In this document: one piece after another, positions 1 through 34,676 of the stretch
Position numbering within the stretch: position 1 is the stretch's first letter
Layout: each line of letters begins with the position of its first letter
NCBI GenBank assembly: GCA_020831845.1
Contig: JAFIFV010000096.1
Location: 1-34,676 of the forward strand
From: Ectothiorhodospiraceae bacterium
GTDB taxonomy: Bacteria; Pseudomonadota; Gammaproteobacteria; Nitrococcales; Aquisalimonadaceae
Direction: 5' to 3'
DNA: 34,676 nucleotides
Notes under the pieces: generated by a model
What the model was told of the DNA's origin: nothing
Databases searched by the model: none
What the model saw: only the letters and a program-made list of their open reading frames with translations
Translations under genes and position numbers: made by a program

Positions 1-538
1 CAATCTGGACATGAATACCAGATTCGTTGAGGGGGGACAAGGGGAATGAGACAAGGGAGTGGATGGGATATTGTGGGAAATTGGGAGTGATAGAGGGACG
101 GGAAGGCAGGCGTGGCGCGGGTTTGCGCTGGGGTGTGGATAGAATATCAGAGGGATGGCGCGAGGTGCGACGGTTTGAGACAGATGGTGCTGCAGGGGTG
201 TTTGCGCCGGATGAATTGCGACACGGCGGCCGGCGGTGCGGGCAGTGTTTAAGGCAGGTGTCGTAAAGGTCGGTTAAATGCCACTTAACGCGGGTTAACT
301 GGTCGCGCAAGGCGCGCAGCTCGGCGCGCACCTGGTGGTCGCTGGCGCGGCGGCCGTGGGCGCTGTCGTAGCCTTCCCGATCTTCCCGGCGCCGGCGCGG
401 GTGGTCGCCGATAATGACCGTGTTGTTGTCACCCGTTATGTCCCCCACCGTGATGTTAATGGCGCCGTCCTGGTCGCTCTTGCTGGGCTGCCCCTTATCC
501 AGTATCTCCCTGATTTCTTTGGTTACTTCGTCTGTCAT
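1..538 (-). CDS. Small phage protein of unknown function, reading frame open through the left phage end (partial)
   Basis: It starts at ATG 538 with GGAG about 11 nt upstream and lies 27 bp after the repressor stop, so it is probably co-transcribed with it. The first 100 or so residues look like a real protein: a charged N-terminus, a glycine/asparagine motif (GDITGDNNTVIIGD, residues 33-46), then a basic segment, an amphipathic stretch near residues 72-92 and a Cys/His-rich tail (CLKHCPHRRPPC). I do not recognise a named family. The frame meets no stop in L3, L2, L1 or host DNA and leaves the window open. The part after about residue 108 is Pro/Ser-rich and lies over the transposase sites, so the true functional end is unclear. 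Confidence 0.55.
   Translation of the reverse strand, partial: MTDEVTKEIREILDKGQPSKSDQDGAINITVGDITGDNNTVIIGDHPRRRREDREGYDSAHGRRASDHQVRAELRALRDQLTRVKWHLTDLYDTCLKHCPHRRPPCRNSSGANTPAAPSVSNRRTSRHPSDILSTPQRKPAPRLPSRPSITPNFPQYPIHSLVSFPLSPLNESGIHVQI
2..24. repeat. Inverted repeat in left host flank
   Basis: AATCTGG (2-8) and CCAGATT (18-24) form a 7-bp stem around a 9-nt loop. The right arm overlaps the target duplication. It could be a terminator or operator of a host gene to the left, but there is no T-run and too little flank to decide. Confidence 0.35.
23..27. repeat. Left copy of 5-bp target-site duplication (TTCGT)
   Basis: TTCGT directly precedes the TGAGG that begins the prophage. The same five bases follow the right terminus at 34477. 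Mu-family transposases create 5-bp duplications. A 5-bp match alone could be chance, but it coincides with TG/CA termini and with equal offsets of the transposase-site repeats. Confidence 0.75.
28..223. repeat. Left phage end (attL side) with three candidate transposase-binding sites L1-L3
   Basis: L3 (207-223) reads CCGGATGAATTGCGACA and matches 15 of 17 bases of the right-end sites read on the minus strand. L2 (166-182) matches 12 of 17. L1 (37-53) is weaker, 9 of 17, but keeps the TGxGACA core and begins exactly 10 bp from the terminus, as R1 does. The core spacings are 129 bp (L1-L2) and 41 bp (L2-L3), resembling the Mu left end, where L1 is far from a close L2-L3 pair. MuA-type binding is inferred from this layout. 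Confidence 0.7.
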
Positions 539-565
539 GCCACTAGATTCTCCACGTCGATGCCG

Positions 566-997
566 CTAACGGTAAGCGGCTAAGTCTATGATATTGCTTA
601 CAGTTTCTTGATCCGGCTGTTCTTGTCGGGTGGCGAAGTGGCGGTACAGGACGCGCACCAGGCGTGCCTGCGCCGCCGGCTCCAGATGCAGGCGACGCGC
701 CTGCAATTCTTCAAAGGTGGTGCGGCCGACGCGCTCCAGCAGGTCCAGATCCATGCCGCTGGTAGCCCCAGGCGCGGCCTGTAGGTCCTTCAGCAGCATC
801 GGCCCTTCGCCCGTAATCACCCAGTTGGCGCTGTATCCGGCACGCATTAGGGCGGATAGGAACTCTGCGTCCGGCTTTCTCTCGCCCCGCTCATACCCAC
901 CCAGAGTGTTCTTGTGCACTCCCAGATCTTTGGCGAACGCCGCCTGGCTGCGTGAACCGCGAATTTGTGCTATCCGACCCCCTATCTCGGTTGTCAC
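566..997 (-). CDS. CI/XRE-family lysogeny repressor (Mu c analogue)
   Basis: The protein has 143 residues and starts at GTG 997 with a strong AGGGGG Shine-Dalgarno 7 nt upstream. An XRE helix-turn-helix occupies about residues 8-45, with recognisable QAAFAKDLGVHKNTLGGYERG. The remainder is a helical C-terminal half that probably dimerises; there is no LexA-type Ser-Lys protease domain, so induction would not be by self-cleavage. It is divergent from the ner-like gene, and the 213 bp between them carry dyads suited to repressor and Ner binding. The role as lysogeny repressor is inferred from position and fold. Its own start codon overlaps a GGTTGTC element, so autoregulation is likely. Confidence 0.85.
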   Translation of the reverse strand: MTTEIGGRIAQIRGSRSQAAFAKDLGVHKNTLGGYERGERKPDAEFLSALMRAGYSANWVITGEGPMLLKDLQAAPGATSGMDLDLLERVGRTTFEELQARRLHLEPAAQARLVRVLYRHFATRQEQPDQETVSNIIDLAAYR

Positions 998-1014
998 TTC
1001 GCACCCCCTAAGCT

Positions 1015-1029
1015 ACAACCGCCGGTTGT
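1015..1029. promoter_or_regulatory. Operator: perfect dyad ACAACCG-C-CGGTTGT
   Basis: This is a perfect inverted repeat of 7-bp arms around one base. Single half-sites GGTTGTC recur at 989-995, overlapping the repressor start, and at 1042-1048. They are placed to control the leftward repressor transcript and the rightward early transcript. Which of the repressor or Ner-like protein binds is not shown by sequence. Confidence 0.65.
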
Positions 1030-1043
1030 CGCTTTTTTCGTGG

Positions 1044-1071
1044 TTGTCGCTTTACTGTTTTCTTCTATCAT
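1044..1071 (+). promoter_or_regulatory. Candidate early promoter 1
   Basis: TTGTCG (1044-1049) and TATCAT (1066-1071) are separated by 16 bp. The -35 element is embedded in a GGTTGTCGC operator half-site. On the other strand TTGATA (1076-1071) could be the -35 of the repressor promoter, so the two may overlap face to face. Confidence 0.4.
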
Positions 1072-1085
1072 ATCAATCACTTAAA

Positions 1086-1096
1086 CGGTTTAACCG
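1086..1096. promoter_or_regulatory. Palindrome CGGTTTAACCG
   Basis: An 11-bp palindrome (CGGTT-T-AACCG) between the two candidate early promoters. Its arms resemble the GGTTG/CAACC operator halves, so it is a possible binding site for the Ner-like protein or the repressor. Confidence 0.35.
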
Positions 1097-1121
1097 CGAA
1101 CAAGAGCGCAAGCGCGAAGCT

Positions 1122-1166
1122 ACAACCAAAACTGCGGTTGACGTGACCGCGAATTTGGTTCATTAT
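1122..1166 (+). promoter_or_regulatory. Candidate early promoter 2 with overlapping operator
   Basis: TTGACG (1138-1143) and CATTAT (1161-1166) are 17 bp apart and form the best sigma-70-like promoter before the early operon. The -35 box is the right arm of an interrupted dyad, ACAACC (1122-1127) and GGTTG (1136-1140), so repressor bound there would block polymerase. Transcription would begin near 1173 and enter the ner-like gene at 1211. Confidence 0.55.
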
Positions 1167-1210
1167 TTAAGCCATGCACTAACCCGACGAGCAAAGAAGA
1201 GCCTTACCAC

Positions 1211-1507
1211 ATGACTAAACGCACCTCGCCAAAAAAAGCCAGCCTCAAGGACTGGCACCGAGCCGATATTGTGGCCGCCCTGCGCAAGGCTGGTTGGAGC
1301 CTGCGCCGCCTGGCCACGCACCACGGCTACGCCTCGCCGACCACGCTGTCCGTGGCCATGGATCGCCCCTGGCCCAAAGGGCAGCAGTTGATCGCAGACG
1401 CCATCGGCATTGATCCGGCCAAGATCTGGCCGAGCCGTTACCAGGGTAAGGATACCACTGGTGCCCACAAAGGGCATCGAGAAGCGACCGAGAAAAAAGC
1501 GGCATGA
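1211..1507 (+). CDS. Ner-like transcriptional regulator
   Basis: A 98-residue basic protein with the Ner/Nlp signature: an opening DWHRADIVAALRKAGWSLRRLATHHGY helix-turn-helix region (about residues 16-42, given here in short as DWHRADI...SLRRLA), then PTTLSVAMDRPWPKGQQLIADAIG and IDPAKIWPSRY. Mu Ner is shorter (75 aa); the extra length is a basic tail after about residue 78. Ner in Mu turns down both the early promoter and the repressor promoter soon after infection. The gene is the first of the rightward early operon, with AGAAGAG upstream of the ATG, matching that role. Confidence 0.9.
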   Translation: MTKRTSPKKASLKDWHRADIVAALRKAGWSLRRLATHHGYASPTTLSVAMDRPWPKGQQLIADAIGIDPAKIWPSRYQGKDTTGAHKGHREATEKKAA

Positions 1508-1613
1508 CTCTGACTCCGTTGCTGTTTTGCCTTCAGCTTAGGTCTGGCCGTGGGGTCTGCCTAGATGCAAAGCGGCGCGGTGTTTGGAGCGCTGTCTGGA
1601 TGAGGGGGTACAA

Positions 1614-2096
1614 ATGACACGCAAGCGCTGGAAGCCAGTTCAGCCCGCCAGCATGCAGCACGCGATCCGGCTGTGCCTGGACTATGCGCTGCACAAACAC
1701 AACCGCAGCGTGGCCCGGGTGGCCGAGTTGATCGGCACCTCGGAGTGGTCGGTGTACAAGTGGATGAGCGAGGGCTCGATCCCGTCGGTGCGCATACGGC
1801 CTTTCGAGTTCGCCTGCGACGCCACGTTCATCACGCACTACATCGCCACCAGCGCCCAGAAGTTGGTGATCGACATCCCCGCCGGACGCGCCAGCAACCA
1901 GGACGAGCTGCTGGACCTGCAAAACGGAATGAATGAGGCCGTCGCCCTGCTAACCCGCTTTTATCGCGGCGAGGCGGAGGCGGCGGACGTTCTGCACGGG
2001 GTCACCTGTGCCATGCAGCAACTGGCCGGCCACCGGGAGAACGTGCGCAAGCATGACGCCCCGGAGCTGACCCTGTTCGGAGGAGATGACGAATGA
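1614..2096 (+). CDS. Early HTH-containing protein of unknown function
   Basis: I place the start at ATG 1614 because AGGGGG lies 5 nt upstream; an in-frame TTG at 1584 lacks this. The protein has 160 residues. A helix-turn-helix-like segment (SVARVAELIGTSEWSVYKWM, about residues 30-49) is followed by a region about binding partners or effector and a helical C-terminus with QDELLDLQNGMNEAVALL. It sits between ner and transposase A, and it overlaps the longer possible transposase frame. Mu-like phages commonly carry a small DNA-binding gene here. The exact family and target are not recognised; a CII-like regulator is one possibility. Confidence 0.7.
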   Translation: MTRKRWKPVQPASMQHAIRLCLDYALHKHNRSVARVAELIGTSEWSVYKWMSEGSIPSVRIRPFEFACDATFITHYIATSAQKLVIDIPAGRASNQDELLDLQNGMNEAVALLTRFYRGEAEAADVLHGVTCAMQQLAGHRENVRKHDAPELTLFGGDDE

Positions 2097-2232
2097 ACCA
2101 CAGCAACAGGCAAGCCAAGATCGGCAACCACCGGGCGACAGCGACCCGCGCATACCGCGAAGAAGCGCTCCGCCTGGGCGTGACGATAGTGAGGCCATCG
2201 CCGTACAGGTCACCGGCCAAGAGGGCGCGGTC

Positions 2233-4230
2233 ATGACGAACGGCTGGCACACCCTGCGAGACATTGCCGAGGCGCTGGAGGTCAGCCAGCAGGCGGTGCA
2301 AAAGCGCGCCAAGCGCGAGGGCTGGCCCTTCGAGCAGGCGACCGGTCGCGGCGGAAAGCGCCGATTGTACGCGCTGGAAAGCCTGCCGGTGGAAGTCCAG
2401 GCCGCCCTACTCAAGAGCGAAGCACCCAAGGCCGCCCCGAAGGTGACCCGCCCGACGGGCACCGCCAAGGTGGCCGACCGCGAAGCGCTGTGGGAAGCCT
2501 TCGAGCGCAAGCCGCAGCGCCTGAAAGACGAGGCGGCCCGGCGGCTGTCCGCCGTGCAGGGCGTGGAGCGCCTGGCCGAGAGCGGCAGCGGCCGCTCCAA
2601 GGCGGTGGAGGAAGTGGCCAAGGTGTACGGCGAGAGCCGGGCCACCCTGTACCGCTGGCTGAAGGCGGTGAAGGGCGTGGAGCCCACCGACTGGCTGGCC
2701 GCCCTGGCGCCGAGCTACGGGGGCCAGGCCGCCAAGGCCGAGTGCAGCCCCGAGGCCTGGGACTTCTTCAAGGCGCAGTACCTGCGCCCGGAGGCCCCCA
2801 GCATTGCCGCCTGCTACACCTGGACCCGCGAAGCGGCCAAGCAGCACGGCTGGGCGTGGCCCGCCCAGCGCACCATCAACCGCTGGGTGCAGGAGATTCC
2901 GGTGACCACCCGGGTGCTGATGCGCGAGGGCGAGGAGGCGCTGATGCGGCTGTACCCGGCCCAGCAGCGCACGGTGCGCGACCTGTACGCCTTGTTCTGG
3001 ATCAACGGCGACGGCTACCAGCACAACGTGTTCGTGCGCTTCCCGGACGGCACCATCGGGCGCCCCAAGACCTGGTTCTGGCAGGACGTGTACAGCCGCC
3101 GGGTGGTGGGCTTTCGCACCGACCGCACCGAGCATACCGACGTGATCCGCCTGGCCCTGGGCGACGTGCTGGAGCGCTACGGCATCCCCGAGCACGCCAC
3201 CATCGACAACACCCGCGCGGCCGCCAACAAGTGGATGACCGGCGGCGTGAAGAACCGCTACCGCTTCAAGGTGCGCGAGGAAGACCCCATGGGCCTGATG
3301 CCGCAGCTTGGCATCCAGGTGCACTGGACCAGCGTGTTCAAGGGCAAGGGTCACGGCCAGGCCAAGCCGGTGGAGCGGGCGTTCGGTGTCGGCGGCCTGG
3401 GCGAGTACGTGGACAAGCGCTACGCCCTGCGCGGTGCCTACACCGGCCCCAACCCCACCGCCAAGCCCGAGAACTACGGCGAGACGGCCGTCGACTTCGA
3501 GGTGTTCTGCCAGGAGCTGGCCGACGCCATCCGCCTGTGGAACGAGCAGGAGGGCCGGCGCACTGAGATCTGCGACGGGCGCCTGAGCTTTGCCCAGGCC
3601 TTCGAGCAGAGCTACCAGCGCAACGCCGACCGCATCCGCCGCCCCACCGCCGCCCAGCGGCGCATGTGGCTGCTGACGGCCGAGTCGGTGACGGTGCAGC
3701 GCGACAGCAGCATCGCCCTGCGGGTGGGCAGCGGGCCGAACGGCAAGAACCGCTACGGCAGCGATGCCTTGATTGATTACATCGGCCGCAAGGTGGTGGT
3801 GCGTTTCGACCCGGACAATCTGCAAAAGTCCGTACACGCCTATCAGACGGACGGCCGCTATATCGGCGAAATCAAGTGCATTCTCGCGGCCGGTTTCGGC
3901 GACTCCAGCGCCGCCCGCGAATGGGCCCGCAACCGCACTCAGCGCGCCAAGGCCGCCAAGGCCCAGGCCGAGGCACAAAAGCGCATGAGCGAGGTGGAGG
4001 CCATGGACTACCTGCCTACGCCCGAGCCGGAAGACGACACCCCGATACAGACCAGCGTCACCCGCGCCAGCTTTGGCGACGTCAAGCGGGCGGTGGGCAG
4101 CGACCTGGTGCCGGACGACACCGACGAGCAGAGCCCGGCCGACCGGCACGGCTTCGATGACCGGATTCTGCAATTGAGCAGCGCCTGGGTGCGCAACCAC
4201 CCGGACGCACCCAACCGGGAGGATGACTGA
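2233..4230 (+). CDS. A: MuA-like DDE transposase
   Basis: Catalyses strand transfer for integration and replicative transposition. From ATG 2233 the protein is 665 aa, almost the 663 aa of MuA, and begins with the MuA winged-helix domain (LRDIAEALEVSQQAVQKRAK...) ending in LESLPVEVQAALL, very close to MuA's NSLPVEAQAALL. The enhancer/end-binding helices follow, then the RNase-H core with D260 (INGD), D325 (TIDN) and E381 (KPVERAF); the D-D-E spacing of 65 and 56 fits MuA (67 and 56). The C-terminus is charged, as expected for the MuB/ClpX-contacting region. A longer in-frame start at 2086 would add 49 low-complexity residues and overlap the previous gene by 11 bp; I prefer 2233. Confidence 0.95.
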   Translation: MTNGWHTLRDIAEALEVSQQAVQKRAKREGWPFEQATGRGGKRRLYALESLPVEVQAALLKSEAPKAAPKVTRPTGTAKVADREALWEAFERKPQRLKDEAARRLSAVQGVERLAESGSGRSKAVEEVAKVYGESRATLYRWLKAVKGVEPTDWLAALAPSYGGQAAKAECSPEAWDFFKAQYLRPEAPSIAACYTWTREAAKQHGWAWPAQRTINRWVQEIPVTTRVLMREGEEALMRLYPAQQRTVRDLYALFWINGDGYQHNVFVRFPDGTIGRPKTWFWQDVYSRRVVGFRTDRTEHTDVIRLALGDVLERYGIPEHATIDNTRAAANKWMTGGVKNRYRFKVREEDPMGLMPQLGIQVHWTSVFKGKGHGQAKPVERAFGVGGLGEYVDKRYALRGAYTGPNPTAKPENYGETAVDFEVFCQELADAIRLWNEQEGRRTEICDGRLSFAQAFEQSYQRNADRIRRPTAAQRRMWLLTAESVTVQRDSSIALRVGSGPNGKNRYGSDALIDYIGRKVVVRFDPDNLQKSVHAYQTDGRYIGEIKCILAAGFGDSSAAREWARNRTQRAKAAKAQAEAQKRMSEVEAMDYLPTPEPEDDTPIQTSVTRASFGDVKRAVGSDLVPDDTDEQSPADRHGFDDRILQLSSAWVRNHPDAPNREDD

Positions 4231-4529
4231 TGCACCCAGCCAAGTACCTGCAACAAGAGATCGAGGCCCGGATTGACATGCTGCACACGGCAATCAGGGA
4301 TGCCGAGCAGTGGGCCTATGAGCTGGATCAAGGGAGGCAGTCGGAGATGTTGCTGCGTAACGGGATCAGCAAGCGCGAGGCCGTCGCTTTCACGCGAGGG
4401 CAGGCGCGAGCCTACGGAGAGATAAGAGAGAGCCTGCAAGCGATCACGGCCCAGATCAGAGCCGGCAACCTGAAGGCCTACTGGTTTTTGAGAGAAGCCC
4501 CGTCGGGCGGCAATCCCGACGAGGCCTGA
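4230..4529 (+). CDS. Small helical early protein between A and B, unknown function
   Basis: A 99-residue protein whose ATG overlaps the transposase stop by one base, indicating translational coupling. It is predicted mostly helical (EIEARIDMLHTAIRDAEQWAYELDQG; QARAYGEIRESLQAITAQIRAG) and charged. No enzyme motif is visible and I do not recognise the family. Its base composition is lower in GC than its neighbours. Its position between A and B suggests a transposition or early replication accessory, which is only inference. Confidence 0.75.
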   Translation: MHPAKYLQQEIEARIDMLHTAIRDAEQWAYELDQGRQSEMLLRNGISKREAVAFTRGQARAYGEIRESLQAITAQIRAGNLKAYWFLREAPSGGNPDEA

Positions 4530-4572
4530 ACCGGGCCGAACGGCCCACAACAACGCGAACGGAGTATAGCAA

Positions 4573-5526
4573 ATGACCAACAATGTGACAGCCCTGAACC
4601 AGACCGAACAGACCCTGCAGGCCACCGTGCGAGCGGTGATGGACGCCGAGGGCCTGAGCCTGAGCGGCCTTAGCCAGTTGACCGGCGTGGGCAAGACCCG
4701 CCTGAGCCAATGGCTGAAGGACAAGTACCCGGGCGACAACGCGGCCATCGAGACCGATATCCGCCGCTGGCTGGAGAGCCGCGAGGCGGCCAGCGCCCTG
4801 GAGGGCCAGATGCCGGCGGCGCCGGATTGGGTCGAGACGCCCAGCGCCCGCGCGGTGCTGTCGGCCCTGTCCTTCGCCCAGATGGCCGAGGCGGTGTCGG
4901 TGGTCTACGGCGGTGCCGGGGTGGGCAAGACCACCACCATCCGCCGGTACCGCCAGCAGGCGCCCAACGTGTGGGTGGTGACTGCGACCCCGGCGGTGTC
5001 CGCGCCGGGCCCGATCCTGACCCGCATCGCGCAAGCGCTGGGCATCCGCACTACCGGCGCCGTGCACGTGATCGAGGCCAATATCATCGAGCGGGTGCGC
5101 GAGACCCGGGGGCTGCTGGTGATCGACGAGGCGCAGCACCTGACCCACCGCGCCCTGGACGCCATCCGCTCCATTCACGACGCCGCCGGCATCGGCCTGG
5201 CCCTGGTGGGCAACGAGATCGTCTACAGCCAACTGACCGGCGGCAGCCGCTCGGTGGGCTTTGCGCAACTGTTCAGCCGGGTAGCCAAGCGGGTGCGCCT
5301 GTCCCGCGCCAAGGACACCGACGTGACCGCGCTGCTGGCGGCCTGGGGCATCGAGGACAAGGAGGCGCGCCAGTTGTGCCTGGGCATCGGCCGCCGCCCC
5401 GGCGCTCTGCGCGGCCTGTCGCAGACCCTGCGCCTGGCGTCCATGTTCGCCCTGGAATCCGGCGCGGGACGCCCCGGCGTCGAGCACATCCGCGACGCCT
5501 GGCAGGACCTGGGGGGCGAGGCATGA
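4573..5526 (+). CDS. B: MuB-like AAA+ ATPase, transposition target-choice protein
   Basis: 317 residues (MuB 312). An N-terminal helix-turn-helix (SLSGLSQLTGVGKTRLSQWL, about 29-48) is followed by an AAA ATPase core: Walker A GGAGVGKTT (113-121), Walker B LLVIDEA (181-187), and a sensor-like LVGNE further on. MuB binds DNA as an ATP-dependent filament, captures target DNA and activates MuA. It is directly downstream of the A region, as in Mu. A clean Shine-Dalgarno is modest (GGAG 12-13 nt upstream of ATG). Confidence 0.95.
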   Translation: MTNNVTALNQTEQTLQATVRAVMDAEGLSLSGLSQLTGVGKTRLSQWLKDKYPGDNAAIETDIRRWLESREAASALEGQMPAAPDWVETPSARAVLSALSFAQMAEAVSVVYGGAGVGKTTTIRRYRQQAPNVWVVTATPAVSAPGPILTRIAQALGIRTTGAVHVIEANIIERVRETRGLLVIDEAQHLTHRALDAIRSIHDAAGIGLALVGNEIVYSQLTGGSRSVGFAQLFSRVAKRVRLSRAKDTDVTALLAAWGIEDKEARQLCLGIGRRPGALRGLSQTLRLASMFALESGAGRPGVEHIRDAWQDLGGEA

Positions 5527-5846
5527 GAACCGACAGCGAACTGGTGTACGTGCCGGGTCCGATGCACCCGGACATGTTCGACGGCGAGACGCCCATCATG
5601 GTGCCGCTGGCCAAGCCGCCGAAGGTGTACGAGGTGGCGGTGAGCTACACCGTCACCGAGCGCGAGACGCGGCGCATCCGCGTGGCTGCCAACAACCAGC
5701 GCGAGGCCATGGCCGCCGCCGTGGCGCAAGCCGAGGCCCAGGCCGACGACAACGAGGACGACTTCGAGGCGGAGCACATCCAGACCCTGGACCGTGCCCC
5801 GAATGACAGCGAGCTGACAGCCTGGCAAGCGCGCCGGGGGGGGTAA
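5523..5846 (+). CDS. Small early protein, unknown function
   Basis: 107 residues; the ATG overlaps the B stop in an ATGA arrangement. The middle (VYEVAVSYTVTERETRRIRV, then AANNQREAMAAAVAQAEAQ) looks like a beta-strand pair followed by an acidic helix rich in Asp/Glu; this is a beta-beta-alpha small domain of unknown role. It ends in a run of eight G bases (5836-5843) just before the TAA, so slippage there would change only the last residues and the stop. No family recognised. Confidence 0.7.
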   Translation: MRTDSELVYVPGPMHPDMFDGETPIMVPLAKPPKVYEVAVSYTVTERETRRIRVAANNQREAMAAAVAQAEAQADDNEDDFEAEHIQTLDRAPNDSELTAWQARRGG

Positions 5847-5850
5847 AGGC

Positions 5851-6171
5851 ATGACGACATACACCGACGAGCACCTGGAGCACTACGCGGACCGCTTCGT
5901 GGCCATGCGGCTGGATCTGCACGGCATCACGCTGGAGCAATACCTGGCCGCGCCGCAGCGCTACGAGCACCTGGCGCACGAGCCGTTCCCGCTGCTGCCC
6001 GCCCAGCGGGCGGTGGCCGAGCGGGTCTACGCCCAGGAGCTGGCCGAGGAGGCCGAGCGCCAGACGGCCGACCTGCCCCGGCGCAACGGCGCCGTGGTGG
6101 AGCCACTGCACCATCACCGCCACCCCAAGCGCGGCCCCAGTGCAAACTTCACACGGAGGGCCAAGGCATGA
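5851..6171 (+). CDS. Small early protein, unknown function
   Basis: 106 residues starting 4 bp after the previous gene. The first 75 residues look helical and acidic (TDEHLEHYADRFVAMRLDLHGITLEQYL), followed by a His/Arg-rich tail (EPLHHHRHPKRG). The stop overlaps the next gene's ATG in an ATGA. Members of the Mu early block at this position are mostly uncharacterised; I see no catalytic or binding motif. Confidence 0.65.
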   Translation: MTTYTDEHLEHYADRFVAMRLDLHGITLEQYLAAPQRYEHLAHEPFPLLPAQRAVAERVYAQELAEEAERQTADLPRRNGAVVEPLHHHRHPKRGPSANFTRRAKA

Positions 6172-6551
6172 CCATCGACACGCCCAGCATGCAAGACGCC
6201 ATAGCGCGCTTCGAGGCCGCCCGGCGCGCCTGGCTGCGCCAGCGGGTGCTGGACCACCTGGCCGAGCACCGCGCGCCGGCGGGCACGGTGCAGATCGCCC
6301 GGGCGCTGGGGCTGCCGCACCCGCCCGTGCAGTACGCGGTCTGCACGCTGGTGATCGGCGGCGAGCTGGTGCAGGTGGGGCGTGGCGAGAACGGCAAGCC
6401 CGCCTATCGGCCGGTGGAGATCGGGCCGTGCGAATGGTGCGGCCTGGTGAGCCACCGCCTGGTGGCCGGCGAGTGCCCGAGCTGCGCTGCGCGCTGTGAG
6501 CGCATGACCAAGGCCTTTTGCGGGCGCACCGTTGCGCCCGCCGCCTCTTAA
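6168..6551 (+). CDS. Winged-helix plus zinc-ribbon early protein
   Basis: 127 residues. Residues about 20-75 resemble a winged helix: a helical start, PAGTVQIARALGLPHPPVQYAVCTL, and a GGELVQVGRGENGKPAYR wing. This is followed by four cysteines in two pairs (CEWC about 88-91, CPSC about 105-108) that would hold a zinc ion. It may be a small DNA-binding regulator in the early operon. Target and family are unknown. Translation is coupled to the previous gene by a 4-bp overlap. Confidence 0.7.
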   Translation: MTIDTPSMQDAIARFEAARRAWLRQRVLDHLAEHRAPAGTVQIARALGLPHPPVQYAVCTLVIGGELVQVGRGENGKPAYRPVEIGPCEWCGLVSHRLVAGECPSCAARCERMTKAFCGRTVAPAAS

Positions 6552-6572
6552 TCACTGACAGGAGCAAGACCC

Positions 6573-7199
6573 ATGAGCGAGACCCAAGCACACGCCATCC
6601 CCGAGGGGTATATGCGCAACGCCGCCGGCCACCTGGTGCCGGTGGATCAGGTGCGCGAACACGACAAGCTGCGCGACGAAGTGGCCCGCGAGCTCGCCGC
6701 CGAGGCCGAGGAGCTGCACGCGCGCCTGAAGGCCTTCAAGGCCAAGGCGCTGGGCGATATCGCCGACCTGGTGAGCATCGCCGCCGAGCGCTACGAGGTG
6801 CAGTTGGGCGGCAAGAAGGGCAACGTCACCGCCGCCACCTACGACGGCCAGTACAAGGTGATGCGCAGCTACGCCGAGCGGGTGACCTTCACCGAGGAGC
6901 TGGAGGCCGCTAAGGAGCTGATTAACGACTGCATCATGCGCTGGAGCGAGGGCGCCAATGCCAACATCCGCGCCCTGGTGGACCGTGCCTTTCGCACCGA
7001 CAGCAAAGGCCAGATCAAGACCACGGCCATTCTGGAGCTGCTGCGCCTGGAGATCGACGACGACGGCTGGCAGCGCGCCATGCAGGCGCTGAAGGACAGC
7101 ATCCAGAGCGCCGGCACGGCGGTGTATATCCGCGTTTACAAGCGCATCGGCGATTCCGACCAGTACCGGGCGGTGCCGCTGGACCTGGCGGCGGTGTGA
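6573..7199 (+). CDS. DUF3164 family phage protein
   Basis: 208 residues with a good AGGAG 11 nt before the ATG. The N-terminus (IPEGYMRNAAGHLVPVDQV) followed by an EHDKLRDEVARELAAEAEEL helix is the hallmark of DUF3164, a family almost restricted to Mu-like phages and present in Mu itself in the early region. The long helical segment (about 27-70) and the conserved YDGQYKVMRSYAERVTF and GQIKTTAILELLRLEIDD segments match. The function is unknown; database names linking it to sulfate transport are not supported by anything visible here. Confidence 0.88.
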   Translation: MSETQAHAIPEGYMRNAAGHLVPVDQVREHDKLRDEVARELAAEAEELHARLKAFKAKALGDIADLVSIAAERYEVQLGGKKGNVTAATYDGQYKVMRSYAERVTFTEELEAAKELINDCIMRWSEGANANIRALVDRAFRTDSKGQIKTTAILELLRLEIDDDGWQRAMQALKDSIQSAGTAVYIRVYKRIGDSDQYRAVPLDLAAV

Positions 7200-7201
7200 C
7201 C

Positions 7202-7786
7202 ATGACCCACACCACCAGCGACATCCGCCGGCGCAAGCAACTGGCCGCCATCCATGCCGCCCGCCGCGACCTGGGGCTGGACGAGGACGGGTACCGGCTG
7301 ATGCTGCGCGAGGTGGCCGGGGTGAGTTCGGCCAAGGATCTGGACGCCGCCGGCCGCCAGCGGGTGCTGGATCACCTGCGCCGCGTCGGCTGGCACGCCA
7401 CGCCGCGCAAGCGGGTGGCCAAGCATCCTGGCACGCCGCATAACCTGGACCGCAAGCCGCTGCTGCAAAAGATCGAGGCGCAGTTGGCCGACATGGGCTT
7501 GCCCTGGTCCTACGCCGACGCCATCGCCCAGCGCCAGGCCGGCATCGACCGGGTGGCCTGGCTGCGCAAGCTGGAGGATCTGCGCGCGGTGGTGGCCGCA
7601 CTGGCGGTGGAGCAGGAAAAGCGCGCCCTGATCGCCCGGGTGGATGAATACCTGACAGCGCTGGGCTGGCGCCGCGAGGAGCTGGCCGAGCGGGTGCAGG
7701 GCCTGCGCATGGGCTGGGAGCGCCACCGTCCGACCCTGCGGGCGCTGGTGGAACACCTGGACGGTTTAACCGCCGGGCAAAACTGA
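7202..7786 (+). CDS. Mu gp16/GemA-like protein
   Basis: 194 residues from ATG 7202; GTG 7196 is an in-frame alternative that would overlap the previous stop. The opening RRRKQLAAIHAARRDLGLDEDGYRLMLREVAGVSSAKDLD is the conserved N-terminus of the Mu gp16 (DUF1018) family, which includes GemA, reported to affect host gyrase and gene expression. The RVLDHLRRVGWHA segment and a central MGLPWSYADAIAQRQAGIDRVAWL stretch also fit. In Mu the gene lies in the same early block before mor. The C-terminal 60 residues are helical. Confidence 0.85.
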   Translation: MTHTTSDIRRRKQLAAIHAARRDLGLDEDGYRLMLREVAGVSSAKDLDAAGRQRVLDHLRRVGWHATPRKRVAKHPGTPHNLDRKPLLQKIEAQLADMGLPWSYADAIAQRQAGIDRVAWLRKLEDLRAVVAALAVEQEKRALIARVDEYLTALGWRREELAERVQGLRMGWERHRPTLRALVEHLDGLTAGQN

Positions 7787-7807
7787 GTTAACGGGAGCTT
7801 AAACACC

Positions 7808-8275
7808 ATGCGAGTACGTTGCCCCTGCTGCCATGCGGAGTATTCCATCGAGCAGGCCGTGGAAGATGAAGCGGCCCGCGAGCTGATGGGGCTGCTGTCG
7901 GACTTGCCGCGCGAAGTCTCGCGCCCTCTGGCCGCCTATCTGGGCCTGTTTCGCGCCAAGAGCCGGGCACTGGCCTGGGAGCGCGCCCTGCGGATCGCCC
8001 GCGAGGTGCTGGACCTGCACCGCGACACCCAGGCCGTGGGCGCCGCCCTGTCGGACACCGTGGAGGCGATGCGCACCAAACAGCAGGGGGCGGACTGGCG
8101 CCCCCTGGCCAACCACAACTACCTGAAGCGGGTGCTGGAGACGGTGGCGGCCCGGCCGCAGCCGGTGCCGCTGGAGCGGATCGACCCGACCGCATCCGCC
8201 AGTGCCGCGCCGGGCGCGCCCGCGAGCAAGACCGCCCAGGCCGTGGCCCGACTGATGAGGAACCGCCGTGACTGA
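7808..8275 (+). CDS. Zinc-finger-start early phage protein, unknown function
   Basis: 155 residues with GGGAG 12 nt before the ATG. It begins VRCPCCHAEYSIEQAVED: a CxxC pair plus H/C, a small zinc-binding knuckle. The rest is helical, including LPREVSRPLAAYLGLFRAKSRALAWERALRI, resembling a protein commonly found just before mor in Mu-like phages. DNA or RNA binding is possible but unproven. The 3' end overlaps the next gene by 8 bp. Confidence 0.72.
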   Translation: MRVRCPCCHAEYSIEQAVEDEAARELMGLLSDLPREVSRPLAAYLGLFRAKSRALAWERALRIAREVLDLHRDTQAVGAALSDTVEAMRTKQQGADWRPLANHNYLKRVLETVAARPQPVPLERIDPTASASAAPGAPASKTAQAVARLMRNRRD

Positions 8276-8693
8276 ACCGAGACGACAATCGCCCGCGCCC
8301 CCGGCCGACTGGTTTGTGGAAGTGATCGCCGAGGGTATCGCCAAGCTGTACGTGCTGCGCCTGGAGGGGCACCCGGCCGCCGACACCCTGGACGGGGTGG
8401 AGATGGTGTGGGTGGAAGCGCTGTGGTACGGCAACCGCGTATGGGACGAGTCGCTGGACGCCAAGCGGCTGCGCCAGGCCTTCGTGGGGCTGGCGCAGAC
8501 CTTGACCCGCTGGCCGGCCCCGCGCGTGCTGCTGGATCACCTGCCCGCCCGGCCCAAGCGCCAGGCGCTGCCCAAGCCGGAGATCAGCGAAGAAGAAAAG
8601 GCCCGCAACCGCCAGCGCCTGGCCGAGCTGATGGCCACCCTGGGCATGCGGCCGAGTTATGACGACAAAGACGAGGGCGCCGGTGGAGATTGA
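8268..8693 (+). CDS. Early phage protein, unknown function
   Basis: 141 residues from GTG 8268, inside the end of the previous gene. The central part (WFVEVIAEGIAKLYVLRLEGHPAADTLDGVEMVW, here noted only for its alternating hydrophobic pattern) suggests a compact alpha/beta fold, and the last third is a charged helix (EISEEEKARNRQRLAELMATLG). The family is not recognised. It overlaps the start of the mor-like gene by 35 bp, so translation of the two may be linked. Confidence 0.65.
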   Translation: MTEPRRQSPAPPADWFVEVIAEGIAKLYVLRLEGHPAADTLDGVEMVWVEALWYGNRVWDESLDAKRLRQAFVGLAQTLTRWPAPRVLLDHLPARPKRQALPKPEISEEEKARNRQRLAELMATLGMRPSYDDKDEGAGGD

Positions 8694-9069
8694 TATCGAC
8701 CAACTGCCGCAGACGGCGGCGGAAATCGTGGACGCGGTAGGTGTTGACGCCGCCCTGCGCCTGGTGGAGGTGTGGGGAGGCGTGCGTGTGTATGTGCCGC
8801 AGCGGGTGAGCGATGACCACGCCCTGGTGTCCACCCTGGGGCGCGACCTGGCCGAGACTCTGGCCGCGCGTTTCGGCGGCGAGGCGCTGAATATCCCGCG
8901 CTGCCTGCATGCCCTGCGGGCGGTGCGCAACACCCGCATCCGCAGCGAGCGCCACCACGGCGACAGCCCGGCCTGCCTGGCGCTGCGCTACGGCCTGACC
9001 GAGCGCCAGGTTTACAGCATCCTGGCGGCCGAAGACGCCCCGGATGACCGCCAGGGCTCCCTGTTGTAG
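8659..9069 (+). CDS. Mor/C-family transcription activator (middle/late switch)
   Basis: 136 residues; Mu Mor is 129. The dimerisation half carries the RFGGEALNIPRC segment, which resembles the family's GG-x-x-IYIPK signature, and a similar WGGVRVYVPQRV stretch lies earlier. The C-terminal helix-turn-helix ALRYGLTERQVYSILA (about 109-124) matches the Mor/C family closely. Such proteins bind a dyad upstream of middle or late promoters and recruit RNA polymerase. The gene is the last of the early operon and directly precedes the motif at 9122-9173. GTG 8683, with GAGGG 5 nt upstream, is an alternative start. Confidence 0.9.
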   Translation: MTTKTRAPVEIDIDQLPQTAAEIVDAVGVDAALRLVEVWGGVRVYVPQRVSDDHALVSTLGRDLAETLAARFGGEALNIPRCLHALRAVRNTRIRSERHHGDSPACLALRYGLTERQVYSILAAEDAPDDRQGSLL

Positions 9070-9121
9070 ACTCCCGCCACCGGCCGCGTTACCCTGCTGA
9101 AGCCATCCCCCGCCCGTCCGG

Positions 9122-9173
9122 GCTGAAGCTCTTCATCTTATTCCCTTCCCGTTGCCCCTCTATCGTCTGGGGC
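9122..9173 (+). promoter_or_regulatory. Candidate activator-dependent late promoter before the lysis genes
   Basis: Contains the perfect dyad TGAAG-CT-CTTCA (9124-9135) followed by TCTTAT. A closely matching copy occurs at 17481-17531, at nearly the same distance from its gene start (50 versus 49 bp from dyad to ATG). A TATCGT (9161-9166) about 32 bp from the dyad centre could be the -10, which is where it would sit for a Mor-type site at about -42. There is no good -35, as expected for an activator-dependent promoter. This is the position of Plys in Mu. Confidence 0.6.
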
Positions 9174-9482
9174 ATGAACAAGCACACTTTCTTCGACAAG
9201 CTGCGCGTGGGCCCCTGGCTGTTGGCCGCGCTGATCATGGCCGCCATCGTCGGATGGCTCTACCCCCATCAACTGGGCGTGCTCCTGTGGGCGCTGACCA
9301 AGCTGTCGTTCGGGGCCTATCTGGGCTACTGGATCGACCGCAGCATCTTCTACTACGCCCGCCCCGGTGACATCAACGTGCGCCATGCCGACCGGCACAC
9401 GGCGCTGCTGGTGGCCGCGTGCATGCTGCGCCGCGCCGCCATCATGGCCGCCACCATCGTGGCGCTGGGGCTGGGGGTATGA
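9174..9482 (+). CDS. Putative holin
   Basis: 102 residues with three candidate membrane helices: about 14-31 (GPWLLAALIMAAIVGWLY), 36-55 (VLLWALTKLSFGAYLGYWI) and 76-101 (ALLVAACMLRRAAIMAATIV). A polar loop with DRSIFYYARPGD separates the second and third. This matches the putative holins found before the transglycosylase in Mu-like phages. A holin would permeabilise the inner membrane to let the lysis enzyme act. It is the first gene after the late-promoter motif. Confidence 0.8.
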   Translation: MNKHTFFDKLRVGPWLLAALIMAAIVGWLYPHQLGVLLWALTKLSFGAYLGYWIDRSIFYYARPGDINVRHADRHTALLVAACMLRRAAIMAATIVALGLGV

Positions 9483-9483
9483 C

Positions 9484-10116
9484 GTGCGCGCCCTGGTCTT
9501 TCTGCTGATCGTGCTGGCCGGAGGTTGCGCTCCGGCCGCCGCCGTTGCCGGCCCCATTCCGAGCGAGGCCCAGCGCCACCAGCGCGAGCTGGTGCGCCAG
9601 GTGCACCAGGTATGGGGGCTGGATGGCCCGGTGGCACTGCATGCCGCCCAGGTACACCAGGAGAGCGCCTGGCGCGCGGGCGTGGACAGCCCGGTGGGCG
9701 CCCAGGGGATGGCGCAGTTCATGCCCGGCACGTCGGCCTGGATGGCCGAGCTGTACCCGGAGCTGGGCGAGGCGGCGCCCTATTCGCCGCGCTGGGCTCT
9801 GGCGGCCATGACCCGCTACAACCGCCGCATCTACAACGGCCTGCGCCCCATGCAGGCCGACAGCCTGCCGCGCTGCGACCGCCTGGCCATGATGCTGTCC
9901 GGCTACAACGGCGGGCCGGGCTGGGTGAGCCGCGACCGCCGCCTGGCAGCGGCGCACGGCGCCGACCCCGACCGCTGGTGGGGCGAGGTGGAACACCACA
10001 CCAACCGGGCCGGCTGGGCCCGGCGCGAGAACCGCCACTATCCGCGCCGCATCATTGAGGAGCTGGAGCCGCGCTACCTGCGGGCCGGATGGCCCGGGAG
10101 GCCGTCATGCCCGTAA
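9484..10116 (+). CDS. Lipoprotein lytic transglycosylase (endolysin)
   Basis: 210 residues from GTG 9484, one base after the holin stop. The start gives a signal peptide with lipobox LAGGC (Cys15), so the enzyme is probably a secreted lipoprotein or signal-anchored. The SLT (goose-lysozyme-like) domain shows QVHQESAW with catalytic Glu60, GAQGMAQFMPGT (72-83), MTRYNRRI and SGYNGGPGWV. It would cleave the glycan strands of peptidoglycan at host lysis. The lipobox is unusual for a phage endolysin, so the protein may be exported by Sec rather than released through the holin hole. Confidence 0.88.
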   Translation: MRALVFLLIVLAGGCAPAAAVAGPIPSEAQRHQRELVRQVHQVWGLDGPVALHAAQVHQESAWRAGVDSPVGAQGMAQFMPGTSAWMAELYPELGEAAPYSPRWALAAMTRYNRRIYNGLRPMQADSLPRCDRLAMMLSGYNGGPGWVSRDRRLAAAHGADPDRWWGEVEHHTNRAGWARRENRHYPRRIIEELEPRYLRAGWPGRPSCP

Positions 10117-10499
10117 TGCGCGTGATCGGCGGCGCCCTGGTGAAGTGGCTGGGGGCGGGTACGCTGGCGGCCATCCTGTTGGGCGGCGCCGGCTACCTGT
10201 ATCACGACTGGCAGACCGGGCGGATGCAGAGCCAGATCCAGGCGGTGGAGGCCGAGCTGGAGCGGCTGCGCGTGAACCGCGACGAGTGGCGCACGGCGGC
10301 GGAAAGCTGGGAGACCCGGGCCGAGCGCCTGGCGGCCGAGCGGGACGCGGCCCAGGCCGCACAGAGGGCATTGCAAGGGCGGCTACGCGAGCAGGGGGCC
10401 GCCTATGACGACTTGCGCCAGCAGATCCGACAGGCCCCGGAGGCGGACGACGCCCCGGTGGCGCCGGTGCTGCGCGATGCGCTGGAGGCGCTGCCATGA
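10107..10499 (+). CDS. Rz-like inner-membrane spanin
   Basis: 130 residues from ATG 10107, chosen for GGGAGG 4-5 nt upstream; it overlaps the transglycosylase by 10 bp. One N-terminal membrane helix (about residues 6-30) is followed by a long coiled-coil region (QSQIQAVEAELERLRV, ETRAERLAAERDAAQAAQRAL) that reaches into the periplasm. This is the type-II i-spanin layout. It would pair with the following lipoprotein to disrupt the outer membrane in the last lysis step. Assignment rests on topology and position. Confidence 0.82.
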   Translation: MPVMRVIGGALVKWLGAGTLAAILLGGAGYLYHDWQTGRMQSQIQAVEAELERLRVNRDEWRTAAESWETRAERLAAERDAAQAAQRALQGRLREQGAAYDDLRQQIRQAPEADDAPVAPVLRDALEALP

Positions 10500-10816
10500 C
10501 CATAAGGTGGCGGGCGTTGGGATTGCTCGGACTGTTGGCCGGGTGTGCCAGCCAGCCCGAACCGCTGCCGCCGGCCACGATTGTGACGCCGCCGGTGGTG
10601 TGCGAGGTGCCGGCGGGTTTGACCGCCGGAGACGATGAACCGGCGCGGCCGCAAGGCGAGTACACGCAGCGCGACGTGGCCGAATACGTGGTGGAGCTGC
10701 ACCGCTGGGGCGCGTCCGGCTGGGCGCGGGTGGAGGCCATCGAGGCGTGGAGCGAGGGTTGTGTTCGACGAGAGCGATTACGAACGGGCCAGCAAGCTGG
10801 CCCAGAACGAGATTGA
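10496..10816 (+). CDS. Rz1-like outer-membrane spanin lipoprotein
   Basis: 106 residues, overlapping the spanin partner by 4 bp (ATGA). A short signal sequence ends in the lipobox LLAGC (Cys17), followed by a proline-rich stretch (PEPLPPATIVTPP) typical of Rz1-type o-spanins. The C-terminal part overlaps the start of the next gene by 56 bp, an overlap larger than usual; the functional protein probably ends in this region. The pair Rz/Rz1 is normal at this position. Confidence 0.75.
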   Translation: MTIRWRALGLLGLLAGCASQPEPLPPATIVTPPVVCEVPAGLTAGDDEPARPQGEYTQRDVAEYVVELHRWGASGWARVEAIEAWSEGCVRRERLRTGQQAGPERD

Positions 10817-11333
10817 CGCGGCGCTGAGCCGTCACCGGGCCCAGCAGGCGGCCCGGGGCGCGGGCCGCGAGACGTGCCTGGAGTGTGGTGAGCCGATACC
10901 GGCCGCGCGCCGCCTGGCGGTGGCGGCCGAGCTGTGCGTGGACTGCCAGGCAATACAAGAGCGACAGGCGAATATGACGGGGGGGGCGATGAGTTGGACG
11001 CTGAACTGGACCGCGCTGCGGTTTTCGCTGGATCTGCTGATGCTGGTGGGTGTCGTGATGGTGGGCATCTATAGCTGGTGGGTGGCGCGCAACCAGGCTA
11101 CCAAGTCGGCCATCGACACCGTGGGGGAGCGGGTTTATTCCGTGGAGGAGCGAATGACCCGTGTGGAGCGTGATATCCGCAACCTGCCCACCCCGTCGGA
11201 CCTGTACGAATTGAACCAGCGGATCGCCACGGTGCATGGCGATTTGCGCGAGATCAAGGGGGCGCTGCAAGGGTTATCCCGGGCGGTGGACCTGATGAAT
11301 GAACACCTGATCAGCCGGGGAGGTAGAGATTAA
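10761..11333 (+). CDS. TraR/DksA-type zinc finger fused in frame to DUF2730 (Mu gp25-like) membrane protein
   Basis: 190 residues from GTG 10761. The first ~70 residues match small phage TraR/DksA proteins: FDESDYERASKLAQNEIDAAL, then a four-cysteine finger CLECG...CVDC. The rest, from an internal ATG at 10989, looks like DUF2730: one membrane helix (LDLLMLVGVVMVGIYSWWV) and a coiled coil (SVEERMTRVERDIRNLP). In Mu-like phages these are usually two genes. They are joined here across eight G bases (10979-10986): one G fewer would stop the TraR part a few codons later and leave the DUF2730 part starting at its own ATG (114 aa). So the fusion could be real, a slippage product or a sequencing artefact. 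Confidence 0.8.
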   Translation: MFDESDYERASKLAQNEIDAALSRHRAQQAARGAGRETCLECGEPIPAARRLAVAAELCVDCQAIQERQANMTGGAMSWTLNWTALRFSLDLLMLVGVVMVGIYSWWVARNQATKSAIDTVGERVYSVEERMTRVERDIRNLPTPSDLYELNQRIATVHGDLREIKGALQGLSRAVDLMNEHLISRGGRD

Positions 11334-11630
11334 ATGAGTTACGCCAAACTGATCACCGAGGACCGGCGCCTGATGGTGTTGCGGCTGCTGGCCGAATCCG
11401 AAGGCTACAGCGCCAATGAGTATCTGCTGGCCACGGCGCTGCCGGGGTTTGGCCATCACGCCAGCCACGACCGTGTGCGCACGGACCTGGACTGGCTCGC
11501 CGAGCAGGACCTGGTGCGGGTAGAGCGCCCGGGCGAGGTCTACGTGGCCACGCTGACCAGCCGAGGCGCCGATGTCGCCGCCGGCCGGGCCCGGGTGGCG
11601 GGCGTCAAGCGGCCACTGCCGGGGGAGTGA
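11334..11630 (+). CDS. Winged-helix phage protein (VpaChn25_0724-like, Mu gp26 position)
   Basis: 98 residues. The sequence reads as an ArsR-like winged helix: EDRRLMVLRLLAESEGYSANEYLLATAL, then RVRTDLDWLAEQDLVRVE and a short beta wing. This is a conserved small protein between the DUF2730 and terminase genes in Mu-like phages, named after VpaChn25_0724. Whether it regulates transcription or has a packaging role is unknown. The start ATG follows the previous stop immediately, after GGAGGTAGAG. Confidence 0.8.
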   Translation: MSYAKLITEDRRLMVLRLLAESEGYSANEYLLATALPGFGHHASHDRVRTDLDWLAEQDLVRVERPGEVYVATLTSRGADVAAGRARVAGVKRPLPGE

Positions 11631-11635
11631 TGCAC

Positions 11636-12379
11636 ATGCAGACACTGGAGATGAACGGCGCCCGACTGATTCATGGCGACGCCCTGGCCGCGCTGGATAC
11701 GCTGGCGCCGGAGACGGTGGACGCGCTGATCACCGATCCGCCCTATTCCAGCGGGGGGATGTTTCGCGGTGACCGCGTGCAGGATACCGGCGACAAGTAC
11801 CTGAACACCGGGGCGCGGCATTCGGCGCCGAGTTGGCCGGGCGACACCCGCGACCAGCGCGCCTATGGGCTGTGGTGCGAGCGCTGGCTGGGGGCCAGCT
11901 ATCGCGCCCTGAAATGGGGGGGGGTTGTGGCTGTGTTCTGTGACTGGCGGCAATTGCCCACCGTATCGGACGCCATCCAGGTGGCCGGCTTCGTGCTGCG
12001 CGGCATCCTGGTGTGGGACAAGACCGAGGGCACCCGCCCGGTAAAAGGCTGGCATCGCCAGCAATCGGAGTTCGTGCTGACCGCCAGCAAGGGGCCGCGC
12101 AACAAGGCCGGTGCGGATGCGCCCGTGTTGCCGCGGGTGGTGCGCTGCGCACCGCGCACCGGCGAGAAGCTGCACCAGGTGGGCAAGCCGGTGCCGCTGA
12201 TGCGCGAGGTGCTGCGCCTGGCGCCGGAAGGCGGCACGGTGTTGGACCCGTTCATGGGGTCGGCCGCCACCGGGGTGGCGGCGCTGGAGGACGGCCGGGA
12301 GTTTGTCGGGGTCGAGATCGACGCCCACTACTTCGGCGTGGCCGCCGAGCGCCTGCGCAAGCTCGGGGAGGTGGCCTGA
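11636..12379 (+). CDS. DNA N-methyltransferase (beta class)
   Basis: 247 residues from ATG 11636, with GGGGGAG 8 nt upstream; ATG 11630 is an alternative. Catalytic motif IV DPPY is at 34-37 and the AdoMet-binding motif I DPFMGSAATG at 204-213. The order IV, target recognition, I is that of beta-class adenine-N6 or cytosine-N4 methyltransferases. No restriction gene is adjacent, so it probably protects phage DNA or alters its regulation. The codons for W94-G95-G96 include nine G in a row (11916-11924), a potential phase-variation tract. The specific recognition site cannot be read. Confidence 0.9.
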   Translation: MQTLEMNGARLIHGDALAALDTLAPETVDALITDPPYSSGGMFRGDRVQDTGDKYLNTGARHSAPSWPGDTRDQRAYGLWCERWLGASYRALKWGGVVAVFCDWRQLPTVSDAIQVAGFVLRGILVWDKTEGTRPVKGWHRQQSEFVLTASKGPRNKAGADAPVLPRVVRCAPRTGEKLHQVGKPVPLMREVLRLAPEGGTVLDPFMGSAATGVAALEDGREFVGVEIDAHYFGVAAERLRKLGEVA

Positions 12380-12918
12380 TGGGACGCAAAAGCACTGTGA
12401 AACAACTGGACCCGCGCATCCGCCAGGCGGTGGACCGGCTGGTGCGCGAGGACAAGGCGACCATCGACCAGATCGTGGAGAAGCTGGAGGAGATGCTGGG
12501 CGAGGCGGCGCCGTCGCGCAGCGCCGTGGGCCGCTACGTCAAGAACACCCGCGAGCAGATGAAGCGCTACCGCGAGGCCCAGGAACTGGCCAAGGTGTGG
12601 GTGGGCAAGTTGGAGGAGGAGCCTGGCGGCGACGTGGGCCGGCTGCTGTCGGAGATGCTGCGCACCGTGGCCTTCCAGCAACTGGCCGGCGCCGGGGATG
12701 AGGGCGCGGAGGTGTCCACCAAGGAGGTGGCCATGCTGGCCGGCGCCCTGCGCGACCTGAACGCCGCCGACAAGCTGAGCCTGGAGCGCGAGTTGAAGAT
12801 CCGCCAGGAGGTGGCCAAGCAGGCCGCCGACAAGGCTGCCGAAGTGGCCAAACGCGGCGGGCTGTCCAAGTCCGTGGTGGATGACTTGCGCCGCGAGCTG
12901 CTGGGGATCGCCAAATGA
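12379..12918 (+). CDS. DUF3486 protein, likely small terminase (Mu gp27-like)
   Basis: 179 residues; the ATG overlaps the methyltransferase stop by one base. The start (MGRKSTVKQLDPRIRQAVDRLVRED) and the following helix-turn-helix-like region (ATIDQIVEKLEEM...SRSAVGRYVKN) are characteristic of DUF3486. The remainder is helical. In Mu, gp27 lies directly before the large terminase and is taken as the DNA-recognition subunit of packaging. Overlap with the next gene is 4 bp. Confidence 0.9.
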   Translation: MGRKSTVKQLDPRIRQAVDRLVREDKATIDQIVEKLEEMLGEAAPSRSAVGRYVKNTREQMKRYREAQELAKVWVGKLEEEPGGDVGRLLSEMLRTVAFQQLAGAGDEGAEVSTKEVAMLAGALRDLNAADKLSLERELKIRQEVAKQAADKAAEVAKRGGLSKSVVDDLRRELLGIAK

Positions 12919-14474
12919 CCGACGTGCCTGTCCGCCTACCCGCCACCCACGACACCGACGGCCCGCCGCCGGTGTTGCTGCCCTATCAGCAGGCGTGGAT
13001 CGCCGACGACTCGCCACTGAAGGTGAGCGAGAAAAGCCGGCGTACCGGCCTGACCTGGGCGGAGGCCAGCGACGACGTGCTGACTGCGGCGGCGGCCAAG
13101 GGCGCCGGCGGCATGAACGTCTATTACATCGGCTATAACCAGGACATGGCCATCGAGTACATCGAGGCCTGCGCCATGTGGTCGCGCGCGTTCAATCACG
13201 CCGCCTCGCAAGTCGAGGAAGGATTGTGGGAGGAGGACGGGGACGGCGACAAGCACATCAAGACCTTCACCATCAAGTTCCCCGATAGCGGCCACCGTAT
13301 CGTGGCACTGTCCAGTCGCCCGGCCAACCTGCGCGGCAAACAGGGCGTGGTGGTGATCGACGAGGCGGCCTTCCATGACAAGCTGGGTGAGTTGCTGAAA
13401 GCGGCCCTGGCGCTGTTGATCTGGGGCGGGCGCGTGCGCGTGATCAGCACCCACAATGGCGAGCAAAACCCGTTTAACCAGTTGATAAACGACATTCGCG
13501 CGGGCCGGCGCAAGGGCTCCGTGCAGCGCATCACCTTCCAGGAGGCAGTGGCCCAGGGGCTGTACCGGCGCGTATGCCTGCGCCTGGGCAAGCCCTGGAG
13601 CGAGCAGGCCGAGGCCGACTGGATGGCGGAGGTGTACGACTTCTACGGCGACGCCGCCAGCGAGGAGCTGGACGCCATCCCCGCCGAGGGGTCCGGCAAC
13701 TGGCTGCCCCGGACGCTGATCGAGGCGCGCTGCCGGCGCGACATCCCAGTGCTGCGCCTGACCAAGGACGACGCCTTTAAGGGCTGGCACACCGCCGCCC
13801 GCGAGGCGGAGATCCGCGACTGGTGCGAGGCGCACCTGAAGCCGCTGCTGGTGGCGTTGCCGGAGGATCTGTGGCTGGCCTTCGGGGAGGACTTCGGGCG
13901 CACCGCCGACCTGACGGTGATCGCGCCGCTGCTGATCGGGCGCGACCTGGTGCGGCGCGCGCCGTTCGTGGTGGAGCTGTCGAACGTGCCGTTCGAGCAG
14001 CAGCGCCAGATCCTGGCGTACATCCTGGACCGGGTGCCGCGCCTGCAAGCGGGCGCCATGGACGCCACCGGCAACGGCGCCTACCTGGCGGAGGTCACCG
14101 CGCAGCGCTACGGCGGGCACCGCATCGAGGAAGTGAAGTTGTCCGAGGGCTGGTACCGGGAGAACATGCCGCCGCTGAAGGCGGCCTTCGAGGACGGCGC
14201 CCTGGAGATTCCGGCCGACAGCCTGATCGTTGACGACCTGCGCGCTATCCAGGTGATCAACGGCGTGGCGCGCATCCCCAACAACAGCCGCCAGAACGGG
14301 CGCCACGGCGACGCCGCCATCGCCCTGGCGCTGGCCTTCTACGCCCGCCGCCAGGACCCGGCGCCCATCGAATACACCCCGGCGCCGGTGAAGACCTCGC
14401 GCTGGGATGCTGTGGAAACTGACGACTCCGATTGGTTATCGGATCTGCCGACTACGGAGACCGGCGCATGGTAG
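12915..14474 (+). CDS. Large terminase (Mu gp28-like)
   Basis: 519 residues. ATPase part: variant Walker A SRRTGLT (41-47), Walker B VVVIDEA (145-151), coupling motif ISTHNGE (177-183). Nuclease part of RNase-H type: acidic FGEDFGRTAD around 324-333, MDATGNG around 382-388 and RHGDAAIA near 463-470. It pumps DNA into the prohead and cuts it; in Mu packaging is headful and starts near the left end, taking host DNA with it. The gene overlaps the portal gene by 7 bp. Confidence 0.93.
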   Translation: MTDVPVRLPATHDTDGPPPVLLPYQQAWIADDSPLKVSEKSRRTGLTWAEASDDVLTAAAAKGAGGMNVYYIGYNQDMAIEYIEACAMWSRAFNHAASQVEEGLWEEDGDGDKHIKTFTIKFPDSGHRIVALSSRPANLRGKQGVVVIDEAAFHDKLGELLKAALALLIWGGRVRVISTHNGEQNPFNQLINDIRAGRRKGSVQRITFQEAVAQGLYRRVCLRLGKPWSEQAEADWMAEVYDFYGDAASEELDAIPAEGSGNWLPRTLIEARCRRDIPVLRLTKDDAFKGWHTAAREAEIRDWCEAHLKPLLVALPEDLWLAFGEDFGRTADLTVIAPLLIGRDLVRRAPFVVELSNVPFEQQRQILAYILDRVPRLQAGAMDATGNGAYLAEVTAQRYGGHRIEEVKLSEGWYRENMPPLKAAFEDGALEIPADSLIVDDLRAIQVINGVARIPNNSRQNGRHGDAAIALALAFYARRQDPAPIEYTPAPVKTSRWDAVETDDSDWLSDLPTTETGAW

Positions 14475-16024
14475 ATCTAGTGGACGCACAAGGCCGGCCC
14501 ATCCGCCGGCAGGAACTTCAGGGCGAGCCGCAGACGGCGGCGGTGGCCCACCTGTACCGCGAGTACGCCGACCACCCCAGCCGGGGGCTGACGCCCGCCA
14601 AGCTGGCCCGCATCCTGGAGGAGGCCGAGCGCGGCGAGCTGATGAGCCAGGCGCGCCTGGGCGAGGACATGGAGGAGAAGGACGCCCATCTGTTCGCGGA
14701 GCTGTCCAAGCGCCGCCGGGCGATTCTGGGGCTGTCCTGGGACCTGCAACCGCCGCCGGAGGCGACCGAGCAGGAGCGCCGCGAGACGGCGCGCGTCGAG
14801 GCCATCATCCGGGCCCTGGACTGGGAGACCATCCTGTACGACGCGGCGGCGGCCATCCTGCACGGCTACGCCTGCCTGGAGTACGACTGGGACCGCTCCG
14901 AGGGTGAGTGGCGGCCGCGCTCGGTGGATTACCGCCAGCCGGACTGGTTCATGTGCCAGCCCGAGGCGCGCGACGAGCTGCTGCTGCGCACCCAGGACGG
15001 CCTGGGCGAGCCGCTGCGCCCCTGGGGCTGGATGGTGCACCTGCACAAGGCCAAGAGCGGCTACCTGGTGCGCGGCGGCCTGTCCCGTGTGCTGGCCTGG
15101 CCGTATCTGTTCCGCAACTATTCGGCCCGCGACCTGGCCGAGTTTCTGGAGATCTACGGCCTGCCGCTGCGCCTGGGCAAGTACCCCGCCGGGGCCAACG
15201 AGCAGGAGAAGGCCACCCTGATGCGCGCGGTGGTCAATATCGGCCACGCGGCCGCCGGCATTATTCCCCAGGGCATGGACCTGGAGTTCCAGGAGGCGGC
15301 CAAGGGCGCCAGCGACCCGTTCATGGCTATGATGCGCTGGGCCGAGGCGTCCATGAGCAAGGCCATACTGGGGGCGACCCTGACCAGCCAGCCGTCAGAC
15401 TCCGGCGGCGGCGCCTACGCCCTGGGCGAGGTGCACAACGAGGTGCGCCACGACATCCTGGTGAGCGATGCCCGCCAACTGGCCCGCACTCTGAGCCGGC
15501 AACTGGTGGAGCCGCTGGTGCGGTTGAATACGCGCATGACGCGCATGCCGGTGTGGGTGTTCGACACCGAGCAGCCGGAGGATTTGAAGCTCTACGCCGA
15601 CGCCCTGCCCAACCTGGTGCGCATGGGGATGCGGATTCCGGCCCGCTGGGCCCACGAGAAACTGCGCATTCCCGAGCCCGAGGGTGACGAGCTGGTGCTG
15701 GAGGAGCGTCGCCCGGCGGGCGGGCCCATGCCGCTGCGCAGCCAGCCCCGGGCGCCGGTGGCGGCCGCGCGCGCCGCCAATGCCGACGAGCTGCCCGAGC
15801 GCTGGGCCGAGCGCCTGGAGGGCGACAGCGCCGGGGCGTTCGACGGCATGCTGGAGCCGGTGCGCCGGCTGCTGGCGTCGGTGGATTCCCTGGAGGAGTT
15901 CCGCGAGCGCCTGGCGGGCCTGTACGACGACATGCCCGACGAGCAACTGGCGCGCATCATGCAGATGGCCCTGGCGGCGGCCGAGCTGGCCGGGCGCGAC
16001 CAGGTGGAGGATGACGAAGGATGA
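14468..16024 (+). CDS. Portal protein (DUF935, Mu gp29-like)
   Basis: 518 residues from ATG 14468, preceded by GGAG at a spacing of 8. The body carries the DUF935 features: a conserved RRRAILGLSWDLQPPPEATEQE segment (cited in part), DWETILYDAAAAILHGYACLEYDW, FEEA-like WMVHLHKAKSGYLVRGGLSRVLAWPYLFRNYS, and LPLRLGKYP. It forms the ring at the head vertex through which DNA enters and to which the tail attaches. Order and overlaps with terminase and the F-like gene match Mu. Confidence 0.92.
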   Translation: MVDLVDAQGRPIRRQELQGEPQTAAVAHLYREYADHPSRGLTPAKLARILEEAERGELMSQARLGEDMEEKDAHLFAELSKRRRAILGLSWDLQPPPEATEQERRETARVEAIIRALDWETILYDAAAAILHGYACLEYDWDRSEGEWRPRSVDYRQPDWFMCQPEARDELLLRTQDGLGEPLRPWGWMVHLHKAKSGYLVRGGLSRVLAWPYLFRNYSARDLAEFLEIYGLPLRLGKYPAGANEQEKATLMRAVVNIGHAAAGIIPQGMDLEFQEAAKGASDPFMAMMRWAEASMSKAILGATLTSQPSDSGGGAYALGEVHNEVRHDILVSDARQLARTLSRQLVEPLVRLNTRMTRMPVWVFDTEQPEDLKLYADALPNLVRMGMRIPARWAHEKLRIPEPEGDELVLEERRPAGGPMPLRSQPRAPVAAARAANADELPERWAERLEGDSAGAFDGMLEPVRRLLASVDSLEEFRERLAGLYDDMPDEQLARIMQMALAAAELAGRDQVEDDEG

Positions 16025-16827
16025 GTTTTGCCGAGTATGGCGACCTGCCCTTCGAGGAGGCGGTGCGGTTTCTGCGCAACAAGCTGTCGGTGCCGACGCG
16101 GCGCTGGACGGACGTGTGGAAGCAGGCCCACGACCAGGCCTTCATGGTGGCCGGGGCCGCCAAGGCCGACCTGCTGGCGGATCTGCGCGCGGCGGTGGAT
16201 GAGTCGGTGGCCGAGGGGCGCACCCTGGCCTGGTTCCGCGAGCAGTTCGACGAGATCGTGGCCCGGCATGGCTGGGAGTACAACGGCGCCCGCAACTGGC
16301 GCACCCGGGTGATCTACCAGACCAACCTGCGCACCGCCTGGCAGGCCGGACGCCACGCGCAACTGACCGACCCGGACGTGCGCGAGCGCCGCCCCTACTG
16401 GCAGTACCGCCACGGCGGCAGCGCCGACCCGCGCCCGGAACACCTGGCATGGGACGGCCTGGTGCTGCCGGCGGATGACCCCTGGTGGAACGACCACTAC
16501 CCGCCCAACGGCTGGGGCTGTTCCTGCAAGGTGGTGGCGCTGTCCGAACGGGACGTGGAGCGCATGGGTGTGGAGGTGCAGCGCGCCCCGCGCACCGATA
16601 CCTACGAGTGGGCCGACCCGGCCACGGGCGAGGTGCATCAGGTGCCGCAAGGCATCGACCCCGGCTGGGACTATGCGCCCGGCCGCACGGTGGCCGAGCG
16701 CACCCGCGAGACGGTACTGCGCAAGGCCGAGAAGCTGCCGGACGAGCTGGCCGGCCCGCTGCGCCGCCGGGTGGATGCGGTGCGCGAGCGCGACCCCGGG
16801 CCCGGCCCGGGTGACCAGGAGGCGTAA
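16021..16827 (+). CDS. Mu F-like head morphogenesis protein (gp30)
   Basis: 268 residues, 4-bp overlap with the portal. The C-terminal half holds the Phage_Mu_F signature: NWRTRVIYQTNLRTAWQAGR, YWQYRHGGSADPRPEHLAWDG, and PPNGWGCSCKVVALSERD. Members are minor head proteins that assist prohead assembly and may be injected or act as a portal adaptor. The N-terminal 100 residues are helical. Confidence 0.93.
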   Translation: MSFAEYGDLPFEEAVRFLRNKLSVPTRRWTDVWKQAHDQAFMVAGAAKADLLADLRAAVDESVAEGRTLAWFREQFDEIVARHGWEYNGARNWRTRVIYQTNLRTAWQAGRHAQLTDPDVRERRPYWQYRHGGSADPRPEHLAWDGLVLPADDPWWNDHYPPNGWGCSCKVVALSERDVERMGVEVQRAPRTDTYEWADPATGEVHQVPQGIDPGWDYAPGRTVAERTRETVLRKAEKLPDELAGPLRRRVDAVRERDPGPGPGDQEA

Positions 16828-17300
16828 TGGCAGGCGTGCAGGTGCAGGTGGATGATCGCGAGCTGCTGGCGGCGCTGGAGCGGCTGAGCCGCTTTGGCGC
16901 CAAGCCGGCGGCGGCCATGAAGGATGCGGGCGAGTACATGCAGCGCGCGGTGGATGACCGCTTCCAGGCGCAGCAGGACCCCGAGGGGCGGCGCTGGAAG
17001 GCCAACAGCGCGGCGACGCTGCTGCGCAAGAAGAACCCGCGTATACTGCACGAGGCGCCCCTGCTGCGCGGCTCTATCCACTACCGGGCCAGCGACCGCG
17101 AGATGCGCCAGGGCACCAACCTGGACTACGCCGCGCCCCACCAGTTCGGCGCCAAGCAGGGGGCGTTTGGCAGGACCCGCCGGGGCGGGCCGATTCCCTG
17201 GGGCGATATCCCCGCCCGGCCCTTCCTGGGATTCAGTGCCGAGGACACCGCCGAGGTGCTGCACATTCTGGAGGATCACGCCCGCCAAAGCTGGGGCTAA
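16827..17300 (+). CDS. Phage virion morphogenesis protein (Mu G-like, gp31; P2 S-like family)
   Basis: 157 residues. The N-terminus VDDRELLAALERLSRF, then AMKDAGEYMQRAVDDRFQAQQDPEGRRW and the C-terminal IPARPFLGFS are the recurring motifs of the family that joins Mu gpG and P2 gpS. The family acts in tail completion or head-tail joining. It is the last gene before the 231-bp gap that separates the packaging block from the head-protease operon. The stop codon lies in a hairpin. Confidence 0.9.
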   Translation: MAGVQVQVDDRELLAALERLSRFGAKPAAAMKDAGEYMQRAVDDRFQAQQDPEGRRWKANSAATLLRKKNPRILHEAPLLRGSIHYRASDREMRQGTNLDYAAPHQFGAKQGAFGRTRRGGPIPWGDIPARPFLGFSAEDTAEVLHILEDHARQSWG

Positions 17301-17310
17301 AACTAGCCCC
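17293..17310 (+). terminator. Hairpin over the stop codon of the G-like gene; possible weak terminator
   Basis: GGGGCTA (17293-17299) pairs with TAGCCCC (17304-17310) around a 4-nt AAAC loop. There is no T-run behind it, so efficiency as an intrinsic terminator is doubtful. A 10-bp direct repeat CCTGAGAGGC follows at 17309-17318 and 17319-17328. The rest of the gap to 17480 shows no gene; AT-rich TTTAAAC-type repeats lie near 17388-17407. Confidence 0.35.
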
Positions 17311-17480
17311 TGAGAGGCCCTGAGAGGCCGCACAAGCGTTTCCGGCTGCCATGGCCCGAGCCTGAGCCGTTAAACGCGCACGGAAGGATTTAAACGGGTT
17401 TTAAACAGGTATCCAGTTCTGGACGCGGCGCGCCCTCGCCGATACGCTACACCCACCTGCCGTTCCACCCCTCCCCGCTT

Positions 17481-17531
17481 GCTGAAGTTCTTCATCTTAT
17501 CCCTGCCCGCCGTTGGCCCGACACTGGCGCC
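17481..17531 (+). promoter_or_regulatory. Candidate activator-dependent late promoter before the head protease
   Basis: The dyad TGAAG-TT-CTTCA (17483-17494) plus TCTTATCCCTGCCCG copies the motif before the lysis genes. The dyad centre is about 43 bp before the ATG in both cases. Mu has its late promoter PI at this exact place. The Mor-like protein is the obvious candidate activator. Confidence 0.6.
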
Positions 17532-18563
17532 ATGGCTAACCCACTTCGTACCCACATTGCCGCTTGCGCGGCCCGCATCCGTAACGCCGGAGCCGAGATC
17601 CAGTTGTTCCCGGCCGGATCGTTCCGGGCCCGTGACGGCCGCCCGCACGGTATCGCCGCCTGGGTGATCGACGCCGAGGCCGCCGCGCGGGTGATGGCGC
17701 TGGCCGAGCAGCGGCGCACCCCGTTCGTGATCGACTACGAGCACCAGACCCTGGCCGCCGAGACCAGCGGCCAGCCGGCCCCGGCGGCCGGTTGGTTCGA
17801 GCGCCTGGAGTGGCGCGAGGGCGACGGCCTGTACGCGGTGGACGTGGAGTGGACCGAGCGGGCGCGCGGCATGATCGAGGCCGACGAGTACCGCTTTCTT
17901 TCCCCTGTATTCCGTTACGACCAAAACACCGGCGAGGTGCGCGAGCTGCTGATGGCGGCCGTGACCAATAACCCGGCCATTGACGGCATCGCCGACCTGG
18001 CGGCTGCCCGTTATCTGACCACGAGTAATCACGAGGAGGCATCCGTCGTGGACGAGGAAACGCTGAAGCTGCTGGGTCTTGCGAAGGACGCCAGCGAGAA
18101 ACAGATCCATGAGGCCATCGAGGCGCTGCGCGCCAAGGCGGCCAAGACCGACGATCTGGAGGAGGCGCTGGCGGCTGCCCGCGCCAAGACCCCAGCCGAC
18201 GAGCCGGACCCGGCCAAGTACGTGCCGGTGGAGACCGTGCGCCAGTTGCAGGAGCAGGTGGCGAGCCTGTCCAGCCAGGTGCAGGGCTCCGAGGTGGACC
18301 GCCTGGTAGGCCAGGGCCTGGAGGACGGGCGCCTGCTGCCGGCCATGGAGGACTGGGCCCGCAACCTGGGCAAGAAGGATGTGGCCGCCCTGCGCAGCTA
18401 CCTGGACAACGCCCAACCCATCGCGGCCCTGACCGGCCAGCAGAGTGGCGGCAAGCCGCCCGAAGCGGACGGCAAGGCCAAGCTCTCGGAGGCTGAGCTG
18501 GCCGTGTGCAAACAGCTCGGCATGACCGAGGACGAGTTCCGCAAATCCAAGGAGGCTAACTGA
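17532..18563 (+). CDS. Head maturation protease with scaffold (Mu I/Z-like, gp32/33)
   Basis: 343 residues. The first ~165 residues match the Mu I protease family (IQLFPAGSFRARDGRPHGIAAWVID, FVIDYEHQTL, YRFLSPVF and AAVTNNPAIDG); a likely catalytic core includes the DYEHQ region and the late NNP motif. The rest is a helical scaffold (EEALAAARAKTPADE, VRQLQEQVASLSSQ) ending DEFRKSKEAN. As in Mu, the scaffold part can probably be made alone from an internal start at 18048. It processes and shapes the prohead and is then removed. Confidence 0.92.
   Translation: MANPLRTHIAACAARIRNAGAEIQLFPAGSFRARDGRPHGIAAWVIDAEAAARVMALAEQRRTPFVIDYEHQTLAAETSGQPAPAAGWFERLEWREGDGLYAVDVEWTERARGMIEADEYRFLSPVFRYDQNTGEVRELLMAAVTNNPAIDGIADLAAARYLTTSNHEEASVVDEETLKLLGLAKDASEKQIHEAIEALRAKAAKTDDLEEALAAARAKTPADEPDPAKYVPVETVRQLQEQVASLSSQVQGSEVDRLVGQGLEDGRLLPAMEDWARNLGKKDVAALRSYLDNAQPIAALTGQQSGGKPPEADGKAKLSEAELAVCKQLGMTEDEFRKSKEAN
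18034..18050 (+). promoter_or_regulatory. Internal ribosome-binding site and GTG start for a separate scaffold protein (Mu Z analogue)
   Basis: AGGAGG (18034-18039) lies 8 nt before an in-frame GTG (18048-18050), an ideal arrangement. Starting there gives a 171-residue protein, 18048-18563, made only of the scaffold half. Mu makes its scaffold Z from an internal start in gene I in the same way. The separate product is predicted, not shown. Confidence 0.7.
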
Positions 18564-19474
18564 TGATTATCACCGCCGAAACGCTTAAGGCCCTGATGAC
18601 CGGCTTCCGCCGGGAGTATCAGAACGGCCTCCAAGTGGCCGACAGCGCCTGGGACAAAGTGGCCACCCGCGTGCCCAGCACGTCGCGCTCCAACACCTAC
18701 GGCTGGCTGGGCCAGTTCCCGCAGTTCCGCGAGTGGGTGGGCGAGCGTGTGATCAAGGATATGGCGGCCCATGGCTACCAGATCGAGAACAAGCTCTGGG
18801 AGTCCACCGTGGGCGTGGCCCGCACCGACATCGAAGACGACAACATCGGCATCTATTCGCCGCTGTTCCAGGAGATGGGCCGCGCCGCTGGCGTGCATCC
18901 CGACGAGCTGGTGTTCGCCTTGCTGAAGGCCGGCGGCTCGGAGTTGTGCTTCGACGGCCAGAACTTCTTCGACGACGAGCACCCGGTTTACCCCGAGGTG
19001 GACGGCACCGGCAGCGCCGAACTGGTGGCCAACCAGGATATTCCCGGCGCCGACCCGGGCGAGGCCTGGTATCTGCTGGACGTGTCCCGCGCGCTGAAGC
19101 CGCTGATCTACCAGGAGCGCACCACGCCCGATCTTCAGGCCATGACCGACCGCGACGACGAGCAGGTGTTCATGAAGGACGAGTACCGCTACGGCGTGCG
19201 CGCCCGCTCGAACGTGGGCTTTGGCTTCTGGCAGATGGCGTACAAGAGCCAGCAGCCGCTGAACAAAGAGAACTACGGCAAGGCCCGCACCGCGATGATG
19301 AACTTCAAGGCCGACGGCGGCCGCCCGCTGGGCATCCGGCCCACGCTACTGGTGGTGCCGCCGACCCTGGAGCAGTCCGCGCTGGAAGTGCTGAAGGCCG
19401 AGCGTGACGCCAGTGGCGCCACCAACGTGTACCAGAACTCGGCGGAGCTGCTGGTCACGCCGTGGATCGCTTAA
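18563..19474 (+). CDS. Major head subunit (Mu T-like, gp34)
   Basis: 303 residues (Mu T is 305). Conserved features include MIITAETLKALMTGFRREYQNG, the WLGQFPQFREWVGERVI segment, IEDDNIGIYSPLFQEMGRAAGVHPDELVFALLKAG in short form, and LVVPPTLEQSALEVLKAE. It is an HK97-fold coat protein that forms the capsid. It overlaps the protease stop by one base. Confidence 0.95.
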   Translation: MIITAETLKALMTGFRREYQNGLQVADSAWDKVATRVPSTSRSNTYGWLGQFPQFREWVGERVIKDMAAHGYQIENKLWESTVGVARTDIEDDNIGIYSPLFQEMGRAAGVHPDELVFALLKAGGSELCFDGQNFFDDEHPVYPEVDGTGSAELVANQDIPGADPGEAWYLLDVSRALKPLIYQERTTPDLQAMTDRDDEQVFMKDEYRYGVRARSNVGFGFWQMAYKSQQPLNKENYGKARTAMMNFKADGGRPLGIRPTLLVVPPTLEQSALEVLKAERDASGATNVYQNSAELLVTPWIA

Positions 19475-19485
19475 GGGGGTGTTAA

Positions 19486-19767
19486 ATGGCTGGTGAACAG
19501 ACCAAGAAGCGCGCTTCAGCGGCCGCCAAGGACAGCAAGGATGCTGCCCAGGCCGCCGAGGAGCAGGCCAAGAAGGACCCGTCCAAGGATGAGCCGGACC
19601 AGGACGCTCCCGCCGGGGGCGAGGTGCACCTGGAGGTGTCCACCCGTCTGCCCCGGCGCATCCGTGCCGGCGTGACGGTGACCCGCGAGGCGGCCCGGGT
19701 GGCCGTCACCGAGGCGGTGACCAAGGCCCTGGAAGCTGACCGGCACATCAAGGTGAAACGGCTGTGA
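19486..19767 (+). CDS. Small acidic/basic-ended protein in the Mu gp35 position
   Basis: 93 residues with a Lys/Glu/Ala-rich, probably disordered first half (KKRASAAAKDSKDAAQAAEEQAKKDP) and a folded second half (RRIRAGVTVTREAARVAVTEAVTKALEAD...IKVKRL). It resembles the HI1506-related family, found directly after the major head gene in Mu-like phages. A capsid-accessory or head-completion role is possible but unproven. Confidence 0.7.
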   Translation: MAGEQTKKRASAAAKDSKDAAQAAEEQAKKDPSKDEPDQDAPAGGEVHLEVSTRLPRRIRAGVTVTREAARVAVTEAVTKALEADRHIKVKRL

Positions 19768-20186
19768 CCTACGCGAGCGTGCAGGATCTGGTGGAGCGGT
19801 ACGGTGAGCAGGAGATTCTGCAACTGACCGACCGCGCCCACGCCGGGGAAATCGACACGGCGGTGGCCGAGCGCGCCTTGACGGATGCCGCCGCCGAGAT
19901 CGACGGCTATCTGGCGGCCCGCTATGTGCTGCCGCTGGCCACGGTGCCCACGGTCCTGGTGCGCTTGTGTGCCGATCTGGCGCGCTACTACCTGTACGAC
20001 GATCACGCGCCTGAGCAGGTGGTGCAGCGCCACAAGGCGGCCGTGGAGGTGCTGCGGCGGATCAGCACGGGCCAGGTGGCCCTGGGGCTGTCCGATACCG
20101 GCGAGACGGCGGAGACTTCCGACGGCGCCGACATGGAATCCGGCGGCCGCGTCTGGGGCCGCGCCGATAGTAAAGGGTTTATCTGA
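19764..20186 (+). CDS. DUF1320 protein (Mu gp36-like)
   Basis: 140 residues from GTG 19764, 4-bp overlap with the previous gene. The start MTYASVQDLVERYGEQEILQLTDR and the middle AAAEIDGYLAARYVLPLATVP / LARYYLYDD are the family signature. DUF1320 proteins are thought to be head-completion or connector proteins at the neck, by structure of related adaptors. Overlap with the next gene is one base. Confidence 0.9.
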   Translation: MTYASVQDLVERYGEQEILQLTDRAHAGEIDTAVAERALTDAAAEIDGYLAARYVLPLATVPTVLVRLCADLARYYLYDDHAPEQVVQRHKAAVEVLRRISTGQVALGLSDTGETAETSDGADMESGGRVWGRADSKGFI

Positions 20187-20725
20187 TGCTGGGGCAGGTG
20201 CAGGACGCAATTCTGGAAGCCGCCAAGGCCGGCCTGCCCGGCCTGGCCCAGGTGGAGCCCTATGCGGGGCAGTTCGGGGCGGACGGGCCGACCCAGGGGC
20301 GGGTGACCGCCCCGGCGTTTTTTGTGGCCGCGCTGGATGCCCCGCTGGCCGAGCACCAGCCGGGCGATGGCCGCATGGCCCTGGACGTGCGCTGGGCGGC
20401 CTACTGCCTGGCGCGCAATGCCCGCGGCCCGGCCCAGCGCGGGCGCGACGCCATGAGCATGGCGGTGGCCTTCGCCCAGCTGGCCCAGGATGCCCAGTGG
20501 GATCTGGCGCCCGAGGTGCAGCATGCCCGCCTGGAGGGGGTGCAGAACCTGTACAGCGCGGCGCTGGACAACAAGGGCTTTGCCCTGTGGGCGGTGACCT
20601 GGCGCCAGGTGGTGATGGTGGGCGAGGACATGTGGGCCGGTGGCGACACGCCCAGCGAGATCTGGATCGGCTGGTCGCCCGAGACCTACCCCGACGATTA
20701 CGAGGAACAGGAGGCGCAGCCGTGA
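20186..20725 (+). CDS. DUF1834 protein (Mu gp37-like)
   Basis: 179 residues. MLGQVQDAILEAAKAGLPGLAQVEPY, then a central beta-rich part (MALDVRWAAYCLARNARGPAQRGRDAMSMAV) are the features of DUF1834, a neck or tail-terminator-like family in Mu-like phages. The order gp36-gp37 followed by tail genes is conserved. The 3' end overlaps the next start by 4 bp. The precise structural role is inferred. Confidence 0.88.
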   Translation: MLGQVQDAILEAAKAGLPGLAQVEPYAGQFGADGPTQGRVTAPAFFVAALDAPLAEHQPGDGRMALDVRWAAYCLARNARGPAQRGRDAMSMAVAFAQLAQDAQWDLAPEVQHARLEGVQNLYSAALDNKGFALWAVTWRQVVMVGEDMWAGGDTPSEIWIGWSPETYPDDYEEQEAQP

Positions 20726-21195
20726 GCGAGGCAAGCCTGGAGCGCCGTGTGCGCGAGCTGGAGCGCCGGATGGTGCGCCTGGTGCAGGTGGGCACGGTGG
20801 TGGACGTGGACTACCCGGCCCAGCGCGTACAGGTGCGCATCGGTGAGCGCGACTCGGCCTGGCTGCGTTTCACCACCCGCCGGGCAGGCGAGGACCGCAC
20901 CTGGTGGCCGCCGACGGTGGGCGAGCAGGTGCTGGTGTTCGCGCCCAATGGCGAGGCGGTGGCGGCGGTGGCCGGCGACAGCCTGTACCAGCAGGACTTC
21001 GATGCGCCGAGCGACGACGAGGGCGTGCGCCGGACGGTGTACGGCAACGGCACCGAGGTGGAGCTGGACAAGAACGAGGACGTGCTGCGGGTGAAGCACC
21101 CGGGCGCGGTTGAGGTGGAGGCCGAGGGCGACGTCAGCATCACGGCGGGCGGCACCCTCACGCTCCAGGGTGAGACGGTGAGGATCAACGAGTAA
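20722..21195 (+). CDS. Baseplate assembly protein V (P2 V-like), short form
   Basis: 157 residues from GTG 20722 with AGGAGG 8 nt upstream. After a helical start (ASLERRVRELERRMVRL) comes the OB-fold part typical of gpV (VGTVVDVDYPAQRVQVRIG, WWPPTVGEQVLVFAPNGE) and a beta-helical tail with repeated strand words (VEVEAEGDVSITAGGTLTLQG). P2 gpV is longer (211 aa) and carries its own tip. Here the tip function probably passes to the PAAR protein two genes on. Confidence 0.9.
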   Translation: MSEASLERRVRELERRMVRLVQVGTVVDVDYPAQRVQVRIGERDSAWLRFTTRRAGEDRTWWPPTVGEQVLVFAPNGEAVAAVAGDSLYQQDFDAPSDDEGVRRTVYGNGTEVELDKNEDVLRVKHPGAVEVEAEGDVSITAGGTLTLQGETVRINE

Positions 21196-21668
21196 TGGCG
21201 AGCCTGTCCCCTGTCGTCGATGTGCTGCTGCGGGAGTTCGAGAACACCCCGGCCGAGGCGATCGTCACCGCCGAGGGCTTCGACGATGTGACCGACTGGG
21301 AGTGGTCCGCCTCGCCGAGCTTCCCGGATGGGGTGGAGGTGACGCCGGAGGGTGAGCAGCTGCGCCTGGCTTGGGATCTGGTGCCGGATCTGTTCCCGCT
21401 GGACCTGATCCGCTACCGCCTGGATGGCGAGATCCACACGGTGGGCGCCTGGGCGGACGTGCCGGCCGAGGCCGAGCAGATCACCGAGCTGCGCGCCGAC
21501 ACCGAGAACAAGCGCGAGTACACGTTCACGGTCACGGCCAACGGGTTCGTGGAGGAAGGTGGCCAGCCGGTGCCGGTCAGCGCGACCGAGACCTACACCG
21601 TGCAGATCCTGCAGCAGTACGACACCAACCGGGACATCTTGCAGGAGGAAGTCGATGCCCGCCGCTAG
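21195..21668 (+). CDS. Tail protein of unknown function with Ig-like look
   Basis: 157 residues; the ATG overlaps the V stop by one base. The sequence alternates hydrophobic and polar residues in strand-like fashion (VEVTPEGEQLRLAWDLVP, TENKREYTFTVTANGFVEEGG, ATETYTVQIL) with acidic loops, suggestive of an immunoglobulin-like or similar beta sandwich. I do not recognise the family. It lies between the baseplate spike genes V and PAAR, so a spike-adjacent or decoration role is plausible. Confidence 0.72.
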   Translation: MASLSPVVDVLLREFENTPAEAIVTAEGFDDVTDWEWSASPSFPDGVEVTPEGEQLRLAWDLVPDLFPLDLIRYRLDGEIHTVGAWADVPAEAEQITELRADTENKREYTFTVTANGFVEEGGQPVPVSATETYTVQILQQYDTNRDILQEEVDARR

Positions 21669-21939
21669 CAGACAAGGCGACGTATGCACCGGGCACGGGT
21701 GTTTCCCGCCCCGGGCGAGCATCGAGGGATCGCCGAACGTGTTCATCAACGGCGCGGCGGCCCTGCGCGCCGGCGACGGCTACGCGGTGCACGTCTGCGG
21801 CAACAGCAGTCACGACTCCGTGGTGGCCGATGGCAGCGCCACGGTATTCGTCAACGGGCAGCCCCTGGCGCGCATCGGTGATCCCGTCGCCTGCGGCTCG
21901 GCGGTCGCCCAGGGCAGCGAGAACGTATTCGCAGGCTAG
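21655..21939 (+). CDS. PAAR-domain spike tip protein
   Basis: 94 residues from ATG 21655, preceded by GGAGGAA and overlapping the previous gene by 14 bp. It begins with RQGDVCTGHGCFPPR and then PSVFINGAAALRAGD...VHVCG and VFVNGQPLARIGDPVACGS, the repeating PAAR pattern that folds into a small pointed cone, with His/Cys that can hold a metal ion at the tip. It would cap the V spike and pierce the outer membrane. Confidence 0.93.
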   Translation: MPAASRQGDVCTGHGCFPPRASIEGSPNVFINGAAALRAGDGYAVHVCGNSSHDSVVADGSATVFVNGQPLARIGDPVACGSAVAQGSENVFAG

Positions 21940-21947
21940 GAGGAGCC

Positions 21948-22157
21948 ATGAAACGGCAAACGTACACCGTCAAGAAGTCCTTCCCCCACCGGGGGGAGAT
22001 TGTCCGGCCGGGCGCAAAGGTGGAGCTGCACCCGCGCCAGGCCAAGTATCTGATCGGCACCCACCTGGAGCGCCCGGCGGCGAGCCAGGGGGCGCGCAAG
22101 GCCAAGGGTGGCGCCAAGGGCGGCCCCGAACAAAAGAGCGGAGGTGACAAGCAATGA
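21948..22157 (+). CDS. Small tail-operon protein (DUF7210-like)
   Basis: 69 residues, AGGAG 7-8 nt before the ATG. It starts KRQTYTVKKSFPHRGEIVRPGAKVELHPRQAKYLIG, a small beta barrel-like domain seen before the sheath gene in many Mu- and P2-like phages, and ends in a Lys/Gly tail. Function unknown; possibly a tail assembly factor. Overlap with the sheath gene is 4 bp. Confidence 0.72.
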   Translation: MKRQTYTVKKSFPHRGEIVRPGAKVELHPRQAKYLIGTHLERPAASQGARKAKGGAKGGPEQKSGGDKQ

Positions 22158-23350
22158 GCGAGTTTCTGCATGGTGTGGAAGTCGTCACCATCGACGATGG
22201 GGTGCGCCCGATTCGCACCGCCACCACGTCGGTGATCGGGGTGGTGGGCACAGCCCCCGAGGCGGACGCCGAGGCGTTCCCGATGGACGAGCCGGTGCTG
22301 ATCCTGGGCAGCCGTAGCGAGGCGGCCAAGCTGGGCACCGAGGGCACCCTGCCCGACGCCATGGCCGACATTCTGTCGGTGGTCGGCGCCATGGTGGTGG
22401 TGATCCGCGTGGAAGAAGGTGCGGACGATGACGCCACCATGAGCAACGTGGTCGGCGGCGTGGACAGCGAGACCGGCAAGTACCTGGGCGTGGAGGCGCT
22501 GCTGGCGGCCGGCTCCAGCGTGGGCGTGAAGCCGCGCCTGCTGATCGCGCCGGGCTTTACCCACCAGCGCCCGGAAGACCCGGAGAACCCCGGCCAGCAC
22601 CTGGCCAACCCAGCGGCGGCCGCGCTGACCGCCGTGGCCAACAAGCTGCGCGCGGTGGTGATCGTGGACGGGCCGAACACCAACGACGCGGACGCCCAGG
22701 CGGCGCGCGACGACTTCGGCACCAAGCGCGTGTTCTTCCACGACCCCTGGTACCAGATCTGGGACACCGAGGCCGACGGCCCCGTGACCCGGCCGGCGTC
22801 GGCGAAGATCGCGGGCGTCATCGCCTGGAACGACAACAACCGCGGCTGGCACACCTCGCCCAGCAACCAGAAGGTGCCGGGGATCATGGGGCTGTCGCGT
22901 GAGATCGACTTCACGATGGGCGACCCGAACAGCCGGGCCAACTTCCTGAACAGCCTTGATATCGCCACGACCATCCAGGAGAGCGGCTACCGGCTGTGGG
23001 GTAACCGGACCACCAGCGAGGACGCCAAGTGGGCGTTTCTGTCGCATGTGCGCATTGCGGACATCATCAACGACTCGCTGCTGGAGGCCCACATGTGGGC
23101 CGTGGACCGCAACATCACCAAGACCTACCTCGAGGACGTGTCCGGCGGCGTGCAGGCCTTCCTGAACCGCCTGACGGCGGAGGGGCGCATTGCCGGCGGC
23201 AGCGTCTGGGCGGACCCCGAGCTGAACACGGCCGAGGACATGCAGGCCGGGCGCGTGGTGTTCGACTTCGACTTCTCGCCCTACGGCGTAGCGGAACGCA
23301 TCACCTTCCGTAGCCGCATGGTCAACGACTACCTGGAGGAGATCGTCTGA
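22154..23350 (+). CDS. Contractile tail sheath protein (P2 FI-like)
   Basis: 398 residues. The N-terminus (FLHGVEVVTIDDGVRPIRTATTSVIGVVGTAP) and the C-terminus (FDFSPYGVAERITFRSRMVNDYLEEI) are sheath signatures, and the centre holds the conserved RPRLLIAPGF-type strand and a FHDPWYQI segment. It polymerises around the tube and contracts at infection. A myovirus-type contractile tail is therefore expected. One-base overlap with the tube gene. Confidence 0.95.
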   Translation: MSEFLHGVEVVTIDDGVRPIRTATTSVIGVVGTAPEADAEAFPMDEPVLILGSRSEAAKLGTEGTLPDAMADILSVVGAMVVVIRVEEGADDDATMSNVVGGVDSETGKYLGVEALLAAGSSVGVKPRLLIAPGFTHQRPEDPENPGQHLANPAAAALTAVANKLRAVVIVDGPNTNDADAQAARDDFGTKRVFFHDPWYQIWDTEADGPVTRPASAKIAGVIAWNDNNRGWHTSPSNQKVPGIMGLSREIDFTMGDPNSRANFLNSLDIATTIQESGYRLWGNRTTSEDAKWAFLSHVRIADIINDSLLEAHMWAVDRNITKTYLEDVSGGVQAFLNRLTAEGRIAGGSVWADPELNTAEDMQAGRVVFDFDFSPYGVAERITFRSRMVNDYLEEIV

Positions 23351-23844
23351 TGCTGAAAGACGTAATGCGCAACGTGGCCGCCTTTGTGGACGGCCGGAAC
23401 TACGCGGGCCAGTGCAGCCAGGTGACGCTGCCGGAGCTGAACATTCAAACCGAGGAGATGCGGGCCGGCGGCATGGATGCGCCCATCGAGATGGACATGG
23501 GCATGGAAGCCCTGCGCGCCAGCCTGCAATTTCTGACCGTGCCGGCGGAGGTGATGAAGCTGCTGGGCAAGCGGGATATCCCGCTGACCCTGCGCGGCGG
23601 CCTGATCAGCCACGACGGCACCATCAAGGGCGCCACCGCCGAGCTGCGCGGCAAGTTCGTGGGGCAGAACCCCGGCGACTGGCAGGCCGGCAGCCAATCC
23701 AACTTCACCGCCACCTTTGCGGCGCACTATTACAAGCTCACCGTCGAGGGCGAGGAAGTCTACGAGGTAGACGTGGAGCGCATGGTGCGCCGGGTCAATG
23801 GCGAGGATCAACTGGCCGAGCTGCGCGACCGGCTGGGCATGTAA
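23350..23844 (+). CDS. Tail tube protein (P2 FII-like)
   Basis: 164 residues. NVAAFVDGRNYAGQCSQVTLPELNIQTEEMRAGGMDAPIEMDMGMEAL is the family start (cited in overview), and ATFAAHYYKLTVEGEEVYEVDVERMVRRVNGEDQL its end. It forms the rigid inner tube that carries DNA and sits directly after the sheath gene, as in P2. Confidence 0.95.
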   Translation: MLKDVMRNVAAFVDGRNYAGQCSQVTLPELNIQTEEMRAGGMDAPIEMDMGMEALRASLQFLTVPAEVMKLLGKRDIPLTLRGGLISHDGTIKGATAELRGKFVGQNPGDWQAGSQSNFTATFAAHYYKLTVEGEEVYEVDVERMVRRVNGEDQLAELRDRLGM

Positions 23845-23853
23845 GGGGGTTAC

Positions 23854-24201
23854 ATGGAAATCAAGAACGGCACGGCGGTGATCGCCAAGAGTGAAGACAT
23901 CGACCTGGAGGCGCTGCGCGTCGAGATGGTGGACGTGGTGGAGCTGGAGCTGATCCGGCCCATTAGCGTGGGCGGCGAGGCGCGCGAGGTGCTGACCTTC
24001 GAGGAGCCCACCGGCAAGCACGTGGAGATGATGAGCAAGGCCGGCAGCGCCAAGGCGGCCGCCGAGATGAGCTTCCGGGTGCTGGGCGAGTGCGTGGGCC
24101 TGGCGCCGGAGGAGGTGAAGAACCTGCGCTCGCGCGACTTGACGCGGCTGGGGACGGTGCTCAAGTATTTTTTGCCCGACTCCCAGGCTGGGGTGCTCTG
24201 A
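23854..24201 (+). CDS. Tail assembly chaperone, short product (P2 E-like)
   Basis: 115 residues. Features: LEVELEL-type strand pair (VELELIRPISVGG), LTFEEPTGKHVEMM, and a helical end (GLAPEEVKNLRSRDLTRLGTVLKYF). It binds the tape measure during tail assembly. The gene contains the slippery heptamer T TTT TTG in its last part, so some ribosomes shift -1 and extend into the E' frame. Confidence 0.9.
   Translation: MEIKNGTAVIAKSEDIDLEALRVEMVDVVELELIRPISVGGEAREVLTFEEPTGKHVEMMSKAGSAKAAAEMSFRVLGECVGLAPEEVKNLRSRDLTRLGTVLKYFLPDSQAGVL
24168..24174 (+). promoter_or_regulatory. Programmed -1 frameshift site T TTT TTG
   Basis: In the frame of the E-like gene the bases read tat-ttt-ttg, which places T TTT TTG exactly in the X XXY YYZ register. 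The heptamer is the one used by P2 gene E. After a -1 slip the next codon is GCC at 24174, and translation continues to a stop at 24336-24338, giving an E+E' fusion of 161 residues. Confidence 0.88.
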
Positions 24202-24338
24202 CGGAGGCGATGGCGGACATCGCCTTTATCTTTCACTGGCCGCCCGATCAGCTTCTGGCGATGCGGGCCGGCCAGATCCTGGACTGGCGCGACAAAGCGC
24301 GCCGACGGTGGAACCAAGCCTACGGGGGTGACCAGTAG
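24174..24338 (+). CDS. E' extension of the tail assembly chaperone, reached by -1 frameshift
   Basis: 54 residues in the -1 frame (ARLPGWGALTEAMADIAFIFHW...), with the P2 E' signature MADIAFIFHWPP followed by LLAMRAGQILDWRDKAR. It has no start of its own needed: it is expressed as the tail of the E+E' fusion. P2 and Mu-like phages use the same arrangement to make a minor long chaperone. The coordinates give the extension only. Confidence 0.87.
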   Translation, partial: ARLPGWGALTEAMADIAFIFHWPPDQLLAMRAGQILDWRDKARRRWNQAYGGDQ

Positions 24339-26771
24339 ATGGCGAGCAACGGCGGCAACATGGCGCTTTCGGTGCTGCTGCGCGCGGTGGATCACATTAG
24401 TGGCCCCGTCAAGCGCGTGCAGACCCGGCTGGGCCGGTTTCGTCGCCAGGCGCAAGCCATCGGCCGGCGGGTGGGGTTCGAGCGGCTGACCGGCAGCCTG
24501 TCGCGGGCCGGTGCGGCCGCCAAGGACCTGTACACCACCGCCGGGCGCGTGGCGCGACGCTTTGCGCTGATCGGCACCCTGGGGGCGGCGGCACTGACCG
24601 GCGCGACCATTACCACGGCCAACCTGGGCGACCAGGCGGCCAAGACAGCGGACTCGCTGGGTGTGGGCGTGGAGCGCCTGCAAGAGATGCGCTACGCCGC
24701 CGACCGGGCGGGCGTGTCGCAACAGGAGTTCGACAACAACCTGCAACGCTTTACCCGCCGCGTGGCCGAGGCCGCGCAAGGCTCCGGCGAGGCGGCCGGC
24801 GCCCTGGAGGAGCTGGGGCTGTCGGCCGAGGCGCTGGCCAACCGCAGCCCCGACCAGGCGCTGGCCATCGTGGCCGATGCGCTGGGCGACGTGGAGAGCC
24901 AGTCCGACCGGGTGCGCCTGGCGTTCAACCTGTTTGGCCGCGAAGGCATCGCCATGGTGAACATGCTGCGCGACGGCAGCGACGGGCTGGAGCGCATGTA
25001 CTCCCGGGCCCGGGCCCTGGGCTTTGTGATCAGTGAGCGCACGGCCCGCCAGGCCGAGGATTTTACCGACAAGATGACCGACATGCGGGCGGTGATGCTG
25101 GGCGTACGCACCACCATTGGTAGCGCCCTGATGCCCGTGTTCGGCCAGTGGATCGAACAACTGACCGAGCTGGTGGTGCGCTACCAGCCGCAGATCCAGG
25201 CGTGGGCGCAGAACTTCGCCGCCGAGCTGCCCGGGCGGGTGGCGCAACTGCAGGCGGAGTTTCTGGCCCTGGTGGATAGCCTGCAACCGGCCATTGATCT
25301 GGGCGCGGCACTGGTGGAGCGCTTTGGCGCCGTGCACACGGCCGCCGCCGCCTTGGGCGTGATCATCGGCGGGCCGCTGATCGTGCCGCTGCTGAAGATG
25401 GTGGTGGCGCTGGGCAGCGTGGGGCTGGCCCTGGGCCAGATGAGCGTGGGCCTGATCGGCCTGGCCGCCAAGGCCATCCCGTTGGTGGTGGCTGGCCTTA
25501 AGACCCTGGCGGTGGCGGCCATGGCGCACCCGGTGGTGGCCATCGTGGCGGCCATTGCGGCCGGGGCGGCGCTACTGATCGCCAACTGGGACAAGGTGGG
25601 GCCCTGGTTCCGCGACCTGTGGGCGAGCGTGACCGGCTATGTGGGCGAGGCCTGGGGCAAGCTGACCGACTGGCTGGGCTGGGACCCGCTGGCAGCGCTG
25701 CGCCCGGTGTGGGACGCCCTGACCGGTTACGTGGGCGAAGTGATGGGCGCCGTTAAACGGCTGTTCACCGGCGATTGGACGGCCATTCAAGACCTGTTCA
25801 AGTGGTCGCCGCTGGGCTTGCTGCAGCAGGGATTCGGCGCGGCGCTGGACTACCTGGGCAGCATCGACTGGCGCGAGGCGGCCGCCGCCGGGTGGGAGGC
25901 GCTGAAGGCGGTGTTCCGCTGGTCGCCGCTGGGGCTGCTGGTGCAGGGCTTTGGCCGCGCCACCGCCTGGCTGGGCGAGCAGGACTGGGCGGCCCACGGC
26001 CGCGCCCTGCTGGAGACCCTGGCCGGCGGCATTCGCAGCATGGCGAGCGCGCCGGTGGATGCGGTACGCGGGGCGCTGTCGCGGCTGCGCAATCTGCTGC
26101 CCTTCTCCGACGCCCGCGAGGGCCCGCTGTCGGCGCTGACCGCTTCCGGCCGGGCCATTCCCGGCACGCTGGCCGAAGGCATCGAGGCCGGGCGCGGCGC
26201 CTTCCTGGATACGGTGAGCAGCGTGGTGGGCGCGGCCCGCGATGCGCTGTCCGGCGCCTGGGATAGCGTCAAGGGCTGGTTCGGCGGTGGCGGCAACCAG
26301 GAGGGCGAGGTGCGGGTGCGTGCGGCCCTGGGCGAGCTGCCCGAGCTGCCGGAGCTGGAAGGCCGGGCCCGGTACCGGGTGGGCCTTGACGAACTGCCGG
26401 TGCTGCCGGATCTGCGCGGCCGGGCGCTGTTTGTGGCCGAGGTGGTGGGCATGGGCCGGGTGCTGGATGCCCTGCGCGGCGCGGCCACGGTGGTGACGCC
26501 CGCCCTGCAAGGCGCGGCGGCCAATGACGGCCCGGTGAGCCTGCCCGAGCCCGCCCTGGGTGGCGGCACAGAGCGGGCCCCGGCGGCCATGGCGTCGGCC
26601 CGGGGTGGCGTGCAGGTGCAGCGCATCGACTTCCGCCCGGAGGTGAACATTCAGGTGAGCGACGCGGCCAGCGCCCGGGAGATTGCGGACATAGTGGACG
26701 AGCGCCTGGAGCGCATGCGCAGCCGCGACTTGTGGGTGCAGGTGCAGGGCGTACAGGAGGCGGCAGGCTGA
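24339..26771 (+). CDS. Tail tape measure protein (P2 T-like)
   Basis: 810 residues, the longest gene. Its length fits a tail of moderate size. The N-terminal half is helical (VLLRAVDHISGPVKRVQTRLGRFRRQAQAI in part) with alanine-rich repeats, then a hydrophobic patch around residues 340-412 that could insert in the host membrane (IIGGPLIVPLLKMVVALGSV, VVAIVAAIAAGAALLIANW). Repeated WSPLGLLxQGFG units appear twice (about 488-500 and 529-541). The C-terminus carries an IDFRPEVNIQVSD strand. It sets tail length and may help DNA entry. Confidence 0.92.
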   Translation: MASNGGNMALSVLLRAVDHISGPVKRVQTRLGRFRRQAQAIGRRVGFERLTGSLSRAGAAAKDLYTTAGRVARRFALIGTLGAAALTGATITTANLGDQAAKTADSLGVGVERLQEMRYAADRAGVSQQEFDNNLQRFTRRVAEAAQGSGEAAGALEELGLSAEALANRSPDQALAIVADALGDVESQSDRVRLAFNLFGREGIAMVNMLRDGSDGLERMYSRARALGFVISERTARQAEDFTDKMTDMRAVMLGVRTTIGSALMPVFGQWIEQLTELVVRYQPQIQAWAQNFAAELPGRVAQLQAEFLALVDSLQPAIDLGAALVERFGAVHTAAAALGVIIGGPLIVPLLKMVVALGSVGLALGQMSVGLIGLAAKAIPLVVAGLKTLAVAAMAHPVVAIVAAIAAGAALLIANWDKVGPWFRDLWASVTGYVGEAWGKLTDWLGWDPLAALRPVWDALTGYVGEVMGAVKRLFTGDWTAIQDLFKWSPLGLLQQGFGAALDYLGSIDWREAAAAGWEALKAVFRWSPLGLLVQGFGRATAWLGEQDWAAHGRALLETLAGGIRSMASAPVDAVRGALSRLRNLLPFSDAREGPLSALTASGRAIPGTLAEGIEAGRGAFLDTVSSVVGAARDALSGAWDSVKGWFGGGGNQEGEVRVRAALGELPELPELEGRARYRVGLDELPVLPDLRGRALFVAEVVGMGRVLDALRGAATVVTPALQGAAANDGPVSLPEPALGGGTERAPAAMASARGGVQVQRIDFRPEVNIQVSDAASAREIADIVDERLERMRSRDLWVQVQGVQEAAG

Positions 26772-27238
26772 TGGTGGATATCGTGGGCACATTGCGCGGC
26801 GCCAGCCGGGTGCGCGAGGGCCTGGAGGCCGTGCGCGACCAGGCACGCCACCGCGACCGGGTGATGATGATGCTGGGCCCGTACATGTTCAGCGTGGGTA
26901 CGGCGGCGCCGCGCCAGGTGGCGCGCACCGCCCGCTTTAGCTGGCCTAGCCAGGCGCGCCTGGGCGAGCGGCCCCTGCTCCAGTGGGCCGGCAAGGGCGA
27001 GGAGCGCATCGAGATCGAGGGGGTGATCTACCCCGAGTACAAGGGCGGCCTGCGCCAGGTGCAGGCCATGCGGGAGCTGGCCGGGCTGGGCAAGCGCTGG
27101 TTGCTGGTGGACGGCCTGGGCGTGGTGTACGGGCTGTACGCCATTCTCCAGGTGGAGGAGACCGGCACCGTGTACGACAAGCACGGTGCGCCCCGGCGCA
27201 TTAGCTTCCGCCTGCAACTGGAATACGCGGGGGATTAG
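26771..27238 (+). CDS. Tail protein U (P2 U-like)
   Basis: 155 residues from ATG 26771, one base overlap with the tape measure stop. MMMLGPYMFSVGTAAPRQVARTARFSWPSQARLG and GKGEERIEIEGVIYPEYKGGLRQVQAMRELAGLGKRWLLVDG (quoted in parts) are typical gpU segments. It acts at the end of tail assembly, probably as a tail-terminator-like or baseplate-proximal component. Confidence 0.92.
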   Translation: MVDIVGTLRGASRVREGLEAVRDQARHRDRVMMMLGPYMFSVGTAAPRQVARTARFSWPSQARLGERPLLQWAGKGEERIEIEGVIYPEYKGGLRQVQAMRELAGLGKRWLLVDGLGVVYGLYAILQVEETGTVYDKHGAPRRISFRLQLEYAGD

Positions 27239-27243
27239 GACTG

Positions 27244-27453
27244 ATGGCGACTTACCGGGCCCAGGCGGGCGAGATGGTGGACGAGATTTGCCAGCTCTAC
27301 TACGGCCGCACGGCCGGCGTGGTGGAGCAGGTGTACGCGGCGAACCGGGGCCTGGCAGAGCTGGGGCCCCGCCTGCCGGCGGGGACGCTGGTGGAGTTGC
27401 CGGAGATTGAGCCGGCGCAGCAGGTGGAGACTGTGAGGTTGCCGTGGAGCTAA
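27244..27453 (+). CDS. Tail protein X (LysM-like)
   Basis: 69 residues. The core YRAQAGEMVDEICQLYYG...VVEQVYAANRGLAELGPRLPAGTLVELPE is the P2 gpX/LysM-like pattern. It is involved in tail completion and probably binds peptidoglycan or the baseplate hub. Its 3' end overlaps, on the opposite strand, the last four bases of the lipoprotein gene. Confidence 0.92.
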   Translation: MATYRAQAGEMVDEICQLYYGRTAGVVEQVYAANRGLAELGPRLPAGTLVELPEIEPAQQVETVRLPWS

Positions 27454-27764
27454 GAGCGAACCTGGGAGCAATCAATGGACGTGGTTTCACCGGTTTTGGT
27501 GTCGGTGACCTCAACGCGGGTCACTTTCTCCGGATGCCATGGGGTGGGAATTCTTCCGCATTCCGACTCGGCCAGTGTTGTGGGGTTTCTGCCTTGGTTG
27601 GTGCGGCTGGTCTCTGCATCGCGGCCTTCTTCAAAGTGCGTAACCAACTGCCATTTGTAGGTTGTCGAGGGCTCGCAGCCGTCGCTCCAGGGAATGCAGG
27701 TGGGTTCGGCGGTGGCGCAGCCCGCCATCAAGAGGCTTACCAAAAGGGCGGCGACTTTATGCAT
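27450..27764 (-). CDS. Lipoprotein gene on the opposite strand inside the tail operon (moron-like)
   Basis: 104 residues, read leftward between the X and D genes. It begins MHKVAALLVSLLMAGC: a basic start, hydrophobic core and lipobox LMAGC (Cys16). The mature part has several cysteines (CIPWSDGC, SECGRI, IDCSQ) and a predicted beta-rich end. AAGGA lies upstream of the ATG. The base composition is lower in GC than the surrounding tail genes. Such a reversed, self-contained gene is typical of morons expressed in the lysogen and often altering the cell surface or excluding other phages, but its function is not known. Confidence 0.75.
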   Translation of the reverse strand: MHKVAALLVSLLMAGCATAEPTCIPWSDGCEPSTTYKWQLVTHFEEGRDAETSRTNQGRNPTTLAESECGRIPTPWHPEKVTRVEVTDTKTGETTSIDCSQVRS

Positions 27765-27793
27765 GGCTTTTTCCTTCTTCGCTGGGGTGCTTC

Positions 27794-28750
27794 ATGAATA
27801 AACCATTTTACAGCATTGAGATGCGAGGCGAAGACGTGACTGCCGTGATTCGCGGCCATCTGGCGGAACTGCGCCTTAATGACCGCTCCGGCTCCCATGC
27901 GGACTCACTGGAGCTTGAGTTGGCGGACGATCCCCGCCGGGTGAGTTGGCCGGAGATGGGAGCGGAACTGGCCGTGGAGTTCGGCTACGAGGGCGGCAGT
28001 ATCAAACGCAAGCATGGGCGCTTCGCCATTGACCAGGTAGAGCATGCCGGCCCCCCTTCCCGGCTGGTGGTGTCCGCCACCACTGCCGACTTCACCAGCC
28101 AGGCGCGGGCCCCGCGAGAGCGCAGCCACGGCAGCCTGACCCTGGGCGAGCTGATCGAGAAGCTGGCCAGCGAGCACGGCTACGAGGCCCGAGTGGTGCC
28201 CGAGGAGCTGGCCCGGGTGCGGTTGCACCATGTGGATCAGGCGGGCCAGTCGGACCTGGCGCTGGCCTGGGAGGTGGCGCGGGCCCATGACGCGGTATTC
28301 AAGCCGGTGGATGGGCTCTGGTGGGTGCGCAGCTACGAGGCCCTGGGCGAGCCTACGGCGACCATCCGCCCGGCGGACGTGAGCACCTGGCGGGCGCACT
28401 TTCTGGCCCGGGCGGGCTACGCCAGCGTGAAGGCGCATTACCACGACTTTGACACGGCCCAGCGGGTGCCGGTGGTGGTGGGCGAAGGCGAGCCGCAACT
28501 GGTGCTGGACACCACCTTTGTGGATGCGGAGGTGGCGCGCTGGCAGGCCCAGGCGGCCATGGGCCGGGCGCGGCGCGAGTCCCGCCGGCTGAGCCTGCGG
28601 ATGCCGGGGCGGCCGGACCTGGTGAGCCAACAGGTGATCCGCCTGGAGGGCTTCCGCGAGCGGGTTGACGACGCCTGGCTGATTACCGAGGTGGTGCACA
28701 CGATCAACAAGCGCGGCTACAGCTGCCGCGTTGAATGCGAGGGCGTGTGA
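27794..28750 (+). CDS. Late control/tail hub protein D (P2 D-like)
   Basis: 318 residues from ATG 27794. Recognisable parts: FYSIEMRGEDVTAVIRGHLAELRLNDRSGSHADSLELELAD, LGEIGYEGG-type segments (AVEFGYEGGSIKRKHGRF), GLTLGELIEKLASEHGYEARV and the C-terminal WLITEVVHTINKRGYSCRVECE. gpD forms the baseplate hub between tube and spike. Its start region is only 30 bp from the start of the opposite-strand lipoprotein gene. Confidence 0.93.
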   Translation: MNKPFYSIEMRGEDVTAVIRGHLAELRLNDRSGSHADSLELELADDPRRVSWPEMGAELAVEFGYEGGSIKRKHGRFAIDQVEHAGPPSRLVVSATTADFTSQARAPRERSHGSLTLGELIEKLASEHGYEARVVPEELARVRLHHVDQAGQSDLALAWEVARAHDAVFKPVDGLWWVRSYEALGEPTATIRPADVSTWRAHFLARAGYASVKAHYHDFDTAQRVPVVVGEGEPQLVLDTTFVDAEVARWQAQAAMGRARRESRRLSLRMPGRPDLVSQQVIRLEGFRERVDDAWLITEVVHTINKRGYSCRVECEGV

Positions 28751-29079
28751 TGGCGGGCATGGATCGGCATACCGGGCAGGCGCTGGACGGCGTGGCGGAG
28801 CTGCGCCAGCAGGTGCGCGACGTGCTGGAGACGCCGATCGGCAGCCGGGTGATGTTGCGGGGCTACGGCTCGCGGCTGTTCGAGCTGCTGGACGACCCGG
28901 TGGATCAGCGCTTCCAGGTGGAGGTGTTCGCGGCGGTGGCCGAGGCGATCCAGGAGTGGGTGCCGCGCTTTGAGCTTGAGCGCGTGCGCCTGGTGGAAGT
29001 GAACAACAGCGGCCCGGTGTTCGACCTGTACGGGGTGGACGCTGAGACCGGGCGCGGCGTGGTGCTGGAGAGCGTATGA
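28750..29079 (+). CDS. Baseplate wedge protein W (P2 W / T4 gp25-like)
   Basis: 109 residues from ATG 28750, overlapping the D stop by one base with GAGGG 6-7 nt upstream. RQQVRDVLETPIGSRVMLRGYGSRLFELLDDP and FELERVRLVEV are the gp25-like signature. It has the wedge role at the base of the sheath. Confidence 0.93.
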   Translation: MAGMDRHTGQALDGVAELRQQVRDVLETPIGSRVMLRGYGSRLFELLDDPVDQRFQVEVFAAVAEAIQEWVPRFELERVRLVEVNNSGPVFDLYGVDAETGRGVVLESV

Positions 29080-29948
29080 GCGTAATTGACCTTAGCAAGC
29101 TGCCGGCGCCGGTCGTCATCGAGGAGCTGAGCTTCGAGGACATCCTGGCGGAGATGCTGGACGACCTGCACGGCCGGGACTCGGGGCTGGAGATCAGCGA
29201 GACCGACCCGGCATACCGCGTGCTGGAGGTGGCGGCCTATCGGGAGATGGTCCGCCGCCAGGAGCAGAACGAGCGCATCCGCATGCTGCTGGCCGCCTAT
29301 GCGGAAGGCCCGGAGCTGGATCACATTGGCGTGACCTACTACGCCACGGAGCGCCTGGAGATCGACCCGGGCGACCCCGATGCGGACCCGCCGGAGCCGC
29401 CGACGATGGAGAGCGACGAGGACTATCTGCGCCGCTTCCTGCTGGCCCCGGATGGTTGGAGCACGGCCGGCCCGCGCGATGGGTACGTGTATCACGCGCT
29501 CTCCGCCGATGCGGACGTGAAGGACGCCACGGCGATCACCGAGGCGCCCACGGAGGTGACCATTACGGTGCTCTCGCGCGAGGGCGACGGCGTGGCCAGT
29601 CAGGAGCTGCAGGACATTGTGGAGGCGGCGGCCAGCGCTGAGGAGGTGCGGCCGCAGACGGACCTGGTGCACGTGCAGAGCGCGGAAATTCTGCCCTACG
29701 AGATCGTGGCCACCCTGGAGGTGGACCCCGGCCCGGACCCGGAGGTGGTGCGCGCGCACGCCGAGGAGCGCATCCAGGAGTTCGTGGAGGAGCACCACCG
29801 GCTGGGCATGGGCGTGGTGCGCGACGCGGCGCTGGCCACGCTCTACGTGGAGGGTGTGCGGCGGGTGAATCTGGAGCTTGCCGAGGACATCGAGTGTGAC
29901 GACACCCAGGCGGCGTTCTGCACCGGCATCGAGGTCACGCTGGCATGA
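29076..29948 (+). CDS. Baseplate protein J (P2 J-like)
   Basis: 290 residues, 4-bp overlap with W. The start (LSKLPAPVVIEELSFEDILAEMLDDL), the conserved helix LEVAAYREMVRRQEQNERIRMLLAAYAEGPELDHIGVTYY and the late MESDEDYLRRFLLAPDGWSTAGPRDGYVYHALSADADV are family features. It is a baseplate wedge component (gp6-like). Confidence 0.94.
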   Translation: MSVIDLSKLPAPVVIEELSFEDILAEMLDDLHGRDSGLEISETDPAYRVLEVAAYREMVRRQEQNERIRMLLAAYAEGPELDHIGVTYYATERLEIDPGDPDADPPEPPTMESDEDYLRRFLLAPDGWSTAGPRDGYVYHALSADADVKDATAITEAPTEVTITVLSREGDGVASQELQDIVEAAASAEEVRPQTDLVHVQSAEILPYEIVATLEVDPGPDPEVVRAHAEERIQEFVEEHHRLGMGVVRDAALATLYVEGVRRVNLELAEDIECDDTQAAFCTGIEVTLA

Positions 29949-30733
29949 GCGAGAGCAAGACGCTTCTGCCGCCGAACCGCTCCGCGCTGGAGCGCAACCT
30001 GGAGGCTGTTACCGAGCGTTCAACGGATGTTGAAGCGCCTTTTAACGACCTTTGGGACCCGTGGAACTGCCCCGCCCGCGTGCTGCCCTGGTTGGCCTGG
30101 GCGCTGGGCGTGCAGGAGTGGTCGGCGAGCTGGCCGGAGAGCCGCCGGCGCTCGGTTGTGGCGTCGGCGATTGGGGTGCGGCGCAAGGCCGGGACGGCGG
30201 CCGCTGTGCGCGAGGCCGTGGAGTCGCTGGAGATCGAGGGCATCGAGTACAGCGAGTGGCACGAGTACGGCGGCGACCCGGGCACGTATCGCATCACCGC
30301 CACGCTGGAGCAGCGGGGCATGACCCAGGAGCAGTACGAGGAGCTGGTGCGCGTGATTCAGCGTGCCGGCCGCCTCTCGGCCTGGCTGGACCCGGTGGGC
30401 TTTACGCTGGTGGGGCGTGGCCGGTACTACCCGGGCGTGGCCACGCTGGGCGGGCTGGACACCACCATCCGCCCCAAGCCGGTCACCGAGCGCAACCAGC
30501 GCCACGGCCTGGTGCGCGCGCAGTTCGCGCAGTCGGTGCCGGATACGACGGTGCGCCCGCCGGTGGTGACTTCGCGTGAGCAAGCGCACGGCGCGTTTCG
30601 CGGGCAGGGCAGCCACGTGGTGGCTGTAACAGAAGTGCGGCCGCCGGTCTCGGCTGCCACGGCTCAGCTGCACTACGTGCGGCGCGGCTTTGGCATGCAG
30701 GTGATCGGGCGGACGTCGGTCTATCCGATCTAG
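29945..30733 (+). CDS. Baseplate protein I with C-terminal extension (P2 I-like)
   Basis: 262 residues; P2 gpI is 176. The first ~165 residues match the family (NRSALERNLEAVTERSTDVEAPFNDLWDPWNCPARVLPWLAWALGVQEW in outline). The extra ~90 residues are a basic and Val/Thr-rich repeat region with recurrent PPVVT/RPPV and HGLVRAQF-HGAFRGQG-HYVRRGF units (three repeats of about 35 residues). The extension may help dock the following fibre or DGR target protein. Confidence 0.9.
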   Translation: MSESKTLLPPNRSALERNLEAVTERSTDVEAPFNDLWDPWNCPARVLPWLAWALGVQEWSASWPESRRRSVVASAIGVRRKAGTAAAVREAVESLEIEGIEYSEWHEYGGDPGTYRITATLEQRGMTQEQYEELVRVIQRAGRLSAWLDPVGFTLVGRGRYYPGVATLGGLDTTIRPKPVTERNQRHGLVRAQFAQSVPDTTVRPPVVTSREQAHGAFRGQGSHVVAVTEVRPPVSAATAQLHYVRRGFGMQVIGRTSVYPI

Positions 30734-30742
30734 GAGAGGAAC

Positions 30743-31483
30743 ATGGCAGGCGATTTTTACACAGTGCTGACGGACGTGGGTAAGGCCAAGCTGGCCGATG
30801 CGCACGCGGACGGCCCGAAGGTGGAGCTGCAGACGATCCACGCCGGCACCGGCGGCGGCGAGAGCTTCTACGACAACTACGGCGAGGCCGAGCTGGGCGG
30901 GCTGGAGAATCTGGTCGACGAGGTCTGGTCCGACCAGATCAACCACCTGGCCGTCGATCCGGGCAATCCGAACTGGGTGGTGGTCGAGGGGGTGATCCCC
31001 ACCGATCAGGGCGGCTGGATGATCCGCGAGGTGGGCATCAAGGACGTGGATGGCGACCTGATCGCCGTGGGCCGCTTCCCGGAGACCTACAAGCCGGCGC
31101 TCACGGACGGTGCTGCCCAGGATCTGCTGATCCGCTCGATCATGGAGGTCAGCAACGCCGCTAACGTCACGCTGGAGATCGACCCGGCGGTGGTGCTGGC
31201 GTCTCGCAAATGGGTTCACGAGCAACTCCCGTACCTGCTGGAGGGTGAGCTGTCCTTCGGCGACTCCAGCGAGGGCTGGGCGCGGGATGACTTCGAGAGC
31301 TTGGCGTTCGACCCGGAGTTTCCCGACGACGAGTACCAGGTCACTTTCGAGCGCCCCGACTCGATCGAAGCCCAGCGGTTGGGCGACCTGGTGGTGTATG
31401 ACAAGGCCCCGAACGGCTGCAAGGTTCGGGCAACTGGCAGCGGCGGAGGAACTGTCCGATGGAAGGCAACACGTTGGCCGTAA
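30743..31483 (+). CDS. Tail fibre/collar N-terminal protein (P2 H-like start)
   Basis: 246 residues with AGGAG before the ATG. The first ~150 residues carry the tail-fibre anchor (FYTVLTDVGKAKLADAHADG, GGWMIREVGIKDVDGDLIAVGRFPETYKP, IRSIMEVSNAANVTLEID) of the DUF3751 type. It lacks the long repetitive shaft of P2 gpH and ends in a small beta-rich acidic domain. This protein would form the short stalk to which the DGR-variable protein may attach; the attachment is inference. Confidence 0.87.
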   Translation: MAGDFYTVLTDVGKAKLADAHADGPKVELQTIHAGTGGGESFYDNYGEAELGGLENLVDEVWSDQINHLAVDPGNPNWVVVEGVIPTDQGGWMIREVGIKDVDGDLIAVGRFPETYKPALTDGAAQDLLIRSIMEVSNAANVTLEIDPAVVLASRKWVHEQLPYLLEGELSFGDSSEGWARDDFESLAFDPEFPDDEYQVTFERPDSIEAQRLGDLVVYDKAPNGCKVRATGSGGGTVRWKATRWP

Positions 31484-31785
31484 GGCACCTGGGAGGGTCC
31501 GGCCCTTACTGGGAGTACGAGCTGGATGGCGCCACCCTGACGATCGACGGCGAGTCGGTTGACCTGGAGGCGCTGCAGAAGCGCGCCCGCGTTGCGCATG
31601 ACTTCATGTGCGAGGACGGGCGCTACAAGGCAACCGTAATCGTCCCGCCGGTGGCGTATGAGCTTCCGGAAGATGATGGCGACGACGAGGAGGAAGGCGA
31701 GTCCGAGCCCCCCGAGCGGCTGCCGCTCAAGGTGGAGGACGTGGAGCTGCGCCTCTACCCCCGAAAAGATAAGGAGACGGCATGA
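31459..31785 (+). CDS. Small acidic protein between the fibre and DGR target, unknown function
   Basis: 108 residues, overlapping the fibre gene by 25 bp and the target gene by 4 bp. A strand-rich first half (YWEYELDGATLTIDGESVDL) is followed by a helix (EALQKRARVAHDFMCEDG) and a strongly acidic linker (EDDGDDEEEGESEPPE). I do not recognise it. Being tightly coupled to the variable tail protein, it could be an assembly chaperone or an adaptor joining the variable protein to the stalk. Confidence 0.75.
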   Translation: MEGNTLAVRHLGGSGPYWEYELDGATLTIDGESVDLEALQKRARVAHDFMCEDGRYKATVIVPPVAYELPEDDGDDEEEGESEPPERLPLKVEDVELRLYPRKDKETA

Positions 31786-32720
31786 GCAGGATGATTATTT
31801 CGACGCCGGATGCGCTCCGGCAGAGCGTTGAAGCCGCGACCGGCGGGCGCATGACGGTGCTGTATGACGACCACGGCCTGCCCAACTATATGTACGTGAT
31901 CCCGCGCTTTCGCTATGAGGACCTGGGATTCGATAGCGAGCTGGGCAGCGGTGTGGTGACGGCGTTCCTGGTTGACGGCCAACAGAAGGACGAGATCTTC
32001 ATCGGGGCCTATCAGGCCAGCCGGGTGGGCGATGTCGCCTGCTCGCTGCCCGGACGCGAAGTCTGGCGCTCGATCAACTGGGACGACTCGCTGGCCGCGT
32101 GCACCACCAAGGGTGAGGGCTGGCACATGATGACCGTGCACGAGTGGGCGGCGGTGGCCTTGTTCTGCAAAGCAAACGGCTATGAACCCACGGGCAACAC
32201 CGACTACGGGCGGCATCACGATAACCACCACGAGTTCGGCCGCCGGTCGGACGGTGGCGATCTTGGCGACTCTAGCGGTGTCGGGAACATCTTTGCGGGC
32301 ACAGGGCCGGATGCCTGGCGGCACGATGGCAGCCCTACGGGCATTGCAGACCTGGTCGGTAATGTCTGGGAATGGCTGTGGGGTGCCAAACTGCAGGATG
32401 GCCGCATCTACGCCGTCGAGGACAACGACACAAGCGTGGACGAGAGCAGCTGGCAGGACACCGGCGCGGACCTCACGGATGCGAACCCGTGGACCTCCAG
32501 CGACGTTACGGGCACCCAGCTGACGGACCGCATCCTGTTCACCTATCCGGGTATTGACCTGGGGGGCCGGCTGTACGTGAACGATGAGGGCGAGCGCTTC
32601 CCGCGTCGTGGTGGCAGCCGGGGCAATGGGTCGGACGCCGGCTTGGCCGCGCTGAGCTTGAACGATTCGCGGTCGCTCACGTACACGCACACGGGCTTCC
32701 GGCCGGCTTTTGTCATCTGA
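31782..32720 (+). CDS. DGR target: variable tail-tip protein with FGE-sulfatase/C-type lectin fold
   Basis: 312 residues. The C-terminal part has the FGE-type lectin fold used by many DGR variable proteins: the WAAVALFCKANGYEP segment, GNVWEW at 193-198, and the end RRGGSRGNGS...GLAALSLNDSRS...GFRPAFVI. The final 38 residues (272-309) are the variable repeat. Seven codons differ from the template copy: residues 281 (G), 285 (D), 292 (S), 295 (D), 299 (L), 301 (Y) and 303 (H), each Asn in the template. N282 and N294 are unchanged. The variable residues would lie on the ligand-binding surface, so this is the probable receptor-binding protein. It immediately follows the tail-fibre block. Confidence 0.95.
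   Translation: MSRMIISTPDALRQSVEAATGGRMTVLYDDHGLPNYMYVIPRFRYEDLGFDSELGSGVVTAFLVDGQQKDEIFIGAYQASRVGDVACSLPGREVWRSINWDDSLAACTTKGEGWHMMTVHEWAAVALFCKANGYEPTGNTDYGRHHDNHHEFGRRSDGGDLGDSSGVGNIFAGTGPDAWRHDGSPTGIADLVGNVWEWLWGAKLQDGRIYAVEDNDTSVDESSWQDTGADLTDANPWTSSDVTGTQLTDRILFTYPGIDLGGRLYVNDEGERFPRRGGSRGNGSDAGLAALSLNDSRSLTYTHTGFRPAFVI
32594..32708 (+). repeat. DGR variable repeat (VR)
   Basis: 115 bp at the 3' end of the target gene, aligned without gaps to the TR 536 bp downstream. Nine differences, all at template adenines: A to G at 32622, 32623, 32634, 32656 and 32664; A to C at 32676 and 32688; A to T at 32677 and 32682. None of the 93 non-adenine positions differs. The match extends to 32712 with one T/C difference at 32709. 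Confidence 0.97.
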
Positions 32721-32742
32721 GTTCTGCAGCCTGTCATCTGCT

Positions 32743-32769
32743 GGGGTGCGCGGTAGCGCACCCCTTTTT
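32743..32769 (+). terminator. Hairpin plus T-run after VR: terminator and candidate DGR target-recognition element
   Basis: GGGGTGCGC (32743-32751) pairs perfectly with GCGCACCCC (32756-32764) around the 4-nt loop GGTA, followed by TTTTT (32765-32769). This is a strong intrinsic terminator. In the BPP-1 DGR a hairpin with a 4-nt loop just behind VR is needed for efficient retrohoming, so this may do both jobs. A direct repeat TGTCATCTG (32711-32719 and 32732-32740) lies between VR and the hairpin. Confidence 0.8.
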
Positions 32770-32786
32770 AATGACCTGCGAGCGCC

Positions 32787-33122
32787 ATGCAAGAACTGAA
32801 AATCGCCCAGAAAGTCGAGGAAATGATCCAGTACGGCTACGTGGCCGTGCGGCACTTCCCCAAGTCAGAGCGTCACGTGCTGTCGCAGGAGTTGCGGCTG
32901 TCGATGTGGCGGCTGCTGCGCTTGGTGATCATCTGCTCCAAGCGCTACCACAAAAAGACGACCCTCCAGGAGTTGGACGCGGAGCTGGAGCTGTTGCGCC
33001 GCGAGATCCGCCTAGCCAAGGATCTGGGTGTGCTGCCCTTCAAGCAGTACGAGGTTTGGGCGCGCCACCTGGACGAGGTGGGCCGCATGGTCGGCGGGTG
33101 GCTGAAGAAGGTAAGGGGCTAG
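32787..33122 (+). CDS. avd: DGR accessory variability determinant (Avd-like)
   Basis: 111 residues, mostly helical and basic, in the four-helix-bundle Avd/23S-intervening-sequence family: IAQKVEEMIQYGYVAVRHFPKSERHVLSQELRLSMW, then LLRLVIICSKRYHKKTTLQELDAELELLRREIRLA and WARHLDEVGRMVGGWLKK. Avd forms a pentamer that binds the reverse transcriptase and the template RNA and is needed for cDNA synthesis. It lies 18 bp behind the terminator-like hairpin and 7 bp before the TR. Confidence 0.93.
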   Translation: MQELKIAQKVEEMIQYGYVAVRHFPKSERHVLSQELRLSMWRLLRLVIICSKRYHKKTTLQELDAELELLRREIRLAKDLGVLPFKQYEVWARHLDEVGRMVGGWLKKVRG

Positions 33123-33129
33123 GTGCTGT

Positions 33130-33244
33130 GCGCTTCCCGCGTCGTGGTGGCAGCCGGAACAATGGGTCGAACGCCGGCTTGGCCGCGCTGAACTTGAACA
33201 ATTCGCGGTCGAACACGAACACGAACACGGGCTTCCGGCCGGCT
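33130..33244 (+). repeat. DGR template repeat (TR)
   Basis: 115 bp carrying 22 adenines, most in AAC/AAT codons when read in the VR frame (nine Asn codons). The matching positions in VR have been replaced at nine adenines. AAY codons allow many amino-acid exchanges but never a stop when only A changes. It lies 7 bp behind the avd stop and would be transcribed with avd and the RT as template RNA. Confidence 0.97.
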
Positions 33245-33399
33245 CTTGAGGAACGCCAGAAGCGGCGGGGCTAAGGTGCCGCCGCCAGTGCGCCTTCAAA
33301 AGGGCGCCTAGTCCTCGGCCAAGCGCCGAAAAATGAACAGGCGCCGGTAGTGTGGTAGGCAATCGAAGCTCTTCCGGCGCCGTCTTTCAAAGGGAACCC
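33245..33399 (+). ncRNA. Spacer of the DGR template RNA between TR and RT
   Basis: 155 bp without a gene. Two hairpins are visible: GCGCC (33290-33294) with GGCGC (33303-33307), and GGCGCCGG (33340-33347) with CCGGCGCC (33374-33381). In the BPP-1 system the region downstream of TR in the template RNA is bound by RT-Avd and primes cDNA synthesis, so structure here is expected. An AAAGGG ribosome-binding site for the RT lies at 33389-33394. Confidence 0.55.
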
Positions 33400-34422
33400 A
33401 TGAAGACGTACAAGAACCTGTTCCAGGAGGTTTACCAGTTTGACCGGCTGCACTGGGCGTACACGCAAGCCCGGCGCGGCAAGCGGGATCGGGCCGAGGT
33501 GTTGCGCTTCGAGCAGAACCTGGAGGGCGAGCTGATCCAGCTGCAAAACGAGTTGATCTGGGGCATGTACACGACCAGCCCCTACCGGGTGTTCTGGGTC
33601 TACGAGCCCAAGAAGCGCACCGTGGCCGCGCTGCCATTTCGCGACCGCGTGGTGCAGCACAGCCTGGCGAGCGTGATGGAGCCGATCTGGGAGCCGCGCT
33701 TCATCCATCACAGCTACGCCTGTCGCCCAGGGCGTGGCATGCACGCCGGTGCGGACCAGGCTCAGCAGTGGCTGCGCGAGGTCAAGCGCGAGCATGGCCG
33801 GGTATACGTCCTGAAGGCGGACATCGCCAAGTACTTCCCGTCGATCGACCACCAGGTGTTGCTGGGCATGCTGAGCGAGCGGATCGCATGTGATCGCACA
33901 ATGGGGTTGGCCGCCGATATCGTGGACTCATGGCACCCAGGGCTGCCGATCGGCAACCTGACCAGTCAGTTGTGGGCGAACGTCTACTTGCACGAGCTGG
34001 ATAGCTTCGTAAAGCAGCAGCTGGGAGTCCGGCGCTATATCAGGTACATGGATGACTGGCTGATCGTCCACCACGACAAGGCGCACCTGCACGGCCTGCG
34101 CCGCGTGCTGGAGGAGTGGCTATGGGATCGGTTACGGCTGCGCCTGAACAACAAGACCCAGATATTTCCGGTGGCAGCCCGGCGAGGCCGCGCCCTGGAC
34201 TTCCTGGGCTACCGGATGTGGTGCACCCACCGCCGCTTGCGGGGCGACTCTGTGAAGCGCATGGAGCGCCGGTTAAAGGATCTTCAACAAGGGTATAGCG
34301 AGGGGTTAATCGAGCTGTCAGACGTCCGGCAGAGGTTGGCCAGCTGGGTCGGTCACGCAAGTCACGCGGACTCTTTCAGGATACGGCAGAAGTTATTCTC
34401 CGCTGCGTCATTCCGGCGCTAA
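33400..34422 (+). CDS. DGR reverse transcriptase
   Basis: 340 residues from ATG 33400, chosen for AAAGGG 5-6 nt upstream; an earlier in-frame start at 33352 lies in the RNA spacer. Motif A has D141 (ADIAKYFPSID), and motif C is YMDD (216-219). The DGR-specific motif 4 is IGNLTSQ (184-190), against QGxxxSP in group II intron and retron enzymes. The N-terminal part (FQEVYQFDRLHWAYTQARRGKRDR) and the late LDFLGYRM are typical of the family. It copies the TR RNA with errors opposite adenines and delivers the cDNA to VR. Confidence 0.97.
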   Translation: MKTYKNLFQEVYQFDRLHWAYTQARRGKRDRAEVLRFEQNLEGELIQLQNELIWGMYTTSPYRVFWVYEPKKRTVAALPFRDRVVQHSLASVMEPIWEPRFIHHSYACRPGRGMHAGADQAQQWLREVKREHGRVYVLKADIAKYFPSIDHQVLLGMLSERIACDRTMGLAADIVDSWHPGLPIGNLTSQLWANVYLHELDSFVKQQLGVRRYIRYMDDWLIVHHDKAHLHGLRRVLEEWLWDRLRLRLNNKTQIFPVAARRGRALDFLGYRMWCTHRRLRGDSVKRMERRLKDLQQGYSEGLIELSDVRQRLASWVGHASHADSFRIRQKLFSAASFRR

Positions 34423-34428
34423 TTGCTG

Positions 34429-34476
34429 TGTCGCAAACCATCCGGCAGACTGTCGCAAACCATCCGGCGCGCTACA
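34429..34476. repeat. Right phage end with two candidate transposase-binding sites R2 and R1
   Basis: The 17-base word TGTCGCAAACCATCCGG occurs twice, at 34429-34445 (R2) and 34451-34467 (R1), exactly 22 bp apart. In Mu, R1 and R2 are likewise adjacent with about one helical-repeat multiple between them. The copies are inverted relative to the left-end sites. A possible degraded third site lies around 34404-34417 (TGCGTCATTCCGGC). The element ends with CA at 34476. Confidence 0.78.
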
Positions 34477-34481
34477 TTCGT
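34477..34481. repeat. Right copy of 5-bp target-site duplication (TTCGT)
   Basis: TTCGT directly follows ...GCTACA, the proposed right end of the prophage. Removing 28-34481 rejoins host sequence as ...ACCAGATTCGT followed by CGCAACACGAGG, which leads into a host gene with its own ribosome-binding site. Confidence 0.75.
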
Positions 34482-34503
34482 CGCAACACGAGGTCAATCC
34501 GCC

Positions 34504-34676
34504 ATGTCGCGCAGCGGACAGACCCCACAGGGGACGACCCACACCCCGGATCCGGCCGCCCCAGCGCCCGGCCAGAGCCTGGACGAGATGCTACGCAGCT
34601 CGATCTGGGCACGGGACCTGGATCCGGTCGCCTTCTACAACGTCCGCGCCCGGATCACCGAGCGTAGCGTGGGCCC
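34504..34676 (+). CDS. Host gene start, unidentified (partial)
   Basis: Starts at ATG 34504 with CGAGG about 10 nt upstream and runs off the window. The 57 visible residues open with a Pro/Thr-rich, probably flexible stretch (TPQGTTHTPDPAAPAPG), then LDEMLRSSIWARDLDPVAF, which looks like a helical start. Family not recognised. The prophage is inserted 23-27 bp upstream of it, probably in or near its promoter, so its expression may be altered. Confidence 0.6.
   Translation, partial: MSRSGQTPQGTTHTPDPAAPAPGQSLDEMLRSSIWARDLDPVAFYNVRARITERSVG

Follow-up and report, generated by a model that had tools for sequence, protein, structure and literature searches.

A diversity-generating retroelement close to the right terminus of a Mu-like prophage likely rewrites a predicted tail-borne protein with a C-type lectin fold

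The window, the whole stretch of DNA analyzed in this study (34,676 nucleotides), carries a diversity-generating retroelement (DGR) that very probably diversifies the C terminus of a protein predicted to be tail-borne and to have a C-type lectin fold, by template copying with errors at adenine (A). The DGR occupies the final 2.7 kb of a Mu-like prophage that is integrated in a bacterial genome. The window presents a compact, precisely bounded phage in which transposition and targeted hypermutation, both of which change genomes, are united. The parts and their order, the A-only pattern in the core of the repeats and the high variability of homologues at exactly the templated residues can all be read from the DNA and its alignments. 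From these we infer that the DGR is probably active at present and that diversification of its target may change receptor use. Genes and DGR elements named below are on the forward strand, in the order claimed in the preliminary description: target, hairpin, avd, template repeat (TR) and reverse transcriptase (RT).

The TR (33130–33244) and the variable repeat (VR, 32594–32708), which consists of C-terminal codons of the target gene, align without gaps over 115 nt. On recounting, the nine differences reported earlier all stand: they are at 9 of the 22 TR adenines and 0 of the 93 other bases, and the replacements in the VR are five G, two C and two T. The probability that nine random differences would all fall on the 22 adenines is 7e-8. 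In a 119-nt version of the alignment (32594–32712 and 33130–33248), there is a tenth difference at 33245/32709, where the TR has C and the VR has T, and the chance value with this non-A difference included is 4.6e-7. It is located on the 3′ margin of the homology, where comparison of IMH with IMH* gives a single C/T difference. This position and the 13 of 22 template adenines that are unchanged in the VR were counted against the DGR reading. No further TR/VR copies were found in the source genome, which is 89% complete, giving a VR count of one.

The same bias is found at other RT loci. A TR/VR detector applied to 101 of these identified the mutable base as A in 84, G in 5, C in 1 and T in 1. 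Among 80 distinct TR/VR pairs, filtered to contain at most three non-A differences each (pairs above this being left out), differences occur at 1001 of 2031 A as compared with 42 of 7109 other bases; non-A differences are thus rare within this filtered set, contrary to the first refuting outcome named in the preliminary description. In 31 of the 80 pairs, including that of the window, the VR is followed by a hairpin that has a GRNA loop and a stem of 7 bp or more; the TR is followed by one in none of the 80. By the rule used, a perfect GRNA hairpin is missing from the other 49, and this was also counted against the DGR reading.

The target gene (31782–32720) is predicted to encode a DGR variable protein with a C-type lectin fold of the FGE subtype and a C-terminal VR. 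Its profile matches TaqVP (5vf4, E 4.1e-97), it also matches phrog_2889, and its AlphaFold model (pLDDT 87.7) matches the 5vf4 chains with TM scores of 0.87–0.89 relative to the query; there is no Pfam match at E 0.001. The phrog_2889 family is of unknown function, and the target thus has no assigned virion position, which was counted against the DGR reading. Nine AAY-templated residues lie between 281 and 303, and the VR core extends to about residue 309 of the 312. In a 65-row alignment, these nine have a mean entropy of 3.04 bits, whereas the value is 0.66 in the rest of the VR and 1.03 across residues 6–272. Codons templated by AAC or AAT jointly encode 15 residues and never a stop.

Downstream of the target gene is the putative target-site hairpin (32743–32764), GGGGTGCGC-GGTA-GCGCACCCC, which has a perfect 9-bp stem, is followed by T5 and is also terminator-like. 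Its GGTA loop satisfies the GRNA rule that has been used as a DGR criterion (PMC3240598), and the GC-rich hairpin is found 3′ of the VR and not of the TR. The avd gene (accessory variability determinant, 32787–33122) matches phrog_3206 and PF22296 (bAvd, E 9.7e-33) over positions 3–107 of 107, and its product thus spans the full length of the model. The DGR RT (33400–34422, 340 aa, no inner stops) matches phrog_1423 (E 6.8e-140) and PF00078; the best of 34 PDB sequences for its profile is 8ub7 (E 3.8e-96), which we take to be the BPP-1 RT-Avd-RNA complex. Both RT motifs named in the preliminary description, YMDD and IGNLTSQ, are present. In an alignment of 12 RTs that includes that of the window, YMDD is invariant, as are G, L, T, S and Q of IGNLTSQ, with N nearly so and I varying; the broken catalytic residues that had been named as contrary evidence were not seen, and the catalytic motif is intact. 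IGNLTSQ-type motifs mark DGR RTs, and on its profile matches and motifs the enzyme is placed in the DGR clade. No second RT of the DGR kind was found in the 89% complete source genome.

Between the TR and the RT gene is a spacer RNA (33243–33381) that matches Rfam RT-14 (RF02921) with 62.9 bits, as compared with a gathering threshold of 48.1. In an alignment of 15 sequences including that of the window, two-sided changes occur in 29 of 37 pairs, and it is this strong covariation that argues for a structured spacer, not its own folding energy, which is unexceptional (z −1.56; 17 of 200 shuffles equally low). In a BPP-1-type system, according to PMC12875486, the spacer loads RT and Avd, and cDNA is primed into the 3′ edge of the TR. 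A corresponding course can be proposed for the window: the avd-TR-spacer transcript would fold its spacer (the RT-14 RNA), the folded spacer would load RT and Avd and prime cDNA synthesis into the TR 3′ edge, template A would be misread by the RT, and the cDNA would take the place of the VR, with the downstream hairpin marking the site. A DGR that works by adenine-directed mutagenic retrohoming, as claimed earlier, is well supported by the anatomy and by relatives, and retrohoming in cells is predicted.

Direct repeats of 115 bp could also come from plain duplication of a target segment, the copies having then diverged by chance or selection in the absence of any template mechanism. With nine of nine core differences on A (7e-8), with RT, Avd and spacer RNA all present and with the same A-mutable pattern at 84 of 101 RT loci, this origin is extremely improbable. 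A DGR that is now inactive, its VR formerly diversified and now a fixed allele while the machinery drifts, agrees with the data in that a single genome is available and one VR was found in it, but such drift would have to have spared an RT that is open, free of inner stops and intact in its motifs, a full-length Avd, a spacer RNA scoring over its gathering cut-off and a hairpin perfect across 9 bp, and we consider it unlikely.

It is likewise rather improbable that the diversified protein is enzyme-like (FGE/SUMF1) or has some other surface or secreted function in place of receptor binding on the tail. Among the 120 homologues listed, matches to PF03781 are frequent and several entries bear the names of SUMF1, EgtB or PvdO enzymes, and the authors who described Chromohalobacter phage YPCBV-1 treat its DGR target as an auxiliary metabolic gene. 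However, among solved structures the DGR variable protein TaqVP comes closest, with BPP-1 Mtd among the next fold matches; the target gene comes after baseplate and tail fibre genes; and the target of the ACA1 DGR, likewise located behind a fibre gene, is annotated as an antireceptor. A tail-borne, host-binding protein is the predicted identity of the target.

That the DGR lies in a Mu-like prophage, at its right end, is borne out. Genes in the window include a MuA-type DDE transposase (2086–4230; PF02914, E 9e-102, with PF09039, PF09299 and PF02316; phrog_310), a MuB-type transposition protein (4573–5526; PF09077, E 4.5e-25; phrog_296) and Mu head proteins (PF06074, PF04233, PF10123 and PF10124). 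Identical 5-bp target-site duplication copies, TTCGT, are present at 23–27 and 34477–34481. Between them lies the prophage (28–34476, 34,449 bp), which reads TGAGGGG...CGCGCTACA, its right-terminal motif being common to relatives, and its right terminus at 34476 is 54 nt past the RT stop. The left end is placed at 28 because of the left ends of relatives and the TTCGT match; a candidate at TG 199, which lacks a target duplication, was dropped. Two exact 18-mers resembling transposase-binding sites are located at the right end on the forward strand (34429–34446 and 34451–34468, the second 22 nt on from the first), and a third site with two mismatches to them lies inside the prophage on the reverse strand near its left end (206–223); for these three sites in the window, the expected number is 0.06. 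Searches of the source genome with 34477–34676 and with 1–198, which is mostly phage sequence, returned the window alone, and no empty site was seen. By its genes and ends, the carrier is a Mu-like prophage in the integrated state, for which replicative transposition is predicted. Upstream of the target are a tail-collar fibre protein of N-terminal type (30743–31483; PF12571, E 3.4e-53) and a small ORF (31459–31785) with a match to phrog_8734 (unknown function, E 1.8e-5) and none in Pfam.

The DGR of BPP-1 resembles that of the window in its order (target, avd, TR, rt), in its GRNA-loop hairpin after the VR and in its A-only differences (17 of 23 A, no others); its RT is 38% identical, whereas its spacer matches RF03022 (Phage_DGR) at the gathering threshold and not RT-14, and the fold of Mtd matches that of the target only distantly. 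TaqVP of Thermus aquaticus is a full-length homologue of the target in sequence and fold but is from a thermophile prophage and, according to PMC6328139, has a 40-residue VR. In ACA1 (Peduoviridae) and VP58.5 (Vhmlvirus), the target-avd-TR-RT order recurs behind tail fibre genes, but there the cassette has tail genes downstream of it and does not form the end of a transposable phage.

The preliminary description considered the coupling of a DGR to a transposing phage to be less documented, and this does not hold. Mushu and hankyphage combine a Mu-type transposase with a DGR, and virion formation has been demonstrated for both (PMC5883640, PMC6199706 and PMC12135933); they have gut hosts, and DGR activity has been measured for hankyphage. 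YPCBV-1 (OP380511), also published, is Mu-like with MuA and the same right-terminal CGCGCTACA; its last genes are a SUMF1-type target, avd, TR and RT, the RT ending at 35938 of 36002, but this RT is about 41% identical to that of the window and the spacer is a weak match to covariance model R1 (30.5 bits). Bacillus phage BalMu-1 and Vibrio phage ZX4290 also have records in which both a Mu transposase and a DGR are annotated. In BalMu-1, the SUMF1-type target, avd and RT are close to the right end, but holin and endolysin genes lie downstream of the RT; a literature search found nothing on this phage. A 2013 paper reportedly deals, by its title, with DGRs and with Mu-like phages of Firmicutes. 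Because other Mu-like phages with DGRs are published, that of the window is unexceptional, though well formed; what is usefully added consists of the exact ends of the prophage, the finding that DGRs repeatedly sit at the right end in relatives and the link of RT-14 to DGR spacers.

Among 50 contigs with related transposases, six have a DGR RT, and in five of these it is no more than 1.1 kb from a contig end. Phage Mu keeps its invertible tail-fibre G segment at the right terminus, where the DGR sits here, so that two unrelated host-range switches would share one position. It could about equally be right or wrong that tail-tip diversifiers recurrently occupy the right terminus in transposable phages (a DGR here, the G segment in Mu) and that RT-14, the RNA class driving this DGR, is the domain of its template RNA responsible for loading and priming.

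In 35 whole genomes, all 22 RT-14 matches (in 21 genomes) are directly upstream of a DGR-type RT; the genomes were picked for having such an RT, so this figure describes specificity within them and not across bacteria. The Rfam entry name connects RT-14 to "RT" only, and the RT-x families reportedly stem, in all likelihood, from a 2017 study by Weinberg. None of the papers listed in searches of one open-access library connects RT-14 with DGRs, and the connection may be published elsewhere. RT-14 matches are absent from 14 of the 35 genomes, including both of Pigmentiphaga, and model R1 missed the spacer of BPP-1, which has its own Rfam family. In Pigmentiphaga humi, where RF02921 has no match, model R1 matched the spacer although the VR is far away, which indicates that a spacer covariance search can locate DGR templates even with a distant VR.

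The diversity-generating retroelement (DGR) lies on contig C42 of the 158-contig genome G000; the window is this contig in its entirety. It comprises the gene for a 312-residue target protein (31782–32720), which carries the variable repeat (VR, 32594–32708) at its C-terminal end, the accessory variability determinant gene avd (32787–33122), the template repeat (TR, 33130–33244), and the reverse transcriptase (RT) gene (33400–34422). As the preliminary description had claimed, every TR/VR difference within the 115-nt repeat falls on a template adenine (9 of the 22 adenines, against 0 of the 93 remaining bases); extension of the repeat to 119 nt brings in a tenth difference, at a non-A base on the 3′ edge. 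A single script was applied to 101 loci with an RT (80 from genomes, 14 from IMG/VR, 5 from records of named phages, BPP-1, and the window itself) and found a TR/VR pair in 84 with A set as the mutable base, as compared with 5 for G and 1 each for C and T. Pairs with repeated TRs, fewer than 5 A differences, more than 3 non-A differences, or a length of 150 nt or more were dropped. The 80 distinct pairs retained have differences at 1001 of 2031 adenines and at 42 of the 7109 remaining bases, but because the filter favors a low non-A count, the fair comparison is the other-base control rather than the raw ratio of A to non-A.

The interval between the TR and the RT (33243–33381) matches the Rfam family RF02921 (RT-14) with 62.9 bits (gathering cut-off 48.1), and the match begins inside the final bases of the TR; the scores for RT-15 and RT-3 are lower and do not reach the cut-offs of those families. 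Searched in 35 genomes selected for having a DGR-type RT, RF02921 gave 22 matches in 21 genomes, 18 of these genomes having one above the cut-off, and none in the other 14. All 22 matches are just upstream of an RT detected by the DGR RT profile, which indicates that, within the genomes searched, RT-14 is the DGR template RNA's spacer domain. For the BPP-1-type system, a spacer is described as loading the RT and Avd and priming cDNA synthesis (PMC12875486). A TR/VR pair is present inside the short loci examined for 20 of the matches; of the remaining two, L134 has its pair farther away and L115 yielded none. One match in a previously unused locus (G557:C169) also belongs to a DGR (L248). Three loci, L115 (Stutzerimonas stutzeri), L110, and L127, have a DGR-type RT and the spacer RNA, but a search up to 6 kb from the RT found no TR/VR pair; the target may be remote or the repeats lost, or, in L110 and L127, the contig may be too short.

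In an alignment of 15 spacers including that of the window, 29 of 37 predicted pairs have changes on both sides, with 107 two-sided-change cells versus 36.9 in shuffles, and pairing drops from 88% to 46–50% when the partner is shifted by one column; the structure was derived from the alignment on which it is scored, and this favors the result. A covariance model built from these spacers (R1) was searched against 92 sources and matched 43 of the 77 outside its training set at E < 0.01, a count in which L193 apparently repeats L184. Of the 42 matches checked (those of 40 non-training sources, with L186, L190, and L193 omitted, plus the second ones in L108 and L109), 35 begin no more than 20 nt from a TR 3′ end. 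The other seven comprise three loci in which no TR was found, the two second spacers, both from Pigmentiphaga, and two matches 73–80 nt away. The BPP-1 spacer was not matched by R1 in this search and, in contrast to the RT-14 spacer of the window, matches RF03022 (Phage_DGR). In two DGRs with the VR downstream of the RT, a match to the RT-2 RNA (RF03077) is directly 3′ of the TR (L011, 3395–3557; L012, 4507–4669), which suggests that further RT-x families are DGR spacers.

The target profile matches the Thermus aquaticus DGR variable protein (5vf4) over almost its whole length (E 4.1e-97), and the only further PDB sequence at E ≤ 0.01 is EgtB-IV (E 0.0007). The AlphaFold model (pLDDT 87.7) superimposes on three 5vf4 chains with TM scores of 0.87–0.89 of the query, followed by weaker fold matches to PvdO and BPP-1 Mtd. 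Each AAC- or AAT-templated codon permits 15 residues and never a stop, and the nine AAY-templated codons with four further ones give a computed ∼1e13 possible proteins. In an alignment of 65 rows (the window and 64 of 120 listed homologues, chosen mainly by similar length), mean entropy is 3.04 bits at the nine AAY-templated residues, 0.66 at other VR residues, and 1.03 at residues 6–272; comparable variability is seen at a few positions outside the VR (residues 236 and 259, for example). This alignment provides strong evidence that the target family is diversified by an adenine-templated mechanism.

The hairpin 3′ of the VR (32743–32764) has a 9-bp stem and a GGTA loop, in agreement with the 7–10-bp stem and GRNA loop given for phage DGRs (PMC3240598), and begins 34 nt past the VR core, the upper limit of the published range of 4–34. 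T5 directly follows the stem, and the hairpin also scores as a terminator. With a perfect stem of at least 7 bp and a GRNA loop within 70 nt, hairpins were found 3′ of the VR in 31 of the 80 pairs and 3′ of the TR in none.

The prophage (28–34476, TTCGT on each flank) is Mu-like by family profile matches to MuA and MuB. It has Mu-type head genes (portal, F protein, protease, and gpT major head subunit), a contractile sheath gene, and P2-type baseplate genes; Baseplate_J and Tail_P2_I exceed their Pfam cut-offs, a GPD-like match is below its own, and all three genes match tail PHROGs. Among its last genes are a tail-collar fiber protein (30743–31483), a small ORF (31459–31785), the target, avd, and finally the RT. 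An 18-mer is present in two exact copies 22 nt apart at the right end (34429 and 34451) and, inverted with two mismatches, at 206–223 in the left part (3 sites versus 0.06 expected), a layout similar to that of MuA-binding sites. The right-terminal motif CGCGCTACA, sought in four spellings in 17 related loci, is present within 500 nt past the RT in 10 (L105 of Vibrio injensis, L107 of Idiomarina, L186–L190, L192, L193, and L021 of phage YPCBV-1), although it is short enough to match unrelated places and L192 is apparently identical to L189. L189, L192, and L193 have the spelling CGCGTTACA; no spelling was found in this interval in L006, L018, L106, L108, L109, L194, and L195. An ATG is 27 nt downstream of the insertion, in a frame open to the contig end (34504–34676).

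Of the 80 IMG/VR records most closely related by their transposase, the first 50, many of them fragments possibly missing the right end, include six with a DGR RT, located ∼0.1–1.1 kb from a contig end in five (G040, G015, G005, G009, and G014) and about 12 kb inside in G025. Among 46 long records (45 from the transposase list), the positives are the same six and the record of L006 (G525, 36,078 bp), which was chosen through its RT. Its RT ends 24 nt from the right end; no PF02914 match was found in it, and this phage may use another transposase type. MuA is also encoded by the named phages ZX4290, with the RT last but one, and YPCBV-1, which resembles the window's prophage in having MuA, a DGR with the RT as last gene, and the right-terminal motif after it. 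This position at the right end is presumably that of the G segment in Mu. A 2013 paper by Toussaint, cited in PMC5883640, concerns Mu-like phages with DGRs in Firmicutes according to its title. The RT profile was run on G000 and its relatives, 59 genomes in all; it matched neither of the two same-genus genomes and gave matches at E < 1e-100 in four others, each from the same order.

By analogy with BPP-1 and its relatives, we infer loading, priming, homing, a tail position, and receptor change for the DGR of the window: most likely, the avd-TR-RT transcript would be bound by the RT and Avd at its spacer, errors at adenines would arise as the TR is copied, and the resulting cDNA would replace the VR upstream of the hairpin, after which the target would vary at its nine AAY-templated and four further codons. 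The parts of the element and the pattern of differences, by contrast, are seen directly in the sequence. The coupling of a DGR to a transposing phage had been called less documented, but a Mu-type transposase with a DGR is already published for hankyphage (PMC6199706), whose DGR activity was measured in cultures and virions (PMC12135933), Mushu (PMC5883640), and YPCBV-1 (PMC9769972), and the present element therefore adds to a known kind.

Two tandem DGR engines, with ORFs read by eye, are present in Pigmentiphaga humi (L109, 7829–12792, and L225) in the order avd1-TR1-RT1 and avd2-TR2-spacer-RT2. A variable repeat for TR2 is located in a different ORF (351 residues in open frame) at a distance of ∼56 kb and differs from TR2 at 15 of 97 bases, all at template adenines (19 in total). 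In Pigmentiphaga sp. NML080357 (L108), a second spacer match (11542–11688) is likewise downstream of RT1 and is preceded by a TR-like stretch.
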